A stretch of 64,000 nucleotides of DNA, from assembly GCF_023923205.1 (NCBI RefSeq), contig NZ_CP099490.1, positions 1,550,001 to 1,614,000 of the forward strand, given 5' to 3'. Origin of the DNA: Ornithinimicrobium cryptoxanthini (GTDB taxonomy: Bacteria > Actinomycetota > Actinomycetes > Actinomycetales > Dermatophilaceae). Below are positions 1 to 64,000 of the stretch, one piece after another; positions within the stretch are counted from its first letter, which is position 1; each line of letters begins with the position of its first letter. A model generated the notes under the pieces. The model made no database searches. It saw nothing but the letters and a program-made list of their open reading frames with translations, and was not told where the DNA came from. Position numbers and translations under genes: made by a program.

Positions 1-19
1 GGTGCAGGGCGAGTGACAT

Positions 20-70
20 GGACAGGCGTTGGGGGGCAGGCGGGCGGCGGGGACAGCCGTTGGGGGCAGG
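20..70. repeat. imperfect direct repeat, about 20 bp
   Basis: Two near-identical G-rich copies lie at 20-40 and 51-70, both reading ggacag(g/c)cgttgggg and ending in gcagg. They differ by one substitution and one extra G. They sit upstream of the HIT-like gene. No function is evident. Confidence 0.35.
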
Positions 71-129
71 GGGGCGCCCAAGGAGACCCGAACCCAAGGG
101 AGTCGGGTGAGTCACGGCATACTGTCGAC

Positions 130-747
130 ATGCCTGAGACCAGCCAGGAGTGGTTTGCCCGTGTGTCTGCCGAGATCGATCGCAGCGGCTATCTCGGGTC
201 GGACTGGGGCCGGTGGTCGAGCTGGCCGTTCGCGGGTGAGCTGACCCCGAAGCCGCTCCAGGCCCCGGCTGCCGAGCCCCAGCGCGGGGGACTCGGTGGC
301 ATCGACTGCTTCGTCTGCGACAAGCTCGCAGCCGGTGATCGCTCCTACATCTTCTGGCAGGACGAGCACGCCATCCTCGGAGTGCCGGCGGAGCCACGAG
401 CGCTGCCCTTCGCTGCCTTCCTGATGCCGCGCACCCACGCCGACCTGGCGGATCTGCCGATGGCCACGGCCGCTCGGATGGGTGAGCTGCTCACTCTCAT
501 CGAGCGAGCCGCGATCGACGTGCTGGACATCCCGCGCATCCAGGTGGCCCGGTGGGGTGACGGAGGTGAGCACCTGCACTGGTGGCTGTTTGCGCGCCCG
601 ACCGGCATGCTGCAGCTGCGCGGGACGTTCCTGTCGCACTGGGACGACATCCTGCCGCCGCGACCTCTTGAGGACCTGCGCGCCGACCTTGACCTGGTGG
701 CTGCCCGGTTGGTCGAGCTGGCCGGCGGGGAGGCCTCGCAGTCGTGA
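130..747 (+). CDS. HIT-like family protein
   Basis: The 205-aa product resembles histidine-triad (HIT) nucleotide-binding proteins, which hydrolyse or transfer nucleotidyl groups. An N-terminal CxxC lies near residues 58-61. A GEHLHWW segment around residue 148 sits where the HxHxH catalytic motif would be, but only two histidines match, so this is a divergent member and activity is uncertain. The ATG at 130 is preferred because the upstream in-frame sequence is low-complexity Gly-rich. The gene stands alone, 89 bp before the end of the convergent glycosyltransferase gene. Confidence 0.6.
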   Translation: MPETSQEWFARVSAEIDRSGYLGSDWGRWSSWPFAGELTPKPLQAPAAEPQRGGLGGIDCFVCDKLAAGDRSYIFWQDEHAILGVPAEPRALPFAAFLMPRTHADLADLPMATAARMGELLTLIERAAIDVLDIPRIQVARWGDGGEHLHWWLFARPTGMLQLRGTFLSHWDDILPPRPLEDLRADLDLVAARLVELAGGEASQS

Positions 748-835
748 GCGGGTGACCGCACGCTGCGGTGACGGTGCTTCTCGGTTCTGCAGAAGTGGTT
801 CGGCGGTCCCAGGGAGATGTCGTCGGCGGTCCGGA

Positions 836-2053
836 CTACCCCAACGATTGAGGAGATTTGAACCACGCCGCCAGCACTGAGGCAGCGCGGGTGCCGTCGT
901 GGTTGCGGCGTGCCCAGGCCGGGCCCTGGGCGGCGATCTCTTGGTATGTCGATCGGTCACCGAGGATCTGCCGCAGCACCTCCTCGAGGGTGTCGGGGTC
1001 GGCCTCGACGATCGGAGGTTCGTGGCCGCCCGGGTCGAAGGCGGTCATGCGATCCCGCACGCCGGGTGACAGGTGGCCGATGACGAGCCGCCCCGCGGCT
1101 GTCGCCTCCGCTGTCAGGGTCGCGGCGTTGCCGAGCACAATCTGGTCGATGACCACGTCGGCATCTTGCAGGAAGGTCGGCATCTGCGCGTTGGGGATCC
1201 CCTGGAGCCTTCGGTAGGCCACCAGCCCCTCGCCCTCGAGTCGGTGCAGCACCCGCTCGATGGCGTCGGTCCCCTTCAGACGAGGGTTCGTCGGGGCGTG
1301 TAGGACCACAGGCTGCTCCCGCTCCAGTGCCTGCACCCCAGGGTTGCCAGGACCCACGGTGAACCGGTCCACGTCGACCACGATGGGAAGCAGTGCTGCG
1401 CCGGGCACGAAGTCGAGCATGTCGTGGGTAGGCACGAAGAGCTCCCCGTCGAACTGCTCGACCACTGCGCGGGTCCGCTCCACAGTTGCCTGCATCCGGC
1501 GCCACCGCTCGTCCCACTCGCCCTGGAACGGCGAGTGGGGATAGGCCTCCGCGTGCTCTCGAAGGTCGCGCAGCTCCGACCCGTGGATCAGCAGCCCCAC
1601 GTCGACCCCGGCAGCACGCAGCCGGGGCAGGTCCTCGATGATCGTCCGGTCGAGAGGGTGGTCCAGGACCGCACGCCCCGACTCCGCCAGCACGTGGGTC
1701 AGGCCAAGAACTCGCTCCTGATAGGGCCGCATGCCCCTCAGCTGGACCTTTCTGCTCAGGAACCAGTCCGTCTCGTAGCCATAGCTCACGCCGGTGGAGC
1801 GGCGCTCGACATTAAGGCTTTTGGCCGCGACGCCTGGCACCTGACGGGCAGCCTGCGCCCACCGGTGCGCCTGGCCGGCCGTGTTGAGGGGGCCGATCAG
1901 CAGCCGGGTCGGCTCCTCCGGAAAGGCGGGCAGCGCGCGCGCCGCCCGCTCGGCACGCAGCCGCAGCGCCGCGTCGCCGAGCCCCCGGACCGGGGACGGC
2001 AGTGCACGGAAGGCACGGTAGGCCCACTGCGCCGGTCCTGATGATGCAGCCAC
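836..2053 (-). CDS. glycosyltransferase family 1/4-like protein
   Basis: The protein of about 405 aa has a GT-B-like layout. The N-terminal half contains an LLIGPLNTAGQA segment. The C-terminal half has HAPTNPRLKGTD, then DVVIDQIVLGN and an EATAAGR stretch, typical of the donor-binding half of retaining glycosyltransferases. It probably adds a sugar to a surface polysaccharide or teichoic-type polymer. It is divergent from the ABC exporter/glycosyltransferase operon that starts at 2177. The start is uncertain: the GTG at 2053 fits the point where protein-like sequence begins, while the same frame continues open far upstream over the ABC gene and is clearly non-coding there. Confidence 0.7.
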   Translation of the reverse strand: MAASSGPAQWAYRAFRALPSPVRGLGDAALRLRAERAARALPAFPEEPTRLLIGPLNTAGQAHRWAQAARQVPGVAAKSLNVERRSTGVSYGYETDWFLSRKVQLRGMRPYQERVLGLTHVLAESGRAVLDHPLDRTIIEDLPRLRAAGVDVGLLIHGSELRDLREHAEAYPHSPFQGEWDERWRRMQATVERTRAVVEQFDGELFVPTHDMLDFVPGAALLPIVVDVDRFTVGPGNPGVQALEREQPVVLHAPTNPRLKGTDAIERVLHRLEGEGLVAYRRLQGIPNAQMPTFLQDADVVIDQIVLGNAATLTAEATAAGRLVIGHLSPGVRDRMTAFDPGGHEPPIVEADPDTLEEVLRQILGDRSTYQEIAAQGPAWARRNHDGTRAASVLAAWFKSPQSLG

Positions 2054-2176
2054 GGCACGACGATAGCCGCGGATGCCGCGCTGCAGCCGATTAGGCTGGG
2101 GCAGCCCGACCGGGACCGACAGGTCGGACCCGGCCCCCCGGCATACGAACTGACCGACCAGAGAGACGAGGAGCGG

Positions 2177-3994
2177 ATGCTCGCCCTGTTCCGCACGGTG
2201 CGTGACCTCCTCGCCGTGCTCCCCGCGGGCACCCGCCGGTTCATCGTCACGTTCGCCGTGCTGCAGAGCCTGTTGGCCGCTCTTGACGTCGCCGCGCTCG
2301 GGCTGCTCGCGATCACGCTGGCTCCCATGTTGACCGGCAACGAGCTCACCCTGCCCATCATCGGGACGCTGAGTGAGCCTGCGCAGTTCCGCAACATTCT
2401 GATCGTGGTCGGGCTGCTGATCATCTCCAAGAGCGTCCTGGCGATCGGCCTGCAGTATTGGGCCACCCGTCGGTTCGCCCGCTTCGAACAGGTCCTGGGC
2501 GCACGGCTGCTGGAGACGACCTTCAAGGCGCCGTGGACCGAGCGACTGACCCGCAACTCCACCGACCTGGTGCGGGCCACGGACGTCGGCGTCGGCGCGA
2601 CGGTCTCCGGCGTGCTCATCCCGTTCTGCCAGCTCTCCGGCGAGCTGTTCACCTTCCTGGCGGTGCTGATCGTGCTCATCGTCGCGGAGCCGGTGCTGGC
2701 ACTGGCGACCATCATCTATTTTTTCCTGGTCGCCGCAGTGCTCTACAAATGGGTGCTGAAGAAGGCAGTCACCGCAGGTCAGAACAACCGGACCTACTCC
2801 AACAAGGCGGTGCGACTGCTCCAGGAGATGGTGCACTCCCTCAAGGAAGTCACCTTGCGCAACAAGTCGTCCGAGGTGGCCGAGGTGGTCCTCTCGGTGC
2901 GCAAGCACGCCTCGGAGGCGCGGGCCAACCAGAGCTTCCTTGGCGCGATCCCGCGCTATGTGCTTGAGGCCGGGCTCATCGGCGGGCTCGGAATCGGTGC
3001 CGCCATCGGTTATGCCCAGGCCTCCGCGGCTGGGGATGCCAACCCGGTCAACGGCGCCATCGCAGCGGTCGCCCTCTTCGGTGTCGCCGGTTTCCGGATC
3101 GTCCCCTCACTCACCCGATTCCAGACGATCATGGGGCAGACCGGGGCGAACATGCCCTTCGCGCAGGACGTGATGCGGGAGATCAAGCGCGGCCAGACGT
3201 ATGTCGCTGCCGAGCGGGCAGCGGGCGACACCTCGCTGCCCGAGGGCGCGCACTCGCTGCAGTTGGACGAGGTGACCTTCACCTATCCCGGCGGCGAGGC
3301 GCCCGCGGTGCGCGAGGTCAGCCTGGAGCTGCCCTTCGGCCAGACTCTCGCGCTGGTCGGGGCCTCCGGGTCGGGCAAGACGACACTGGTCGACATCATT
3401 CTCGGCCTGCTGGAGCCGCAGGAAGGGCAGGTGCTGGTCGGCGCGACCCCGTTGCCCAAGGTCCTCCAGGGTTGGCGCGCCCGAGTCGGCTATGTGCCGC
3501 AGGACGTGTCGCTGTTTGACGCTTCCGTGGCCCGCAACGTGGCGCTGACCTGGAAGGACGATGAGGTCGACGAGGAGGCGGTGCGCCGAGCTCTCGCCCG
3601 GGCCCAGCTCCTCGACGTCGTCGAGTCCCGTCCGGGTGGCATCCACGGCAAGGTGGGGGAGCGGGGGCTGAATCTGTCCGGCGGCCAGCGGCAGCGGCTC
3701 GGCGTGGCGCGCGCGCTCTACACCGACCCCCTGGTGCTGGTGATGGACGAGGCCACCTCCGCCCTGGACACCTCGACCGAGGCTGCCGTCACGTCGGCGA
3801 TCCGCGAGCTGGCCGGAGAGGTCAGCGTGATCGTGGTCGCCCACCGCCTGGCCACCATCCGACACAGCGAACAGGTGTGCTTCATGCGCGACGGGCAGAT
3901 GATCGCCAAGGGCACGTTCGACGAGGTCGTGGCTGCCGAGCCCGACTTCGCCCAACAGGCCGCGCTGGCCGGACTCACGCGGAGGGACGCATGA
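2177..3994 (+). CDS. ABC transporter, fused permease and ATPase
   Basis: This 605-aa half-transporter has an N-terminal membrane domain (about residues 1-330, several hydrophobic spans) and a C-terminal ATPase. Visible motifs are Walker A GASGSGKTT at about 395-403, signature LSGGQ near 500, Walker B LVLVMDE near 520 and the switch-region VAHRL. Homodimers of this type export lipids, peptides or lipid-linked glycans. It sits at the head of a glycosyltransferase operon, overlapping the next gene by 4 bp (ATGA), so export of a lipid-linked glycan or its precursor is the likely role. The exact substrate cannot be read from sequence. Confidence 0.85.
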   Translation: MLALFRTVRDLLAVLPAGTRRFIVTFAVLQSLLAALDVAALGLLAITLAPMLTGNELTLPIIGTLSEPAQFRNILIVVGLLIISKSVLAIGLQYWATRRFARFEQVLGARLLETTFKAPWTERLTRNSTDLVRATDVGVGATVSGVLIPFCQLSGELFTFLAVLIVLIVAEPVLALATIIYFFLVAAVLYKWVLKKAVTAGQNNRTYSNKAVRLLQEMVHSLKEVTLRNKSSEVAEVVLSVRKHASEARANQSFLGAIPRYVLEAGLIGGLGIGAAIGYAQASAAGDANPVNGAIAAVALFGVAGFRIVPSLTRFQTIMGQTGANMPFAQDVMREIKRGQTYVAAERAAGDTSLPEGAHSLQLDEVTFTYPGGEAPAVREVSLELPFGQTLALVGASGSGKTTLVDIILGLLEPQEGQVLVGATPLPKVLQGWRARVGYVPQDVSLFDASVARNVALTWKDDEVDEEAVRRALARAQLLDVVESRPGGIHGKVGERGLNLSGGQRQRLGVARALYTDPLVLVMDEATSALDTSTEAAVTSAIRELAGEVSVIVVAHRLATIRHSEQVCFMRDGQMIAKGTFDEVVAAEPDFAQQAALAGLTRRDA

Positions 3995-5496
3995 CGAACC
4001 AGATCACTGCCGCCGACGAGACGGGGCCGATCCCGCAGGCGCCGCCGGTCCCGCAGGCGCCGCACGTGCCCGACGGCGACCTCGTGGAGCTGCCCGCGGT
4101 CGACGGGCGCGCCCCGCGGGTGGCTCTCCTCGTCTATCGCGACGCCGACACCGACTCCCGCGTCCTCAAGAGCGCGGCGACGCTGCGTGACGCGGGGGCG
4201 GACGTGCTCATCGTCGGATCGGCGCGGGACCGTTCGGGCTTCCCCGCCGGACACGCCACCAGCCCGGACGGGCTGGCGATCTATCGTGCCCCCGACCTGG
4301 ACCTGGTCCGGTCGTTCTCCACCGCCGCGAGGGTATGGCGACGCTTGCGTGGCCGGGACCCGCAGACCGGGGCTGTGCTCACCCAACCGACCCGCACCCA
4401 ACCGACCCGCATCCAGCCGACGGCCGAGGACCAGCCCGCCCCCCGGCATACGACCGATGCTGTTGTCCCACAGTCGCTCCCGGGCCGCGCCAAGGCCCTG
4501 GCCGCGGACGCCTACATGCGGACCTACCAGGTGGGGCGCCTCAGCTACTACTGGCTCGGGGCCGTGCGTGAGGCGCGCCGCTTCGCTCCCGACGTCGTGC
4601 ATGCCAACGACGGCAACACGCTGGCACCCGCGATGCTGCTCAAGGTCCTCGATGGCGCGCGCATCGTCTATGACTCCCACGAGCTGTGGCTGCGGCGCAA
4701 CGTGCGTCAGGACCGGTGGTTCGCCCCGGCGGTCGAGGCGCTGACCGAACGCGTCGGCGTCGCGGTGTCCGACGGCATCATCACCGTCTCGCCGTCCATC
4801 GTCCGCTGGCTGCAGGATACCTATCGCCTGCGGGTCGCCCCGACCCTGGTGCGCAACATCCCGCTGCGCGAGGGTGCTCCGCCGGACCCGGCCGACGGAC
4901 GGTTGCGTGAGCTCACCGGGCTGGGGCGTGACGACCGGATCGTCTCCTATGTCGGGGGCATCACCACCGGCCGCGGTCTCGAGGAGACTGTCGAGGCGCT
5001 GACCCTGCTGCCGGACCACGTGCACCTGGTGCTGCTGGGGTTCGGCGGTCCGGAGTATGTCGAGGGGCTGGTCGCCCTCGCCGAGCAGCGGGGCGTGGGG
5101 GACAGGATGCACCTGGCGGGTCAGGTGCCCGGGCCACAGGTGCCGCAGACCCTTGCTGACGCGGACGTGGCCGTGGTGTTCGTGCGGCCGATCGTGCTGT
5201 CCTACCTCTACTCGCTGCCCAACAAGCTGTTCGAGTCGATCCACGCAGGGCTGCCGATCGTGGCCGCGGACCTGCCGGACACCGCGGCGGTGGTACGCGA
5301 GCACGGGGTTGGCGAGGTCTTCGATGCGCGGACGCCGGCCGAGCTGGCTGAGGCGATCCGTGACGTCCTCGCTGACCCGGCAGCGTTCCGGGCGGCGTCA
5401 CGACGGGCCGCCGAGCGACTCGACTGGCGCTTCGAGGCGCACGAGCTGACCGACCTGTATGCCCGTGTCCTGCGGGGAGCCCGTCGTGGTCGGTGA
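3991..5496 (+). CDS. glycosyltransferase family 4
   Basis: This 501-aa GT-B enzyme has an N-terminal Rossmann-like half with VHANDGNTLAPAM and YDSHELW. The C-terminal half has SYVGGITTGRGLEE and LPNKLFESIHAGLPIV, the nucleotide-sugar-binding region with the conserved Glu. It is expected to transfer an activated sugar to a lipid-linked or polymer acceptor at the cytoplasmic face. A low-complexity linker at about residues 128-145 repeats the QPTR motif. Its ATG overlaps the stop of the ABC exporter gene and its end overlaps the next glycosyltransferase, so these three genes are translationally coupled. Confidence 0.85.
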   Translation: MTNQITAADETGPIPQAPPVPQAPHVPDGDLVELPAVDGRAPRVALLVYRDADTDSRVLKSAATLRDAGADVLIVGSARDRSGFPAGHATSPDGLAIYRAPDLDLVRSFSTAARVWRRLRGRDPQTGAVLTQPTRTQPTRIQPTAEDQPAPRHTTDAVVPQSLPGRAKALAADAYMRTYQVGRLSYYWLGAVREARRFAPDVVHANDGNTLAPAMLLKVLDGARIVYDSHELWLRRNVRQDRWFAPAVEALTERVGVAVSDGIITVSPSIVRWLQDTYRLRVAPTLVRNIPLREGAPPDPADGRLRELTGLGRDDRIVSYVGGITTGRGLEETVEALTLLPDHVHLVLLGFGGPEYVEGLVALAEQRGVGDRMHLAGQVPGPQVPQTLADADVAVVFVRPIVLSYLYSLPNKLFESIHAGLPIVAADLPDTAAVVREHGVGEVFDARTPAELAEAIRDVLADPAAFRAASRRAAERLDWRFEAHELTDLYARVLRGARRGR

Positions 5497-6622
5497 GCGC
5501 CCGAGCCTGCTGATCATCAGCTACTCGCCGCTCTATCGCGACGCGCGGTTGTTGCGGCAGATCCGGCACTTCACGCCCGACTACGACGTGACGACGTGCG
5601 GCTATGGCCAGGCGCCCGAGGGCGTGGTCGACCACATCCGGATCCCCGACGACATCATCTACTGGCACAAGGACCGCAAGGCGATGATCGCCCGGCTCTA
5701 CCAGCGGGCTTATGACACCGCGCCGGTCACCCGCTGGCTGCGTGAGCGGCTCACCCCAGGCCAGTTCGACGTCATCCTCGCCAACGACGTGGACACCGTC
5801 CCGCTCGCGGTGACGCTGGAGCCGCGTGGGGGTGTCCACGCCGACCTGCACGAGTTCTCCTCACGCCAGAAGGAGGAGTCGCGCATCTGGCGGTGGGCGG
5901 TGGCGCCCTACTATCGCCACCTGGTGCGACGCTGGGTGACCCGGGCCGACTCCGCGACGACAGTCGGCGAGGGGCTGGCGCGGCAGTACCAGTCGGAGTT
6001 CGGCGTCGCCTGCGGTGTCGTCGTCAATGCCCCGCCGTATGCCGAGCTGTCACCGGCGCCGGTCTCCTGGCCGCCGCGTCTGGTGCACGCTGGCAACGGC
6101 GTAGCCGCCCGGCTCGAGGTGATGCTCGAGGCGATGTCGCAGGTGACCAATGGCTCCAGCCTCGACCTCTATCTGATCGACCAGGGCAACGGCTATGTGC
6201 CGGCGTTGCGGGAGCGATTTGCCGACAGCGACCGGGTGAGGATCCACGACCCGGTCCCGACGGCCGAGATCGTCTCGACGCTCAACGCCTATGACGCAGG
6301 CGTCTATTCGCTGCCTCCGATCTCGTTCAACTTCAGGTGGGCGATGCCCAACAAGTTCTTCGACTTCGTGCAGGCTCGGCTCGCACTGGTGATCGGCCCG
6401 AGCCCGGAGATGGCGGGGCTCGTGGAGAAGCATCACCTGGGGGTCGTCGCCCAGGACTTCACGCCCGAGGCCTTCGCCGCGGCGATCAACGCGCTGACGC
6501 CGCAGGCGCTGGCGGCTGCCAAGGCGGCGAGTGACAAGGCGGCGCGGGTCCTCTGCGCCGAGGAGCAGGTGCACGGCTGGGCCGAGCCGGTCGCTGCGCT
6601 CGCCGCCCGCGCGCAGCGCTAA
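5486..6622 (+). CDS. glycosyltransferase, GT-B fold
   Basis: A protein of about 378 aa related to the upstream glycosyltransferase in layout. It shows DVILANDVDTVPLA and HADLHEF in the acceptor half and RWAMPNKFFDFVQARL followed by PSPEMAG in the donor half. GTG at 5486 is chosen because a GGGGAG ribosome-binding site lies 7 bases upstream. An ATG at 5459 would add nine residues. It is the third gene of the ABC/glycosyltransferase operon. It ends about 30 bp before an IS30-family insertion, which separates it from the wecB gene. Confidence 0.8.
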   Translation: MVGERPSLLIISYSPLYRDARLLRQIRHFTPDYDVTTCGYGQAPEGVVDHIRIPDDIIYWHKDRKAMIARLYQRAYDTAPVTRWLRERLTPGQFDVILANDVDTVPLAVTLEPRGGVHADLHEFSSRQKEESRIWRWAVAPYYRHLVRRWVTRADSATTVGEGLARQYQSEFGVACGVVVNAPPYAELSPAPVSWPPRLVHAGNGVAARLEVMLEAMSQVTNGSSLDLYLIDQGNGYVPALRERFADSDRVRIHDPVPTAEIVSTLNAYDAGVYSLPPISFNFRWAMPNKFFDFVQARLALVIGPSPEMAGLVEKHHLGVVAQDFTPEAFAAAINALTPQALAAAKAASDKAARVLCAEEQVHGWAEPVAALAARAQR

Positions 6623-6650
6623 GCACGTGGGGCGTGACGTCACACACAGC

Positions 6651-8258
6651 CAACTGCATGCATCCCTTCACGTGACAGGCCGGCGAATTCAAGGGGTCTG
6701 CGCAACGGTGAGTAGTTCGGCGAGTCTAGCGGCGGGAGTCGCGAAGCCGAGTGTTTTGCGGGGTCGGGTGTTCAGGAGGTCCTGGGCGTCACGGACTTCT
6801 TCGTCGGTGACCTTGGCGAAGTCGGTGCCTTTGGGGAAGAAGTCACGGATCAGGCCGTTGGTGTTCTCGTTGGTGCCGCGTTGCCAGGGTGAGTGCGGGT
6901 CACAGAAGTAGACCTGGCAGTCACTGGCCAGTGTGAAATCAGCGTGCTCAGCCAGCTCAGATCCTTGGTCCCAGGTGATGGTTCGGCGCAGGTCGCCCGG
7001 GAGGTCGGCGACCATCTGGATCAGGGCCTGGGTCACGGTCGGGGCGTCGTGGCGGTCCGGGAGTCGGTAGATCAGCACGTTGCGGGTGGCCCGCTCGGCC
7101 AGGGTGATCAACGCGGTGGCGCCCTTGGCACCGATGACGAGGTCTCCTTCCCAGTGGCCGGGCACGGCCCGGTCGGCCACCTCGGCAGGTCGGGCGCTGA
7201 TGTGGTTGTCCTCATCGATCCAGGACCGGCTGCTGGCCTTGGGCGGCAGCTTGGAGCGGGGCTTGCGGCTCGTGCGGCCGGTGCGGGTGGCCTTGGCCAC
7301 CTTCACCTCGTGACGCAGGGAGCCTTTGCCCTGGACGTACAGCGCTTGGTAGATCGTCTCGTGGGACACCCACATATCTTCCTCGTCCGGGTAGCTGAGA
7401 CGCAGGTCAGCAGCGACCTGCTCGGGCGACCACCTCTTGTTCAGCCGCTCGATCACCGCGGCTCGCAACCGCGGGCAGGACAACCGGCGGGCCTGCGGAC
7501 GGGCCGCCGCGGCAGTGGCAAGGTCCTGCGCGGCCCGAGCGCGGTAGCCGGCTCGGTCAGCGAACCGGGCCAGCTCCCGACCGATCGTGGAGCGGTGCAC
7601 GCCCAGCACCCTGGCGATATGGGCGTTGGTCGCGGTGGTGCCAGCCAGGTGCTGGAGCACCCCGCGCCCGGCCTGGGTCAACCGGCCCCGCTCATCGCGG
7701 TAGTCCTCATCCATAGGTACAGCAGGTACCAGGCTCGCGCGAGCCGCCGCCCGCGACGCGCCGTCCAACCCCCCGATCCCACCGGGTTGCCCGGACCACC
7801 CCTGCGCGACGATCCACCGGTACAGGGTCGACTCGTTGATGCCGAGCGTGCGGGCGACCGCTGTCAGGCTCTTTCCCTCGGCAAGCATTCCGAACGCTTC
7901 GGCGCGACGCTGTGCACTGCTCGGCTGGCCCACCTGACCGGCCACCCGCACCGGAGCGATCAACTCCTCCCCGGCCGGGGTCAGCAAGCCCCGGGCATCG
8001 ACATAACCGCCCTCAAGGAAGCCAGCCGGCAACAGCTCCGGTCGCAAGACGAGCTGGTCGGCGGCCACACCCGTGGCCCGCACCCAACGAAGCACCGACG
8101 ACCGGTCCCGGGCCAAGACCCTGCCCACCTCCTCCAGAGCCATCCCAGCAGCCACCAAACCCAGACCATACGAACGCAGCACCATGCCTCCCGGCAGATT
8201 GGTGTTGCGCTGACCCCTGAACCCAAGGCCGACGGAGCGTGAAGGATGCATGCAGTTG
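6651..8258 (-). mobile_element. IS30-family insertion sequence
   Basis: The element is bounded by near-perfect terminal inverted repeats of about 21 bp: caactgcatgcatcc(c)ttcacg at 6651-6672 and its reverse complement at 8238-8258. The left copy has one extra C. It contains one transposase gene covering almost its full length. The outer ends are taken from the repeats. I could not identify a target duplication with confidence. It splits the polysaccharide cluster between two glycosyltransferase-type blocks. Confidence 0.8.
6689..8251 (-). CDS. IS30-family transposase
   Basis: The 520-aa DDE transposase has N-terminal HTH modules (GINESTLYRWI and GVHRSTIGREL) and a C-terminal rve catalytic core. 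The triad candidates are the Asp in GHWEGDLV, the Asp in TWDQGSELAEH and the Glu in WQRGTNENTNG, the classic IS30 layout. At 520 aa it is longer than the usual 350-400 aa because of extra N-terminal HTH sequence, a known actinobacterial variant. The first ATG (8251) lies inside the right inverted repeat, so an internal ATG at 8185 could be the true start. It appears intact. Confidence 0.92.
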   Translation of the reverse strand: MHPSRSVGLGFRGQRNTNLPGGMVLRSYGLGLVAAGMALEEVGRVLARDRSSVLRWVRATGVAADQLVLRPELLPAGFLEGGYVDARGLLTPAGEELIAPVRVAGQVGQPSSAQRRAEAFGMLAEGKSLTAVARTLGINESTLYRWIVAQGWSGQPGGIGGLDGASRAAARASLVPAVPMDEDYRDERGRLTQAGRGVLQHLAGTTATNAHIARVLGVHRSTIGRELARFADRAGYRARAAQDLATAAAARPQARRLSCPRLRAAVIERLNKRWSPEQVAADLRLSYPDEEDMWVSHETIYQALYVQGKGSLRHEVKVAKATRTGRTSRKPRSKLPPKASSRSWIDEDNHISARPAEVADRAVPGHWEGDLVIGAKGATALITLAERATRNVLIYRLPDRHDAPTVTQALIQMVADLPGDLRRTITWDQGSELAEHADFTLASDCQVYFCDPHSPWQRGTNENTNGLIRDFFPKGTDFAKVTDEEVRDAQDLLNTRPRKTLGFATPAARLAELLTVAQTP

Positions 8259-8294
8259 CACCTGGGCGAGGAGCGGACGTGACGAAGCCAGCCA

Positions 8295-8365
8295 ACCTGG
8301 GCACGGATAAGCGCTCTGTGCGTCGGTGATATCCCGGTCCCAGCGCGGCTATCCGTGCCCAGGTT
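8295..8365 (-). terminator. long hairpin downstream of wecB-like gene
   Basis: The arms aacctgggcacggata and tatccgtgcccaggtt pair perfectly (8295-8310 with 8350-8365). A further GCGC pairing inside extends the stem with one bulge. The hairpin starts 3 bp after the stop of the wecB-type gene on the minus strand and faces the IS30 element. It has no strong U tract, so it is a possible terminator or 3' stabiliser. Confidence 0.55.
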
Positions 8366-8368
8366 TCT

Positions 8369-9424
8369 TCAGCGGGTGAGGGCGTCAAGCACAGCCGCCG
8401 CGGCTGTGCCCGTGCCGTAGGGCGCGGCGTCAGTGGGCGCCGGGGCGGGACGTGATGCTGCTGCGGCCACGGCGGGACCCGGCTCGGCCAGCACGTTCCA
8501 ACCCAGCTCGACGGTCTCGACCCACTCGGTCTCGGTGCGCACGGTGGTGCACGGCGTCCGCAGCACGAACGCCTCCTTCTGCAGGCCGCCGGAGTCGGTG
8601 ATCACCCCACGGGCGGCGTCGACGGCGGCCACCAGGTCCGGATAGGCCAGGGGGTCACGCGTGGTCAGCGAGCCACCGTTGAGGTCCAGCCCGTGCTCGC
8701 TCGCCTTGGCGCGCAACCGCGGGTGGGCCAGCAGCACCACGGGATGGTCGACCTCTTGCAGCGCGGTCACGATCGCCGACAGCCGCGCCGGGTCGTCGGT
8801 GTTCTCCGCGCGGTGGATCGTCGCCACCGAGAACCCGCCGTTGCTCAGACCGAGCCGCTCGAGCACGGCCCCGGTGTCAGCCAGCCGCTCGCGCACCAGC
8901 ATCAGCACGTCCACCATCACATCGCCCACCTGCACCGACCGCTGCGCCAGACCCTCAGCGGCCAGGTGGTCCATCGCGACCTGCGTCGGTGCGAGCAGCA
9001 GGTCGGCGGCGTGGTCGGTGAGCACCCGGTTGTGCTCCTCGGGCATCCGGCGGTTGAACGAGCGCAGCCCCGCCTCCAGGTGCGCGATCGGCAGGTGCAG
9101 CTTCACCGCCGACAGGGCGCCGGCCAGCGTGGAGTTGGTGTCGCCATAGACCAGCACCCAGTCCGGCCGGTGCTCGTCCAGGACCGCGTCCATCGCCCCG
9201 AGGATCGCCCCGGTCTGCACACCATGGGTGCCCGAGCCGACGCCCAGGTGCACGTCCGGGTCCGGGATGCCCAGGTCGGTGAAGAAGACGTCGGAGAGCA
9301 TCGGGTCGTAGTGCTGCCCGGTGTGCACGATCACGTGCTCCACCCCACGCCGACGGCACTCATCGGCCACCGGAGCGAGCTTGACGAACTGCGGACGGGC
9401 ACCGACGACACTCAGGATCTTCAC
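8369..9424 (-). CDS. wecB: UDP-N-acetylglucosamine 2-epimerase (non-hydrolysing)
   Basis: The 351-aa protein is a clear WecB/MnaA-type epimerase that interconverts UDP-GlcNAc and UDP-ManNAc. Motifs are the N-terminal GARPQFVKLAPV, HTGQHYD, the GDTNSTLAGA loop, HLEAGLRSF, IHRAENTD and the ITDSGGLQKEA nucleotide-binding segment. Its product is the substrate of the dehydrogenase at 11,755, so together the two would supply UDP-ManNAcA for the local polysaccharide. It is transcribed divergently from the glycosyltransferase at 9459, with 34 bp between the starts. Confidence 0.93.
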   Translation of the reverse strand: MKILSVVGARPQFVKLAPVADECRRRGVEHVIVHTGQHYDPMLSDVFFTDLGIPDPDVHLGVGSGTHGVQTGAILGAMDAVLDEHRPDWVLVYGDTNSTLAGALSAVKLHLPIAHLEAGLRSFNRRMPEEHNRVLTDHAADLLLAPTQVAMDHLAAEGLAQRSVQVGDVMVDVLMLVRERLADTGAVLERLGLSNGGFSVATIHRAENTDDPARLSAIVTALQEVDHPVVLLAHPRLRAKASEHGLDLNGGSLTTRDPLAYPDLVAAVDAARGVITDSGGLQKEAFVLRTPCTTVRTETEWVETVELGWNVLAEPGPAVAAAASRPAPAPTDAAPYGTGTAAAAVLDALTR

Positions 9425-9458
9425 GGGGCCAGCCTACGGTCGGGATAGTTTGGGCGGC

Positions 9459-10589
9459 ATGCGCATCCTCGCGGTCACCACCTGGCTCCCGACCCCGGGC
9501 AGCCCGTCGACTGGATCGTTCGTGGTCAAGGACGCGCAGGGGATCGCCAGCCTGGGACATGACGTGCACCTGGTCCACCTCGTCCCGAAGGCGCAGTATG
9601 CCGAGGGGCTGCCCGAGCGCGACACCATCGGAGGGTTGCCGGTCACCCGGGTGCCGATGGAGACCAGCAACCCGCTGCAGATCGCCCGGGCCGCGCGCCG
9701 GCTCCGAGGCATGGCCGCGCACGCCGACCTGGTGCACACGATGGCGTTCTCCAGCCTCCTGCCGATGGCGACCTGGCGTCCGCAGGTGCCGTGGGTGCAC
9801 ACGGAGCACTGGTCCGGCCTGACGGCGCCGCAGACCCTGCCCGCCTCCTGGCAGAAGGTGCTGCCGGTCCTGCAGAGGCTCCTGGCCAGGCCCGACGTGG
9901 TGACTGCGGTCTGTGACTACCTCGCGTCCCCGATTCGCGAGGTGCGGGGGAGCAGTCACGACCGCACGGGGGCCAAGCCCACTGCTGTCGTGCCGTGCAT
10001 CGTCCCCGTCCCCGAGCCCGTGCCAGCGCGCCCGGCGGACCAGCGACGGCTGCGCATGGTCTCCATCGGGGGCCTGATCGAGCGCAAGGACCCGCTGCTG
10101 GCGGTCGACACCCTGGCCGAGCTGCTGATCAGGGGTCACGACGCCAAGCTCACCTTCGTCGGCCAGGGCCCCCTGCGCGAGCAGATCGTCGAGCGTGCCC
10201 AGGTCTTCGACATCGCCGACCGGGTGCGGCTGACCGGACCGCTGGACCGCGAGGGTGTGCTCGACCAGCTGGCCCGTGCGCACCTGTTCATCGGCCCGAC
10301 CCGCGGCGACAACTTCTTCGTCTCCTGCGCCGAGGCCCTCGTCGCCGGTCGCCCCGTCGTGGTCGGGTCGACGGGCGGGCAGGGCGAATACATCGACCCT
10401 GCCGTGGGGCAGACGGTCGACACCCAGACCGCCACCGCCTATGCCGATGCGGTCGAGTCGGTGATGGGCCGGACCAGCGGCCTGAGCGCCCAGCAGATCT
10501 CGGACACCGTGGGCCAGCGCTTCTCGGTGGACGCGGTGGCGGCGGGCTATCAGGACGCCTACGACCTGGCTGGGCAGCAGCGACGATGA
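9459..10589 (+). CDS. glycosyltransferase family 4
   Basis: This 376-aa GT4 enzyme starts with a typical Rossmann segment, MRILAVTTWLPTPGSP, and has WVHTEHWSGL mid-way. Its donor half has SIGGLIERKDPLLAVDTL, GQGPLREQI and FFVSCAEALVAGRPVV with the conserved Glu. It would act on a lipid-linked glycan in the cytoplasm. It is the first gene of a second polysaccharide operon and overlaps the next gene by 4 bp (ATGA). Confidence 0.88.
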   Translation: MRILAVTTWLPTPGSPSTGSFVVKDAQGIASLGHDVHLVHLVPKAQYAEGLPERDTIGGLPVTRVPMETSNPLQIARAARRLRGMAAHADLVHTMAFSSLLPMATWRPQVPWVHTEHWSGLTAPQTLPASWQKVLPVLQRLLARPDVVTAVCDYLASPIREVRGSSHDRTGAKPTAVVPCIVPVPEPVPARPADQRRLRMVSIGGLIERKDPLLAVDTLAELLIRGHDAKLTFVGQGPLREQIVERAQVFDIADRVRLTGPLDREGVLDQLARAHLFIGPTRGDNFFVSCAEALVAGRPVVVGSTGGQGEYIDPAVGQTVDTQTATAYADAVESVMGRTSGLSAQQISDTVGQRFSVDAVAAGYQDAYDLAGQQRR

Positions 10590-11668
10590 GAGTCGACGTC
10601 GTCGTCGCGGTCCACACACCGACCCGGCCTGTGGGCCGTGCGGTGGCCAGCATCCTCGAGGGCAACACCGGCCCGGACCCGGCCCACCCCCACACCGCGG
10701 TCACCGTCGTCTGCCACAACATCGCAGCCAGCCAGATCGCCCCCGGGGTCGCCGAGCACCACCGAGACCGGGTCCGCTTCCTCGAACACCACGACGGGAT
10801 CCGTTCTGCGGCAGGACCGTTCAACGAGGGCATGCGCCGGGCCCGCGGCGAGTTCGTCTCGATCATGGGCAGCGACGACACCCTCCAACCGGGGGCGATC
10901 GACGCCTGGCTCGCCCTCGCCGACCGCACGCACGCCGAGACCGTGATCTCCCGCCTGGTCATCGGCGAGGGCCACCGCCCGGTGCCCACACCGCCGACCC
11001 GTCCGTGGCTGCGCGGGCTGGCCGACCCCGTGGCGGACCGCCTCGCCTATCGCAGCGCCCCGCTCGGGCTGGTCTCCAACCAGGGCCGCGAGCGGCTCGG
11101 CATCGAGCTCGTCGAGGGGCTTCTGGTCGGCGACGACGTCCCCTACGTCACCCGGCTGTGGGCCGAGACCCGCGTCGCCTGTCAGCGCCGCGGCCCCGCC
11201 TATGTCATCGGCGAGGACGCCACCGACCGGGTCACGCTCGACCCCAGACCCATCGCCGCTGAGCTCGCCTTCGTCCACCACCTCCTTGACCAGGGGTGGT
11301 TCGCGGACTACCCCGCCCCCCTGCGCACAGGGGTCGTCGTCAAAGCCATCCGCATCCACCTGTTCGGAGCGGTCTTCTATCGCAGCGACCCGGGCTACTG
11401 GACCGGCACGGAACGACATGACCTGCAGGCGGTGGCCGATCGCCTCATCCGGGCGGCACCCGACGCGACCCAGGTCCTCTCGCGCGCGGACCGTGACCTG
11501 CTCGACGGCATACTCGCGCCGTCCGTCCCGGCCGACGACCTGATCGCGCGCGCCCAGGCTCGCCGCCGCCACGGCCGTCCCGCGACCGTGCTGACCCGTG
11601 ACCTTCGCCACCTCCTGCACCGGGAGGCGCCGCCACGCCTCATGGCAGCCTCCCTGCTGACCCGATAG
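10586..11668 (+). CDS. glycosyltransferase family 2
   Basis: The 360-aa protein has a GT-A (GT2) beginning, VDVVVAVHTPTRPV. Later it has NEGMRRARGEFVSIMGSDDT, where the SDD is the metal/nucleotide-binding DxD-like motif. The C-terminal half is less conserved and helical. It is translationally coupled to the preceding GT4 gene. The pairing of GT2 and GT4 enzymes with UDP-ManNAcA synthesis suggests assembly of a repeat unit, but acceptor and linkage are unknown. Confidence 0.82.
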   Translation: MRVDVVVAVHTPTRPVGRAVASILEGNTGPDPAHPHTAVTVVCHNIAASQIAPGVAEHHRDRVRFLEHHDGIRSAAGPFNEGMRRARGEFVSIMGSDDTLQPGAIDAWLALADRTHAETVISRLVIGEGHRPVPTPPTRPWLRGLADPVADRLAYRSAPLGLVSNQGRERLGIELVEGLLVGDDVPYVTRLWAETRVACQRRGPAYVIGEDATDRVTLDPRPIAAELAFVHHLLDQGWFADYPAPLRTGVVVKAIRIHLFGAVFYRSDPGYWTGTERHDLQAVADRLIRAAPDATQVLSRADRDLLDGILAPSVPADDLIARAQARRRHGRPATVLTRDLRHLLHREAPPRLMAASLLTR

Positions 11669-11754
11669 CGCCTAAACTGCAGAGCCAGGCACTGGAACAC
11701 CGGCGCTGACCTGCGCGTTGGACCCCTGGCACACATGTCGACCACAGGAGAACC

Positions 11755-13068
11755 ATGAAGATCGCCGTTGTCGCACTGGGCAAGATCGGCCTGCCGCTGG
11801 CGGTGCAGTTCGCCGATGCGGACCCCAGTCATGAGGTGGTCGGGGTCGACGTCAACCAGACCGTGGTCGACCTGGTCAACCAGGGCACCGAGCCGTTCCC
11901 GGGGGAGGCGCACCTGGCCGAGAAGCTCGCCGAGCTCGTGCCGGCCGGTCGACTGCGCGTCACCACGGAGTATGCCGACGCGATCCCGGGTGCGGACGCG
12001 ATCGTCCTGGTCGTCCCCCTGTTTGTGGACGAGGCCACCGGTGCTCCCGACTTCGGCTGGATGGACGACGCGACCCGGAGCCTGGCCCAGCACCTGACGC
12101 CCGGGACGTTGATCTCTTATGAGACGACCCTGCCGGTCGGCACCACCCGTGACCGGTGGAAGCCGATGATCGAGGAGCTCTCCGGGCTCACCGAGGGCAG
12201 CGACTTCCACCTCGTCTTCAGCCCGGAGCGGGTGCTGACCGGGCGTGTCTTCGAGGACCTGCGGCGCTATCCCAAGCTGGTCGGCGGTCTGACCGAGGCC
12301 GGCACCGTCAAGGCGGTCGAGTTCTACGAGTCTGTCCTGTCCTTCGACGAGCGCGACGACCTGCCCCGGCCCAACGGCGTGTGGGACATGGGGAGCGCCG
12401 AGGCGGCCGAGATGGCCAAGCTGGCCGAGACGACCTATCGGGACGTCAACATCGGTCTGGCCAACCAGTTCGCCCGTTTTGCGGACACGGTCGGCATCGA
12501 CGTCCAGCGCGTCATCGAGGCGTGCAACTCCCAGCCGTTCAGCCACATCCACCAGCCCGGCATCGCCGTCGGCGGCCACTGCATCCCGGTCTATCCGCGG
12601 CTCTATCTGGCCACCGACCCCGACGCCACCGTCGTGCGCAACGCCCGCGAGGCCAACGCCGCGATGCCGGAGTATGCCGTGGCGCGCGCCGAGTCCCTGC
12701 TCGGGTCGCTGTCCGGCCTGAAGGTCGCCGTGCTGGGCGCGTCCTATCGCGGCAAGGTCAAGGAGACCGCCTTTTCCGGCGTCTTCGGCACGGTCGAGGC
12801 GCTGCGGCAGCGAGGGGCCGAGGTCGTGGTGCACGACCCGATGTTCTCCGCGGACGAGCTGGCCACCTACGGCTGGACCGCCCATGCCCTCGGCGAGCCG
12901 GTGGACGTCGCGATCGTCCAGGCGGACCACCCGGAGTATGCCGAGCTGACCCTGGCCGACCTGCCCGGACTCAAGCTGCTGCTGGACGGCCGCCGGATCA
13001 CCGACCCTGCCGCGTTCACCGGGGTGCCCCGGCTGACCATCGGCGGGGGTGAACCGGTCAGCGGATGA
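11755..13068 (+). CDS. wecC: UDP-N-acetyl-D-mannosamine dehydrogenase / nucleotide-sugar dehydrogenase
   Basis: The 437-aa protein belongs to the UDP-glucose/UDP-ManNAc dehydrogenase family. It has an N-terminal NAD-binding segment (MKIAVVALGKIGLPLA; the first Gly of GxGxxG is Ala here), FSPERV, a central AEMAKLAETTYRDVNI helix, and GGHCIPVYP with the predicted catalytic Cys276. A C-terminal Rossmann domain begins near LKVAVLGASYRGKVKE. With the WecB-type epimerase nearby, oxidation of UDP-ManNAc to UDP-ManNAcA is the best assignment. UDP-GlcNAc or UDP-Glc dehydrogenase is possible. A good AGGAG site precedes the ATG, and the stop overlaps the next gene. Confidence 0.85.
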   Translation: MKIAVVALGKIGLPLAVQFADADPSHEVVGVDVNQTVVDLVNQGTEPFPGEAHLAEKLAELVPAGRLRVTTEYADAIPGADAIVLVVPLFVDEATGAPDFGWMDDATRSLAQHLTPGTLISYETTLPVGTTRDRWKPMIEELSGLTEGSDFHLVFSPERVLTGRVFEDLRRYPKLVGGLTEAGTVKAVEFYESVLSFDERDDLPRPNGVWDMGSAEAAEMAKLAETTYRDVNIGLANQFARFADTVGIDVQRVIEACNSQPFSHIHQPGIAVGGHCIPVYPRLYLATDPDATVVRNAREANAAMPEYAVARAESLLGSLSGLKVAVLGASYRGKVKETAFSGVFGTVEALRQRGAEVVVHDPMFSADELATYGWTAHALGEPVDVAIVQADHPEYAELTLADLPGLKLLLDGRRITDPAAFTGVPRLTIGGGEPVSG

Positions 13069-15038
13069 GCTGGTGGGGGGTGCTGCCCGGCATCGGCCTG
13101 ATGGCGGTGCTGTGGCTGGGACCTGGCTATGCCGTCCTGCGCGCCCTCGGCGTGCGAGGGCTCCTGGCGCTCGGCGGCGGGGCCGGCGTGACCTCGGGCC
13201 TGGCCGGGATCCTGGCGATCGGCTATGACCTGGTCGGCCTCACCTGGAGCCTGCTGACGTTCCTGGCCGGCGCCCTGGCCGCCGTCGTCGTGGCGCTGGT
13301 CATCGGACGGGTGCTGGGCACCACCACCAACCCAGCCGCAGGGGCCGTCGCCGGCCTGCGCCCGCTCGAACCGCGGGAGCGGGGCTGGCTGGCCCTGACC
13401 GGGCTGGTCGGGGCGGGGGTGCTGGCCCTGGCGATGATGACCGGCATGCAGCGGGCCGACATGCCGCTGCAGGTCTGGGATGCCGTCTATCACCTCAACG
13501 CCCTGTGGGTCATCCAGGACACCGGCAACGCCTCGAGCCTGGGCGCCCTGGCTCCGCTGTATGCCGACACGACCGCCCCGTACTACCCGACCGTGTGGCA
13601 CTCGATCGTGGCCATCGCGCCGGGCTTCGACAACGTCACGCAGGCCGCCAACGCGTCCTCCATCGTGCTGGGCACGGCCGTGTGGATGTCCTCCCTGGTC
13701 GCCCTCTCCCGCGTCGCCTGGCCGGCCCGCGCCCTGCCCGTCGTGCTCACCCCGATCATCGCGGCGACCTTCGTCGCCTTCCCCGCGATCTCCGTGTCCA
13801 TGCTGGGGGTGTGGCCGTTCGCGGTGAGCGTGGCCTGCCTGCCCGGCGCGCTCGCCCTGATGATCGCCGCCCTGCGCGGCAACCAGACCTGGCAGATCTA
13901 TCTCGTCCACGCGCTGGGCTTCGCAGCGGCCGCCGCCGGCGTCGTCCTGGCTCACGGTTCGGGCCTGTTCTCCCTGGCTCTGCTGGCCGCGCCGCTGCTG
14001 GGGGTGCTGGTCTTCCGTCAGGGGCGTCGCTACTGGCGGCGCGGGCACGCGGTCCCTGTCGCCGTGATCCTCGGCGTGGCGCTCGTGGCGGTGGTCGTGG
14101 GCGGCAGCTGGCTGGTGAGCTTCCCACCGGTGCAGGCGATCATGGACTACCAGCGGGGCGGCCAGGAGAGCTATCTGCCCGGCATCGGCAGCCTGCTCAT
14201 CGACCACCCGCTGATCTATGTCTACGACATCAGGTCCGTCAACCTGGTCATCACCGCCATGGCCTTCGTCGGGGTCTATCTGACGATCACCCGCCGCCAT
14301 GCCAGGTGGCTGGTCGTCGCCCTGGTGGCCTCCGCCATACTCACGCTGTTGGCCGCCGGCCCGCCGGAGAACCCGATCCGCTTCCTCGCCGGGTTCTGGT
14401 ACACCCAGGCCTCGCGGATCAACCAGCTGTTCGTGATCCCGATGGTCGTGCTGGCCGCCGGTGGGCTGGCCTGGACGTGCGGCAAGCTCGCCGCCCGGTT
14501 CCGGGTGCCGATCACCGCCACGACCGCCGTGGTGCTGGTGGGGGTCGGCCTGGCGACGTTCGGGCTGCGGTGGCCCTCGCAGGTGGAGGTGATGTCGTCG
14601 GTCTACAGCCACTGGCCGATCGCCTGGGGCACGATGATCGACTCCGAGGACGAGCTGGCGATGATCGACCGGGCCGCCGAGACGCTGCCCGACGACGCCG
14701 TGGTGCTGGGGGAGGCCATCAACGGCTCGCCCTACCTGTTGTCGCGCAGCGGCGTGGACGTGGTCTATCCGCAGCTGACCACGATCCCCGACAGCCCCGA
14801 GCGCGTGCTCCTGGCCCAGCACTTCAACACCTGGTATCTCCAGCCCGAGGTCTGTCAGGCCGTGCGCGACCTGGGGGTCACCCATGTGTATGCCGATGAC
14901 CTCACCTTCGCGGAGGGCGGCAAGTGGGAGGAGACCACCCCGGGCCTGCGGGTCATCAGCACCGACCGGCCGGGCTTCGAGCTGGTCGACCGCGGGGGTC
15001 AGGCCTCGATCTGGAGGTTCACCGGCTGCGACACGTAA
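13065..15038 (+). CDS. large multi-pass membrane protein, DUF6541-like
   Basis: A 657-aa protein with about a dozen hydrophobic spans over residues 1-500 and a soluble C-terminal region. A first extracytoplasmic loop carries WDAVYHLNALWVI and YYPTVWHSIVAI, the pattern of actinobacterial DUF6541 proteins, which resemble GT-C glycosyltransferases or polymerases. The role is probably transfer or polymerisation of lipid-linked sugars on the outer face of the membrane. It overlaps the wecC stop by 4 bp, so it is co-expressed with the nucleotide-sugar gene. The function is inferred from family and context only. Confidence 0.7.
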   Translation: MSWWGVLPGIGLMAVLWLGPGYAVLRALGVRGLLALGGGAGVTSGLAGILAIGYDLVGLTWSLLTFLAGALAAVVVALVIGRVLGTTTNPAAGAVAGLRPLEPRERGWLALTGLVGAGVLALAMMTGMQRADMPLQVWDAVYHLNALWVIQDTGNASSLGALAPLYADTTAPYYPTVWHSIVAIAPGFDNVTQAANASSIVLGTAVWMSSLVALSRVAWPARALPVVLTPIIAATFVAFPAISVSMLGVWPFAVSVACLPGALALMIAALRGNQTWQIYLVHALGFAAAAAGVVLAHGSGLFSLALLAAPLLGVLVFRQGRRYWRRGHAVPVAVILGVALVAVVVGGSWLVSFPPVQAIMDYQRGGQESYLPGIGSLLIDHPLIYVYDIRSVNLVITAMAFVGVYLTITRRHARWLVVALVASAILTLLAAGPPENPIRFLAGFWYTQASRINQLFVIPMVVLAAGGLAWTCGKLAARFRVPITATTAVVLVGVGLATFGLRWPSQVEVMSSVYSHWPIAWGTMIDSEDELAMIDRAAETLPDDAVVLGEAINGSPYLLSRSGVDVVYPQLTTIPDSPERVLLAQHFNTWYLQPEVCQAVRDLGVTHVYADDLTFAEGGKWEETTPGLRVISTDRPGFELVDRGGQASIWRFTGCDT

Positions 15039-15097
15039 GGGGAGGCGCCGGCATACCTCGACGTGCCGGACGCCGAGGACTCTGACACCGTGGGTGC

Positions 15098-16858
15098 ATG
15101 AGCCAGCGCATCGAGGACTACGGAGTGATCGGCGACCTGCAGACGATGGCCCTGGTCGGGCGGGACGGGTCGATCGACTGGCTGTGTCTGCCGCGCTTCG
15201 ACTCTGGTGCCTGCTTCGCCAAGCTGCTGGGCACCGACGACCACGGCTTCTGGCGGATCGCGCCCTCCGCGGGTGGCAGCTGCACCCGCCGGCACTATCG
15301 CGGTGACAGCCTGATCCTGGAGACCGAGTGGGAGACCCCGGAGGGCAGCGTGCGGGTGATCGACGCCATGCCGGTGCGTGACGGTGCCGCTGATGTCGTG
15401 CGGATCGTCGAGGGGATCTCCGGTCGGGTGCCGGTGCGCAGCGACCTGCGGCTGCGCTTCGACTACGGCCACATCATCCCGTGGGTCAACCACACCGGCC
15501 ACCAGATGTCCGCGATCGCCGGGCCCGACTCGGTCTGGCTGGACACCCCCGTCGAGCTGCACGGCCGCGACCTGACCACCGAGGTCGAGTTCGAGGTGTC
15601 GGCCGGGGACCGCATCCCGTTCCTGCTGACCTACCACCCCTCGCACGAGCCGGCACCGGCCCGCCGGGACGCCGAGCTGGAGCTGCGCCGGACCGAGGCG
15701 TTCTGGACCGAGTGGGTCAGTCGGGCCGACTATGACGGCGAGTGGCGCGATGCGGTGGTGCGCTCGCTGGTCACGCTCAAGGGGCTCACCTATGCGCCGT
15801 CGGGCGGGATCGTGGCGGCCGCGACCACCTCGCTGCCCGAGGAGATCGGTGGCTCACGCAACTGGGACTACCGCTATTGCTGGCTGCGTGATGCCACCTT
15901 CACCCTGCAGGCGCTGATCAGCACGGGCTACCTCGCTGAGGCCGGGGCCTGGCGGGACTGGTTGCTGCGCGCTGTCGCGGGCGATCCGGCTGACCTGCAG
16001 ATCATGTATTCCATCGACGGCACGCGCCGACTCACGGAGTATGAGCTGCCCTGGCTGCCGGGCTATGAGGGGTCCTCGCCGGTGCGGATCGGCAACGGGG
16101 CGGCCAGCCAGTTCCAGCTGGACGTGTGGGGAGAGGCGCTCGACGGACTGCATGTGGCGCGCGAGGCGGGTCTGGCCGGCGTCACCGCGGGCTGGGACCT
16201 GCAGCTGGCGCTGCTCGACTACCTCGAGGGCAACTGGCGTCGGCCGGACAAGTCGTTGTGGGAGATCCGTGGGCCAGACCAGCAGTTCGTGCACTCCAAG
16301 GTGATGGCCTGGGCCGGCATCGACCGGGGGATCCAGGCCGTGGAGCACTTCGGTCTCGAGGGTCCGGTCGACCGGTGGCGGGCGCTGCGCGAGGAGATCC
16401 ACACCGAGGTGTGCCGCGAGGGGTTCGACGCTGACCGCGGCACCTTCACGCAGCACTACGGCTCGCCCGGGTTGGACGCGGCGCTCCTGCTCATCCCGAG
16501 GGTCGGTTTCCTGCCGTATGCCGACCCGCGCGTGGTCGGCACCGTCGAGGCCGTGCAGCGCGAGCTGTCGGAGGAGGGGTTCCTGCTGCGCTATCGCACC
16601 GAGCACGGCGTGGACGGGCTGCCGGGTCACGAGGGCGCCTTCCTGCTGTGCAGCTTCTGGCTCGCCGACGCCCTGCACGGGATCGGCCGGACCGGGGAGG
16701 CCCGCGACCTGTTCGAGCGCCTGCTCGGTCTGCGCAACGACCTCGGCCTGCTCGCCGAGGAGCACGACCCGGTGACTGGTCGGCACCTGGGCAACACCCC
16801 TCAGGCGTTCAGCCATGTCGGCCTGGTCAACTCTGCCCGTGTGTTGAGCCGAAGCTAG
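15098..16858 (+). CDS. glycoside hydrolase family 15 protein (glucoamylase/trehalase-like)
   Basis: This 586-aa protein has the actinobacterial GH15 layout. An N-terminal beta-sandwich starts with IEDYGVIGDLQTMALVGRDG. The (alpha/alpha)6 barrel carries GGSRNWDYRYCWLRDATFTL, then WEIRGPDQQFVHSKVMAW (candidate general acid) and EEHDPVTGRHLGNTPQAF (candidate base). Members hydrolyse alpha-1,4-glucans or trehalose; in mycobacteria and streptomycetes many are trehalases. No signal peptide is seen, so it is cytoplasmic. The next gene, an antiporter, starts 12 bp downstream and may be co-transcribed. Confidence 0.88.
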   Translation: MSQRIEDYGVIGDLQTMALVGRDGSIDWLCLPRFDSGACFAKLLGTDDHGFWRIAPSAGGSCTRRHYRGDSLILETEWETPEGSVRVIDAMPVRDGAADVVRIVEGISGRVPVRSDLRLRFDYGHIIPWVNHTGHQMSAIAGPDSVWLDTPVELHGRDLTTEVEFEVSAGDRIPFLLTYHPSHEPAPARRDAELELRRTEAFWTEWVSRADYDGEWRDAVVRSLVTLKGLTYAPSGGIVAAATTSLPEEIGGSRNWDYRYCWLRDATFTLQALISTGYLAEAGAWRDWLLRAVAGDPADLQIMYSIDGTRRLTEYELPWLPGYEGSSPVRIGNGAASQFQLDVWGEALDGLHVAREAGLAGVTAGWDLQLALLDYLEGNWRRPDKSLWEIRGPDQQFVHSKVMAWAGIDRGIQAVEHFGLEGPVDRWRALREEIHTEVCREGFDADRGTFTQHYGSPGLDAALLLIPRVGFLPYADPRVVGTVEAVQRELSEEGFLLRYRTEHGVDGLPGHEGAFLLCSFWLADALHGIGRTGEARDLFERLLGLRNDLGLLAEEHDPVTGRHLGNTPQAFSHVGLVNSARVLSRS

Positions 16859-16870
16859 ACGGGGAGTCGC

Positions 16871-18910
16871 ATGGAGCCAGTGGTCTATCTGGGTGCCGTC
16901 CTGGTGGTGGGCGCCCTCGCCCAGTGGTTGGCCTGGGCACTGCGGATCCCCTCGATCCTCGTCCTGCTCGTCGCCGGATTCCTCGGCGGCATGGTCGTCA
17001 GCCCGGACGAGGTGCTGGGCCGCGACGTGCTCTTTGCCGGGGTGTCCCTCGCAGTCGGCATCATCCTCTTTGAGGGCAGCCTGACGCTGCGCCTGGCGGA
17101 CGTGCGTGACCTGGGGCGACCAGTGATCCGGTTGTGCACGGTGACGGTGCTCATCGCGTGGGCGCTGATCACCGCCACGGGCTGGCTGGTGGGTCTGGAC
17201 CTGCAGCTCGCGCTCCTGATCGGGGCGATCCTGGTGGTCACCGGGCCGACCGTGATCAACCCGATCCTGCGTCAGCTGCGCCCCACGAGGCGGATCTCCT
17301 CGCTGTTGCGCTGGGAGGGCATCGTGGTGGACCCGATCGGCGCGATCCTGGCCCTGCTCGTCTATCAGGCGGTGCTGGTGGGCAACCGCGAGGACGCGTT
17401 CGGCACCGCGGTGCTGACCCTGCTCACGTCGGTCGGGGTGGCACTGGTCTTCACGCTGGTGCTGGCCGTGATCGTGGAGTTCGTGATGGTGCGCCACCTG
17501 GTGCCTGACTATCTGCAGGGCACGCTGTTCATCGCCGTGGCGGCCGCCGGACTCGTCGGCTCCAACATGATCCAGGCCGAGAGCGGGCTGCTCACGGTGA
17601 CGGTCCTGGGCATCGTGCTCGGCAACCGACCCAGACTCGCGCTGCAGCACGTCAAGGAGTTCTATGAGCACCTCCAGGTCTTCCTGATCGGCGTGCTCTT
17701 CATCATCCTGGCCGGCCGGGTCACCCCGGAGCAGGTGCTCGACATCCTGCCAACTGCGCTGGTGTTTGTCGCGATCCTCATGCTGGTCGTGCGCCCCGTC
17801 AGCATCTGGCTGGGTCTGATGGGGACGGAGACGACCCGCAAGGAGCGGCTGCTGCTGTCCGGCATGGCGCCGCGAGGCATCGTCGCGGCGGCGGTGACCA
17901 GCATCTTTGCGCTCGAGCTGGAGCATGCGGCAGAGGTGGTGGACGGTCGCCGGGGGGAGGCGCTGGCCCGGTTGGCGGCCGAGGCCGAGGGCATGGTGCC
18001 CCTCGTGTTCGTCACCATCGTGGTGTCCGTCGCGGTCTATGGCCTGGGCGTGGGGCGGCTGGCCGAGCGGCTGGGGCTGGCCACGGCCAACCCGCACGGC
18101 GTGGTCTTCGCCGGCTCCCAGGGCTGGGTGCGCCAGGCCGCGGGGGCGCTGGGCGAGGTGAACGTGCCGACCATCCTGGTCAGTCAGGACATCGGCGAGC
18201 TGCACCGCGCGCGGATGGAGGGCGTGCGCACCGAGCGGTCAAACATCCTGTCGGACTATGCGATCAACGAGCTGGACCTCGCCGGGATCGGCAGCTTCAT
18301 TGCCGCGACCAACGACGACGGCACCAACAGCAGCGCCGCGCGGGAGTTCGGTCACACGCTGGGCAGCGCGAACGTCTATCAGCTGCGTCGCCAGGACGTC
18401 GAGGCGCCCGCGGGGGAGGCCGACGGGGCACGGACGTCATCGGGCGGGAGTGGCGCGTCGGGGACGTCATCGGGTGGCAACGGCGCGTCGGGGAAGGCAT
18501 CGGGTGGCAACGGCGCGTCGGGGACGTCGGCCGAGCGCGCGAGTGCCGCATTGAAGCAGAGCGTGACAGCACCTGCTCGGAAGATGACGGTGACGGAACC
18601 TGCTCGCAAGCGGGCCAGCCGCACCAGCAGCTCGGAGAAGTTCTCGGCACGCGCGCCGTTCCGCCCGGCCCTGACCCACGAGCAGCTGCAGGAGCGGGTC
18701 GAGGACGGCATGGTGGTCCGCCGCACCCAGCTGACCGAGTCCTTCACCCTCGAGCACTACCTGGAGCGCAACCCCGAGGCCGTGCTCCTGTTCACCCACG
18801 ACGGGGCCAGAGCCTCGGTAGTGACGGAGGAGTCGGACGTCTCCGGGTCCGGGGTCACCCTGATCGCGCTGGTCCGCCCCCGCGACGGGCGCCGCGGTCA
18901 GCAGGAGTGA
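16871..18910 (+). CDS. CPA-type cation:proton antiporter with cytoplasmic tail
   Basis: The 679-aa protein has about 12 membrane spans in residues 1-405. IILFEGSLTLRL and the GPTVINPILR stretch match NhaP/CPA1 exchangers. A cytoplasmic tail follows with a Rossmann-like segment (VVFAGSQGWVRQAAGALG, then ILVSQDIGEL) resembling TrkA-N regulatory domains. After that come a Gly/Ser/Ala-rich repeat linker at about residues 521-552 and a C-terminal region. It likely exchanges Na+ or K+ for H+ and is gated by a nucleotide-binding tail. An NhaP-like assignment is firmer than any specific ion. Confidence 0.85.
   Translation: MEPVVYLGAVLVVGALAQWLAWALRIPSILVLLVAGFLGGMVVSPDEVLGRDVLFAGVSLAVGIILFEGSLTLRLADVRDLGRPVIRLCTVTVLIAWALITATGWLVGLDLQLALLIGAILVVTGPTVINPILRQLRPTRRISSLLRWEGIVVDPIGAILALLVYQAVLVGNREDAFGTAVLTLLTSVGVALVFTLVLAVIVEFVMVRHLVPDYLQGTLFIAVAAAGLVGSNMIQAESGLLTVTVLGIVLGNRPRLALQHVKEFYEHLQVFLIGVLFIILAGRVTPEQVLDILPTALVFVAILMLVVRPVSIWLGLMGTETTRKERLLLSGMAPRGIVAAAVTSIFALELEHAAEVVDGRRGEALARLAAEAEGMVPLVFVTIVVSVAVYGLGVGRLAERLGLATANPHGVVFAGSQGWVRQAAGALGEVNVPTILVSQDIGELHRARMEGVRTERSNILSDYAINELDLAGIGSFIAATNDDGTNSSAAREFGHTLGSANVYQLRRQDVEAPAGEADGARTSSGGSGASGTSSGGNGASGKASGGNGASGTSAERASAALKQSVTAPARKMTVTEPARKRASRTSSSEKFSARAPFRPALTHEQLQERVEDGMVVRRTQLTESFTLEHYLERNPEAVLLFTHDGARASVVTEESDVSGSGVTLIALVRPRDGRRGQQE
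18433..18522 (+). repeat. three tandem 30-bp repeats inside the antiporter gene
   Basis: Units 18433-18462, 18463-18492 and 18493-18522 are nearly identical and in frame. They encode the decapeptide (T/K)(S/A)SGG(S/N)GASG three times. They form a flexible linker between the Rossmann-like and C-terminal regions and may vary in copy number by slippage. Confidence 0.85.
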
Positions 18911-18934
18911 GCGCGCCCGGCACTGCCGGCGCCA

Positions 18935-19735
18935 TCAGGACCACTGGCCGCGCGCGACCAGGACCTGCTTTAGCAGGTCGGCGCGGTCGCTGACGATGCC
19001 GTCCACCCCGAGGTCGAGCAGGCGGTGCATCTCGGCCTCGTCGTTGATGGTCCAGACGTGCACGAACCTGCCGGCGGCGTGGGCGGCCGCGACCGTCTGG
19101 GCGGTGACGACCGGCACGCCCCGGAAGCTCACCGGCACCTGGAGACCATCGACATCATGCAGGGCGGCCCGCACCGCAGCGGCCCGGCGACGGATGCCTG
19201 CCCCCGGCCGTGCTCGGAACGTCGTCGCCGCCAGCCGGAAGCGAGCCGTGGTGGCCTGACCGGCCGACGTGACCACGGGACGCGTGAGGCGGCGCACCGC
19301 CAGTCGCCGCCGCGCGTCCGAGAACGATGTGACACAGACCCGGTCGTGGGCGCGCGTCCGCTCGATCACCCTGACGAGCGGTCCGATCGCACCGGCCGAC
19401 TTGATGTCGATGTTGAACCGGGCCTGCGGCCAGGTGTGCAGCATCTCCTCCAGGCGCGGGATCTCCTCGGTGCCGCCGATGCGGGCGCGAGCGACCTGCT
19501 CCCACGGCATCGCGGCGATGACCCCGGTGCCGTCGCTGACCCGGTCCAGGCTCGCATCGTGGAAGGCGACCAGCACGCCGTCCGCGGTCGCGTGGACATC
19601 GGTCTCCAGATAGCGGAAGCCGAGGTCGATCGCGGCCTGGAAGGCGGCCATCGAGTTCTCCAGCCCCGAGGTGCTGAAGCCCCGGTGCGCGAGCGGGATG
19701 GGGCCGTTGTGCTCCAGATAGGCGGTGTGGCTCAC
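18935..19735 (-). CDS. glycerophosphodiester phosphodiesterase
   Basis: The protein of about 266 aa is a GDPD TIM-barrel enzyme that cleaves glycerophosphodiesters to glycerol-3-phosphate and an alcohol. It shows LAHRGFST with the catalytic His, LENSMAAF, YLETDVHATADGVLVAFHD with the Glu/Asp metal ligands and second His, and the C-terminal VHVWTIND and GVDGIVSDRAD. No signal peptide is evident. Three in-frame GTG codons (19759, 19744, 19735) could start it; 19735 gives the usual short lead before LAHRG. It is divergent from the sugar ABC operon. Confidence 0.88.
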   Translation of the reverse strand: MSHTAYLEHNGPIPLAHRGFSTSGLENSMAAFQAAIDLGFRYLETDVHATADGVLVAFHDASLDRVSDGTGVIAAMPWEQVARARIGGTEEIPRLEEMLHTWPQARFNIDIKSAGAIGPLVRVIERTRAHDRVCVTSFSDARRRLAVRRLTRPVVTSAGQATTARFRLAATTFRARPGAGIRRRAAAVRAALHDVDGLQVPVSFRGVPVVTAQTVAAAHAAGRFVHVWTINDEAEMHRLLDLGVDGIVSDRADLLKQVLVARGQWS

Positions 19736-19773
19736 ACCGGGCACGTTAGCCGACGGCACGCCCGCGACGAATG

Positions 19774-19781
19774 TTGCGCAA
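19774..19781. promoter_or_regulatory. candidate LacI-family operator
   Basis: TTGCGCAA, a perfect palindrome with the central CG typical of LacI/GalR operators, lies 72 bp upstream of the solute-binding-protein start in the divergent intergenic region. Sugar ABC operons in Actinobacteria are commonly controlled by such repressors. No LacI gene is nearby, so this is only a candidate. Confidence 0.4.
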
Positions 19782-19853
19782 ACGTGACCTGAGGTCGACC
19801 GAACGTGGCTACGTTGGGGGATACCGCAGGATCAGCCTTCGAAGGAGTTCATT

Positions 19854-21260
19854 GTGAAGAGATCTATCGGAATCGTCTCGGCCACCGCCATGGTGCTGGC
19901 CCTGGCCGCGTGCGGAGGCGACACGGGCACCGACACCCCTGCCGAGGACGACACGTCGGCCGAGGACACGAGCGAAGAGCCCCCCGCCGACACTGGCGAC
20001 GACACCGCCACCGACGATGACACGGAGGCCACCACCGATCCGGACGAGGGCGGTCTGGCGCTGCCCGACCTGTCGGGCGAGGAGCTCGAGGTCGCTGCGG
20101 TCTGGACCGGCACGGAGGAGGAGCGGTTCAACCTCGTGCTGGACGCCTTCGCGCAGGAGACCGGGGCCACCATCCAGTACACCTCCACCGGAGACGACAT
20201 CGCCCCGGTGCTGACACCACGCGTGGCCGGTGGGAACCCTCCAGACGTCGCCATGCTGCCCCAGCCCGGCCTGCTCTCGGAGTTCGCAGGACAGGACGCC
20301 CTGCAGCCACTGACGACCGACGTCGAGGCCAACATCGACGCCAACTACGACGCGGTCTGGAAGGACCTCGGCAGCGTCGACGGAGAGCTCTATGGCGTGT
20401 GGTTCAAGGCGGCCAACAAGTCGACGGTCTGGTATGACGTGGAGGCCCTGGACGCTGCCGGTGTCACTGCACCGGCGACCTGGGACGACATGGTGACTGC
20501 GTCGCAGACGGTCTCCGACTCCGGCGTGACGCCGTGGTCGATCGCCGGTGCCGACGGCTGGACGCTGACCGACTGGTTCGAGAACGTCTATCTGTCCCAG
20601 GCGGGGGCGGAGATGTATGACCAGCTGACCAACCACGAGATCCCCTGGACCGACCCCTCGGTCGAGGAGGCACTCAACACCCTGGCGCAGATCTGGGGCG
20701 CGGACGGCTTCGTGGTCCCCGGTGCCCTCCAGAACGACTTCCCGACCTCGGTGACGACGGTCTTCAGCAGCGGTGACGCCGCGATGGTCTATGAGGGTGA
20801 CTTCGTGGCCGGTGTCATCAACGATGAGACCGACTCGGTCGTGGGGGAGGACGCCAACTTCTTCCCGTTCCCGGCAGTGGGTGACGCCCCCGCCGTGGTC
20901 GGTGGTGGCGACGTCGCGGTGGCCTTCACCGACACCGAGGCCACGATGGCGCTGATGACCTACCTGGCTTCCCCGGAGGCGGCCGAGATCTGGGTCACCG
21001 AGGGCGGCTTCACCTCGCCCAACAAGAGCGTGGACACCTCGCTCTATCCCGATGACCTGTCGCGCGGGATCGCAGAGGGCCTGATCGCGGCGGGCGACGC
21101 GTTCCGCTTCGACATGTCCGACCAGATGCCGTCGGCGTTCGGTGGCACCCCGGGTGCTGGCATGTGGCAGGACCTGACCGACTTCCTGAGTGACCCGACG
21201 GACGTCCAGGGCACGATGGACAGTCTGGAGGCCAACGCGAGCGAAGCCTACGGGCGCTGA
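19854..21260 (+). CDS. extracellular solute-binding lipoprotein of sugar ABC importer
   Basis: The 468-aa protein has a lipoprotein signal peptide ending at a lipobox LALAAC (Cys20). An Asp/Glu/Thr-rich linker of about 45 residues follows, then a family-1 type sugar-binding domain. It would be anchored outside the membrane and deliver an oligosaccharide to the two permeases encoded directly downstream. GTG at 19854 is supported by a GAAGGAG ribosome-binding site 6 bases upstream. The permeases resemble alpha-glucoside (AglFG-type) transporters, so an alpha-glucoside is a reasonable but unproven ligand. No ATPase gene is in the operon, so a shared MsiK-type ATPase is likely. Confidence 0.88.
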   Translation: MKRSIGIVSATAMVLALAACGGDTGTDTPAEDDTSAEDTSEEPPADTGDDTATDDDTEATTDPDEGGLALPDLSGEELEVAAVWTGTEEERFNLVLDAFAQETGATIQYTSTGDDIAPVLTPRVAGGNPPDVAMLPQPGLLSEFAGQDALQPLTTDVEANIDANYDAVWKDLGSVDGELYGVWFKAANKSTVWYDVEALDAAGVTAPATWDDMVTASQTVSDSGVTPWSIAGADGWTLTDWFENVYLSQAGAEMYDQLTNHEIPWTDPSVEEALNTLAQIWGADGFVVPGALQNDFPTSVTTVFSSGDAAMVYEGDFVAGVINDETDSVVGEDANFFPFPAVGDAPAVVGGGDVAVAFTDTEATMALMTYLASPEAAEIWVTEGGFTSPNKSVDTSLYPDDLSRGIAEGLIAAGDAFRFDMSDQMPSAFGGTPGAGMWQDLTDFLSDPTDVQGTMDSLEANASEAYGR

Positions 21261-21288
21261 CCTTCGCAGGTGAGCGGACGGCATACGC

Positions 21289-22641
21289 GTGACTGACACC
21301 ACGACCGAGACGCGGTCGGGTGCGGGGCCAACCCGCGCCCGGCCGCGCTCTCGACCTGCCCAGGAGGGTCGCTGGCTGGCCTGGGTCTTCCTGGCCCCCG
21401 CGTCGGCTGTGCTCCTGGCCCTCGTGCTGTGGCCCATCGTCTACTCGATGTGGCGCAGCCTGTTCGACCGCACCGGCAAGGAGTTCATCGGGCTGGGCAA
21501 CTACCAGCGCATCTTCACCGACCCGGACACGTTCACGGCGCTGAAGAACAACCTGATCTGGGTGATCGTCGCGCCGATCCTGGTGACCGTCCTTGGGCTG
21601 ATCTTTGCGGTGCTGACCGAGCGGATCCGGTGGAGCACGGCGTTCAAGCTGGTCGTCTTCATGCCGATGGCGATCTCGTTCCTGGCCGCCGGCATCATCT
21701 TCCGGGTGGTCTATGAGGAGGACCCGAACCGCGGCCTGGCCAACGCCATCGTGACCAGCGTGCACGACATCTTCAACGACTCGTCGCAGTATCCCGGCGC
21801 GCGACCCCGGGACGCCGAGGCCCTGCCCGCCGCGGACGCGGGCGGATTTGCCTCCGCCGCGCAGGTGGAGCCGGGCACCGTCCTGCAGATCCCGCTCGTC
21901 GGCGTGGGTGCCGATGAACTTCCGGAGGAACCCACCCTCGCCACCCCACCCGGGGAGGCCGCGGCGGACACGGTCACCGGCACGGTGTGGTTCGACTTCG
22001 TGCGCGGAGGGGGCGGGACACCCGGTGAGATCGACGACGGAGAGGCGGCGTTGCCGGGCGTCGTGGTCCAGGCGGTCCGTGACGGGGAGGTGGTGGCGGA
22101 CGCCACGACCGACGACAGCGGTCAGTTCACCCTGGAGGGACTCGACTCCGGCGTGGTCCAGATCGTGCTGCCGGCCGAGAACTTCGCCCCACCGTTCCGC
22201 GGTGTCTCGTGGCTCGGCCCGGGACTGGTCACGCCCTCGATCATCACGGCATACGTCTGGATGTGGGCGGGTTTTGCGATGGTCCTCATCGGCGCCGGGC
22301 TCTCCTCGATCCCGCGCGACGCTCTGGAGGCCGCGCGCATCGACGGGGCCAGCGAGTGGCAGGTCTTCCGGCTGATCACGGTGCCGCTGCTGGCACCGGT
22401 GCTCACGGTGGTCCTCGTGACGATGATCATCAACGTGCTGAAGATCTTTGACCTGATCTACATTATCGCGCCAGGTTCGTCGGCCTCGGCGGCCAACGTC
22501 ATTGCGGTGCAGATGTGGGCCGTGTCGTTCGGCGGCGCGCAGGACTTCGGGATGGGCAGTGCCCTCGGCGTCTTCCTCTTCCTGCTCGTCCTGCCCGCGA
22601 TGCTGTTCAACATCCGTCGGTTCCGGCAGGAGCAGCTATGA
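21289..22641 (+). CDS. sugar ABC transporter permease with inserted extracytoplasmic domain
   Basis: The 450-aa MalF/AglF-like permease is longer than the usual 290-320 aa. Membrane spans occur at about 25-45, 90-115 and 120-143, then resume from about 315. The EAA loop (ALEAARIDGASEWQVF) lies near 345-360. The extra block at about 150-310 contains GTVWFDF, DGEAALPGVVVQAV and TTDDSGQFTLEGL, the look of a CNA-B/carboxypeptidase-regulatory-like beta-sandwich placed in a periplasm-facing loop. It pairs with the next permease, overlapping it by 4 bp. The insert could contact the binding protein or the cell wall; that is inference. Confidence 0.88.
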   Translation: MTDTTTETRSGAGPTRARPRSRPAQEGRWLAWVFLAPASAVLLALVLWPIVYSMWRSLFDRTGKEFIGLGNYQRIFTDPDTFTALKNNLIWVIVAPILVTVLGLIFAVLTERIRWSTAFKLVVFMPMAISFLAAGIIFRVVYEEDPNRGLANAIVTSVHDIFNDSSQYPGARPRDAEALPAADAGGFASAAQVEPGTVLQIPLVGVGADELPEEPTLATPPGEAAADTVTGTVWFDFVRGGGGTPGEIDDGEAALPGVVVQAVRDGEVVADATTDDSGQFTLEGLDSGVVQIVLPAENFAPPFRGVSWLGPGLVTPSIITAYVWMWAGFAMVLIGAGLSSIPRDALEAARIDGASEWQVFRLITVPLLAPVLTVVLVTMIINVLKIFDLIYIIAPGSSASAANVIAVQMWAVSFGGAQDFGMGSALGVFLFLLVLPAMLFNIRRFRQEQL

Positions 22642-23570
22642 GTGTCGCCACCGGCGGCGGGGCCGCCGCAGTGCCCGAGGACGTCGACCTCAAGGAGAGG
22701 TCGACCCCCGCGGTGCGCAAGCCGAGCGTCGGGTCCCGCGTCAGCGAGTTCCTGAGCCGGGGCATGGTCTCCGTCGTGCTGGCCCTGATCGCGGTCTTCT
22801 GGCTGATGCCGACGATCGGGCTGTTCGTCGCGTCGTTGCGCACGGCGCAGGACAACAACACCACCGGCTGGTGGACGGCGCTGACCAAGCCGGCGCAGCT
22901 GACCGTCGACAACTACCAGAAGATGCTCAACAACGACGGCATGGTCAACGCCTTCTTCAACACGGTCTGGATCACCATCCCGGCGACCCTGCTCGTGGTG
23001 CTGGTGGCCTCCCTCGCGGCCTATGCCTTCGCGTGGATGGAGTTCCCGGGACGGGACTGGATGTTCATCGTCATCGTCGGGCTGCTCGTCGTGCCGGTGC
23101 AGGTGGCGCTGATCCCGGTCGCCAACCTCTTCGGAGACGTGGGCATCTATGGCTCACGCATCTCGGTGATCCTGTTCCACGTCGCCTTCGGCCTGCCGTT
23201 CGCAGTCTTCCTGCTGCGCAACTTCTTTGCCGGGGTCCCGCGCGAGCTCATGGAGGCGGCGCGGCTCGACGGGGCGGGGGAGTGGCGCATCTTCCGCAGC
23301 GTCGTCCTGCCGCTCGGCCTGCCGGCCATCGCGTCGCTAGGGATCTTCCAGTTCCTGTGGGTGTGGAACGACATGCTCGTCGCGCTGGTCTTCGCCGACA
23401 GCTCGGCGGCGCCGCTGACGGTGGCGCTGCAGTCCCAGACCAGGCAGTTCGGGTCCAACATCGACGTGCTGGCCACCGGCGCCTTCCTGTCCCTGGTGGT
23501 GCCGCTGGTGGTCTTCTTCTCGTTCCAGCGCTACTTCCAGCAGGGCGTCCTCGCCGGCTCCGTGAAGTAG
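22638..23570 (+). CDS. sugar ABC transporter permease (MalG/AglG-like)
   Basis: The 310-aa inner-membrane permease has six predicted spans and the conserved EAA loop ELMEAARLDGAGEWRIF near residues 210-225, which docks on the ATPase. It starts with ATG overlapping the stop of the first permease gene, giving a binding protein/permease/permease operon. The N-terminal 45 residues are a cytoplasmic extension rich in charged residues. It works with the upstream genes in sugar uptake. The operon ends here, 28 bp before the end of the convergent MurA-like gene. Confidence 0.9.
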   Translation: MSVATGGGAAAVPEDVDLKERSTPAVRKPSVGSRVSEFLSRGMVSVVLALIAVFWLMPTIGLFVASLRTAQDNNTTGWWTALTKPAQLTVDNYQKMLNNDGMVNAFFNTVWITIPATLLVVLVASLAAYAFAWMEFPGRDWMFIVIVGLLVVPVQVALIPVANLFGDVGIYGSRISVILFHVAFGLPFAVFLLRNFFAGVPRELMEAARLDGAGEWRIFRSVVLPLGLPAIASLGIFQFLWVWNDMLVALVFADSSAAPLTVALQSQTRQFGSNIDVLATGAFLSLVVPLVVFFSFQRYFQQGVLAGSVK

Positions 23571-23598
23571 CCCACCCGCACCTATCCCAAAAGGGGGG

Positions 23599-25128
23599 TC
23601 AGATGTCGCGGAAGGTCTGGATGTCGGCGCCCAGGTTGTTCAACCGCGTCGCCAGGTCCTCGTAGCCGCGGTGGATCACATAGACGTTGCGCAGCACCGA
23701 CTCGCCCGGGGCCGCGAGCATCGCCAGGAGGATGACCACGCCAGGACGCAGCGCCGGCGGGCACATGATCTCGCCAGCACGCCACTTGGTGGGGCCCTCG
23801 ACCATGACGCGGTGCGGGTCCATCAGGTGCACCTTGGCGCCCAGGGTCGTCAGCTCCGTCAGATAGATCGCGCGGTTCTCATAGACCCAGTCGTGGATCA
23901 GGGTCGACCCCTCGGCGCACGCTGCGATGATCGCGAAGAAGGGCAGGTTGTCGATGTTGAGCCCGGGGAACGGCAGCGGATGGATCTTGTCCATCGCCGC
24001 CTTGAGCGGCCCCTCGATGGTCTTCAGATCGACCAGACGGGTGTGGCCGTTGGCCGAGACATACTCCTCGGAGAGCTCGTAGTGCAGCCCCATCGTGTCC
24101 AGCACCGCCAGCTCGATCTCCATGAACTCGATCGGCACCCGCTTGATGGTGATCTCACTGCCGGTCACCACGGCCGCCGCCAACAGGCTCATCGCCTCGA
24201 TCGGGTCCTCGGAGGGGGAGTACTCGATGTCCTGGTTGATGGACTCGACACCGGTGACGGTCAGCGTCGTCGTGCCCAGGCCCTCGATGGTCACGCCCAG
24301 CTGCTGCAGGAAGACGATCAGGTCTTGGACCATGTAGTTCGAGGATGCGTTGCGGATCACGGTCGTGCCGGGGTGTCGGGCAGCGGCGAGCAGGACGTTC
24401 TCGGTGACGGTGTCGCCGCGCTCAGTCAGCACGATGGGGCGGCCGGGGCGCCGGTCAGGGTCGACGGTCACGTGGTAGCTGCCCATCGTGGCCGTGACGT
24501 CGATGCCGAAGTGGCGCAGTGCCACCATGTGCGGCTCGACGGTGCGGGTCCCGAGGTCGCAACCCCCGGCATACGGCAGCTCGAAGTCGTGGAACTCGTG
24601 CATCAGCGGGCCGAGGAACATGATGATGGTGCGCGTGCGGCGGGCCGCCGCCTCGTCTATGGCCGCCAGGTCGATCGAGGCCGGCGGGATGATCTCGAGG
24701 TCGGAGGAGTCCTGCAGCCAGCGGATCTTGAAGCCGATGCTGGACAGCACCTCGACGATGCGGTTGACCTCCTCGATGCGAGCCAGGTTGCGCAGCGTGG
24801 TCCTGCCTTTGTTGAGCATGGAGGCGCAGAGGAGGGCGACGGCAGCGTTCTTGGACGTGCGCACGTCGATCTCGCCGGAGAGGCGCTTGCCGCCGTTGAT
24901 GCGGAGGTTCTGGGGCAGCGCGCTGCCCACGGAGACGATCTCGGAGTCCAGACTCTCCCCGATGCGGGCCAACATCTCGAGGGAGAGGTTCTGCTTGCCC
25001 TGCTCGATGCGCGCGACGGCCGACTGGCTGGTGTTGAGGAGGGCTGCCAGCTCGGCCTGGGTCAGATCCTTGTGCCGGCGGGCGTCCCGGATCAGTGCGC
25101 CGATGCGGGACAGATAGCTCTCAGTCAT
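23599..25128 (-). CDS. UDP-N-acetylglucosamine 1-carboxyvinyltransferase-like protein with N-terminal XRE domain
   Basis: A 509-aa fusion. Residues about 1-65 form an XRE-type helix-turn-helix (LTQAELAALLNTSQSAVARIEQG). Residues about 75-505 form an EPSP-synthase-fold MurA-like domain with ISIDVRTSKNA-type start (SGEIDVRTSKNA). The MurA PEP-binding cysteine appears conserved as Cys190 in the GGCDLGTRTVEPH loop. MurA commits UDP-GlcNAc to peptidoglycan, but this divergent copy is unlikely to be the housekeeping enzyme. A regulatory or specialised cell-wall role is possible. The ATG at 25128 is preferred over an earlier in-frame start at 25146. Confidence 0.85.
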   Translation of the reverse strand: MTESYLSRIGALIRDARRHKDLTQAELAALLNTSQSAVARIEQGKQNLSLEMLARIGESLDSEIVSVGSALPQNLRINGGKRLSGEIDVRTSKNAAVALLCASMLNKGRTTLRNLARIEEVNRIVEVLSSIGFKIRWLQDSSDLEIIPPASIDLAAIDEAAARRTRTIIMFLGPLMHEFHDFELPYAGGCDLGTRTVEPHMVALRHFGIDVTATMGSYHVTVDPDRRPGRPIVLTERGDTVTENVLLAAARHPGTTVIRNASSNYMVQDLIVFLQQLGVTIEGLGTTTLTVTGVESINQDIEYSPSEDPIEAMSLLAAAVVTGSEITIKRVPIEFMEIELAVLDTMGLHYELSEEYVSANGHTRLVDLKTIEGPLKAAMDKIHPLPFPGLNIDNLPFFAIIAACAEGSTLIHDWVYENRAIYLTELTTLGAKVHLMDPHRVMVEGPTKWRAGEIMCPPALRPGVVILLAMLAAPGESVLRNVYVIHRGYEDLATRLNNLGADIQTFRDI

Positions 25129-25146
25129 CGAACTACTGTAGATCAC

Positions 25147-25397
25147 ATATGAGATAAGGAACCGGATCGCGGGTGAGTCGGCGGGTGTGTCGGCGCGAGT
25201 CGGGACGGTTGGGACGACACAGACGCGAGCGGCCGAGGGACGGGCGGCTGCAGCGTGCAGGTGAACTCTGGGGCCGACGACACGCCGGGGGTGGACGGCC
25301 CTAGCGTGCAGGTGAACTCTGGGGCCGACGTGGGTCTGGCGCAGGCTGTGTCGCAGTCTGGGTGCGCAGGCTGTGGCGTGGGTGGCGACCGCGCCGA
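25147..25397. other. intergenic region between MurA-like and rnd genes
   Basis: About 250 bp without a credible gene. It carries the promoter side of the MurA-like gene and a pair of 28-bp direct repeats listed separately. I see no RNA gene or strong hairpin. Confidence 0.5.
25252..25330. repeat. direct repeat of 28 bp, two copies
   Basis: Identical copies occupy 25252-25279 and 25303-25330, each starting agcgtgcaggtgaactctgg, with a 51-bp period. They lie downstream of rnd. Such intergenic repeats may be a dispersed family, but only these two copies are visible here. Confidence 0.8.
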
Positions 25398-26741
25398 TCA
25401 GTCGGCGTCGGGGATCTCGCGCAGAGCGTTGACGACGAGGGGAGTGACCAGGTCACGCTGCCAGGGCCGTGCGTCGTGACCGGCGAACGCGGCGTCGACG
25501 GAGGGCGCATCGAAGGCCTCGGGCGGTGTCCAGAGCACGCGTCGCAGGGTCTCGGGAGTCATCAGGTTCTCGATCGGGACGCGCACCGACTCGGACAGCT
25601 CGGCAAGCCCGGCACGCACCTGCGCCAGCCGGGCCGCGGCCACAGGGTCCTTGTCGGCCCACATCCGGGCGGCCGGTGGGGAGTCGTTGCGTCGCGCCAG
25701 CTCCGGCAGGTCATCCTCCGGCAACTCGTGCGCTGCCGAGATGGCCTCCAGCCACTGTCGTTGATAGCGCGTGATCCCCTGGCTGGCGCGACGCTGGCGG
25801 GAGCGGCCGGACTCCACGGACCGGTCGCTGAGCAGGGCGCTTGAGGTCCGGGGCTGGCGCACGGCCAGGTCGATCAGGGTCGCATCGGGCAACACTCGGC
25901 CCGGGGCGACGTCGCGCTGCTGGGCGATCAGGTCGCGCGTGGTCCACAGGGAGCGGACGTGGGCGGCGATGCGGCGGCTGCGGACCTTGTGCATGCCCGA
26001 GGTGCGGCGCCACGGGTCCGGGCGCGGACCGGCGGTGCTGAACTGTGCCTCGAAGGCAAACTCCTGCTCGGCCCACTCGGCCTTGCCCTGCTCGGCCAGG
26101 TCCGCAGCCACCGCGTCCCGCAGCTCGACGAGCAGCTCGACGTCGAGCGCGGCATACAGCAGCCAGGGTTGGGGCAGGGGCCGGGTCGACCAGTCGACGG
26201 CTGAGTGCTCCTTGGCCAGGCTGACCCCGAGGTAGTGCTCAAGCACCGCAGCCAGGCCGACCTTGGGCAGCCCGGCGAGGCGGGCTCCGAGCTCGGTGTC
26301 GAAGAGGGAGGAGGGACGCATCCCCACCTCGGCCAGGCACGGGATGTCCTGGGTCGCCGCGTGGAGCACCCACTGGGCGTCAGCCAGGGCGGCGTTGACC
26401 GGGCTCAGGTCGGGCACCGCGATCGGGTCGATCAACCAGCTGCCGGCGCCCTCGCGACGCAGCTGGACCAGATAGGCGCGCTGACCATAGCGATAGCCCG
26501 AGGCGCGTTCGGCGTCCACGGCGACCGGGCCGGTGCCACCGGCCAGCGCCGCGACCGCCTCCGCGAGGGCGGACGCGTCGGCCGTGACGTCAGGCACGCC
26601 CTCCGACGGGGCGGTCAGCGGTGCGACGACGACAGCTGGCTCCTCAGGGGCGGCTGCGTGCCCCGTCCCCGCGTCCGAAACGGCAGCAGAGCCGTCGTTG
26701 AAGTCGGGTTGGTTGGGGGGCACGGTGGACGAGTCTGTCAT
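25398..26741 (-). CDS. rnd: ribonuclease D family protein
   Basis: This 447-aa 3'-5' exoribonuclease has a DEDDy exonuclease core followed by a C-terminal HRDC domain. In the core, [19 protein letters not shown] holds the first Asp/Glu pair, [10 protein letters not shown] and [12 protein letters not shown] follow, and YAALDVELL holds the last Asp with a Tyr upstream. The role is maturation and turnover of structured RNAs. The N-terminal 50 residues are a low-complexity extension. It lies 12 bp downstream of the DUF3000 gene and probably shares its transcript, an arrangement common in Actinobacteria. Confidence 0.9.
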
Positions 26742-26753
26742 CGCGGACCGACC

Positions 26754-27317
26754 TCAGCGTCGCTGGGGCAGCGCGACGACGCCCTCGGGCAGGGGCGGCA
26801 GGCCGGCGATGGTGCACAACAGGTCGCCCCAGGCCTGCAGGTGCGCGTCGATCCGTCCGTCCAGCGGGGTCCACGAGGCGCGGATCTCCATCTCGACGGT
26901 CGGCTCGCGTTCAGCCAGGGCGCCAAAGCTCTCACTGAGCACGCAGGTCACGGTGCCGGCGGTGGCCGCCCACTCCAGCCCCCGGGCCTCGAGCGCATCG
27001 GTCAGCCAGGACCAGCCGACGGTGCCGACAAAGGGGTCGTGGCCCACCTCGGGCTCGACCGTGGCCTTGGCATAGGTGACCACGCGCCACTGACCCTCCC
27101 AGGGTTCGGGCTCGGCCGGGTCGTGCAGCACGACGAACCGGCCGGTCGCGATCGGCTCGTCGTCGGCGTTGCGGCTGGGGATCACCTCGCCGGACAGGGC
27201 GAGGGCCGAGGGCGCCAGGCGGGTCGGCGCCGGCACCTCCTCGATCAGGACCTCAGGGCGCAGCACTGCTGCGCGCACCGACGTCAACGCCTCAGCGAAG
27301 GTCGAGTCCTCACGCAC
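26754..27317 (-). CDS. DUF3000 family protein
   Basis: The 187-aa soluble protein matches the actinobacterial DUF3000 family, which is usually encoded between hemE and rnd as here. It has [13 protein letters not shown] and [13 protein letters not shown] segments and no catalytic motif I can identify. GTG at 27317 is chosen because GGAGGTGA lies directly upstream. Its function is unknown. It is divergent from hemE with 141 bp between starts, so the two promoters share this gap. Confidence 0.85.
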
Positions 27318-27458
27318 GATCTCACCTCCGGACGCTCTGCGCCGCCCGGACTGTATGCGGCTACCCACCGGATCAGCGTAGGTCCCCCCACCGGTCGAAC
27401 CAGGCAGGCCACGCCGACGGCGTCCGGACCCGTCAGCAGGGCGTGGCAGGATCGCACC

Positions 27459-28511
27459 GTGACCACCTCCACCACACCCGCGACGACAGATGACCCGAGC
27501 CAGAGCGCTCTGCTGCAGGCCGCCCGGGGCCAGCGCCCACGGCATACCCCTGTCTGGTTCATGCGCCAGGCCGGCCGGTCCCTGCCGGAGTACCGCGAGC
27601 TGCGCCAGGGCACCAACATGCTCGAGTCGTGCGCGACCCCGGACCTGGTCACTGAGATCACGCTGCAACCGGTCCGCCGGCACGGAGTGGACGCCGCGAT
27701 CCTGTTCAGCGACATCGTGGTCCCACTCAAGGCCGTCGGGGTCGACCTGGACATCGTCGCGGGCGTCGGACCGGTAGTAGCTGAGCCGTTCGCCACCCGT
27801 GCCGACCTGGACCGGCTGCCGGACCTCACGCCGGAGCACGTGCCCTACATCACCGAGGCGGTCGGGGCACTGGTTGCCGCCCTGGGTCCGACCCCGCTCA
27901 TCGGTTTCAGCGGGGCGCCGTTCACTCTCGCGAGCTATCTGGTCGAGGGTGGGCCGTCCAAGAACCACCAGCGGACCAAGGCGATGATGCACGGCGACCC
28001 GGAGCTGTGGCGGGCCCTCTGTGACCGCCTCGCCCAGATCGCCGCGACCTTCCTGCAGGTCCAGATCGACGCCGGGGCCTCCATGGTGCAGCTGTTCGAC
28101 TCGTGGGTGGGGGCCCTGCCGCGGACGGACTACCTGCGCTTCGTCGAGCCGCACTCGCGTGCGGTGCTCGAGTCGGTGGGCGACCAGGTGCCTCGGATCC
28201 ACTTCGGGGTGGGCACCGGCGAGCTCCTCGCCGACATGGCGGCGGCAGGGGCGGATGTGATCGGGGTCGACTACCGGCTCTCCCTCACCGATGCCGTCGC
28301 TCGCACGGACGGGAAGTATGCCGTGCAGGGCAACCTTGACCCTGCCCTCCTGTTTGCGCCGTGGCCAGTCATCGAGGGCCGGGTCCGCGAGATCGTGCAG
28401 GAGGGGCGGGCGGCACCGGGGCACATCTTCAACCTCGGGCACGGTGTCCTGCCGGACACCGACCCGACCGTGCTCACCCGCGTGGTCGAGCTGGTGCACT
28501 CACTGGGCTGA
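27459..28511 (+). CDS. hemE: uroporphyrinogen decarboxylase
   Basis: The 350-aa enzyme decarboxylates the four acetate side chains of uroporphyrinogen III to give coproporphyrinogen III in heme synthesis. It carries the signature [16 protein letters not shown] near residues 28-43 and [13 protein letters not shown], plus the conserved Asp in FSDIVVPL. The GTG start at 27459 gives the standard N-terminal length. The 3' end overlaps the convergent membrane-protein gene by 12 bp. The hemY-type and hemQ genes about 3-4 kb downstream complete a coproporphyrin-type heme block. Confidence 0.95.
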
Positions 28512-29234
28512 GCCCGAGCCCTCGCTGGCCGTCGGCTCCAGCTGCACCACCAGCGGCGGCAGGAAGAGCTGGGTCAGCGGACCGATCGAGACGGCAAACA
28601 GGACCGTGCCCACCCCGACCACACCCCCGAGCAGCCAGCCGATGAGCACCACGGTCACCTCGATGCCGGTGCGGATCAGGCGCAGGCTGAAGCGTGTGCG
28701 GTGCGCGAGCCCGGTCATCAGTCCGTCTCGCGGCCCGGGCCCAAGCTGGGCACCGATATAGAGCGCGGTCGCTGCCCCGTTGAGCACGATGCCACCCAGC
28801 ATCATCAGCACCTGGAGCACGAGCGAGTCAGGTGTAGTCAGCAGAGCCAGCGCCGCGTCCGCGGACAGCCCGACCCAGATCGCGTTGGCGATCGTCCCCA
28901 GACCAGGCGCCTCGCGCAGCGGGATCCACAGCAGCAGGACCGCCAGCGACACCAGGATCGCGATGGTGCCGAAGCTGAGAGGCACGTGGGTCGCGACGCC
29001 ATAGTGGAAGACGTCCCACGGGATCATGCCCAGGCCGGCCCGAATGAGCATGGCCATGGACAGCCCAAAGATGGTGAGCCCGACGAACAGCTGGGTGAGC
29101 CGGCGGGGGAGTCGGCCGGCCCGCAGCTGCTGGCGCGGGGTCATCCGCGCCAGGCCCAGCACGGAGCGGGGCATGTCGGGCTCGAGGGGCAGATCCACGG
29201 GGACATCATGCGGGACGGGAGGAGGAGTGCTCAC
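28500..29234 (-). CDS. YczE/YitT-like integral membrane protein
   Basis: The 244-aa membrane protein has five or six predicted spans from about residue 45 onward. It has the YczE-family features [13 protein letters not shown] and [11 protein letters not shown]. YczE-type proteins are of unclear biochemical function; in Bacillus one is required for lipopeptide production. The start is a GTG at 29234, though an internal ATG near residue 20 is also possible. It is convergent with hemE and divergent from nfo. Confidence 0.78.
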
Positions 29235-29315
29235 ATCGACCCCAACGCCGGGTGGTGAGGGAGTATGCCGAGGCGCACCTCATCCACTGTCAGCAGCGAC
29301 GCCTACGGTGGGGTC

Positions 29316-30110
29316 ATGGCATACCCGATCGGTGCTCACGTCAGTCAGACCGACCCCATCGCTGAGGCACGAGCCCGCGGTGCGGATGCGGTCCAGTTCT
29401 TCCTCGGCGACCCGCAGAGCTATAAGGGGCCGGTGGTGGAGTATGCCGCTGGTCCGGCTGCCCTCAGGGCTGCGGCGGAGGAGGCGGGCGTCTCGCTCTA
29501 TGTGCATGCGCCCTATCCGATCAACGTCGCCTCACTCAACAACCGCATCCGGATCCCGGGGCGCAAGCTGCTCCAGCAGCACGTCAGCGCGGCTGCCGAG
29601 ATCGGCGCCAAGGGCATCGTCGTGCACGGCGGTCACCTCGGCGCGGACGAGGACTCCGCCAAGGGCTTCGACAACTGGCGCAAGTGCATCGACGGGCTGG
29701 ACATGCCGATCCCCGTGCTGATCGAGAACACTGCTGGTGGGGACAACGCCATGGCCCGCCGGCTCGAGGCCCTGGACCGGTTGTGGGAGGCGATCGGTCA
29801 GGCCGAGGGTGGAGACACGGTCGGCTTCTGCCTCGACACCTGCCACGCCCACGCGGGAGGGATCGAGCTGTCAAACGTCGTCGACCGCGTCCGGTCGATC
29901 ACCGGTCGGATCGACCTGATCCACGCCAACGACTCGCGCGACGCCTTCGACTCCGGTGCTGACCGGCACACCAACCTGGGCGCCGGTCACATCGCGGGGG
30001 ACGCGGTGGCGGACGTGGTGCGGGCTGCCGGAGCCCCAGCGGTCGTGGAGACCCCGGGAGGCGCGGCCGAGCAGGCTGCCGACATCGCCTGGCTGCGCGC
30101 GCGAGCCTGA
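29316..30110 (+). CDS. nfo: deoxyribonuclease IV (AP endonuclease family 2)
   Basis: The 264-aa TIM-barrel enzyme cuts DNA 5' of abasic sites during base-excision repair. Zinc-ligand motifs are visible in order: GAHVSQ, VVHGGHLGAD, LIENTAGG, GFCLDTCHAHAGG and IHANDSRDAFDSGADRH. It starts at ATG 29316 directly before the conserved AYPIGAHVS. It is inserted between heme genes but has no functional link to them. Its end abuts a tandem repeat that runs into the 3' end of the next gene. Confidence 0.92.
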   Translation: MAYPIGAHVSQTDPIAEARARGADAVQFFLGDPQSYKGPVVEYAAGPAALRAAAEEAGVSLYVHAPYPINVASLNNRIRIPGRKLLQQHVSAAAEIGAKGIVVHGGHLGADEDSAKGFDNWRKCIDGLDMPIPVLIENTAGGDNAMARRLEALDRLWEAIGQAEGGDTVGFCLDTCHAHAGGIELSNVVDRVRSITGRIDLIHANDSRDAFDSGADRHTNLGAGHIAGDAVADVVRAAGAPAVVETPGGAAEQAADIAWLRARA

Positions 30111-30111
30111 G

Positions 30112-30180
30112 GGCGGGTCAGGCGTCGGTCGACAGGCGGGTCAGGCTTCCGTCGACAGGGCGGGTCAGGCTTCCGTCGAC
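30112..30180. repeat. three tandem copies of about 23 bp at a gene end
   Basis: Units ggcgggtcaggc followed by t(t/c)cgtcgac-like sequence occur at 30112-30134, 30135-30157 and 30159-30180. The last copy covers the stop codon and final codons of the DUF4349 gene. The others extend into the gap after nfo, so the end of the gene has been duplicated. Confidence 0.75.
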
Positions 30181-31169
30181 GGGACCGGCACAGGCTCGGC
30201 GGCTCGCTGGTCGGCACTGGCCCGACGGCGGCGCCACCACAGGACCGGCGCGAGGATGAGCGCCGCCACGATCGCGAAGGGCAGCAGCGCGCCGATCGCG
30301 GTCAGCACGAAGGCCACCCCGGATAGGAAGGCGTCCCAGCCGGCGGACAGGCCGGCCGCAAAGCCGGTCGGCTCCTCCTCCTGGGCCAGCTGCACGGCTT
30401 CGGCCGGATCAGTCTCGGTGAGGTGCACGGTGATCGAAGAGCGCGCGACGTCGGCCTCCAGACCCTTGACGTGCGCCTTGAGCACGTCGAGCTCGGCCTC
30501 CCGGTCGGCGAGCTCACGCTCGAGGAAGACGATGTCCTCGATGCCTCCCGCGTCCTCGAGCAGGCCGCGGACCCGGGTGACGCTCGCCTCGAGCGTCTCG
30601 ATACGGGCGCTGGTGTCCGTGAAGTCCTGGGTCACGTCGAGGCTGGTGATGACCCTGCTGGTGAGCCGGCCGGTGGGGCCGAGCTGGTCGAGGGTCGCGT
30701 CAAGCCGGTCACCGGGCACCGAGAGGACGAGGGTGGCAAAACCGTCGAACCGCTCAGCACTGTTGTCGGGGCTGAGCTCCTCGCTGACGACCCACCCGTC
30801 GGCGGCGACTGCAGCCGCCCGGACCTGGGCCGCGGACTCGTTGACGTCCTCGACCGCGATCCCGAGCTGGGCGTCACGGGCGATCATCCGGCCCTCCGGG
30901 AGGTTCTGGCTCACCGGGTCGACACCGGACTCTCCCTCTCCGGCCGCAGGAGCAGCAGCTGCCTGAGAGTCCTCCCCGGCGAGGTCTCGGTCGGCCCCGT
31001 CGCTGCCTGCGTCGGCCGCCCCGGCCTCCTCAGCCTGAGCCGCGCTGTCGGCTGGGGCCGGTTCGTCCATGGCGTCGTCCGAGGAGGCGGAGCACCCGCC
31101 CAGCAGTGCCAGGGCGATGGCGCCGGCCACGAGCGTCGAACGGCCGTGCCGTGGGGTGATGCGGAGCAT
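30165..31169 (-). CDS. DUF4349 lipoprotein
   Basis: The 334-aa protein has a lipoprotein signal (LALLGGC, Cys at about 26). An acidic Ala-rich linker follows to about residue 85, then a DUF4349 domain (MIARDAQLGIAVEDV through to TVHLTETDP) with a central coiled-coil (ETLEASVTRVRGLLEDAG). A C-terminal membrane span and a basic WWRRRR tail end the protein. It would be anchored at both ends and face the outside. The family function is not established. The stop lies inside a tandem repeat, so its C-terminus may be variable between strains. Confidence 0.8.
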   Translation of the reverse strand: MLRITPRHGRSTLVAGAIALALLGGCSASSDDAMDEPAPADSAAQAEEAGAADAGSDGADRDLAGEDSQAAAAPAAGEGESGVDPVSQNLPEGRMIARDAQLGIAVEDVNESAAQVRAAAVAADGWVVSEELSPDNSAERFDGFATLVLSVPGDRLDATLDQLGPTGRLTSRVITSLDVTQDFTDTSARIETLEASVTRVRGLLEDAGGIEDIVFLERELADREAELDVLKAHVKGLEADVARSSITVHLTETDPAEAVQLAQEEEPTGFAAGLSAGWDAFLSGVAFVLTAIGALLPFAIVAALILAPVLWWRRRRASADQRAAEPVPVPSTEA

Positions 31170-31316
31170 GGCTTTCGTCCCTTCATCGATGGGTCGCCGA
31201 CCGGTTGCCGGGGGCGGGACGCGCAGTCCTGCGTCTGTGACCACCGATCGTGGCAGCGCGTTCCACCCGTGGGGGTCACGAATCGGTCTCTGTTTGGACG
31301 TGATTGGCTAACACCC

Positions 31317-32720
31317 GTGCGATATCTGGTGGTCGGTGGCGGAATCAGTGGTCTGGCGGCGGCCTGGGAGCTCGTCCAGCACGTGGACGGTCGCGACGTC
31401 ACCCTCCTCGACGCCGGGGACCGTCCCGGCGGCAAGCTGCGGGGCGCGACCGTTGGCGGGGTGCACGTGGACGTCGGCGCGGAGTCGGTCCTCGCCAGGC
31501 GACCCGAGGCGCTGGACCTGATCCACGAGGCAGGCCTCGGGGACGAGCTGGTGCACCCGACCGGTGCCCGCGCCGCGATCTGGAGCCGTGGGCGACTGCA
31601 CCCGGTTCCGCGCCGGACCCTGCTCGGCGTCCCCGCAGACCCGGACGACCTCGCGGGTCTGCTCACGGACGAGGAGGTGTCCCGGATCCGCGCCGAGGTC
31701 CCCGAGACGTTGGCCGCCGCAGACATCTCGGTCGGCGACCTCGTCGCGCGCCGGCTGGGCGACGCCGTGTCCGACCGCCTGGTCGAGCCCCTGCTGGGCG
31801 GGGTGTATGCCGGACACGCGCGGCTCATCTCGGCCGCGGCAGCGGCACCTGCTCTCCTGGCGGCCGCCCGCGCGGGGGAGTCCCTCGTGGCGGCAGCCGG
31901 GCGAGCCGTTCCGGTCCCGGCTGACCCCACGGCACCTCGCCCGCCGGTCTTTGCGGGCATCGAGGGGGGACTGCACCGTCTCCCCGCGGCGCTGCTTGAG
32001 CGCCTGACCGAGCGTGGTGTGACGGTGCGCAGCGGCACCATCGCGCGCGAGCTGCGCCGCACGGCCACAGGCTGGCAGGTTGTCACCGGCCCGGTCCCCG
32101 ACCCGCGGGTGCACGACGCTGATCGCGTCATCCTCGCCGTGCCGCCGGCACCCACCGCCCGGCTGCTCCGGGAGGCAGCGCCTGTCGCGGCCGACGCCCT
32201 CTCCGGGGTCGAGACGGCATCGATGGCGGTGCTGACCTTCGCCTTCTCCGCCGACCAGCCGCCGGACCTGACCGGGTCCGGGTTCCTGGTGCCACCGCGC
32301 GACGGCCGCTTCCTCAAGGCCGCCACCTTCAGCATGAACAAGTGGGACTGGGTGCGCGCCCACGGGGTCGATGCCGGTCCAGACGGCCAGGACGTGCTGC
32401 TGCTGCGAGCCTCGGTGGGACGGCACCAGGAGGAGGCCTCGCTGCAGCATCTCGACCGGGTCCTGGTCGAGCTGGCGCTGACCGACCTCGGCGACGCCAC
32501 GGGCAGCACCCTCCCCGCACCCCTCGACGCGCACGTGCAGCGCTGGGGTGGTGGGCTGCCGCAGGCCGCCGTGGGGCACCGAGACCGCGTCGCCGCCGTG
32601 CTCGACTCGGTGGCCCGACAACCGGGCCTGGCGGTCGCCGGCGCGGCCTATGACGGGGTGGGCGTCCCGGCGTGCATCGCCAGCGGCCGGGCCGCAGCCG
32701 TCCAGGTGCTGGCCGGCTGA
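31317..32720 (+). CDS. hemY: protoporphyrinogen/coproporphyrinogen oxidase
   Basis: The 467-aa FAD enzyme of the HemY/CgoX family starts with the dinucleotide-binding motif RYLVVGGGISGLAAAWEL. It continues with GDRPGGKLRG, a central LLGGVYAG and the C-terminal VAGAAYDGVGVPACIASG, which closes the FAD site. With HemQ encoded 124 bp downstream, it most likely oxidises coproporphyrinogen III to coproporphyrin III, the actinobacterial route (gene also called cgoX). The GTG at 31317 directly precedes the FAD motif. The upstream frame is open but overlaps the DUF4349 gene. Confidence 0.9.
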   Translation: MRYLVVGGGISGLAAAWELVQHVDGRDVTLLDAGDRPGGKLRGATVGGVHVDVGAESVLARRPEALDLIHEAGLGDELVHPTGARAAIWSRGRLHPVPRRTLLGVPADPDDLAGLLTDEEVSRIRAEVPETLAAADISVGDLVARRLGDAVSDRLVEPLLGGVYAGHARLISAAAAAPALLAAARAGESLVAAAGRAVPVPADPTAPRPPVFAGIEGGLHRLPAALLERLTERGVTVRSGTIARELRRTATGWQVVTGPVPDPRVHDADRVILAVPPAPTARLLREAAPVAADALSGVETASMAVLTFAFSADQPPDLTGSGFLVPPRDGRFLKAATFSMNKWDWVRAHGVDAGPDGQDVLLLRASVGRHQEEASLQHLDRVLVELALTDLGDATGSTLPAPLDAHVQRWGGGLPQAAVGHRDRVAAVLDSVARQPGLAVAGAAYDGVGVPACIASGRAAAVQVLAG

Positions 32721-32843
32721 GCCAGCTGGCCCGCCCACCGAGCCAGCCGGCTGCCCAGGTGGGGCGGACAGATCACCGCGCCCACGGCATACGCCTCAGA
32801 CCCCGGTGCCCGGCCACTCAGGGGAGCGACGCACAATGGCGCT

Positions 32844-33566
32844 ATGACTGAGCAGCCCGCAGCAGAGCCCGCCGAGACCCCGACGCCGGACGCCGACCGC
32901 GTCAACAGCGAGGTCCGCTATGCGATGTATTCAGTGTTCCGCACCGTCACCCCGCTCGGGGACGACCGGGACGACCTGACCCATGAGCTGGAGATGCTGC
33001 TCGCCGCCATCGCCGACGAGGGGGTCGTGGTGCGCGGCCTCTATGACGTCTCCGGGCTGCGCGCCGACGCCGACTTCCTGATCTGGTGGCATGCCGAGTC
33101 GGTGGACCTGCTCCAGTCGGCCTACCAGCGACTGCGCCGCACCGGACTGGGCGCCCAGCTGGAGCCGGTCTGGAGCAATGTCGGCCTGCACCGCCCGGCC
33201 GAGTTCAACCGCGGCCACATCCCGGCGTTCCTGGCCGGTGAGGAGCCGGGGGACTACCTGTGCGTCTATCCGTTCGTGCGCTCCTACGAGTGGTATGTCC
33301 TTCCCGAGGACGAGCGTCGCCGGATGCTGCGCGAGCACGGCCTGGCCGCGCGTGACTTCAAGGATGTCCGGGCCAACACGATCGCCAGTTTTGCCCTCGG
33401 GGACTACGAGTGGCTGCTGGCCTTTGAGGCCGATGAGCTGCACCGGATCGTGGACCTGATGCGGGAGCTGCGCGGCGTCGACGCACGGCTGCACGTGCGC
33501 GAGGAGATCCCGTTCTTCACCGGCAAGCGGGTCGACGCGGCGGCCTTGGTGGCGAGCCTGGCCTGA
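32844..33566 (+). CDS. hemQ: coproheme decarboxylase (HemQ, chlorite dismutase family)
   Basis: The 240-aa protein belongs to the chlorite-dismutase-like family. Actinobacterial members decarboxylate coproheme to heme b, the last step of the coproporphyrin-dependent pathway (also named chdC). Features include [18 protein letters not shown], a [13 protein letters not shown] segment containing the Tyr used in decarboxylation, and the [13 protein letters not shown] heme-side region. It is encoded just after the hemY-type oxidase, consistent with consecutive steps. Ferrochelatase is not in this window. Confidence 0.93.
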
Positions 33567-33603
33567 GCTCGGGTCGCGACACGCCTGCCCACGGTCGAGG
33601 GTT

Positions 33604-33644
33604 ACGAGAAGACCCGCCCCAGCAACAGCCGGAGCGGGTCTCGT
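33604..33644. terminator. bidirectional terminator between hemQ and msrB
   Basis: The arms acgag-(aag)-acccgc and gcgggtctcgt pair with a 3-nt bulge. The hairpin lies between two convergent genes, so it can end both transcripts. There is no long U tract, which is common in high-GC genomes. Confidence 0.55.
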
Positions 33645-33660
33645 GGGTGTTGGTGGTCGA

Positions 33661-34140
33661 CTAGAAGGTGCCGCCGGACCTGGCGGTCTGGCTCTTGGCA
33701 GGCGTGCCCGCGAGGGCGGCCGGCTGGCCCGAGGGCTCCAGCGTCAAGCTGATGGAGTTCATGCAGAAACGCTGGTCGGTCGGGGTCTCATAGCCTTCGC
33801 CCTCGAAGACGTGGCCCAGGTGCGAACCGCAGTTCGCGCAGAGGACCTCGGTGCGGGTGCGCCCCAGCGAGTTGTCCTCGACGTAGTCCACGCGGTCCTC
33901 GGCCAGCGGGGCATAGAAGGACGGCCACCCACAGTGGCTCTCAAACTTGGTCTCGCTGCGGAAGAGCTCGGCTCCGCAGGCCCGGCAGGCATAGACGCCC
34001 TCGGTGGTGGTGTCGGTGAACTCCCCGACGAACGGCCGCTCCGTCCCTGCTTGGCGGAGCACGGCAAACTCCTGCGGCGTCAGCTGGTCACGCCACTCCT
34101 GGTCCGTCTTGGTGACGGCATAGGTCTTGTTCTCGCTCAT
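33661..34140 (-). CDS. msrB: peptide-methionine (R)-S-oxide reductase
   Basis: The 159-aa MsrB reduces methionine-R-sulfoxide in damaged proteins. Two zinc-binding CxxC pairs (CRAC near 53 and CANC near 100), HCGWPSFYAP and the catalytic Cys in RFCMNSISL are all present. The C-terminal 22 residues after the catalytic core are an extra Ser/Ala-rich tail. The protein is cytoplasmic. It lies convergent to hemQ with a shared terminator. Confidence 0.94.
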   Translation of the reverse strand: MSENKTYAVTKTDQEWRDQLTPQEFAVLRQAGTERPFVGEFTDTTTEGVYACRACGAELFRSETKFESHCGWPSFYAPLAEDRVDYVEDNSLGRTRTEVLCANCGSHLGHVFEGEGYETPTDQRFCMNSISLTLEPSGQPAALAGTPAKSQTARSGGTF

Positions 34141-34242
34141 AGTTCCCCCACATTACGCCGCAGACGCACAAAGTCCAGTTCGGTCCCGCGCCGGTCAGGG
34201 AAACCGCGCGAGTGTCAGGGGGCACAGGTAGCGTCGCGCAGT

Positions 34243-35334
34243 ATGGCGAGTCCTCAGATCCTGGTAGTCCCCGGCCCCGAGGGGGAGCGGGAGGTGCGTC
34301 TCAGCAGTCCGGACAAGGTGGTCTGGCCGGCCACCGACGACGGCGGCGCCATCACCAAGGCCAACCTGGCGGCATACCTGATGGCCGTGGGGGAGCCGCT
34401 GCTGCGGGCGCTGGCCGACCGGCCGGTCACGCTGCAGCGGGTGCGGGACGGGATCGAGGGGGAGGTCTTCTATTCGAAGAACCCGCCCAAGGGAGTGCCG
34501 GAGTGGGTGCGCACGACGATGGTGACCTATCCCTCGGGGCGCAGCCACCCACAGCTGGTGGTCGACGAGCTGGCGACCGCCGTGTGGGCAGCGCAGATGG
34601 GCACCGTAACCTTCCACCCGTGGCCGGTGCGCAGCGCTGACAACGACCACCCCGACGAGATCCGGATCGATCTGGACCCCGAGCCCGGCCTCGGCTTCAC
34701 CGACGTGGTGGAGGTCGCCCGCGGCCTGCGGAAGGTGATGGAGGGGGTGGGGCTCACGCCGTTCGTGAAGACCACCGGCAGTCGCGGCGTGCACGTCTTT
34801 GCCGCGATCGAGCCCCGGTTGGAGTTCCTCGAGGTGCGGCACGCCGTCATCGGCGTCGCCCGGGAGCTGGAGCGGACGATGCCCGACCTGGTGACGACCT
34901 CCTGGTGGAAGGAGGAGCGTGGGCAGCGCGTCTTCGTCGACTTCAACCAGGCGACCCGGGACCGCACGCTCGCGGCAGCCTGGTCACCGCGGGTGCTGCC
35001 GGGTGGCCCCGTGTCGGTGCCGATGACCTGGGAGCAGCTGGGTCAGATCGGCCCGGGCGAGCTGACGGTGCGGACCGTGCCGGAGTGGCTGGCCGAGCAC
35101 GGTGACGCGTGGGAGGACCTGCACGCCGAGCCGGGGACGATCGATGCTGCCTATGCGCTGTGGGAGGCCGACCTGGAGCGCGGGCTGGGCGAGCTCAACT
35201 TCCCCCCGGACCACCCCAAGATGCCGGGGGAGCCGCGCCGGGTGCAGCCCAGCCGCAAGCGCCACGACCTGCCCGACCCGGAGGACCGACCGGCGCCGCG
35301 TCGCGCACGAGCAAGCACCGATCAGGCAGACTGA
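34243..35334 (+). CDS. LigD-type DNA polymerase/primase domain protein
   Basis: The 363-aa protein matches the archaeo-eukaryotic primase-like polymerase domain of bacterial LigD. It shows VWPATDDGGAITKANL, EVFYSKNPPKGVPEW, the metal-binding DLDPE in EIRIDLDPEPG and TTGSRGVHVF. It would fill or extend ends during non-homologous end joining or related repair. It is a stand-alone domain with no ligase or nuclease fused. The gene for an ATP-dependent ligase starts 4 bp after its stop, so the pair recreates two parts of LigD. No Ku gene is seen in the window. Confidence 0.88.
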   Translation: MASPQILVVPGPEGEREVRLSSPDKVVWPATDDGGAITKANLAAYLMAVGEPLLRALADRPVTLQRVRDGIEGEVFYSKNPPKGVPEWVRTTMVTYPSGRSHPQLVVDELATAVWAAQMGTVTFHPWPVRSADNDHPDEIRIDLDPEPGLGFTDVVEVARGLRKVMEGVGLTPFVKTTGSRGVHVFAAIEPRLEFLEVRHAVIGVARELERTMPDLVTTSWWKEERGQRVFVDFNQATRDRTLAAAWSPRVLPGGPVSVPMTWEQLGQIGPGELTVRTVPEWLAEHGDAWEDLHAEPGTIDAAYALWEADLERGLGELNFPPDHPKMPGEPRRVQPSRKRHDLPDPEDRPAPRRARASTDQAD

Positions 35335-35338
35335 CGCC

Positions 35339-36397
35339 ATGGACCTGCCCGTCATGCCGCCGGTGAAGCCGATGCTCGCCAAGCCGGTCAAGGGGATCCC
35401 GCAGGGCCAGCTGTATGAGCCCAAGTGGGACGGCTTCCGCTCGATCATCTTCCGCGACGGTGACGAGGTCGAGATCGGTTCGCGCAACGAGAAGCCGATG
35501 ACGCGCTACTTCCCGGAGGTCGTCGACGCCGTCCTGGCGAACTTCCCCCAGCGCGCCGTCATCGACGGGGAGATCATCTATGCCGACCCCGAGGCCGACC
35601 GGCTCGACTTCGAGGTGCTGCAGCAGCGGATCCACCCGGCCGACTCCCGCGTGCGCAAGCTCTCGGTCGAGACACCGGCGGCGTTCGTGGCCTTCGACCT
35701 GCTGGCGCTGGGTGACGACGACCTGACCGGGCTGCCGCTGGAGCAGCGTCGGGTCAGGCTCGAGGAGGCGCTGGCCACCGCCCAGCCACCGGTCTATCTG
35801 ACGCCGCTGACCCGTGACCCCGACGTCGCGCAGGAGTGGTTCGTCCAGTTCGAGGGGGCGGGTCTCGACGGGCTGATCGCCAAGGACCCGCAGGGCACCT
35901 ACCAACCGGACAAGCGCGTGCAGAGCAAGATCAAGCACGAGCGCACCGCCGACTGTGTCGTCGCGGGCTACCGCCTGCACAAGTCGGGCCCGGACGCGCT
36001 CGGCTCCCTGCTCCTCGGGCTCTATGACGAGGACGGCACTCTCGCGTCGGTCGGGGTCGTCGGCGCCTTGCCGATGGCGCGCCGCCGCGAGCTGCTCAGC
36101 GAGCTGGCGCCGCTGGTCACCGACATCAAGGGCCACCCGTGGGACTGGGGAGCTTCCTTCGAGGGGACCCCCCGCAAGAACGAGACCAGCCGGTGGAACG
36201 CCGGCAAGGACCTCTCGTTCGTCCCGCTGCGTCCCGAACGGGTCGTCGAGGTCAGGTTCGACTACATGGAGGGCCGGCGCTTCCGACACACGGCGCAGTT
36301 CGTCCGTTGGCGGCCGGACCGTGAACCGTCCCGCTGCACCTTTGGACAGCTGGAGCAACCGGTCGACTTTGATCTCTCGGAGGTGCTGGGTGGCTGA
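35339..36397 (+). CDS. ligC: ATP-dependent DNA ligase
   Basis: This 352-aa ligase has nucleotidyltransferase motif I KWDGFR with the predicted AMP-accepting Lys29. Motif III/IV regions are at FVAFDLLAL and EGLIAK-like GLDGLIAKD, and motif V at KIKHERTADCVV. A C-terminal OB-fold follows. It resembles actinobacterial LigC or the ligase module of LigD. It seals nicks using ATP, probably in end joining or gap repair together with the upstream polymerase. The coding region overlaps the hydrolase gene by 8 bp. Confidence 0.88.
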   Translation: MDLPVMPPVKPMLAKPVKGIPQGQLYEPKWDGFRSIIFRDGDEVEIGSRNEKPMTRYFPEVVDAVLANFPQRAVIDGEIIYADPEADRLDFEVLQQRIHPADSRVRKLSVETPAAFVAFDLLALGDDDLTGLPLEQRRVRLEEALATAQPPVYLTPLTRDPDVAQEWFVQFEGAGLDGLIAKDPQGTYQPDKRVQSKIKHERTADCVVAGYRLHKSGPDALGSLLLGLYDEDGTLASVGVVGALPMARRRELLSELAPLVTDIKGHPWDWGASFEGTPRKNETSRWNAGKDLSFVPLRPERVVEVRFDYMEGRRFRHTAQFVRWRPDREPSRCTFGQLEQPVDFDLSEVLGG

Positions 36398-37592
36398 GGT
36401 GAGGGTGGTGCCCCGGCTCGGCACCGTGCTGGCGGTGGGCAGCGTGGGCGTGAGTGTGGCTGCGGCCCTGGCCTCCCTGGGGGTGGCAACCTATTTTGCG
36501 CGCCGGGTGGTGACCCCGGAGCACGAGAAGAAGGACGACACCTGGATCGTCTCGATCGACCGCGACGGACCGGATGCCAGCACCATCACCTTCGTCGCCG
36601 CCCCGCACACCCTCTCGCCGGGGCGCTACGGCCTGTGGCTCGACCACGGAGAGGGGCACGCCCGGGTGGGTGACGTCATCTCAAGCGACCTGACGCCGCG
36701 CAGGTCGGTGGACCGCACGGTGGTCCGCGAGCTGCTCGACCTCGACGAGGGCCGCCTCGTCCCGGGGCCAGCCCGGTGGAACAGCTACTACTACTGCGGC
36801 GACCCGGGGACGGCGGTCGGTCTCGAGTTCGAAAACGTGCACGTGCCCTCGGACATCGGTGACCTGCCGGCCTGGCTGGTGCCGCCCCGGGAGGAGGCGG
36901 AGCGTCCTGGCGAGTGGGCGGTGCTGGTCCACGGCCGCTCGGCCAAGCGCGAGGAGACGATCCGTGCGCTGCCGCTCCTGCACGACCTTGGCTTCACCTC
37001 GCTGGTGCCGAAGTACCGCAACGACCAGGGCGCACCACCCAGCGCGGACGGCCGCTACAACCTGGGTCTGTCCGAGTGGCGCGACATCGAGGCGGCGATC
37101 ATCTATGCCGTGGGCAGGGGTGCCAAGCAGGTCACCCTCTTGGGCTGGTCGATGGGCGGGGCGATCGTGCTGCAGACCCTGGACCGCTCCGACTTCGCGC
37201 AGTTCGTGAACCGGGTCGTCCTGGACTGCCCCGTGATCGACTGGGGCGTGGTGCTGACCCACAACGCCGACCTCAACAAGATCCCGCGGGCGGCCAGCAT
37301 GCTGGGCAAGCTGCTGATGGGGCGCAAGGCCACCCGCCACCTGGTGGGCGTGGCCGAGCCGCTGGACATCGCGGTCACCAACTGGGTGGCCCGCTCCGAC
37401 GAGCTGCGCCACCCGATGCTGCTGATGCACTCACGCAGCGACGATGTGGTGCCGTTCGGTCCGTCGGAGGCTCTCGCGGAGAAGCGCCCGGACCTGATCA
37501 CGCTGGACCTGTGGGACGGACCGCTGCACTGCCGCGAGTGGAACACCGACACCCAGCGCTGGGAGCAGGCGGTCCGCGACTTCCTCGCCTGA
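36390..37592 (+). CDS. alpha/beta hydrolase, membrane-associated
   Basis: This protein of about 400 aa has one N-terminal hydrophobic span (about residues 10-35) followed by a long N-terminal region and an alpha/beta-hydrolase core. The core has VLVHGRSAKREE near the oxyanion hole, the nucleophile elbow GWSMGG (Ser254), Asp in HSRSDDVV and the final His in GPLHCREW. The substrate is unknown; an esterase or peptidase role is possible. The GTG at 36390 follows a GGAGG site 6 bases upstream and overlaps the ligase gene, so it is co-translated. Confidence 0.82.
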   Translation: MAEVRVVPRLGTVLAVGSVGVSVAAALASLGVATYFARRVVTPEHEKKDDTWIVSIDRDGPDASTITFVAAPHTLSPGRYGLWLDHGEGHARVGDVISSDLTPRRSVDRTVVRELLDLDEGRLVPGPARWNSYYYCGDPGTAVGLEFENVHVPSDIGDLPAWLVPPREEAERPGEWAVLVHGRSAKREETIRALPLLHDLGFTSLVPKYRNDQGAPPSADGRYNLGLSEWRDIEAAIIYAVGRGAKQVTLLGWSMGGAIVLQTLDRSDFAQFVNRVVLDCPVIDWGVVLTHNADLNKIPRAASMLGKLLMGRKATRHLVGVAEPLDIAVTNWVARSDELRHPMLLMHSRSDDVVPFGPSEALAEKRPDLITLDLWDGPLHCREWNTDTQRWEQAVRDFLA

Positions 37593-37703
37593 CCGGCCCT
37601 TTTTGGCGTAGTTCTGACCCCCGTCGCGCAATTTCGGGGGCGTTCACGTGCGCTGTGGGGCCAGCGGGTTGGCTTCGGCACGCGACCCTTATGACAAGGT
37701 CGC

Positions 37704-37755
37704 TTGACGCTGGCCATCGTGTCAAGTAACCTTGACATGTCAAGGAAGCATGACA
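37704..37755 (+). promoter_or_regulatory. promoter with two tandem operator dyads for the XRE regulator
   Basis: A -35 TTGACG (37704-37709) and -10 TAACCT (37727-37732) are spaced by 17 bp. Overlapping the -10 is a perfect dyad TGTCAAG-N4-CTTGACA at 37720-37737. Immediately next is a second, TGTCAAG-N4-CATGACA, at 37738-37755 with one mismatch. Binding by the XRE protein encoded 15 bp downstream would block transcription, so autoregulation is likely. Confidence 0.7.
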
Positions 37756-37770
37756 CATCCGGAGGGTTCT

Positions 37771-37965
37771 GTGCGCAACGATGTCCGCGAGCTGAGGCTC
37801 GCAGCGGGACTGTCCCAGCGCGAGCTGGGGGAGGTCCTGCAGGTGTCTCGCCAGACGGTCAACTCGATCGAGACCGGTCGCTACGACCCTTCACTTCCCT
37901 TGGCGATCGCCATCGCCCGCCACTTCCACAGCACCGTTGAGGAGATCTTCCATGTCGACAACTGA
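37771..37965 (+). CDS. small XRE-family regulator (Cro/CI-type)
   Basis: A 64-aa protein that is almost only a helix-turn-helix: ELRLAAGLSQRELGEVLQVSRQTVNSIETG covers helices 1-3, and the C-terminal HFHSTVEEIF is typical of the YgzD/YozG-like family of tiny regulators. These usually sit before membrane-protein genes and repress their own operon. GTG at 37771 follows a GGAGGG site by 5 bases. It overlaps the next gene by 14 bp. Strong tandem operators lie in its promoter. Confidence 0.88.
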   Translation: MRNDVRELRLAAGLSQRELGEVLQVSRQTVNSIETGRYDPSLPLAIAIARHFHSTVEEIFHVDN

Positions 37966-38380
37966 GATGAGCAGCCGCCAGAAGGCCATCGCACTGCTCA
38001 CCATGATGGTCGCCCTCGGGGGAGTGATCGTGGTCGGCCTCCTGCTGCGTGAGCACGGACCGGGCAACATGGGCACCGGCTTCCTGCAGGGGGGCGCCGT
38101 CGGCGTGCTCGGCGTCGCGGTGGTGGCCTGGCGCGTGACTCGCAGTCCGGGCCGCGCCACCAGCTTTGAGCGGGCCTTCACCCAGCAGGGCGATGAGCGG
38201 GACGACGCGGTCCTGACCCGCTCGCTGGCCGTGCTGGGGCTGGCGGCCTTCCCCCTGACCGGAGCCGCCGCGGTGGCCATCGGGCTCGGCGCCTATGTGC
38301 CGATGGTGCTGACCCTGCTGCTGGTGGCACAGCTGCTCGTCGGTGCGATCGCCTTCGCCATCATCTCCCGCACGAGCTGA
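37952..38380 (+). CDS. four-span membrane protein partnered with XRE regulator
   Basis: The 142-aa protein has four predicted spans at about 12-32, 46-62, 88-108 and 112-134. A cytoplasmic loop, SFERAFTQQGDERDDAVL, resembles DUF2178-like or DUF3796-like proteins that are encoded beside tiny XRE regulators. Its activity is unknown. The start codon lies within the regulator gene, so translation is coupled and both are likely repressed by the same operator. Confidence 0.75.
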   Translation: MSTTEMSSRQKAIALLTMMVALGGVIVVGLLLREHGPGNMGTGFLQGGAVGVLGVAVVAWRVTRSPGRATSFERAFTQQGDERDDAVLTRSLAVLGLAAFPLTGAAAVAIGLGAYVPMVLTLLLVAQLLVGAIAFAIISRTS

Positions 38381-38586
38381 ACCACCATCACGAGCTGACC
38401 CACCATGCTGCCTGGACTCCACCGCGGTGTCCCAGGCGCCACTCGCGCCACACCTGGGCGTGCAGTTGGATGGATCCTTCACACCCCGATCGGCGCATGG
38501 CGTGAAGGATCCATGCAGTTGGACCCGGGCAGGCGATGCTCGCCTGGACTCGGTGCCCCTGCGTGAGCGCCAGCGGTGTGCAGGAG
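38381..38586. other. convergent intergenic region
   Basis: About 205 bp between two convergent genes. It holds a hairpin-forming repeat that resembles the IS30 termini and is listed separately. No gene is supported here. Confidence 0.5.
38459..38525. repeat. palindromic intergenic repeat related to IS30 ends
   Basis: The arms atggatccttcac (38470-38482) and gtgaaggatccat (38503-38515) are perfect inverted repeats. Each side also carries gcagttgga in direct orientation. The right side matches the right end of the IS30 element at 8238-8258 apart from two substitutions. It may act as a terminator for both convergent genes. Confidence 0.7.
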
Positions 38587-39327
38587 CTAGCGCCGGACCG
38601 CGTAACGCAGGATCAGGTCCCCCTCGATGGCCAGGGCCTGGAGCAGCTCGAACTGAGCCAGCGCACCGTCAGCCGCGGGTGCCTCCAACAGTCGGGGCCC
38701 GGTGCCGCCCACGACCACCGGCCGCACCGTGAGGCACAGTTCGTCCAGGACGCCGGCACCCAACCACCCGCCGAGCAGGTGCGGCCCACCCTCGGTCAGC
38801 ACCTGGTCCAGGCCGCGCCCGTGCAGTGCCTCGATCGCTCTGGTCGCCTCGACGGTGTCGGCGCCACACGCGATGACCGCATCCTCGCCGAGCCGCTGAG
38901 CCAGATCGTCCTGGACCGCCTCGGCGCACAGCACCAACAGGTCTCCGGCGTCGGCATCAGGCTCCAGCACCTTCTCCGGCAGGTGGCCGGAGGCGGTGAC
39001 GACCGCCAACAACGGGTGGTCGGAGCGCCCGGCCGCGCGGCGTGCGGCCAGGAGCTCGGGGTCCTCGGTCCGCAGCCGCCCATAACCCTCGGCCCGGATC
39101 GTGCCCGCTCCGACAACCACCACGTCGGCCAGCGCACGCAGCACGTCAAAGACGGCCTTGTCGGCTGCGGAGTTGATCGACCCCGACAGCCCGTCACCCC
39201 CGGTGGCATGCCCGTCCAGGGTGGTGACGAAGTTGGCCCGGACCCACCGTCCGGACGTGACGGCATACTCCCTCAGCAGTTGCTCGGTGGACCTGGCACC
39301 CTCGGACAACATCACCATGCCCTCCAT
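38587..39327 (-). CDS. RibD C-terminal / pyrimidine reductase family protein
   Basis: The 246-aa protein has the dihydrofolate-reductase-like fold of the RibD reductase domain. It shows ANFVTTLDGHATG, VVVGAGTIRAEGYG and VLTEGGPHLLGGWL near the C-terminus. It probably uses NADPH to reduce a pyrimidine-type substrate. Stand-alone homologues may act in riboflavin, F420-related or other deazaflavin pathways, and no neighbouring riboflavin genes settle this. ATG 39327 is the longest reasonable start; internal ATGs at 39318 and 39312 are possible. It is divergent from ppk2. Confidence 0.82.
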   Translation of the reverse strand: MEGMVMLSEGARSTEQLLREYAVTSGRWVRANFVTTLDGHATGGDGLSGSINSAADKAVFDVLRALADVVVVGAGTIRAEGYGRLRTEDPELLAARRAAGRSDHPLLAVVTASGHLPEKVLEPDADAGDLLVLCAEAVQDDLAQRLGEDAVIACGADTVEATRAIEALHGRGLDQVLTEGGPHLLGGWLGAGVLDELCLTVRPVVVGGTGPRLLEAPAADGALAQFELLQALAIEGDLILRYAVRR

Positions 39328-39356
39328 TGTGACGCCACGGGTGCAAGGATGGCCTG

Positions 39357-40229
39357 ATGAGCAAGAAGAAGTCGAAGAAGTCGAAGAAGACCTCCGCCAC
39401 CCCCTTCTCAGACGCGCTCCGAGTGGGCCAGGGATTTGTCCTGGACGACGTCGACACCAGGGACACCCCCGCGTTCGACGGCGACAAGAAGGATGGACAG
39501 GAAGCCCTGCGCGCTGCCGACGACGAGATGGACGACCTGCAGGAGCAGCTCTATGCACACGGGACGAGCGGTGGGACCGAGAAGATCCTGCTGCTGATCC
39601 AGGGGCTCGACACGGCGGGCAAAGGCGGCATCATGCGCCATGTCGTGGGCGCTGTCGACCCGCAGGGCACGCAGATCACCGCCTTCAAAGCCCCGACCAA
39701 GGAGGAGCTGGAGCACCCCTTCCTGTGGCGCATCCGCAAGGCGCTGCCCGGGGCCGGGATGATCGGGGTCTTCGACCGCTCGCACTATGAGGACGTGCTC
39801 ATCGTGCGGGTCGAGGAGCTGGTGCCCAAGGCCACCTGGAGTCGGCGTTACAGCACCATCAACGACTTTGAGCAGGAGCTCGTGGCCGACGACACGACGC
39901 TCATCAAGGTCATGCTGCACATCTCCAAGGATGAACAGGAGGAGCGGCTGGCCGAGCGGCTCGACAACCCGGAGAAGTACTGGAAGTACAACCCGGGGGA
40001 CATCGACACCCGCGAGCGCTGGGACGACTACATGGAGGCCTACCAGGCCATCATGGACAAGACCTCCACCGACACCGCGCCCTGGCACGTCGTGCCCGCC
40101 GACCGCAAGTGGTATGCGCGGCTGGCCGTCCAGCAGCTCCTCCTGGAGCACCTGCGGGCGCTGGACCTGCAGTGGCCCGAGGCAGACTTCGACATCGACA
40201 CGGAGAAGGCACGGCTCGCCGCGAGCTGA
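39357..40229 (+). CDS. ppk2: polyphosphate kinase 2 family protein
   Basis: This 290-aa PPK2 transfers phosphate between polyphosphate and nucleotides. The Walker A GLDTAGKGG lies near residues 83-91, Walker B in GVFDRSHYEDVL, and the lid-type region in NPEKYWKYNPGDIDTRERWDDY. The first 12 residues are almost all Lys/Ser, an unusually basic tail that could bind polyphosphate or nucleic acid. The class (nucleoside mono- or diphosphate substrate) cannot be set with confidence here. The gene is monocistronic. Confidence 0.92.
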   Translation: MSKKKSKKSKKTSATPFSDALRVGQGFVLDDVDTRDTPAFDGDKKDGQEALRAADDEMDDLQEQLYAHGTSGGTEKILLLIQGLDTAGKGGIMRHVVGAVDPQGTQITAFKAPTKEELEHPFLWRIRKALPGAGMIGVFDRSHYEDVLIVRVEELVPKATWSRRYSTINDFEQELVADDTTLIKVMLHISKDEQEERLAERLDNPEKYWKYNPGDIDTRERWDDYMEAYQAIMDKTSTDTAPWHVVPADRKWYARLAVQQLLLEHLRALDLQWPEADFDIDTEKARLAAS

Positions 40230-40277
40230 CCACTGCCGTGCGGCCGGGGACCTGCGGACCGTATGACGACCCGCGGG

Positions 40278-42398
40278 CTAGGCGAGACCCGGCTGGGGCG
40301 TTCCGGTCAGCACGATGACCGACCGGGGAGGAGCGGTGTAGGTCTGACCTGTCACCCAGTCCTCCTTGTGCTCCTCGCCCGTGGTGTCGAGGACCACCGA
40401 CCACGTGGCGGCGTCGATGCCGTCCGGGATCGTAAAGTCGACCGACTCGTGGTGGGCGTTGAAGAGCAGCAGGAAGTGGTCGTCGGTGACGGGCCGGCCC
40501 ATCCGGTCTGGCGCGGCGATGGCCTCGCCGTTGAGGAAGACCATGATCGAGCGGGCGAAGTGTGAACGCCAGGCGTCCTCGTCCATGACCAGGCCCATGG
40601 GGGCATACCAGACGATGTCACCCAGGTCGCTCTGCCCGCCGTGGTCCGCGTCACCGGCAAAGAACCGCCGGCGCCGGAAGACCGGGTGCTCCATGCGGAG
40701 CTTGATGACCCGGGTCGTGAAGTCGAGCAGGTCCTGCTGTTCGGTGTCCAGGCCCCAGTCCACCCAGGACAGCTCGTTGTCCTGGGCATAGACGTTGTTG
40801 TTGCCCAGCTGGGTGCGGCCCATCTCGTCGCCGTGCAGGAGCATCGGCACGCCCTGGCTGAGCAGGAGGGTGACCAGGAAGTTCTTCTGCTGCTTCAGGC
40901 GCAGCGCGTTGATCTCCGGATCGTCCGTCGGCCCCTCCACGCCGTTGTTCCAGGACCGGTTGTGGCTCTCACCATCCTGACCCGACTCGCCGTTGGCCTC
41001 GTTGTGCTTCTGGTTGTAGGACACCAGGTCCCGCAGGGTGAAGCCGTCGTGAGCGGTGACGAAGTTGATCGAGGCGATCGGGCGCCGGCCGCTGTGGGCA
41101 TAGAGGTCGGAGGAGCCGGTGATCCGCGAGGCGAACTCGCCGAGGGTCGAGGGCAGACCGCGCCAGTAGTCGCGCACGGTGTCGCGGTAGCGGCCGTTCC
41201 ACTCCGTCCACAGCGGCGGGAAGTTGCCGACCTGGTAGCCACCGTCGCCGAGATCCCAGGGCTCGGCGATGAGCTTGACCTGGGAGATCACCGGGTCCTG
41301 CTGGATGATGTCGAAGAACGCCGACAGCTTGTCCACCTCGTGGAACTGACGGGCCAGGGTTGCTGCCAGGTCGAAGCGGAAACCGTCCACGTGCATCTCG
41401 GTGACCCAGTAGCGCAGCGAGTCCATGATGAGCTGCAGGACGTGCGGGCTGCGCATCAACAGGCTGTTGCCGGTGCCGGTGGTGTCGTAGTAGTGCGACG
41501 GGTCGCTGTCCACGAGCCGGTAGTAGCTCTTGTTGTCGATGCCGCGGAAGGCAAGGGTCGGCCCGAGGTGGTTGCCCTCTGCCGTGTGGTTGTAGACCAC
41601 GTCCAGGATGACCTCGATCCCCGCGACGTGCAGGTTCTTGACCATGGTCTTGAACTCGGTGACCTGCTGGCCCTGGGAACCGTGGGCGGCATAGCCGTTG
41701 TGGGGGGCCAGGAAGCCGATCGTGTTGTAGCCCCAGTAGTTGCTCAACCCTTGGTCCAGCAGGGTGCGCTCCTGGACGAACTGGTGGACCGGCAGCAGCT
41801 CCACGGCCGTGACCCCCAGTGACTGCAGGTGCTCGATGATCGCCGGGTGCCCGAGCGCGGCATAGGTCCCCCGGATGTTCTCCGGCACGTCCGGGTGCAG
41901 CATCGACAGCCCTTTGACGTGCATCTCATAGATGACGCTGTCGTGGTATTCGTGACGCGGGGGCCGGTCGTGCTCCCAGTCGAAGAACGGGTTGACCACC
42001 ACCGACAGCATCGTGTGCCCGAGCGAGTCCTCCTCGTTGACTGAGTCAGGAGCGTCGAAGTCGTAGGAGAAGACCGGCTGTTCCCCAGAGACCTGCCCGT
42101 CGAAGGCACGGGCGTAGGGGTCGAGCAGCAGCTTGGCCGGGTTGCACCGGTGGCCCTCATCGGGGGCGTAGGGCCCGTGCACGCGGAAGCCATAACGCTG
42201 CCCGGGCTGGATCTGCGGGAGGTAGCAGTGCCAGACGTGGGCGTCGACCTCCGTCAGCGGGACCCGCGTCTCGCTCCCTTCGTCGTCGATCAGGCAGAGG
42301 TCGACGTCGGTTGCGACCTCGGAGAAGATGGCGAAGTTCACGCCGGTGCCGTCGTAGGTGGCACCCAGCGGGTAGGGCTTGCCGGGCCAGATTTCCAT
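40278..42398 (-). CDS. glgX: glycogen debranching enzyme GlgX
   Basis: The 706-aa GH13 isoamylase-type enzyme removes short branches from glycogen left by phosphorylase. An N-terminal CBM48 domain (YPLGATYDGTGVNFAIFSEV) precedes the catalytic barrel, which carries DVVYNHTAEG, the nucleophile region VDGFRFDLAATLAR, the acid in LIAEPWDLG and NFVTAHDGFTLRD. Length matches GlgX/TreX. It could work with the GH15 enzyme upstream in storage glucan use, though the genes are not linked. The end converges on ppk2. Confidence 0.95.
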   Translation of the reverse strand: MEIWPGKPYPLGATYDGTGVNFAIFSEVATDVDLCLIDDEGSETRVPLTEVDAHVWHCYLPQIQPGQRYGFRVHGPYAPDEGHRCNPAKLLLDPYARAFDGQVSGEQPVFSYDFDAPDSVNEEDSLGHTMLSVVVNPFFDWEHDRPPRHEYHDSVIYEMHVKGLSMLHPDVPENIRGTYAALGHPAIIEHLQSLGVTAVELLPVHQFVQERTLLDQGLSNYWGYNTIGFLAPHNGYAAHGSQGQQVTEFKTMVKNLHVAGIEVILDVVYNHTAEGNHLGPTLAFRGIDNKSYYRLVDSDPSHYYDTTGTGNSLLMRSPHVLQLIMDSLRYWVTEMHVDGFRFDLAATLARQFHEVDKLSAFFDIIQQDPVISQVKLIAEPWDLGDGGYQVGNFPPLWTEWNGRYRDTVRDYWRGLPSTLGEFASRITGSSDLYAHSGRRPIASINFVTAHDGFTLRDLVSYNQKHNEANGESGQDGESHNRSWNNGVEGPTDDPEINALRLKQQKNFLVTLLLSQGVPMLLHGDEMGRTQLGNNNVYAQDNELSWVDWGLDTEQQDLLDFTTRVIKLRMEHPVFRRRRFFAGDADHGGQSDLGDIVWYAPMGLVMDEDAWRSHFARSIMVFLNGEAIAAPDRMGRPVTDDHFLLLFNAHHESVDFTIPDGIDAATWSVVLDTTGEEHKEDWVTGQTYTAPPRSVIVLTGTPQPGLA

Positions 42399-42530
42399 CA
42401 GGTTCTTTCGTCAGGGGGATGCGCGGAGCGGACCACGCTGTCGGCTACATCATTGTCCAGTATGCCGGGGGGCCGGGCCTGCCGACCGCTACGGTGGGTG
42501 CTTCGGCATGGCTGACGAGGGAGACGCCGC

Positions 42531-43307
42531 ATGGGCCAGGAGAGCACCGCTTCGATCACAGGGCGCTTCGAGGGGCGGGTGGCTCTGGTCACCGGGGCGA
42601 GCCGGGGGATCGGTCTGGCCGTCGCCCGGCGCATCGTGCAGGAGGGCGGCCGGGTCTGTGTGACCGGGCGCAAGCAGGAGGGTCTGGACGCGGCGGTCGC
42701 CGAGCTCGGTGGCGACACGGCGATGGCGGTTGCGGGTTCTGCCGACGACCCGGACCACCAGGACGCGACCGTGGCCGCGGTGCTGGAGCAGTTCGGATCT
42801 CTGGACGTGCTCGTCAACAACACCGGCATCAACCCCTCATACGGCCCTCTCGCCCAAGCTGACCTGGGCGCCCTTCGCAAGATCCTGGAGGTCAACGTCC
42901 TTGCTGCCTTGGCCTGGACCCGCAAGGCTGTCGCGGCCGGTCTGGGCGCACCAGGTGGCGCGGTCGTCAACATCGCCTCGGTGGCCGGGCTGAAGCCAGC
43001 CGCCGGCATTGGCTTCTATGGGACCAGCAAGGCCGCGCTCATCCACCTCACGCAACAACTGGCAGCCGAGCTCGCCCCCGAGGTGCGGGTCAACGCCGTG
43101 GCGCCGGCCGTGGTGCGGACCCGGTTTGCGGGGGCGCTCTTCGAAGGCCGTGAGGCCGAGGTCGCCGCGACCTATCCCTTGGGACGCCTCGGCGCGCCGG
43201 ACGACATCGGGGCGGCAGTGGCGTTCCTGGCCTCGGACGATGCGTCCTGGGTCACCGGCCAGACCCTGGTCGTGGACGGCGGACTCACTCTCAGTGGCGG
43301 CATCTGA
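42531..43307 (+). CDS. SDR family oxidoreductase
   Basis: A 258-aa classical short-chain dehydrogenase. The TGASRGIG cofactor loop is near residues 21-28, followed by VLVNNTGIN, a catalytic Ser in NIASVAG and the YxxxK pair in FYGTSKAAL. It is NAD(P)H-dependent and most like 3-oxoacyl-ACP reductases (FabG-type), but the substrate is unknown. The ATG at 42531 follows a GAGGGAG site. It lies 68 bp before the YihY-type gene on the same strand. Confidence 0.9.
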   Translation: MGQESTASITGRFEGRVALVTGASRGIGLAVARRIVQEGGRVCVTGRKQEGLDAAVAELGGDTAMAVAGSADDPDHQDATVAAVLEQFGSLDVLVNNTGINPSYGPLAQADLGALRKILEVNVLAALAWTRKAVAAGLGAPGGAVVNIASVAGLKPAAGIGFYGTSKAALIHLTQQLAAELAPEVRVNAVAPAVVRTRFAGALFEGREAEVAATYPLGRLGAPDDIGAAVAFLASDDASWVTGQTLVVDGGLTLSGGI

Positions 43308-43374
43308 GCGCAGGCAGCGTCGACACAGCCCGCCCGCCTCCCCCCACCCGGCTGATCGCCATACCGTAGGGGTC

Positions 43375-44394
43375 ATGACGGTGCGGCGCAGGGTCTACAG
43401 GGTGCTTGCCCCGATCCCTGGTGCGCTTCCCGTCGCCCGGCTGGCGGTCGAGGTGTTCCGCGTCGCCTTCCGGTATCGGGTGACCGGCCTGTCGGCCGAA
43501 GCCGCCTTCTTCATGCTCCTGTGCCTGCCACCGCTGGTCCTCGGGCTGTTTGCCGGCGTGGGCTTCTTCGCCGGTCGCTTCGACCCGGGTGCCGTGGCCA
43601 CGGTGACCGACACCATTGAGCAGTTCAGTGAGCAGTTCCTGACGCCCGAGGTGGTCAGCCAGATTATCGTGCCGACTGTCGAGGACACCCTGGCCGGAGG
43701 ACGCGCGGACCTGCTGTCCATCGGCTTCCTGATCAGCCTCTGGTCCGGATCACGGGCGCTGCACGTCTTCATGGACGCGGTGCAGATCATGTATGCCCAG
43801 AGGGGCGAGCGCAGCATCGTGGGTGCCCGGGCGATGTCTTTGGGGCTCTACCTCGGGGCGGTCCTGCTGGCCGGCATCCTGGTGCCCCTGGCGATCATCG
43901 GCCCGGGGCTGCTGCACGAGTGGCTGCCCGCGCAGTTGGACGTCCTGGTGAACGCCTACTGGCCCGTGGTCGGCGGGCTGGCGCTCGTCGGGCTCACAGC
44001 GCTCTATCACTACGCGCCGAAGGAGAAGACGCCTTTCTATCGCGACTTCCCCGGTGCTGTCGTCGCTGCCGTGATCTGGGTGTTGAGCTCGCTCGGGCTG
44101 CGGGCCTGGGCGTCGGTGGCGGTGGGCGGCACGACGATCTTCGGACCGCTGACCGCTCCCATCATCGTGCTGATCTGGTTCTATCTGGTGGCGCTCGCGA
44201 TCCTCATCGGTGCCGCCACCAATGCCGCGATCCGCAGGCTGTGGCCGACGGAGGACTATCGGGGGCCGATCGAGCGCGCGGGGGACTGGTGGGAGCAGCG
44301 GTCCAGCGAGCCGGCCCAGCCCCTCTCGCACATCGAGGACCGCCACGATCCTGAGCGTCTGCCCCGCCGACCTGGCCCCACGGGCCCCTCCTGA
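43375..44394 (+). CDS. YihY/BrkB-family inner-membrane protein
   Basis: The 339-aa protein shows about six membrane spans and the family hallmarks LSAEAAFFMLLCLPPLVLGL near the start, LISLWSGSRALHVFMDAVQI and PGAVVAAVIWVLSSLGLR. These proteins were once called ribonuclease BN by mistake and are now regarded as membrane proteins of uncertain (possibly transport) function. The C-terminus is a hydrophilic tail of about 60 residues. It ends 75 bp before the tRNA cluster. Confidence 0.88.
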   Translation: MTVRRRVYRVLAPIPGALPVARLAVEVFRVAFRYRVTGLSAEAAFFMLLCLPPLVLGLFAGVGFFAGRFDPGAVATVTDTIEQFSEQFLTPEVVSQIIVPTVEDTLAGGRADLLSIGFLISLWSGSRALHVFMDAVQIMYAQRGERSIVGARAMSLGLYLGAVLLAGILVPLAIIGPGLLHEWLPAQLDVLVNAYWPVVGGLALVGLTALYHYAPKEKTPFYRDFPGAVVAAVIWVLSSLGLRAWASVAVGGTTIFGPLTAPIIVLIWFYLVALAILIGAATNAAIRRLWPTEDYRGPIERAGDWWEQRSSEPAQPLSHIEDRHDPERLPRRPGPTGPS

Positions 44395-44469
44395 CGCGCG
44401 GGATTTGGTGACTGGGCCGGACGTCGGATAATGTTCCGTGACGCCTGAGGGGAACACCTGAGGGAAGAT

Positions 44470-44542
44470 GCGGACGTAGCTCAGTTGGTAGAGCGCAACC
44501 TTGCCAAGGTTGAGGTCGCCGGTTCGAACCCGGTCGTCCGCT
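44470..44542 (+). tRNA. tRNA-Gly(GCC)
   Basis: A complete cloverleaf: acceptor GCGGACG pairs with CGTCCGC, anticodon loop TTGCCAA (anticodon GCC) and T-loop TTCGAAC. Discriminator T; CCA is not encoded. It is the first of three clustered tRNAs. Confidence 0.95.
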
Positions 44543-44568
44543 CGGAGGCAACCACCACAATGCCTCAC

Positions 44569-44639
44569 GGTGGAGTGGCCGAGAGGCGAGGCAACGGCCT
44601 GCAAAGCCGTCTACACGGGTTCAAATCCCGTCTCCACCT
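44569..44639 (+). tRNA. tRNA-Cys(GCA)
   Basis: The acceptor GGTGGAG pairs with CTCCACC, the anticodon loop CTGCAAA carries GCA, and the T-loop is TTCAAAT. It lies 26 bp after tRNA-Gly in the same transcript. CCA is not encoded. Confidence 0.95.
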
Positions 44640-44661
44640 CGCAGATGCTCCACCTGGCCTA

Positions 44662-44736
44662 GGGCGATTGGCGCAGCGGTAGCGCGCTTCCTTGACACGG
44701 AAGAGGTCACTGGTTCAAACCCAGTATCGCCCACCA
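44662..44736 (+). tRNA. tRNA-Val(GAC)
   Basis: The acceptor GGGCGAT pairs with ATCGCCC, the anticodon loop TTGACAC carries GAC, and the T-loop is TTCAAAC. Genomic ACCA follows, so CCA is encoded at 44734-44736. The accessory island starts directly after it, making its 3' end a likely attachment site. Confidence 0.95.
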
Positions 44737-44751
44737 TATAACCGCAGGTCA

Positions 44752-44771
44752 GAGGCCCTTTCGAGGGCCTC
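44752..44771 (+). terminator. UUCG-loop terminator after the tRNA cluster
   Basis: A perfect 8-bp stem GAGGCCCT/AGGGCCTC closes a TTCG tetraloop. It lies 15 bp downstream of tRNA-Val and would end the tRNA transcript. Confidence 0.75.
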
Positions 44772-44834
44772 GACTTGTCTCCGAGGAACAAACGAGGAAC
44801 AACGGCCGGGACCTTCTGGGTACCTCCGGGCCGC

Positions 44835-45044
44835 TCACCCAGCCCTCCGGCACCCGCCGACTGGTCGGGCGTCGATGAACCTCTCGATCGAGTCGAGCTT
44901 GATCCGCAATGTCTTGCGCCCGAGCCGTACGGCGTCGAGGTGCCCGTCGGCGATGTAGCGGCGCACGGTCTTCGTCGAGACCGCAAGGATGTCGGCCGCC
45001 TCGGTCAGCGACACGAGCTTGCGGGTGGTGATGGTGGCAGCCAT
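44835..45044 (-). CDS. excisionase-like helix-turn-helix protein
   Basis: The 69-aa protein is a MerR/excisionase-type winged HTH: LVSLTEAADILAVSTKTVRRYIADGHLDAVRLGRKTLRI is the usual core, read here as residues 9-47. Such Xis-like proteins direct excision of integrated elements or act as small regulators. It has a good AGGAGAAG site before the ATG at 45044. It sits just inside the island next to tRNA-Val, where an integrase would be expected, but no integrase gene is visible. This suggests a decayed or rearranged element end. Confidence 0.82.
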   Translation of the reverse strand: MAATITTRKLVSLTEAADILAVSTKTVRRYIADGHLDAVRLGRKTLRIKLDSIERFIDARPVGGCRRAG

Positions 45045-45382
45045 GGTCTTCTCCTGGGTCGGTGGCGGCCCGTCTGGCCGCACTCATCCCCCAAGGCCGC
45101 GGAGTAACCATGAGTGGCCACCGGCGTCTCCTGCGGTACCACTTCTCTGGAGGAGCGGCCATCCTGAAGGGCGGCACGGACAACCCGCGAGGCGGAGGGC
45201 GTCCCGCGCATTCGCTTCCGCGTTGCTCACGGGAAGAGGCGACGACGGTGGCCCAGCGACGCCTCCGGGCGAACGGGCCAGCGGCATCCCCTCGACAGCC
45301 GCGCGATGCGGCAAACGCGTGCGTCACTGGCGGCGGATTGATGCACCTGCGGAACGAGCGACCCGCGGCAAGAGCGGACGTT
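45045..45382. other. no gene supported
   Basis: About 340 bp between the excisionase-like gene and the next minus-strand gene. Open frames run through it on both strands, but they lack recognisable domains, good starts or typical residue composition. I see no RNA gene or strong repeat. Confidence 0.4.
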
Positions 45383-45679
45383 CTACCGCTCCGCCAGCTG
45401 TGCACGAAGACGCCGAATCTCCGCGACGAGAAGCGGGAGGGCGTTGCGGGACTCTGCGATCAAGTCGTGAGTGGCGGCGTCCGCTGGCCCGTTGTCTCGA
45501 GAGATATAGAGGTCCTCGCGGCGGTCACCCTCCGCGCCAACCATGATGAAGGTGACGCTCGACATTTGATCACGACCTTCGACGGAGGAAGCCCACGGCG
45601 GCGGGTCGCCCGACTCGGATAGACGGCTTAGTCGCTCGAGCAGTTCGTCGTCGACCGCAGTTGAGTCCATGTACGACAT
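45383..45679 (-). CDS. conserved small hypothetical protein
   Basis: A 98-aa acidic soluble protein. It contains DPPPWASSVEGRDQ, SFIMVG-like TFIMVGAEGDRREDLYI and a helical C-terminus RNALPLLVAEIRRLRAQL. Actinobacteria carry many short proteins of this pattern with unknown function, often near toxin or hypothetical gene clusters. ATG at 45679 is chosen because protein-like sequence begins there; 45670 is an alternative. It has no close partner gene. Confidence 0.65.
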   Translation of the reverse strand: MSYMDSTAVDDELLERLSRLSESGDPPPWASSVEGRDQMSSVTFIMVGAEGDRREDLYISRDNGPADAATHDLIAESRNALPLLVAEIRRLRAQLAER

Positions 45680-45743
45680 TCTGGGGGCTCGGTAGGCGGC
45701 AGGGGAGGAACTGCCCAAACGCGGTTCGTTGCAGGAGCGGACG

Positions 45744-45947
45744 TCATCCGCGAGTCGGATACCGCTCGTCCCTGCCAGGCGGGATCAGCTTCGTCAACTC
45801 TCCGCATGCGGTGCAGCGATACTCGAGGCGGACCACGGTTCCGAAGAAGAGGCCCTCGGTGACGGCCCCACTGGCTGACGCGTCTTCAACGCGCTCGAAC
45901 TCGTCGCGGCCACACCTGTGGCATCTCGCTCGGTCGGCACCGTTCAT
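45744..45947 (-). CDS. small zinc-ribbon protein
   Basis: The 67-aa product has two CxxC pairs, CHRC near the N-terminus and CTAC near the C-terminus, separated by about 32 residues. This is the layout of a zinc ribbon. The ATG at 45947 begins MNGADRARCHRC. It could bind nucleic acid or a protein partner. No further function can be read. Confidence 0.55.
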   Translation of the reverse strand: MNGADRARCHRCGRDEFERVEDASASGAVTEGLFFGTVVRLEYRCTACGELTKLIPPGRDERYPTRG

Positions 45948-46075
45948 CTTGACATCATGGCGTCCGACGGTGCTCGCCGCACGCATTCAGAGCTGGGTCG
46001 CAGGTGCACTCGCAAGGCGGCAGATCCGGCGTTCTGAGTGCGGGGCCCTGCTGCTGTGCCGCCACACTAGATTCC

Positions 46076-46179
46076 ATGAGCGCTCCGAAAGCCTGGCTGA
46101 TCGGCGTGCTGCTAGCCCTAGTCTGGGTGTTGGTGCAGCGCTGGCGACTCGCGAGTTCTGGGAACCTGGGTCGATCAAG
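46076..46179 (+). pseudogene. 5' part of IS21-interrupted small membrane-protein gene (copy A)
   Basis: An ATG at 46076 opens a hydrophobic span (WLIGVLLALVWVLVQ). After an apparent 1-nt loss around 46140 the third frame reads TREFWEPGSIK up to the IS21 insertion at 46180. The remaining 3' part resumes at 48882. The joined product matches the other interrupted gene at 51830/54370 (TRQIWEPTPIK). The frameshift and the insertion both inactivate it. Confidence 0.55.
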
Positions 46180-46250
46180 TGTCGCTTGCCAGCGTGATGG
46201 GACCACCGTGTTGCCACGAGCATGGGACCACCTGGATGTGTGAGTGAGCA

Positions 46251-47069
46251 TCACTGGTCCTGCTCCTTGGTGTCAAGGCCGCCGCGCCGGTGGGAGTCGC
46301 GTTGCCGGTAGGAGGTGCCCTCGATGACGAGGGTGTGCGCTCCGGAGGTGAGCCGGTCGACGGCGGACTGGGCCAGCAGCGCGTCGCTGGTCATGGTCAA
46401 CCACTCGGAGGGCTCCCGATTGGACGTCACGATCGTGCTGGCCCGGCGGTGCCGCTCCACGACAAGCTCGTAAAAGTCGTTGGTCTGGGTGGCATCCAGG
46501 GGGCGCAGGGCGAAGTCATCAAGGATGAGGACGTCGACGCGGGCGAGCTTGCGGAACTCGGCCTCCAGGGTGTTGTCGAGGCGGGCGGCCCGTAGCCGGG
46601 TGAACAGCTTGTCCGCCCGGGCGGCGTGCACGGACAGCCGCCGCCGGATCGCGATGTGGCCCAGCGCGGTGGCCAGGTGTGTCTTGCCGACGCCGACGGG
46701 TCCCAGGAGCAGGACGCCGTTGCCGGCCTCGGTGAAGGCCAGGGTGGTCAGGTCCGACAGCAGGGCACGGTCGTAGGTCAGGTCCTCCAGCTCGTCCCAG
46801 GACTGAAGCCGCATGGTGGGGTCCAGGCCCGCGGTGCGGGCGCGCAGCATCGCCGAGCGGGACTCCCGCCGGGTGATCTCGTCATCGAGGATGAGCTCCA
46901 GGAACGCGGCGTGGCCCATCTTGCGTTGCCGGGCCAGGGCGAGGCGTTCGGGCAGGGTCTGGGTCATCTGCCCGAGCTTGAGGGCTTTCAGGGTGCGGGT
47001 CAGGTCGGCGCCGACCGGGTCGGTCGGCCCGGACCGAGTGCCGCTGTCCGCCAGGGTGGTGGTGCTCAT
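46251..47069 (-). CDS. istB: IS21-family helper ATPase IstB (element A)
   Basis: The 272-aa IstB-type AAA+ ATPase shows Walker A GPVGVGKTHLA, Walker B LILDDFAL and the sensor-like IVTSNREPSEW. IstB assists IstA in target selection and strand transfer. The ATG at 47069 follows the istA reading region, as is normal for coupled istAB translation. It appears intact. It differs clearly in sequence from the second IstB at 52015, so the two IS21 elements are not recent copies of each other. Confidence 0.92.
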   Translation of the reverse strand: MSTTTLADSGTRSGPTDPVGADLTRTLKALKLGQMTQTLPERLALARQRKMGHAAFLELILDDEITRRESRSAMLRARTAGLDPTMRLQSWDELEDLTYDRALLSDLTTLAFTEAGNGVLLLGPVGVGKTHLATALGHIAIRRRLSVHAARADKLFTRLRAARLDNTLEAEFRKLARVDVLILDDFALRPLDATQTNDFYELVVERHRRASTIVTSNREPSEWLTMTSDALLAQSAVDRLTSGAHTLVIEGTSYRQRDSHRRGGLDTKEQDQ

Positions 47070-48686
47070 CAGTGGTCTCTTCGCGTGTGGTGGTGGCGGC
47101 TTGGCCGCCGGGGATGAGGGTGAGCTGGACCCCGCCAGCGCCGGTGTACTCGCCCGGGTCGCGGGCGAACCGTCCGCCGGGGGTGCCGGCCGCCGCCGGC
47201 AGGACCGGCTGGTGGTCTTCGGTGGCCTTGGCCAGCATGTTGGCGATCTTGGTGACGCTGACCACGTCCAGGTCCAGGTCCAGCGAGCGGGAGCAGGCTG
47301 TCTCCACGGGGTCGGGTCCGTAGCGGCGGACCAGGCCCAGGAGGCGGTACACCGAGCGCATCCTGGTCCAGGGCAGCGGGTCATCCAGCAGCCGCTCGGC
47401 GTAGATCCCGATGTTGGGTCCGTGCCCGGCGCAGGTGCCGATCAGCGCGGTCAGGTCCCGCATCGCGTACCCTGCCTTGTGCTCGGGCAGGTCCGCCCGG
47501 TCGGTGGACCGGCCACCAGCAGGTTGGCGGGGGTGGGTCTTGACCAGCTGCCCGCCGCCGGTGCCGGTGGAGTACAGCTTGACCAGCTGACTGTCGGCGC
47601 GGGCGTCCAGGTGCCGACCCAGGTGGCCTCGGGGATCGAGTACAGCGCCTTGGCGACCTCGACGTGGTAGTCGCGGTGGACCTTGACCCGGGTGAAGACG
47701 GGCTGGTCATACGGGTCAGGCACGGGCAGCAGCACCGGCGCTTCGAGCTGGGTGAACACCTCGGTCGGGCGGGCCTGGGTCGTGCCGTGGATCCGCATCC
47801 CGGCACGACCGGAGCACCAGGCCTCGGCGCGGGCCTGGGCGTCGGTCAGGTCGGTGAAGTCCTCGCCGGCCCAGAAGTTGCCGCGGACGAACTGCACCGC
47901 CCGCTCGACCCTGGGTTTGTCCTTGGGTGAGCGGACCCGGGCGGGGTCGGTGACGAACCCGGCGTGCTGGGTGTAGTCCAGCCACCCGGTGGACAGGCGC
48001 GGGTTGACCGGGTCGGCGTCGGTCACGACCGGTTTGAGGTTGTCCGGGACCAGGACTTTGAACACGCCACCGAAGAAGGCCCACGCGGCCTCACAGCCGG
48101 CGATCACCGCGGTCAGGGTTTGGGAGTAGGTCAACCACACGAACATGTGCCGCGACACCACGGCGGTGAAGGTCAACGCGTGGACCTTGCGGCGCCGCCC
48201 GTCTTCGTCGGTGAGGTAGCCCATGTGGCCGAAGTCGACCTGCAGCTCCACACCAGGCTCGCCATCATTGACCCGCACGGTGGTCTCCTTGGCCCGGTAG
48301 CCGCACCGCTGCGTGGCGAACCGGTGCAGCGTCCGGTACGGCACCACGACGCCCTGCCGGGCCAGGAGCTCCTCGATCTTCACGATCGACAGCGCCTTGG
48401 CGTCCTTCCCATCGCCCTTGACCCAGGCGGTGATCGCCTCCTCGCGGGCCGCCAGCAGCTCCCAGGAGGCGCCGTGCCCGCCCGGTCGCGCCGGGCGCAC
48501 CGCCTCCAGGACCGCCCCGATCAGCTCGTCGTCGACCGTCGCCACGTCAGCGGAGCGGGCCAGCCCGGCCTCCTGCGCGGCCTGCACGTACCGGCGCACG
48601 GTCTTCCGGTCGACCCCGGCCCGCGCCGCGACGGTGCGTAACCCCGCACCACCGAGCCAACCACGTAACACTTCTCTGACCTCGAT
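46882..48686 (-). pseudogene. istA: frameshifted IS21 transposase IstA (element A)
   Basis: The N-terminal part (48686 down to about 47625) has an HTH (GLRTVAARAGVDRKTVRRYV) and a full DDE core: LQVDFGHMGYL, VLVPDNLKPVV and DKPRVERAVQF. The frame is lost after YSIPEATWVG. The C-terminal sequence continues in the frame one base back (GHGPNIGIYAERLL, VSVTKIANMLAKA), consistent with a 1-nt deletion near 47620. The downstream frame runs past the istB start without a stop, so its true end is unclear. GTG 48686 follows a GGGAGG site. Confidence 0.8.
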
Positions 48687-48860
48687 CACGCTGACCTCCC
48701 TGAATCCCATGCCCGCTGGACCTCCACGCCGACGACACTGACGAGGTGATCCAACGAGCCATCCGAGGACCCACCGGCAAGGCGCGCCGAGTGGTCCCAT
48801 GACTGGCAACCCAGGTGGTCCCATGAACCTGGCAGAAAACCGCTCAGAGCGGTCCCATGC

Positions 48861-49091
48861 TCATGGCAGGCGACAATCAAGCACACGTTGGTCGGAACAG
48901 TACCTGCGGTCCTGATCGTCACGATTATTCGTGTCGTCCTGCAGCGTCGGGGCCGGGAACTGAGCGAAAGGACCCAGTGACTCAGGGAGGGAAGGGTGGA
49001 TCGCCAAACCGTCCTTCCACTCGAACTCATTTCCGCTTAGGCGCGCGACATGCGGAAGTTGCAGATACTTCGTCGGATAGTAGAGCACCAT
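48861..49091 (-). CDS. possible gene fragment cut by IS21 element A
   Basis: A minus-strand frame begins MVLYYPTKYLQLPHVARL and reads protein-like for about 45 residues (WKDGLAIHPSLPESLGPF). It then runs into the IS end. Upstream in-frame sequence (DGHPFCWIQLRDGTSV) also looks coding but has no clear start. It overlaps, antisense, the 3' part of the interrupted membrane-protein gene, so at most its 5' two thirds are real. Treat as a doubtful remnant. Confidence 0.3.
   Translation of the reverse strand: MVLYYPTKYLQLPHVARLSGNEFEWKDGLAIHPSLPESLGPFAQFPAPTLQDDTNNRDDQDRRYCSDQRVLDCRLP
48882..48980 (+). pseudogene. 3' part of IS21-interrupted small membrane-protein gene (copy A)
   Basis: Reading from the right-hand target duplication gives HTLVGTVPAVLIVTII, then RVVLQRRGREL and a stop at 48978-48980. 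The PAVLIV membrane segment and VLQRRG tail match the other interrupted gene (TAPAVLIVMVV, VLQRRGGG). Removing the IS and one duplication joins it in frame with TREFWEPGSIK upstream. Confidence 0.55.
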
Positions 49092-49371
49092 CGCCTTGAC
49101 GCTCGTGCCGTCACGGAGCTGGATCCAGCAGAAGGGGTGACCGTCATCAGATGCGGCGGTTGAACCCGAACGAGAAGGTGATCTTGTCGACTGCCTTCGT
49201 CATCGCAGTGGTGCTCATCGGTCTGCTCATCCGAGCCGTCAGCTGAGGTTGCGTGTCGAGCGAACCGGGGGCTAGTTGAGGACGCGGAGTGGATTTTGCG
49301 ATCAGCCGCCGATGCGCGCGCACCTCGGATATTGCGTAGGGTGACGCCGATCGCTGAGGGAGGAGTGCGAG
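49092..49371. other. no clear gene
   Basis: About 280 bp. A 23-residue minus-strand frame (49147-49218) and the possible upstream part of the doubtful gene fragment lie here, neither convincing. The promoter of the next gene is presumably at the right end. Confidence 0.35.
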
Positions 49372-49803
49372 TTGCGGGAAGACCTTGGTGCACGAAGCAC
49401 CTGGCGGCAACAGGGCAGGAAATGGCGCACGTTCGCTGGAGTATGGCTACCGGTCACCGGCATTCTCCTGATCGCGACATTTTTCATCGAGGACCTGCAC
49501 TGGGGCGCGCGTCTGTCCGCCGTCAGCAACTTCATCGCTGGACTGTGCTTCGTGGTGATGGCCCGTAACGGGTCGTCGGCGGACGTCGACGGCATCGAGG
49601 TCACGCAACTCAGGACCAGGCGACTGCCATGGGCCACCGTCGCGGAGCTGAGTCCCAACGCCCCCGGCCGGTGGGCCACGACTGTTCAGGCGAGGCTCAC
49701 GGACGGGACAACGGTCCCTCTGCCTGGTGTACCCGCTGCGGACCTGCCTCGCTTAGAAGAGCTGCGCGCTGGTCAGGCTGGGCCGACCAGCACTGGATGC
49801 TGA
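49372..49803 (+). CDS. small membrane protein with PH-like domain
   Basis: The 143-aa protein has two hydrophobic stretches (about 23-41 and 47-63) followed by a soluble C-terminal part: DGIEVTQLRTRRLPWATVAEL, VQARLTDGTTVPLPGVPAADL. That pattern fits the short actinobacterial membrane proteins with a bacterial PH-like domain. A related gene lies at 51510 on the other strand (shared LPGVP-x-x-DL). TTG 49372 is preceded by GGAGG at good distance. Function unknown. Confidence 0.65.
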   Translation: MREDLGARSTWRQQGRKWRTFAGVWLPVTGILLIATFFIEDLHWGARLSAVSNFIAGLCFVVMARNGSSADVDGIEVTQLRTRRLPWATVAELSPNAPGRWATTVQARLTDGTTVPLPGVPAADLPRLEELRAGQAGPTSTGC

Positions 49804-49861
49804 TGACGACCGCCATCCCCAAGACCACGGTGCGGGTGGTTATGCACATGATCGTGCCGGA

Positions 49862-50263
49862 CTAGCCTCCATCTGACAGGAGTCGGGTCAGGTCCTTCTC
49901 CATCGCGCGCGCGCCCGAAGTGGCTGCGTCCAGGCCTGAGGCCATCCGGCCCGCAGAGCCTCCTGCTACCTGGCCGTCCTGGTCAGGTACCGACCACGCC
50001 CACATCCTGCCGAAGCTGTCTCGAACGCGCACGGCCGCACCCTGTTCTCCCCCCAGGATCTCGGCGATCATCGGCCACTTCCTCCTCGGTACGAGATAGG
50101 CGCCCCACAGCCGCGTCCACAGCCGTGACCCGCGGACGAGGTGAGTGTTCCTTGGGTCGGGTTGCCAGCCGTCTTCGATCAGCCGCTTGCGGGCCTCGCC
50201 CTCGGACAGCGGCGTGGACACGGTGAAGTTGATGAACTGGCCAGACGCCTCCTTGCTGAGCAC
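49862..50263 (-). CDS. hypothetical protein, about 133 aa
   Basis: The 133-aa soluble protein has no family I recognise. It includes FINFTVSTPLSEGEARKRL, WTRLWGAYLVPRRKW and a C-terminal helix. A GAAGGAGG-type site precedes the GTG start at 50263, which supports real translation. It lies in the island of small hypothetical genes. An internal start is unlikely because conserved-looking sequence begins at the N-terminus. Confidence 0.6.
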   Translation of the reverse strand: MLSKEASGQFINFTVSTPLSEGEARKRLIEDGWQPDPRNTHLVRGSRLWTRLWGAYLVPRRKWPMIAEILGGEQGAAVRVRDSFGRMWAWSVPDQDGQVAGGSAGRMASGLDAATSGARAMEKDLTRLLSDGG

Positions 50264-50400
50264 GAGCTGCTCCTCCTTCGTCGCGAACTAGTCAGGGCAA
50301 TGTTCGCAGGCAGAAGCAAATCGGACACCCTGGGCGCGGGGGCAGCGGATGGTGCGGGCAGTGCTCGAGCGGCCTGCGCGACGGCGGTCCGTTGTGGGCT

Positions 50401-50631
50401 CTACTGGGACGCGTGGATCCGCCTGGTGGCCTTGAAGTGCCAAGCGCTGACAACGGTCGAGACAACACCGTAGGTCGTGATGGCAAGGGCCAGGGCTCTG
50501 TCTTCGCTGATGAAGAGGAGCAGCGCTACGCCCACGAGAAGGACGAATGCCGATCCAATCAGAAGGCCTAACCAGCCCGCCGAAGGGACCCGTGAGTTGG
50601 CACCGAACAGGGGTCGATTCTTGGGTGGCAT
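50401..50631 (-). CDS. small two-span membrane protein
   Basis: The 76-aa protein begins MPPKNRPLFGANSRV and has two hydrophobic segments (about 17-38 and 45-62), then a basic tail, KATRRIHASQ. Such hairpin membrane proteins are common around it. The ATG at 50631 is preferred; the frame is open further upstream. Function unknown. Confidence 0.55.
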   Translation of the reverse strand: MPPKNRPLFGANSRVPSAGWLGLLIGSAFVLLVGVALLLFISEDRALALAITTYGVVSTVVSAWHFKATRRIHASQ

Positions 50632-50745
50632 GAGCCGAGAGTGGCAGCGCCCATGAATCGCCGCAACAGTGAACGTCATCGCCTACAGGTTGCGCAGCGC
50701 GGCAGAGAGGGGCGCTCGTGACCCTGGCTCTGCAAGACTCCCGGC

Positions 50746-50985
50746 ATGAAGCCTCCCCAGCGTGTCGTGCATCTGCTGGTGCCCGCGGTGGTCGCCGCCG
50801 CCCTGGGGTTTGCTCTCGTATTCACCACGCTCAGGGGAACCGTCGAACCGGTCCTCGGGTGGTCCCTGGCCGTGCTCCTCTACGCCTTGGCTATTGCCCT
50901 GACCGTAATCTTGGTGCGCCTCGTGATCCGCGCGGCACCAACGCGAAGGAGTGGTCCAGGCATCGATCCCCGGTCTGACCGCTAG
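50746..50985 (+). CDS. small two-span membrane protein, paralogue 1
   Basis: The 79-aa protein starts MKPPQRVVHLLVPAVVAA and has two spans (about 8-27 and 38-60) around TLRGTVEPVLGWSLAV. It is clearly paralogous to the protein at 55015: the two share MKPP-x-R and TLRGTVEP-x-x-GWSLAV. They lie about 4.3 kb apart with IS21 element B between them, so a segment of the island was duplicated. Function unknown. Confidence 0.7.
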   Translation: MKPPQRVVHLLVPAVVAAALGFALVFTTLRGTVEPVLGWSLAVLLYALAIALTVILVRLVIRAAPTRRSGPGIDPRSDR

Positions 50986-51045
50986 ACATCACGCTCGCAG
51001 GGCGGCATGTGCGTGCGCGATCGCCCCCGACCTACGACGCGTGGT

Positions 51046-51510
51046 TCATCCCTCTGGGCCGGATCCTCCCTTGTGCGCCCACGAGCTCAGTGCTTCCAGG
51101 TCGTCGACGGGCACGCCGGGCAGCACCACCTCGCGTTCATCCAGCAATATGGCAAGGAGGTGGGATGCCCACCGATCGTCTCTGTCGGCGCGAATCTCCC
51201 TGACATCATCCCACGTGAGACGGGTAACATTCCACCGATCGCGAAGGATGAGGCCTTGCTGATCGACAGTTGTGCCGGTGGAGCCAGCGAACCAAAAGTA
51301 GGTTGCGTACATCATCCAAAAGACGCCTGCCCCCAACCAGAACCAATCGGTCCAGGACCATGAACCCGTCAATAATGGCTGGATGACCACCAAGAGCAGG
51401 AAGATGCACGTCCAGACTGCCAGTCCCAGCGCGAACCACCGTGCGCGCGGTTGCAGCATCCAGCGCTCACGATCCGCGTCGCGAACCGAGCGGCGTTGGC
51501 CGAGTCCCAT
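51046..51510 (-). CDS. membrane protein with PH-like domain
   Basis: The 154-aa protein has two spans (about 27-45 and 52-75). A soluble region follows with TTVDQQGLILRDRWNVTRLTW, LLDEREVVLPGVPVDDLEAL. The arrangement (two spans then a PH-like beta domain) matches the protein at 49372, and both end the domain with an LPGVP motif. The pair suggests a small family expanded in this island. ATG 51510 gives the full form. Confidence 0.65.
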   Translation of the reverse strand: MGLGQRRSVRDADRERWMLQPRARWFALGLAVWTCIFLLLVVIQPLLTGSWSWTDWFWLGAGVFWMMYATYFWFAGSTGTTVDQQGLILRDRWNVTRLTWDDVREIRADRDDRWASHLLAILLDEREVVLPGVPVDDLEALSSWAHKGGSGPEG

Positions 51511-51829
51511 GACACCATCCTGCCAGTGAGCCAGCTGTTCACCGGCCCGAACAGGAGCCTCGGCAGCAGGGTTGGGCTGGAGGAGCGAGTTGCGCCCCTC
51601 ACCAGACAGTCCTCGCTAACCGGCCCCTGTGGAAACGGGCTACGGCAGTTCAGGATGTTGGCGACCGCTCAAAGCTAGGGGCAGACGACTGGCCAGGGGG
51701 CCCATGCATTAACGTCCATGGGCTGACGAAGGTGCGGTCATCCGTTCGAGGCGAGGTGTTCTGGATCCTCGTCGCTGTCATCGTGCTCGCGATCCTCGGC
51801 GGTGCCTTATCCCACGTTGGATTGAAGGC
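51511..51829. other. mostly non-coding stretch with a possible tiny ORF
   Basis: About 320 bp. A short frame starting GTG near 51731 reads a single hydrophobic span (WILVAVIVLAILGGAL) and ends just after the ATG of the next interrupted gene. It could be the true N-terminal part of that gene, lost by frameshift. No other gene is supported. Confidence 0.35.
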
Positions 51830-51949
51830 ATGCTCTGGGTGATCGGTTCGGCCATCGTGACGCGCCAGATCTGGGAGCCGACGCCAATCAAGACGGCACT
51901 GGTGGTGACTGCGCCGGCTGTTCTCATCGTGATGGTGGTCAGCTACGTG
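51830..51949 (+). pseudogene. 5' part of IS21-interrupted small membrane-protein gene (copy B)
   Basis: The frame from ATG 51830 reads MLWVIGSAIVTRQIWEPTPIK, broken here at 20 residues by convention, and continues with TALVVTAPAVLIVMVVSYV until IS21 element B begins at 51950. Joining to 54370-54438 restores a 62-aa two-span membrane protein. The same family is interrupted by IS21 element A. Confidence 0.7.
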
Positions 51950-52014
51950 TGTCAATGGCCAGTTTGAGGTCCCCGGTTTTGGCCAGGTGAAAGTCCCCAC
52001 CCTCTGCGGGTTGA

Positions 52015-52791
52015 TCAGGGGGTCAGGTGCGCACCTCCTCGGCGTTGACGGGCTTGGCGCATGCGGTAGGACTGGCCGGTGGTGATCACAGTGGTCGCGT
52101 GGTGCAGCAGCCTGTCGAGGAGGGACACGGCGGTGGTGTGCTCGGGCATGAATCGTCCCCAGTCCTCGAAGCTGTGATGTGAGGCCAGGCCGAGGGCGCG
52201 GCGTTCGTAGGCAGCTGCCACGAACCGGAATAGCAGCTGGGCGCCGGTGTCGTCCAGCGGGGCGAAGCCCACCTCATCGATCAAGATCAGCTCGTTGCGC
52301 AACAGCGCTTCGATGTGCTTGCCGACGGTGTTGTCGGCCAGCCCTCGGTAGAGGGTCTCGACCAGGTCCGCCGCGGTCAGGTACCGCACCCGGTGGCCAG
52401 CGACGACGGCGGCGTGACCGAGCGCGACGAGGGTGTGGGACTTCCCGGTGCCGGCCGGCCCGATCATGACCACGTTCTCTGTCGCGGACACCCACTCCAA
52501 GCTGGCCAGGTAGGCCCAGGTCGGTGCTGGGATCGAGGACGCGGCCAGGTCGAACTCCTCGATGGTCTTGATGACCGGGAAGCCGGCTGCTTTGAGGCGG
52601 GTCCGTTCGTTGGAGGCGTCCCGGGCGGCGACCTCGGCCTCGACCAGCGCGCGCAGGACCTCTTCCGGGGTCCATCGTTGGGTCTTGGCCGTGACGAGCA
52701 GCTCGGGCGCGAGCTGACGCATCGTGGCCAGCTTGAGGCGGCGCAGCCCGGCGGTCAGGTCCGCGTCCAGGACCGGCGGGGTGGTACTCAC
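52015..52791 (-). CDS. istB: IS21-family helper ATPase IstB (element B)
   Basis: The 258-aa AAA+ ATPase has Walker A GPAGTGKSHTL, Walker B LILIDEVGFAPL and a C-terminal TTGQSYRMR segment. It appears intact. The GTG start at 52791 overlaps the istA stop (GTGA), the usual translational coupling of IS21 elements. It would help IstA in transposition, but the partner IstA of this element has lost part of its catalytic core. Confidence 0.93.
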   Translation of the reverse strand: MSTTPPVLDADLTAGLRRLKLATMRQLAPELLVTAKTQRWTPEEVLRALVEAEVAARDASNERTRLKAAGFPVIKTIEEFDLAASSIPAPTWAYLASLEWVSATENVVMIGPAGTGKSHTLVALGHAAVVAGHRVRYLTAADLVETLYRGLADNTVGKHIEALLRNELILIDEVGFAPLDDTGAQLLFRFVAAAYERRALGLASHHSFEDWGRFMPEHTTAVSLLDRLLHHATTVITTGQSYRMRQARQRRGGAHLTP

Positions 52792-54201
52792 GAGGACACC
52801 GCCTGCGCTGTGAGGGTGGGGGCGTACTCGGACAGGGAGCGTCTCGAACTGGTGGGCAGGTCGACGATGAGGGCTTCCCCGGCCGCACGCGGGGTAGGCA
52901 CGCCGGTGCCGGCGGCCAGGATGGAGCGCACGTCAGCTGCTTTCCACCGCTTGAACGCGACCGCTCGTTCCAGGGCGGTGATCATCGCTTCGGTGCCGTG
53001 GGCCGCGGTCAGGGTGTTGAGCTCGGCCAGCTCGTGGCCCAGGCGGGTGTGCCCAGCACCGGCGGCGCCAGCGATGAACGCTTCGGCGGCGGGGCCGAGC
53101 GCGCAGAACTCTTTCTCCGCCGCGGTGCGCGGCCGGATCGCGCGCACCGGCGCAGCTGGGCGAGCACTCCCGTAGTGCTCATCCAGCACCGACGCCGCCC
53201 CGGGTGCGACCATGTCGTGCTGGGCGTGGATCTGCCCGGTGCCAGGGTCGATGACCAGAACGTGGGGGCCGTTGACGAGTACGGCGACCTGGGAACCGAC
53301 CAGAGCGCTCGGCACCGAGTAGCGCGCCGAGTTCAGGCGGATCGTGGACAGCTTGTCGACCTTGCGTAGTACCGGCGCGGGAGCCAGGGACGGACGTAGG
53401 GAGGGCAACGGCGTGAGCAGCTCGACCTCCGTAGCCAGGCGGTCGGCTGGGACCGCGCTGATCTCTGAGTGCAGAGCGCCGTTGACCTCTTCGCACCAGG
53501 ACGCGGCGCGTTCGTTGGCGGCGACCCTTGGACGCCGGATCAGCTGCCTCACAGAAGTCCGGGCGGAACCGGAAAGCGGTGGCGAAGCGGACGTACTCCG
53601 GTGTGGGCACGACCCGGTTGGCGACGACCCCACCTTTGAGGCAGCCCATCCGGTCCGCGAGGACGACTTTCGGTGTCCCGCCCAGGACTTCGAAGCACTC
53701 GGCCAGCATGGCCATCGTCGTGGTCGCCTTTTCGTCGGCGGCGAAGCGCACGAACCGGAACCGGGACCAGGCCAGCACCGCGCAGAAGACGTGGACGCCG
53801 GCGATGACGCCCCAGTCGATGGCCAGGTGCTCACCCGGGGACCAGACCGCGGGCCGGTGGGTGCGGCCGTGCTCGGCCCGGTAGGTCTTCTTCTCCTGCG
53901 CGACGAGGCGGCGGAAGTTCCGGTCCGAGCCCGTATACCCGGCCGCGCGGGCCTTGGGCAGCAGCCGCTTGGCGCTGATCCGCCCCCGTGAGGTCTTCAT
54001 GCTTTCAGTCACGAGCTCGCGAACAGCCTCATAGTTCGCCGCACGCGGCTCCCGCACGGGACGGACAATCCCGGCGGCGTGGCGTTCCACGACGCGCTTG
54101 ACGGTCTTGTGGGTGGTGCCGCACACATCGGCGGCAGCTCGGTAGGTCCCGAGCTCGTTATAAGCGGTGATGATGTCCAACTCTTCCCTCATGTTCTTCA
54201 A
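52788..54201 (-). pseudogene. istA: internally deleted IS21 transposase IstA (element B)
   Basis: The N-terminal frame (from TTG 54201 or ATG 54192) has an HTH and the first two catalytic regions, LAIDWGVIAG and VLADRMGCLKGG, then reaches DPASKG near 53530. There the frame changes and continues as AANERAASWCEEV to the normal C-terminus. In the family about 35 residues, including the catalytic Glu of the VENLV-type segment, lie between these points. A deletion of roughly 100 bp with frame loss explains this, so the enzyme should be inactive. Confidence 0.82.
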
Positions 54202-54369
54202 TGGAACTCCCTGGGCGGTGCGGTGACTGGCTTAGACACCGACACCGTCACCGCTCAGGGGCTCAACTCATGGACGACACGAGCAGAGGGTGGGGACTTT
54301 TACTTGGCCACCAGCGGGGACCTCAATTGGCCACCAGTGGGGACTTTGCCACGGCCATGGACATACGTG

Positions 54370-54438
54370 CTTCAGCGCCGTGGTGGTGGTCGAGACACCG
54401 ATGAACGAGGTAAGCCACCTAGCGATGCCAGCGAATAG
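54370..54438 (+). pseudogene. 3' part of IS21-interrupted small membrane-protein gene (copy B)
   Basis: Starting at the base after the right target duplication, the frame reads LQRRGGGRDTDERGKPPSDASE and stops at 54438. It joins in frame to the 5' part ending at 51949, giving a 62-aa protein with a hydrophilic tail like copy A (LQRRGREL). Confidence 0.7.
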
Positions 54439-54447
54439 CTGTACCGA

Positions 54448-54678
54448 TTGATCGAGGACTACCTCCTGGGCGTCGACGGCGTGAGCGTGTCAGTCTCGAA
54501 AACCACCATCACGTTCAAGGGACGCCGTCGAGGGTTCGCTGGCGCACGACCCAGCCTCCGCGGAGTCCAGGGCTACCTCGACCTCACCCGCCAACTGGAG
54601 AGCGACCCACGGATCATCCGCGGCATCACCGCGTACACCACCTCAAGTCGTGAGGACCCCCACCCTGGGGGCAGTTGA
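54448..54678 (+). CDS. hypothetical protein, doubtful start
   Basis: The 76-aa frame opens with a TTG at 54448, 9 bp after the stop of the interrupted gene. It has VDGVSVSVSKTTITFKGRRR and a C-terminal SDPRIIRGITAYTTSS segment that looks protein-like. No family is recognised. The unusual start and lack of a clear ribosome-binding site keep confidence low; it may also be the 3' part of a longer, broken gene. Confidence 0.4.
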   Translation: MIEDYLLGVDGVSVSVSKTTITFKGRRRGFAGARPSLRGVQGYLDLTRQLESDPRIIRGITAYTTSSREDPHPGGS

Positions 54679-54734
54679 GTGCTTGCCAACCTGGCCGCGG
54701 TAGCGTGTGGGGTTAGTCGAGGGAGGAGACGCCA

Positions 54735-54905
54735 GTGACGCGCATGAAGCCCACTGCCCTCATCGGTCTTGGCGGCATGCTGGCCGGGTTAGGGGCGCTC
54801 ACCTCGCTAGTCTTCGACTTCGCGCCGGCACTGATGGTCGGCGTGCTGGGGCTCCTAGTCGGAGGAGCGGGCTTCTTGCGCTTGACACGTGGTGATGAGA
54901 ACTGA
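54735..54905 (+). CDS. very small two-span membrane protein
   Basis: The 56-aa product starts at GTG 54735, 5 bases after a GGAGGAGA site, and reads MTRMKPTALIGLGGMLAGLG then FAPALMVGVLGLLVGGAGF. Two hydrophobic hairpin segments are separated by a short loop, and the tail is charged. It fits the series of small membrane proteins in this island. Function unknown. Confidence 0.6.
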   Translation: MTRMKPTALIGLGGMLAGLGALTSLVFDFAPALMVGVLGLLVGGAGFLRLTRGDEN

Positions 54906-55014
54906 TCGACACCGTGAAAGGGGTTGAGTGGTGAGCGCCGAGCGTGGCAACCAGCCAATCCTCCTGGCGGCAGGCAGCGCGTCTGCGGCTGTCGGTTCTG
55001 TCAGGCTCCCTGAC

Positions 55015-55290
55015 ATGAAACCGCCGAGGCGCATCGTCCGTCTCGTGGTGTCCGCCGTGGTGGCCGGTGTCTTGGGGTTCGGTTTCGTGTTCGCGACGCT
55101 TCGGGGCACCGTCGAACCGATCATCGGGTGGTCCCTGGCGGTGCCGCTGTACGCCTTGGCCATTGTCCTTCCCGTCGTCCTGGTGCGTGCTGTGATCCGC
55201 ACGTCACCGACCCGACACAACGGTTCAGGCATCAATGCCCGGCCTGACCGCCAGACGGCTTTGGCCAACGGCTATGGGGGTGACACGTGA
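55015..55290 (+). CDS. small two-span membrane protein, paralogue 2
   Basis: The 91-aa protein begins MKPPRRIVRLVVSAVVAG and has two spans around TLRGTVEPIIGWSLAV. It is closely related to the 79-aa protein at 50746, with a longer C-terminal tail. The ATG at 55015 is chosen by alignment with that paralogue. Its stop overlaps the next gene by 4 bp (GTGA), giving a two-gene unit. Function unknown. Confidence 0.7.
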   Translation: MKPPRRIVRLVVSAVVAGVLGFGFVFATLRGTVEPIIGWSLAVPLYALAIVLPVVLVRAVIRTSPTRHNGSGINARPDRQTALANGYGGDT

Positions 55291-55532
55291 GCAGAAATGC
55301 CTCGGGCGCGGGTGTTCCACGGAGGATGGTCCTGCTGATGCTGGCAGTCGGGGCACTTATGTTTGTGGGAGTACCTCTGCTCGTGGCCACCGTCGAACGG
55401 CCGTTGGTTCTCTACATACTTGGCCTTCTTCTTCTGGTTGTGCTTGCCTGCAGCGTTCCGTTGTTTGTTCTCGTTCGTAGGGAGCTACGAGACAAGGGCG
55501 CGTCACAGAGCCAAGACGCTAAGCCGCTGTAG
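55287..55532 (+). CDS. small two-span membrane protein
   Basis: The 81-aa protein has spans at about 14-34 and 41-63 and a basic-acidic tail (RRELRDKGASQSQ). It is coupled to the preceding gene through a GTGA overlap, so the two membrane proteins are probably made together. No family is recognised. Confidence 0.6.
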   Translation: MSRNASGAGVPRRMVLLMLAVGALMFVGVPLLVATVERPLVLYILGLLLLVVLACSVPLFVLVRRELRDKGASQSQDAKPL

Positions 55533-55814
55533 TTCCTTAGGTCCGGCCACGGTCCAAAAGCGTGCTGCGGAGCACCTGACCGCCGGGTGGCGGGACTTCG
55601 ATGAGGAATTGGACCCTCAGGTCGTCTTTCGCTGGCCGAGCAACGCGGGTGTGCTCGATCCACAACGGACGGTCCCGGCAATGTCGGACGCGCCGGAGGC
55701 TAGCGTCCTCCTGGCGGCGGATGGGTACGTCTGTGCGCCCATAGTGACGGCGCTGCCCTCGGCGCACCGCGGCGCGGTACGTTCCCCTTGTGGACCCTGT
55801 GACGATTTGTCGTA
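55533..55814. other. no gene supported
   Basis: About 280 bp after the small membrane-protein pair. Open frames on both strands lack starts with ribosome-binding sites or familiar composition. No repeat or RNA gene is seen. Confidence 0.4.
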
Positions 55815-55985
55815 GTGGCCGTGGCGGTCCCGGTCCTCGGGCTGCTCCTGGTCGTGCTCTGGTGGAGTCGTCAGGAAGCTCGACGTGTGAGGTCGGGTAC
55901 CGAGAACTCGCAGCCTGCCTCGCTGCGTAACCCCGCCCAGGACCGCCGCCGCAGGAACGCTCGTCAACGGGGTCTCATGGGCTGA
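55815..55985 (+). CDS. possible very small single-span membrane protein
   Basis: A 56-aa frame from GTG 55815 reads MAVAVPVLGLLLVVLWW followed by an Arg-rich tail (DRRRRNARQRGLMG). The composition suits a membrane-anchored microprotein. There is no convincing ribosome-binding site, so this is tentative. Confidence 0.35.
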   Translation: MAVAVPVLGLLLVVLWWSRQEARRVRSGTENSQPASLRNPAQDRRRRNARQRGLMG

Positions 55986-56181
55986 GCTGCCCTGGCGGAA
56001 CACAGTCCGAACGCGGCAGATGCGTGCCTGCGCAGCCCGCGCCACGCGCGGCGGTTAGACGCACCTGTCACCGTGCGTGCAGCAGACTCCGCGCGTCTGT
56101 GCCCACCCTCTGGCGACCCTCCACTAGTCTGCGATCAATATCGCCCTTCGGCGTTCGACGTTGAAATGATCTGGGGTTCAT

Positions 56182-59100
56182 GTGTCGCCTAGGCCTGGTG
56201 GGGAGACGGACAAGCTCGGAAACAGGTACGAGCTTGCATGGGCTATCCGTCATGCCTTCTACTGCATGCTTGACGACCGACGGGCGTTGACCGCGGAAGA
56301 CATCGACATCGAGGTCGGAAGAGGTTCCGAGTTCACCTACGACACCGGACTCGTCACCGAGGCGCACCAGTTAAAACGCCAGAACGGCAACAGCAACAGT
56401 TGGACCGTCAAGGCGCTGGCCGATCTGAAGATCTTCGAGGCGGCTGCGAAGCACGTGGCGGCGGGCCGGCGTTACCACTTTGTCTCCCTTGTGCCGTGCC
56501 GGCCGCTACAAGAATTGTCCGAACGCGCTCGCAAGTCGGCAGATCTAGCGAACTTCACCGACTGCTGGCTCACCGGAGGGCTGACGCCAGTCTTTGACCA
56601 GCTGTCGGCAGCAGAGGTCCTGGGCAGTCCTCAAGCAGCCTGGGACACGCTTCGCGGAATGTGGTTCTCGGTTCAAGACGAGTACGACATCATCCGCATG
56701 AACAGCATGCTGGCCGAGTGCAACCTCAGTGGTGCTAGCGGTCACCTAATGTCTCTTGCTGTTGGCGACATCCTCCTCGACAACCTTGGCAAGCGGCTGA
56801 CTCGAACAGAACTGTTGGCCCTACTCGCTGAACAGGACATCAAGCCGCTGGCACGCGGGTCGCATCAGACGGCGCACGAGCAGGTGCTGGCGATCACCAA
56901 CAGCTGGCGCCAGTCCGTTCAGCGTGAACTCCTGCAACCGCCGATTGAGCGCGCAGAGGGCACCCAACTTGTCGAGGCTCTCGATCTGGACCGGATCGGG
57001 CTCATCGCAGGTACAGCTGGTGGCGGGAAGAGCTCTGTTCTGGAACAGGCTGTCGCCTCGCTTGAATCGACCGGCGCCGAGGTCCTGGCGCTGCGATTGG
57101 ACCGACTTGACCCGTTCGCGTCGACTGCCGACCTGGGTCGTCAGCTCGGGATCGAAACCTCTCCCGCGGTCGCCCTGGCGTTGGCGGCCGACGATCGCGC
57201 CGCCTACCTCGTCATCGACCAGCTCGACGCGGTGAGTCTCGCTTCCGGACGTATGCCGGAGAGTTTCGACGTCGTCATGGATCTCATCGGCGAAGCGTTG
57301 TCCGTGAGCGGCATGCGCGTTGTTCTGGCATGTCGCCAGTTCGACATCGATAACGATCACCGGATCCGCGCGTTGGCGTCTCGCACCGACGTCACCAGAG
57401 TGGAGGTCGGCCTACTGTCGGCGGAGGATGTAAAAGCGGCTGTGACGAGCATGGGTCTCGACCCGACGCACCTGAGTCCATCGCAGCGTGTCCTTCTGCA
57501 GACGCCGCTGCACCTCGTGCTCCTGCAAACGATCTCGTCTCAGGCTGACGCGCTGGCGTTCCAATCGAGGGGTTCTCTCTTCGAAGCCTTCTGGGAGCGC
57601 AAGCGGCAAGCGGCGCGTGCGCGGCGACAAAACGTCCGATTCAACGACGTGGTCAGTCGGATCGCCAACGCCGCGAGCGACCGGCAAGTGCTGTCTGTCC
57701 CGATCGAGATCCTGGACGATGAGGACCTTATCGAGGACGCCAACGTCCTTGTCTCAGAACATGTGCTTGCGCGGGACGGCGGTCGAATCGCGTTCTTCCA
57801 CGAGACGTTTTTCGACTATGCCTTCGCCCGACAGTGGGTGTCCCGGGCGGAGTCGCTCGTCGACTTCCTACTCCGTGACGAGCAGGAACTGTTCCGCCGC
57901 GCCCAGGTGCGCCAGATCCTGCAGCATCTCTACCAGCGGGAGCCGGACAGTTTCCGCGCCGAGGCCGAAGCAGTACTAACCGCTGACGACATCCGATTCC
58001 ACATTAAGGAGACCGTGCTCGCCGTCGTGGCCGATCTTGTTGCGCCAACGACTTCCGATGCCGAACTGATGCTGCGGGTCGCCGCGACCCATCCGCGCTT
58101 CGAACGCCGGCTCTGGCAGCAGTTGCGCCGACCACAGTGGTTCGCGCGCTTCTATGAAGATGGCCAGATCGCTGCTTGGCTCGACGGCCCGGATGAGGAC
58201 ATGCGGAATCACGCGCTGAATACGATGGTTAGCGCCGTCAAGGAGCACCCGGTATCCATCGCCGCCCTGCTGGGGGACCGCAAGACCGCGCCGGAGTATC
58301 TCGACTGGATGCGCTGGGTCAGCCGCTTTGCTGATGTCTTTCAGAACCGCCAATTGTTCGATCTGGTGCTCGAAGTCGTCCGGCAAGGCGCCTACGACGC
58401 CGCAGAGCATGAACTCTGGCTGACGGCGCACGACCTGGCTAAGCACGAGCCACTCTGGGCGATCGAGCTGCTGCAGGCTCGGCTGATCGATCATGTCGAG
58501 GCCATGACGCTCAACGAGGGCGGCCAGGTGGCTGTGCTCGGCATGCGGGAGTACGGCGCGGCTGAACTCGTAAAGGACGCCGCCAATGCTGAGCCGTTGG
58601 CATTCGTGCAGACCATGGTGCCGTATCTCCGCCAAGTTATGGCCGCCACCGCGATGGAGCCTCTCGACGACGAGCCGATTCGCGATCAGCACTTCAGCGC
58701 CCGCTTCGAGATCGATGACCTCGACGTCCGCGAGCTTGACGACGCCGTGCTGGCGGCGTCGGTCCGCTCGCTGGAGACGCTGGCAAAGACCGACCCTGAG
58801 GCGATCAGGAGCCTTCTCGACCAGTTGGCCGCTGACCCCTACGACGGATCACAGTTCCTGCTCTACCGAGCTTTGTCAGCGGGCGGCGAGCACTTCGCCG
58901 GCTGGGCGGCGAGCCTCTTGCTCGAAGGCGGCCGGCGTCTCGACTGCGGCTACATCTCAGATTCCGATTGGGTTGCGCGGGAGCTTGGCAGGGCGATTGC
59001 GCCACACGTGACCGACGAGATCCACCGGCAACTCGAGAACTTGTTTCGAGACTTGCGCAACGAGTACGAGAGTCGTCACAGCTCGGGACGTTCGGCCTTT

Positions 59101-60642
59101 ACGTTCCTGTCCGCCCTTGAAGAGTCGCGACTCACCCCGGCAGGACGACGACGCCTCGGGGAGTATCAACGGAAGTTCGAGGAGGACGCGCCTGCGAAGC
59201 CACGCGGCATCACCAGTGGGTTCATCGGTTCACCGATAGCCCCCGACGCCGCTCAGAAGATGACCGATGCGCAGTGGCTGAGCGCGATGGCAAAGCACGA
59301 CTCTGACAAGACGAACTGGAGCACCTTCACCGGGGGAGCCCGTGAACTGTCCAACGTACTGAAGGATCAAGTTGCTGCTGACCCAGCGCGCTTCGCACGG
59401 CTGGCCCTCCAGCTGACCCCCGAGTTCAATGCGGCGTACACCGATGCGCTGCTCATGGGCTTTGGTGACGCCGACGTGAGCGATGGCACCGGACCGCTGA
59501 TCTTCGAAGCCGTCCGTCACATCGCGTCGCTGGGACAGGCAGACAACGATCGGTGGCTCGGGATGGCGCTGCGGAAGTATTACCGCGAGGTGCCCCTTGA
59601 CCTGGTTGAACTGATCCGAGACCGCACTCTGCACGCCCCAGACCCGACCGACGCTTCCCCAGTGATCATTCGCGATGGCACGGACGGACAAAGTGCTGCG
59701 GACATGCGCATGAACGGCATGAACACGGCGCGCGGAAGTTTGGCAGAAGCGCTCGGCGACCTGTTGATCACCGACAGTGACGGCCAGCGAACTCTCCTGG
59801 TCGTGCCATACCTCAGCGCGATGGCCAGCGACCCGGTGCTAAGCGTTCGCTCGTGTGTTGCACACACCCTGGCCGCCTCACTCCGGCATGCTCGCCCAGA
59901 GGTCCTGACGGCGTTCTCAACCCTGATCGATGCTGACGATCGTCTCCTCGCCGCCGGGTTCGTACAGCAGCTGATGCTCTACATCGGCAACGTGAATCCC
60001 GAGGTCATCGATCCGGTCATTCAGCGCATGCTGGCTTCGGAGGACGCCGAGGCTCGTGAGGCCGGTGGCGCCATCGCGGCGTTCGCGGCCCTGGAGTGGG
60101 ATCGCCCAGTCCTTATGCAACAAGCACTGTCTGGGGACCTCCGTGTCCGCAAGGGTGTCGCGCAAATCAGTGCTGGGCGTGTCGACCGCACCTCTAACGC
60201 CGAGCTGGCCACGGCAACCCTGATCCGCTTGATGAACGACGACGCGGATGAGGTCCGTAAGGAGGCGGCTGCAGTGGCGCCGCACCTTCGCGAGCACCCG
60301 CTCCAGCCGTTCGTTCAACTGCTGACGGCCCTGATCGACTCGCCGTCTTACGACCACGCCACGCCGCAGTTGCTGCTTACGCTGCAGTACGCGCCGGACA
60401 AGGTCGATGAATTGGTCTTGAAGGCTGCACAGCGGTTCGTTGATGTCTTCGGGAACGACGCCGCTGACATTCGTACCGGAGCAGCCGGAGACGCCCACTA
60501 CATCAGTGAGCTGGTGGTACGTGGACTAGCGCAGTCCCGGGACCGTACCCATCGAGCGGCGCTGCTCGACGTCTTGGACCTGCTCCTTGAGCTGGGCGTC
60601 TACGGCATTAATGACGCCATAGCGGAATCAGAGCGGATCTAG
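56182..60642 (+). CDS. Avs-like STAND NTPase with N-terminal PD-(D/E)xK-type nuclease region
   Basis: This 1486-aa multidomain protein starts at GTG 56182. Residues about 1-115 resemble Cap4/DUF4297-type nucleases: candidate acidic residues D41/D43/E44 and E60 precede the QLK triplet at 63-65. Residues about 260-560 form a P-loop NTPase: Walker A GTAGGGKS (277-284), Walker B YLVIDQLD (Asp346), CRQFD, then the winged-helix-like FFHETFFDYAFARQW near 537. From about 600 to the end it is helical with HEAT-like segments (SVRSCVAHTLAASLRHARPE; DADEVRKEAAAVAPHLREHP). Nuclease, STAND ATPase and long sensor region together match anti-phage Avs proteins, in which ligand binding triggers DNA cleavage. 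The trigger is unknown. The gene is solitary, in an island, with composition unlike the core. Confidence 0.75.
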   Translation: MSPRPGGETDKLGNRYELAWAIRHAFYCMLDDRRALTAEDIDIEVGRGSEFTYDTGLVTEAHQLKRQNGNSNSWTVKALADLKIFEAAAKHVAAGRRYHFVSLVPCRPLQELSERARKSADLANFTDCWLTGGLTPVFDQLSAAEVLGSPQAAWDTLRGMWFSVQDEYDIIRMNSMLAECNLSGASGHLMSLAVGDILLDNLGKRLTRTELLALLAEQDIKPLARGSHQTAHEQVLAITNSWRQSVQRELLQPPIERAEGTQLVEALDLDRIGLIAGTAGGGKSSVLEQAVASLESTGAEVLALRLDRLDPFASTADLGRQLGIETSPAVALALAADDRAAYLVIDQLDAVSLASGRMPESFDVVMDLIGEALSVSGMRVVLACRQFDIDNDHRIRALASRTDVTRVEVGLLSAEDVKAAVTSMGLDPTHLSPSQRVLLQTPLHLVLLQTISSQADALAFQSRGSLFEAFWERKRQAARARRQNVRFNDVVSRIANAASDRQVLSVPIEILDDEDLIEDANVLVSEHVLARDGGRIAFFHETFFDYAFARQWVSRAESLVDFLLRDEQELFRRAQVRQILQHLYQREPDSFRAEAEAVLTADDIRFHIKETVLAVVADLVAPTTSDAELMLRVAATHPRFERRLWQQLRRPQWFARFYEDGQIAAWLDGPDEDMRNHALNTMVSAVKEHPVSIAALLGDRKTAPEYLDWMRWVSRFADVFQNRQLFDLVLEVVRQGAYDAAEHELWLTAHDLAKHEPLWAIELLQARLIDHVEAMTLNEGGQVAVLGMREYGAAELVKDAANAEPLAFVQTMVPYLRQVMAATAMEPLDDEPIRDQHFSARFEIDDLDVRELDDAVLAASVRSLETLAKTDPEAIRSLLDQLAADPYDGSQFLLYRALSAGGEHFAGWAASLLLEGGRRLDCGYISDSDWVARELGRAIAPHVTDEIHRQLENLFRDLRNEYESRHSSGRSAFTFLSALEESRLTPAGRRRLGEYQRKFEEDAPAKPRGITSGFIGSPIAPDAAQKMTDAQWLSAMAKHDSDKTNWSTFTGGARELSNVLKDQVAADPARFARLALQLTPEFNAAYTDALLMGFGDADVSDGTGPLIFEAVRHIASLGQADNDRWLGMALRKYYREVPLDLVELIRDRTLHAPDPTDASPVIIRDGTDGQSAADMRMNGMNTARGSLAEALGDLLITDSDGQRTLLVVPYLSAMASDPVLSVRSCVAHTLAASLRHARPEVLTAFSTLIDADDRLLAAGFVQQLMLYIGNVNPEVIDPVIQRMLASEDAEAREAGGAIAAFAALEWDRPVLMQQALSGDLRVRKGVAQISAGRVDRTSNAELATATLIRLMNDDADEVRKEAAAVAPHLREHPLQPFVQLLTALIDSPSYDHATPQLLLTLQYAPDKVDELVLKAAQRFVDVFGNDAADIRTGAAGDAHYISELVVRGLAQSRDRTHRAALLDVLDLLLELGVYGINDAIAESERI

Positions 60643-61000
60643 CTAAAGGCACACGATCAGCCGGGCGAAACGCCTATGACTGCGGGGAGCGCTGTAACCA
60701 CCACTCGGGGCCACCCAACGATGGTGCGGTCAACCTTCAACCCACATGACCCTGCTCAGCCGCATCAATCTGGGCTGCTAGAGACTGGACGCAGGGTCGG
60801 TGTCTGGCCAGACTCGATCTAGGTGCTCGACGGGACGCTCTCTTTTGGGCTGCCCACCCTCGCTCCTGTGGGTGTGGCTCACTTTCGGTCTGCTGCCCGT
60901 CGGGCGCCGCTGACGAGGCGTGGCTCAAGAAGGGACTGCCCTGCTCGTAGTAGCACTGCCCACCTCGCCGTCCACATTTCGGTACGAGCGTCAGGTTGGG
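60643..61000 (+). other. non-coding leader of the IS110 element, candidate bridge-RNA region
   Basis: About 360 bp without a credible gene between the STAND gene and the IS110 transposase. IS110-group elements are known to encode a structured bridge RNA in the non-coding region upstream of the transposase. Several G/C-rich complementary blocks between about 60820 and 60960 could fold, but I cannot define the RNA or the left end of the element. Confidence 0.4.
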
Positions 61001-62320
61001 ATGAAGAACATGGGACAGGTCATCATCGGGGTTGATCCCCACAAACTGTCGGCCACCATCGAGGTCGTCGACCAGCAGGAGAAACTGCTGGGTGCAGGGC
61101 GGTTCAGCACCGACCAAGCCGGGTACGCGGCGATGCGCACGTACGCGAAGTCGTGGCCCGATCACATCTGGGCGGTGGAGGGCGCCAACGGTGCCGGCCG
61201 CCCCCTGGCGCAACGGTTGCTCGAGGCCGGTGAGCACGTCGTGGATGTGCCGGCCAAGCTCGCTGCACGGGTCCGGCTCTTTGACACCGGGCACAACCGG
61301 AAAACGGACGCCTTGGATGCGCATTCGATCGCGATGGTCGCGGTCCGCACCCACGGGTTGCGGGTGTTGAAGGTCGACGGCCAGCTCGAGGCGTTACGGA
61401 TGTTGGCCGACCGGCGGGAGGCGCTGACCCGGCGACGGGTCGCCGTGGTCAACCGGCTGCAGGCGCTGCTGGCCGAGTTGCTTCCCGGACAGGCTAAGAA
61501 GGACATCACCACAGGTCAGGCCAAGAAGCTGCTGGTCAGCGTGCGGCCACGAGACGTCGCAGGGAAGACCCGTCGGCGGATCGCGGCCGAGGAACTGGCC
61601 GAGCTGGTCGCCGTGGAGGCCAAGATGAGGAAGGCCACCGCCGAGCTGAAAACCATGGTGTTGGCCCGGGGCTCAACGCTGATGGACCTGCACGGTGTGG
61701 GCCCGGTGGTCGCCGCGCGGGTCCTGGCGGACGTCGGTGATATCGCCCGGTTCGCCGACCGGAACCGGTTCGCGTCCTGGACCGGGACTGCACCGCTGGA
61801 TGCCTCTTCCGGGGAGCAGAACCGGCACCGTCTGTCTCGGGCCGGGAACCGGCGGATGAACCACATGATCCACATCGCCGCGGTCACCCAGCTGCGGCTG
61901 GACACCGAGGGCCGGGCCTACTACCGGCGCAAGAGAGCCGAGGGCAAGAAGCCGATGGAAGCCCTGCGCTGCCTCAAACGCCGGATCTCAGATGCCATCT
62001 ACCGGCAGCTGGTCACCGACGCTCAACGCGTGACCGAGGCACGGCTCGAGGCGGGTCCGGGAGGGCACTGCGGGGCGTCACATGATTCCAGCGCGGCCGG
62101 CTCGCACCCGCGCACCGGCACTTCGGATCAGCCACTTCCCGGACCCGCACCCTCGACGCTACCGCTCACCGCGACCACTGGAAAGCCCCGCCCGGGACCG
62201 GCTCCTCAGCACCCGCGTCGACGTGCCGGAGCCGTCAAGGTGGAGCGCCCCACCGGACGAACGACCTTGACGGCGACAAGCGTTGGCGCACACTCAAAAG
62301 AGCCGATCCCCACCCCTTGA
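61001..62320 (+). CDS. IS110-family transposase
   Basis: The 439-aa DEDD transposase has the N-terminal RuvC-like domain: IIGVDPHKLSATIEV with the first Asp, AVEGANGAGRPL with the Glu, and KTDALDAHSIAM with the last Asp pair. The C-terminal Transposase_20 domain has LHGVGPVVAARVLADVGDI, TGTAPLDASSGEQNRHRLSRAGNRRMNHM and the catalytic Ser region. The final about 75 residues are a Pro/Thr/Ser-rich tail, seen in actinobacterial members. It lacks terminal inverted repeats, as is normal for this family. It appears intact. Confidence 0.93.
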   Translation: MKNMGQVIIGVDPHKLSATIEVVDQQEKLLGAGRFSTDQAGYAAMRTYAKSWPDHIWAVEGANGAGRPLAQRLLEAGEHVVDVPAKLAARVRLFDTGHNRKTDALDAHSIAMVAVRTHGLRVLKVDGQLEALRMLADRREALTRRRVAVVNRLQALLAELLPGQAKKDITTGQAKKLLVSVRPRDVAGKTRRRIAAEELAELVAVEAKMRKATAELKTMVLARGSTLMDLHGVGPVVAARVLADVGDIARFADRNRFASWTGTAPLDASSGEQNRHRLSRAGNRRMNHMIHIAAVTQLRLDTEGRAYYRRKRAEGKKPMEALRCLKRRISDAIYRQLVTDAQRVTEARLEAGPGGHCGASHDSSAAGSHPRTGTSDQPLPGPAPSTLPLTATTGKPRPGPAPQHPRRRAGAVKVERPTGRTTLTATSVGAHSKEPIPTP

Positions 62321-62379
62321 CAACAGAAGGGAGCCGAAGTGAAGCACTCTCTCGCGTGTGACTCGCACGTCGAGCCCGG

Positions 62380-63150
62380 TCACAGAGTCGACCGACGGAA
62401 CGCTTCGAGGTCGGTGACGGCCTTGGCTGCACGGCGACGGACCGTCCGTGCCGACGCTGCGTAGTCGTCGGCGACCAGCTCAGCCACCGAGGGGGTCATC
62501 AGGCCACCCCGGCCCCGTCGTGCGGGTACGTTCAGCCGGGCCGCCTCGTGTGCGACGTCCATGAGCAGGGCCCGGTCTTCGCGCGTCAGTGCGCCCATCT
62601 CGACAGCGTCCTCGAGAAGCGCAGCCAACTCGCACTCGGGGTCCGGCCCGGCATCTACGTCGGGCACGTCCGGGACCGAGCCCATCGGGACCGCCGATGC
62701 CCAAACGCGGTCGCGACGCACCGCTGCGTCACCGACTCCGAGGTCGGCCATCACGTCGCGCCGAGTCCGGGCTAGGAGCGTGGCTGCGACGCGCCGCGGT
62801 GGGTCGCCACGGTAGGTCCGGACCGTCAGCCACAGCTGTCCGGCGACGAGAGCGTCGATGTCGGGGGAGAGGTCGGCGAGCTGCCGGGCCAGGTTCACCG
62901 CGCCCGGGACCAGGAGCCAGGTGATCACGGAGACCGCCTCCACATAGTGTGCGGCCGTCCGCGCGAGAGCCGCCAGCACCTCATCCCGTGCTTCCGGTGA
63001 GGCCTGACTCAGCCAGGGCGGCAGGTCGAGCAGGTCCGCGACGACCGAGAGGGCCGGTTGGATCCGGCCCCAGTCCTGCCAGTGATCCCGTGCCCACCGC
63101 AGCGGGGGTCGGTCGTGTGTGTCCACCCCAAGACAGGTCGCTACGCTCAT
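62380..63150 (-). CDS. sigma-like/HTH DNA-binding protein of mobile-element type
   Basis: The 256-aa protein starts at ATG 63150 after a GGAAGGAG site. N-terminal WARDHWQDWGRIQPALSVV and the central DIDALVAGQLWLTVRTY stretch match a family often found near actinobacterial mobile elements. The C-terminus, ELVADDYAASARTVRRRAAK, is a helix-turn-helix like sigma region 4. It probably regulates transcription within the element. The specific target is not known. Confidence 0.65.
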   Translation of the reverse strand: MSVATCLGVDTHDRPPLRWARDHWQDWGRIQPALSVVADLLDLPPWLSQASPEARDEVLAALARTAAHYVEAVSVITWLLVPGAVNLARQLADLSPDIDALVAGQLWLTVRTYRGDPPRRVAATLLARTRRDVMADLGVGDAAVRRDRVWASAVPMGSVPDVPDVDAGPDPECELAALLEDAVEMGALTREDRALLMDVAHEAARLNVPARRGRGGLMTPSVAELVADDYAASARTVRRRAAKAVTDLEAFRRSTL

Positions 63151-63530
63151 CGTCGTCTCCTTCCACACCGGGTCGATGTGGCCCAGACGATGACGTGAGG
63201 ACGCTCCCGGATTCGTCCCCCCCAAGCGCCCACAACGGCGTCCCCCGCAACCGCCTGGCCCGCGTCCGTCGTTCCAGTGGCCGACGTTTCCGCAGGTCAC
63301 AGCCCGCCCCCACCGCTCCCGGGAGCGTCCCCCCCGGATGTGGGCGAACCTTCCCACCCAACCGCCCATGTCACGTATCGCCGCAGGTCAGAGCCGCGCC
63401 CCCAAGAAAGTCGAGCACGTCCCCAAGAAAGTTGGTGACGGAGAGGTGGTGCGGGGCCACGTCGAGGCCCACGACGGCTGCTCAGTCCAGCGGCCAGCGG
63501 CGAGAGGGCACTCCTCGACCAGGCCTGTAC
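63151..63530. other. gene-free region with inverted repeats
   Basis: About 380 bp. GGACGCTCCCGG (63199-63210) is the exact inverse of CCGGGAGCGTCC (63319-63330), and the second is part of a 12-bp palindrome GCTCCCGGGAGC (63315-63326). A short direct repeat, ccccaagaaagt, occurs twice around 63403-63433. No gene is supported. Confidence 0.5.
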
Positions 63531-63546
63531 GTAGCATTTATGTTAC
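63531..63546. promoter_or_regulatory. operator-like palindrome before the antitoxin gene
   Basis: GTAGCATTTATGTTAC is an almost perfect 16-bp palindrome (arms GTAGCAT and ATGTTAC, one mismatch) that is AT-rich in a GC-rich setting. It includes a TATGTT -10-like sequence. It lies 30 bp upstream of the HigA-like start and probably binds that protein. Confidence 0.55.
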
Positions 63547-63576
63547 GCTGGCTGGGTGATCAGGAAGGTGAAGGGT

Positions 63577-63990
63577 ATGAGCAAGCACACCGCGTTCTGG
63601 GAGGACCTGAGCCGCGACCTCCAGGACCCGGAGTTCCTCCGCGATTACGTCGTCGAGTCCATGCGCATCTCGACCATCGACTCGGTCGTCAACGCCATCG
63701 ACGACGCGCGCGAGGCTGCGGGGATGTCCAAGGCCGAGCTGGCGCGGGCCATCCAGAAGGAACCAGCGACCATCCGTCGCCTTCTGTCCTCCGAGAGCTC
63801 CAATCCGACCCTGGGCACGCTGGCCGAGGTGGCGGCAGTCCTCGGGCTGCGCATCACCGTCGAGCCCATCCCCGAGGCCGAGCGCGGTCAGATCACCCAG
63901 CCGTTGCTCGAAGGTCGGGCAGCTGACCCGATCAAGCTTGCCGAGCACCTGACCACGTTGCGTAGGCCCAGAACGAGGCTTCCCGCCTGA
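63577..63990 (+). CDS. HigA-like HTH antitoxin/regulator
   Basis: The 137-aa protein has an N-terminal helical region (EFLRDYVVESMRISTIDSVVNA) and an XRE-type HTH (MSKAELARAIQKEPATIRRLL, cut short here) followed by PTLGTLAEVAAVLGLRI. This matches addiction-module antidote (HigA/graA-like) proteins. No HigB toxin gene lies upstream, and the window ends 10 bp after its stop, so a partner could only follow. ATG 63577 is used; a GTG at 63556 is possible. Confidence 0.75.
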   Translation: MSKHTAFWEDLSRDLQDPEFLRDYVVESMRISTIDSVVNAIDDAREAAGMSKAELARAIQKEPATIRRLLSSESSNPTLGTLAEVAAVLGLRITVEPIPEAERGQITQPLLEGRAADPIKLAEHLTTLRRPRTRLPA

Positions 63991-64000
63991 CGGCCGTCAG

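Follow-up and report, generated by a model that had tools for sequence, protein, structure and literature searches.

The window analysed here (the whole stretch of 64,000 nt from Ornithinimicrobium cryptoxanthini) carries a gene for a 1486-aa protein that, with a probability that we put at roughly 80%, is a single-protein anti-phage sensor-effector working like the Avs proteins. Behind this reading stand domain folds in predicted models and conservation of the nuclease and NTPase motifs; the gene also moves on its own, is scattered in its distribution and travels as cargo of a mobile element, and its relatives exchange effectors. Known STAND, Avs and DUF4297 proteins suggest how it may work: a ligand is bound, the protein oligomerises, DNA is cut and the cell dies. 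By that analogy the STAND NTPase would keep the resting protein inactive until some conserved protein of the invader docks onto the C-terminal helical/HEAT part; the NTPase domain would then switch and the protein would oligomerise, bringing N-terminal nuclease domains into pairs that would cut DNA of any source and so abort the infection. The gene and its parts are laid out as follows.

56182-60642, + strand: single gene for a nuclease-STAND-helical repeat protein of 1486 aa, with a GTG start common to relatives
56200-56541, + strand: N-terminal PD-(D/E)xK (DUF4297/Cap4-type) nuclease core, residues ~7-120
56296-56298, 56329-56331 and 56368-56376, + strand: candidate catalytic residues E39, E50 and Q63-x-K65, respectively
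56932-57561, + strand: STAND/NACHT NTPase, residues ~251-460 (sequence, conservation, fold)
57010-57033, + strand: Walker A, G277-S284
57208-57234, + strand: Walker B strand and D346-x-x-D349
57334-57336, + strand: invariant R385 of the NTPase domain
57562-57861, + strand: winged-helix region (conservation, predicted structure)
57793-57819, + strand: FFHETFFDY motif of the winged-helix region, residues 538-546
57862-59181, + strand: residues 561-1000, a helical domain contributing to the putative sensor (predicted structure)
59182-60639, + strand: HEAT-like solenoid, residues 1001-1486, putative sensor

Coordinates and length are those given in the original prediction, and the choice of the GTG start codon agrees with the relatives, which share an opening of the type MSPRPGGE.DK.GN.YE. 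An ARAGORN call of a minus-strand tRNA-Thr inside the gene (58785-58873) is probably spurious, since it lies antisense within the ORF and has no Rfam call at the gathering score. Conservation was assessed over 241 sequences (the window protein and 240 homologues), which were drawn from near the query or via a profile of relatives, so that the counts are no unbiased sample. The Walker A (277-284) and Walker B motifs proposed at the outset are present, with K283 kept in all 241 sequences and D346 in 239, and the FHETF-type winged-helix motif is equally firm (H540, E541, D545 and Y546 in 241/241). The nuclease-like N-terminus is likewise borne out by Q63 (235/241; otherwise three gaps and three H) and K65 (232/241; otherwise three gaps, three Q, two R and one V), while the change of K65 to R or V in three protease-free relatives counts against the sensor-effector reading. 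E60, also put forward as a nuclease residue, is present but less strict (210 E and 21 Q of 241), and E39 (229/241) and E50 (232/241) are, on conservation, better acidic candidates for the putative nuclease site.

Structure searches returned both nuclease and STAND matches, rather than neither. The N-terminal region combines the fold, the conserved acidic residues and the (D/E/Q)xK motif of DUF4297/Cap4-type PD-(D/E)xK nucleases, cleavage itself being only predicted, and the fold match extends as far as residue 219; Walker A and B, a NACHT-like fold and the winged-helix region identify the central part as a STAND NTPase. The C-terminal part is helical in the predicted structure (pLDDT 89.6) and its HEAT matches fall below the Pfam cut-off, in line with the HEAT-like repeats foreseen. 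The N- and C-halves were folded separately, so that the models cover the halves only and do not give their mutual arrangement. The proposed succession of nuclease, STAND core and repeat sensor is hence supported by fold and conservation. For the window protein the Pfam rows include neither DUF4297 nor Cap4, and both are likewise missing from the 25 of 28 Pfam families listed for 11 relatives. Beyond this lack of a Pfam sequence match, the window protein differs from DUF4297/Cap4 nucleases such as HerA-DUF4297 (9c1m) and EcCap4 in being fused to a STAND sensor. It has no protease domain. In PADLOC the protein draws just two rows, both RecD-like and weak (E values 0.035 and 0.068), and in NCBIfam nothing relevant at E up to 10, which counts against the sensor-effector reading; there is also a weak PDB match to 9e5c (E 0.022).

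A divergent or undescribed Avs branch, as suggested, is a possible reading: Avs3 and Avs4 chains turn up in fold searches though not in sequence-profile searches, and no Avs model of PADLOC or NCBIfam matches the protein. Effector, STAND core and C-terminal repeat sensor lie in one chain, a likeness to Avs proteins in layout only; Avs3 and Avs4 share this layout, with an N-terminal nuclease, a STAND core and C-terminal repeats. In Foldseek, Avs4 (8dgf) and Avs3 (SeAvs3, 8dgc) rank first for the N-half, and PADLOC Avs2 models give a few weak matches among the 11 relatives (best 2e-5), both of which favour a far-diverged Avs2, Avs3 or Avs4 whose sensor would recognise terminase or portal as in the characterised types. 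We regard this as unlikely, given that NLRC4 and NLRP3 outscore Avs4 in careful structural alignment, that a profile of the 11 relatives finds PDB 9n00 at 3.5e-49 and no Avs chain among PDB sequence matches at E up to 1, and that no model of a named Avs type picks up the window protein in PADLOC (E up to 1) or NCBIfam (E up to 10); the protein is therefore not filed as Avs1-Avs5. PADLOC includes Avs1b and Avs2 models, both of which matched other queries here, and presumably also models of the remaining Avs types. Avs3 and Avs4 themselves escape the sequence profile up to an E value of 1, and kinship of the sensors is putative. Structure matches of the C-half, among those listed, are generic HEAT/ARM proteins, and naming a trigger from them was rejected; the arrangement score for helical repeats is not evidence of function.

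Of the relatives by sequence that have a structure, the best is a 1523-aa protein (9n00, 9n01 and 9yix, entry name 'AAA family ATPase'), and 9n00 is also the sole convincing match of an N-terminal profile against PDB chains. It has the same layout along the chain, with profile positions 55-647 covering nuclease, NTPase and winged helix and 1000-1497 the C-terminal end, but is only 22% identical to the window protein over 583 aligned columns, and it is not among the best 50 structure matches listed in each search (N-half, C-half). Literature searches on 9N00, 9N01, 9YIX, PDC-M54 or proteins of this type returned no paper naming these PDB entries and no description attributable to 9n00. Against PADLOC, the best row for a 9n00 fragment is the candidate PDC-M54A (3.1e-9), which also matches, locally only, the NTPase region of 8/11 relatives at E up to 0.1 (3.3e-20 in L009); the window protein itself yields no such match up to an E value of 1. 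The same fragment matches six plasmid records, cyanobacterial and Segatella, at 23-32% identity. The family appears to be related to known Avs defence proteins but is not recognised as such.

The gene is cargo of an integrative mobile element, in agreement with the solitary gene in an island beside IS elements that had been described. The pertinent features are the following.

44662-44736, + strand: tRNA-Val, whose 3' end (44713-44734) is repeated exactly
44835-45083, - strand: excisionase-like HTH_17 protein at the element's tRNA end (Pfam HTH_17, 3.2e-12)
46212-48834, - strand: IS21-type element carrying istA and istB and having terminal inverted repeats
51964-54326, - strand: second IS21-type element, its istA divided between two overlapping frames
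56080-60775, + strand: block common to a Nocardioides copy (90.6% DNA identity), with sharp ends on both sides
60920-62320, + strand: IS110-type transposase gene downstream of the 1486-aa gene
62380-63369, - strand: function-unassigned gene, 87% identical in DNA to G007 over 62380-63220

A further copy of the tRNA-Val 3' end lies 21.1 kb downstream and outside the window (L043:1822-1843), and the two copies are likely the ends of the element. The gene at 62380-63369 also occurs in the element of a congener (G007) at the same tRNA and is thus probably element backbone. Since the Nocardioides block ends abruptly on both sides, the moving unit is the gene with flanks of ~100 bp upstream and 135 bp downstream. 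Cargo status, and a TIR-carrying relative that adjoins genes of Wadjet, which acts on plasmids, would fit a defence aimed at plasmids or at mobile elements of other kinds, or a guard of its own element, rather than an anti-phage role; this we consider improbable, because in five named relatives homology stops short of the neighbouring genes, and no element-specific partner is seen. Thirteen plasmid records match the window protein, none over 80% of its length; genes like the IstB gene of the second IS21-type element are common in the plasmid search. A phage or virus origin was rejected (0 matches in 50,697 phage records), and a pattern search found no close relatives in viral contigs. Known defence genes are absent from the scanned neighbouring ORFs of the window (Pfam only), and a Rhizobium relative sits among metabolic genes; both observations speak against the anti-phage reading.

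Housekeeping-style conservation is refuted, the gene being found in its own genome only among 31 genomes of the genus. The family is large, actinobacterial and horizontally moving, with a patchy distribution and recent transfers between orders; in a class sample, four of nine matches span just part of the protein, a point against the sensor-effector reading. Actinomycetota are rich in STAND proteins, many of which serve as regulators; this favours a non-defence role in signalling or regulated DNA processing, but conserved nuclease residues, effector swaps, patchiness, inter-order transfers and defence neighbours near some relatives make this very improbable. Taking architecture, mobility, relatives' neighbours and effector swapping together, we infer that the protein is a defence effector, as first proposed.

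The effector differs among relatives. One carries a TIR domain, apparently in exchange for the nuclease, and three others (P0136, P0151 and P0187), which bear a trypsin-like protease at the N-terminus, have lost nuclease catalytic residues. We tentatively propose an undescribed, actinobacteria-wide, single-gene Avs-like family, possibly with a fixed-length, unusually conserved sensor for an invader component outside those of Avs1-Avs5, and with a nuclease that may be exchanged for TIR or decay into a scaffold once a protease is gained. Actinobacterial STAND defence proteins have, to our knowledge, seldom been studied; the phage-defence reading, if true, would enlarge the actinobacterial repertoire by a large, transferable immune sensor encoded in one gene. 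The three protease-fused relatives constitute a natural experiment: their altered residues indicate which positions may be catalytic in the nuclease, and suggest that its fold can persist as a scaffold once its activity is replaced. Protease-HamA fusions of Hachiman have reportedly lost nuclease catalytic residues too (Tuck et al. 2025, PMC12799240), and the retained scaffold is a testable extension of those fusions; P0136, P0151 and P0187 resemble the protease-HamA fusions in both the protease and the lost residues, but differ from protease-fused Hachiman and AVAST in belonging to another STAND family. Protease-fused genes were absent from 101 genomes in the genus to which G347 belongs (Streptomyces, as inferred from P0163), and 295 genomes held no clear case, with one weak match (G541, 26%) that contains a stop and spans the junction. 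For the origin of the protease, PADLOC rows for LmuA and, weakly, Avs1b in P0136 and P0151, the two scanned, speak for kinship with protease/pro-nuclease pairs, and the nearest protease relative seen (72%), fused to VMAP domains, speaks for another source.

The 1486-aa protein encoded at 56182-60642 is best regarded as a putative Avs-like single-gene defence protein, one of a large family found mostly in Actinomycetota. The gene and the landmarks of the mobile element around it are given below.

Features of the locus (window coordinates)
44470-44736: tRNA-Gly, tRNA-Cys and tRNA-Val
51964-54326: second IS21-type element, istA in two overlapping frames
56182-60642, + strand: Avs-like protein, 1486 aa, GTG start

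The start point is common to relatives, and with a G+C content of 62.9% the gene lies below the window's 68.6%. Three protein searches (E up to 1e-3, about 7990 candidates scored in each) returned 358, 852 and 250 proteins, of which the best 120 of each were listed. Among the best 120 of the 358 in the first set, identity to the window protein is 65-96% and 115 cover it completely, while a length of exactly 1486 aa recurs in 63 of the 240 best proteins of the first two sets. Conservation is roughly even over the chain, and the regional means in both sets therefore indicate that the putative sensor is not hypervariable.

Mean identity to the window protein by region: first set (117 of 120, three under 1430 aa left out); second set (113 of 120, fused and short proteins left out)
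1-120: 0.78; 0.53
121-250: 0.72; 0.38
251-460: 0.77; 0.52
461-560: 0.85; 0.56
561-1000: 0.69; 0.41
1001-1486: 0.74; 0.47

nSTAND1 falls slightly below its Pfam cut-off (26.5 versus 27.1 bits), as do the HEAT matches below theirs; PADLOC (E up to 1) yields two weak RecD-like rows and NCBIfam (E up to 10) two irrelevant ones, with no Avs row in either. Judged by the models used, the protein is not assignable to Avs1-Avs5. Searching PDB with a profile of 11 relatives (E up to 1) gave 48 rows, the sole convincing one being 9n00, an 'AAA family ATPase' (E 3.5e-49, two stretches), a fragment of which shares 22% identity with the window protein. The second-best row (1.6e-4) is a designed repeat protein, Avs3 and Avs4 entries are absent from the rows at this threshold, and our literature search found no paper naming 9N00, 9N01 or 9YIX.

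The putative nuclease residues are well conserved in an alignment of 241 sequences. The original prediction had singled out E60, Q63 and K65; the last two hold, with Q in 235 (3 gaps, 3 H) and K in 232 (3 gaps, 3 Q, 2 R, 1 V), whereas position 60 is less strict (E in 210, Q in 21). To these may be added E39 (E in 229; 8 gaps, 3 K, 1 D) and E50 (E in 232; 6 gaps; Q, G and D once each). DUF4297-HerA is described as a dsDNA nuclease whose DUF4297 domains must be dimerised, and SeAvs3 as tetramerising upon viral protein binding and thereby pairing its nuclease domains (PMC11291478). Reported ligands are terminase, portal or Ksap1 for Avs1-Avs4, and JADA for Avs5 (PMC12931631). On the analogy of these systems, the most likely role of the window protein is that of an invader-triggered DNase, which would oligomerise on meeting its trigger and then act on DNA.

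The N-terminal effector has apparently been exchanged within the family. The relative L013 resembles the window protein over 253-1481, the NTPase and C-terminal part (30% identity), and has a TIR-like N-terminus; P0241, 96% identical to it, carries TIR_2, which was found at 4.9e-21 in one of 11 scanned relatives. In another relative, L012, similarity begins only at residue 223. The nuclease profile is matched (E below 1e-3), in some cases partially, by 100 of the best 120 of the 250 third-set proteins. Ten of the 20 nuclease-negative proteins, those among the first 50 of these 120, were viewed: one has the TIR form, three start within the NTPase or later and six have a short different start.

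Three relatives of 1747-1749 aa (P0136, P0187 and the Streptomyces protein P0151) bear an additional trypsin-like domain at the N-terminus, in which the catalytic H, D and S motifs are present. In these three, and in no others of the alignment, positions 39, 63 and 65 read K, H and Q; since the three form one clade (support 1.0) in a 30-sequence NTPase tree, protease fusion with altered nuclease residues is most simply read as one event rather than three. Protease fusions of HamA (Hachiman) are likewise reported to have lost the nuclease motif (PMC12799240). A strict reading, tying protease fusion to motif loss, is weakened by R or V at 65 in three protease-free sequences (P0148, P0207, P0235).

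The gene appears mobile. Within the genus it occurs in one of 31 genomes, the window's own, and in a sample of the class (at most two candidates scored per genome) 9 of 394 genomes match, own included, four of the nine covering only part of the protein. A 238-residue piece is matched in 13 of 295 sampled genomes of one genus, by inference Streptomyces; for at least two of these the match is confined to the protease tail. The copy in Nocardioides stalactiti, of the same class and a different order, is 92.0% identical. The copies of Rothia endophytica and Mycobacteroides abscessus (P0118), which belong to different orders, are 98.4% identical, which points to recent transfer. DNA comparison took in five of six named loci, and homology is confined to 56080-60775 (Nocardioides), 56183-60686 (Pimelobacter) and 56096-60636 (two Corynebacterium records), or falls inside 56188-60605 (Rothia); with homology limited to the gene and short flanks, the gene travels alone.

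In the window, the gene lies in an integrative element. The final 24 nt of tRNA-Val are repeated 21.1 kb downstream, past the window end (2 mismatches, 22 nt exact), with a Phage_integrase gene (3.4e-16) immediately inside the repeat, an excisionase-like HTH_17 gene right after the tRNA, and two IS21-type copies and one IS110-type gene in between. A 248-nt direct repeat (50740-50987 and 55009-55256, 76% identity), encoding a small membrane-like protein, flanks the second IS21 element. Comparison with nine congeners covered the 20 kb that start at the tRNA. In one (G007) the tRNA and the right-end gene are the same, and the roughly 17 kb separating them is different DNA, including a TrwC relaxase; another (G030) matches at the integrase end (64534-65132, 71%), and the other seven have no common piece of at least 150 bp with 45.4-64 kb. 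At least four congeners (G007, G010, G021, G030) have tRNA-Val 3' fragments no more than about 22 kb from the tRNA, and the locus resembles a hot spot for integration. A Cro/C1-type HTH protein at 63556-63990, weakly similar to addiction-module antidotes, is encoded on a stretch also present in the G007 element.

No known defence gene was detected with Pfam among the scanned neighbouring ORFs of the window. The neighbours of relatives were scanned at a few chosen loci, which does not amount to an enrichment test. The Rothia gene begins about 40 bp past a type III restriction gene, ahead of which lie its methylase and a DrmD-like helicase; the TIR-form gene adjoins genes that match Wadjet JetD3, JetC3 and JetA3, and multiubiquitin and ThiF genes are annotated near a Sinorhizobium relative. 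Against a defence context count a Rhizobium relative sitting among metabolic genes and the Pfam result for the window's own neighbours. Close to the STAND gene, two Streptomyces relatives share a similar gene of unknown family (L033:6044-6844, without a match in Pfam or PADLOC, and L034:6543-7376).

In the two protease fusions scanned (P0136, P0151) the protease matches PADLOC LmuA (2.5e-8 and 2.9e-7) and Avs1b (about 1.5e-4), systems treated in PMC12799240, whereas the closest protease relative found, 72% identical to that of P0151, is fused to VMAP domains in genome G426, and the two would point to different sources for the protease. At L039:7779-14375 this Trypsin-VMAP gene is followed by two genes judged by eye to be MoxR-type ATPase-like and then vWA-type-like.
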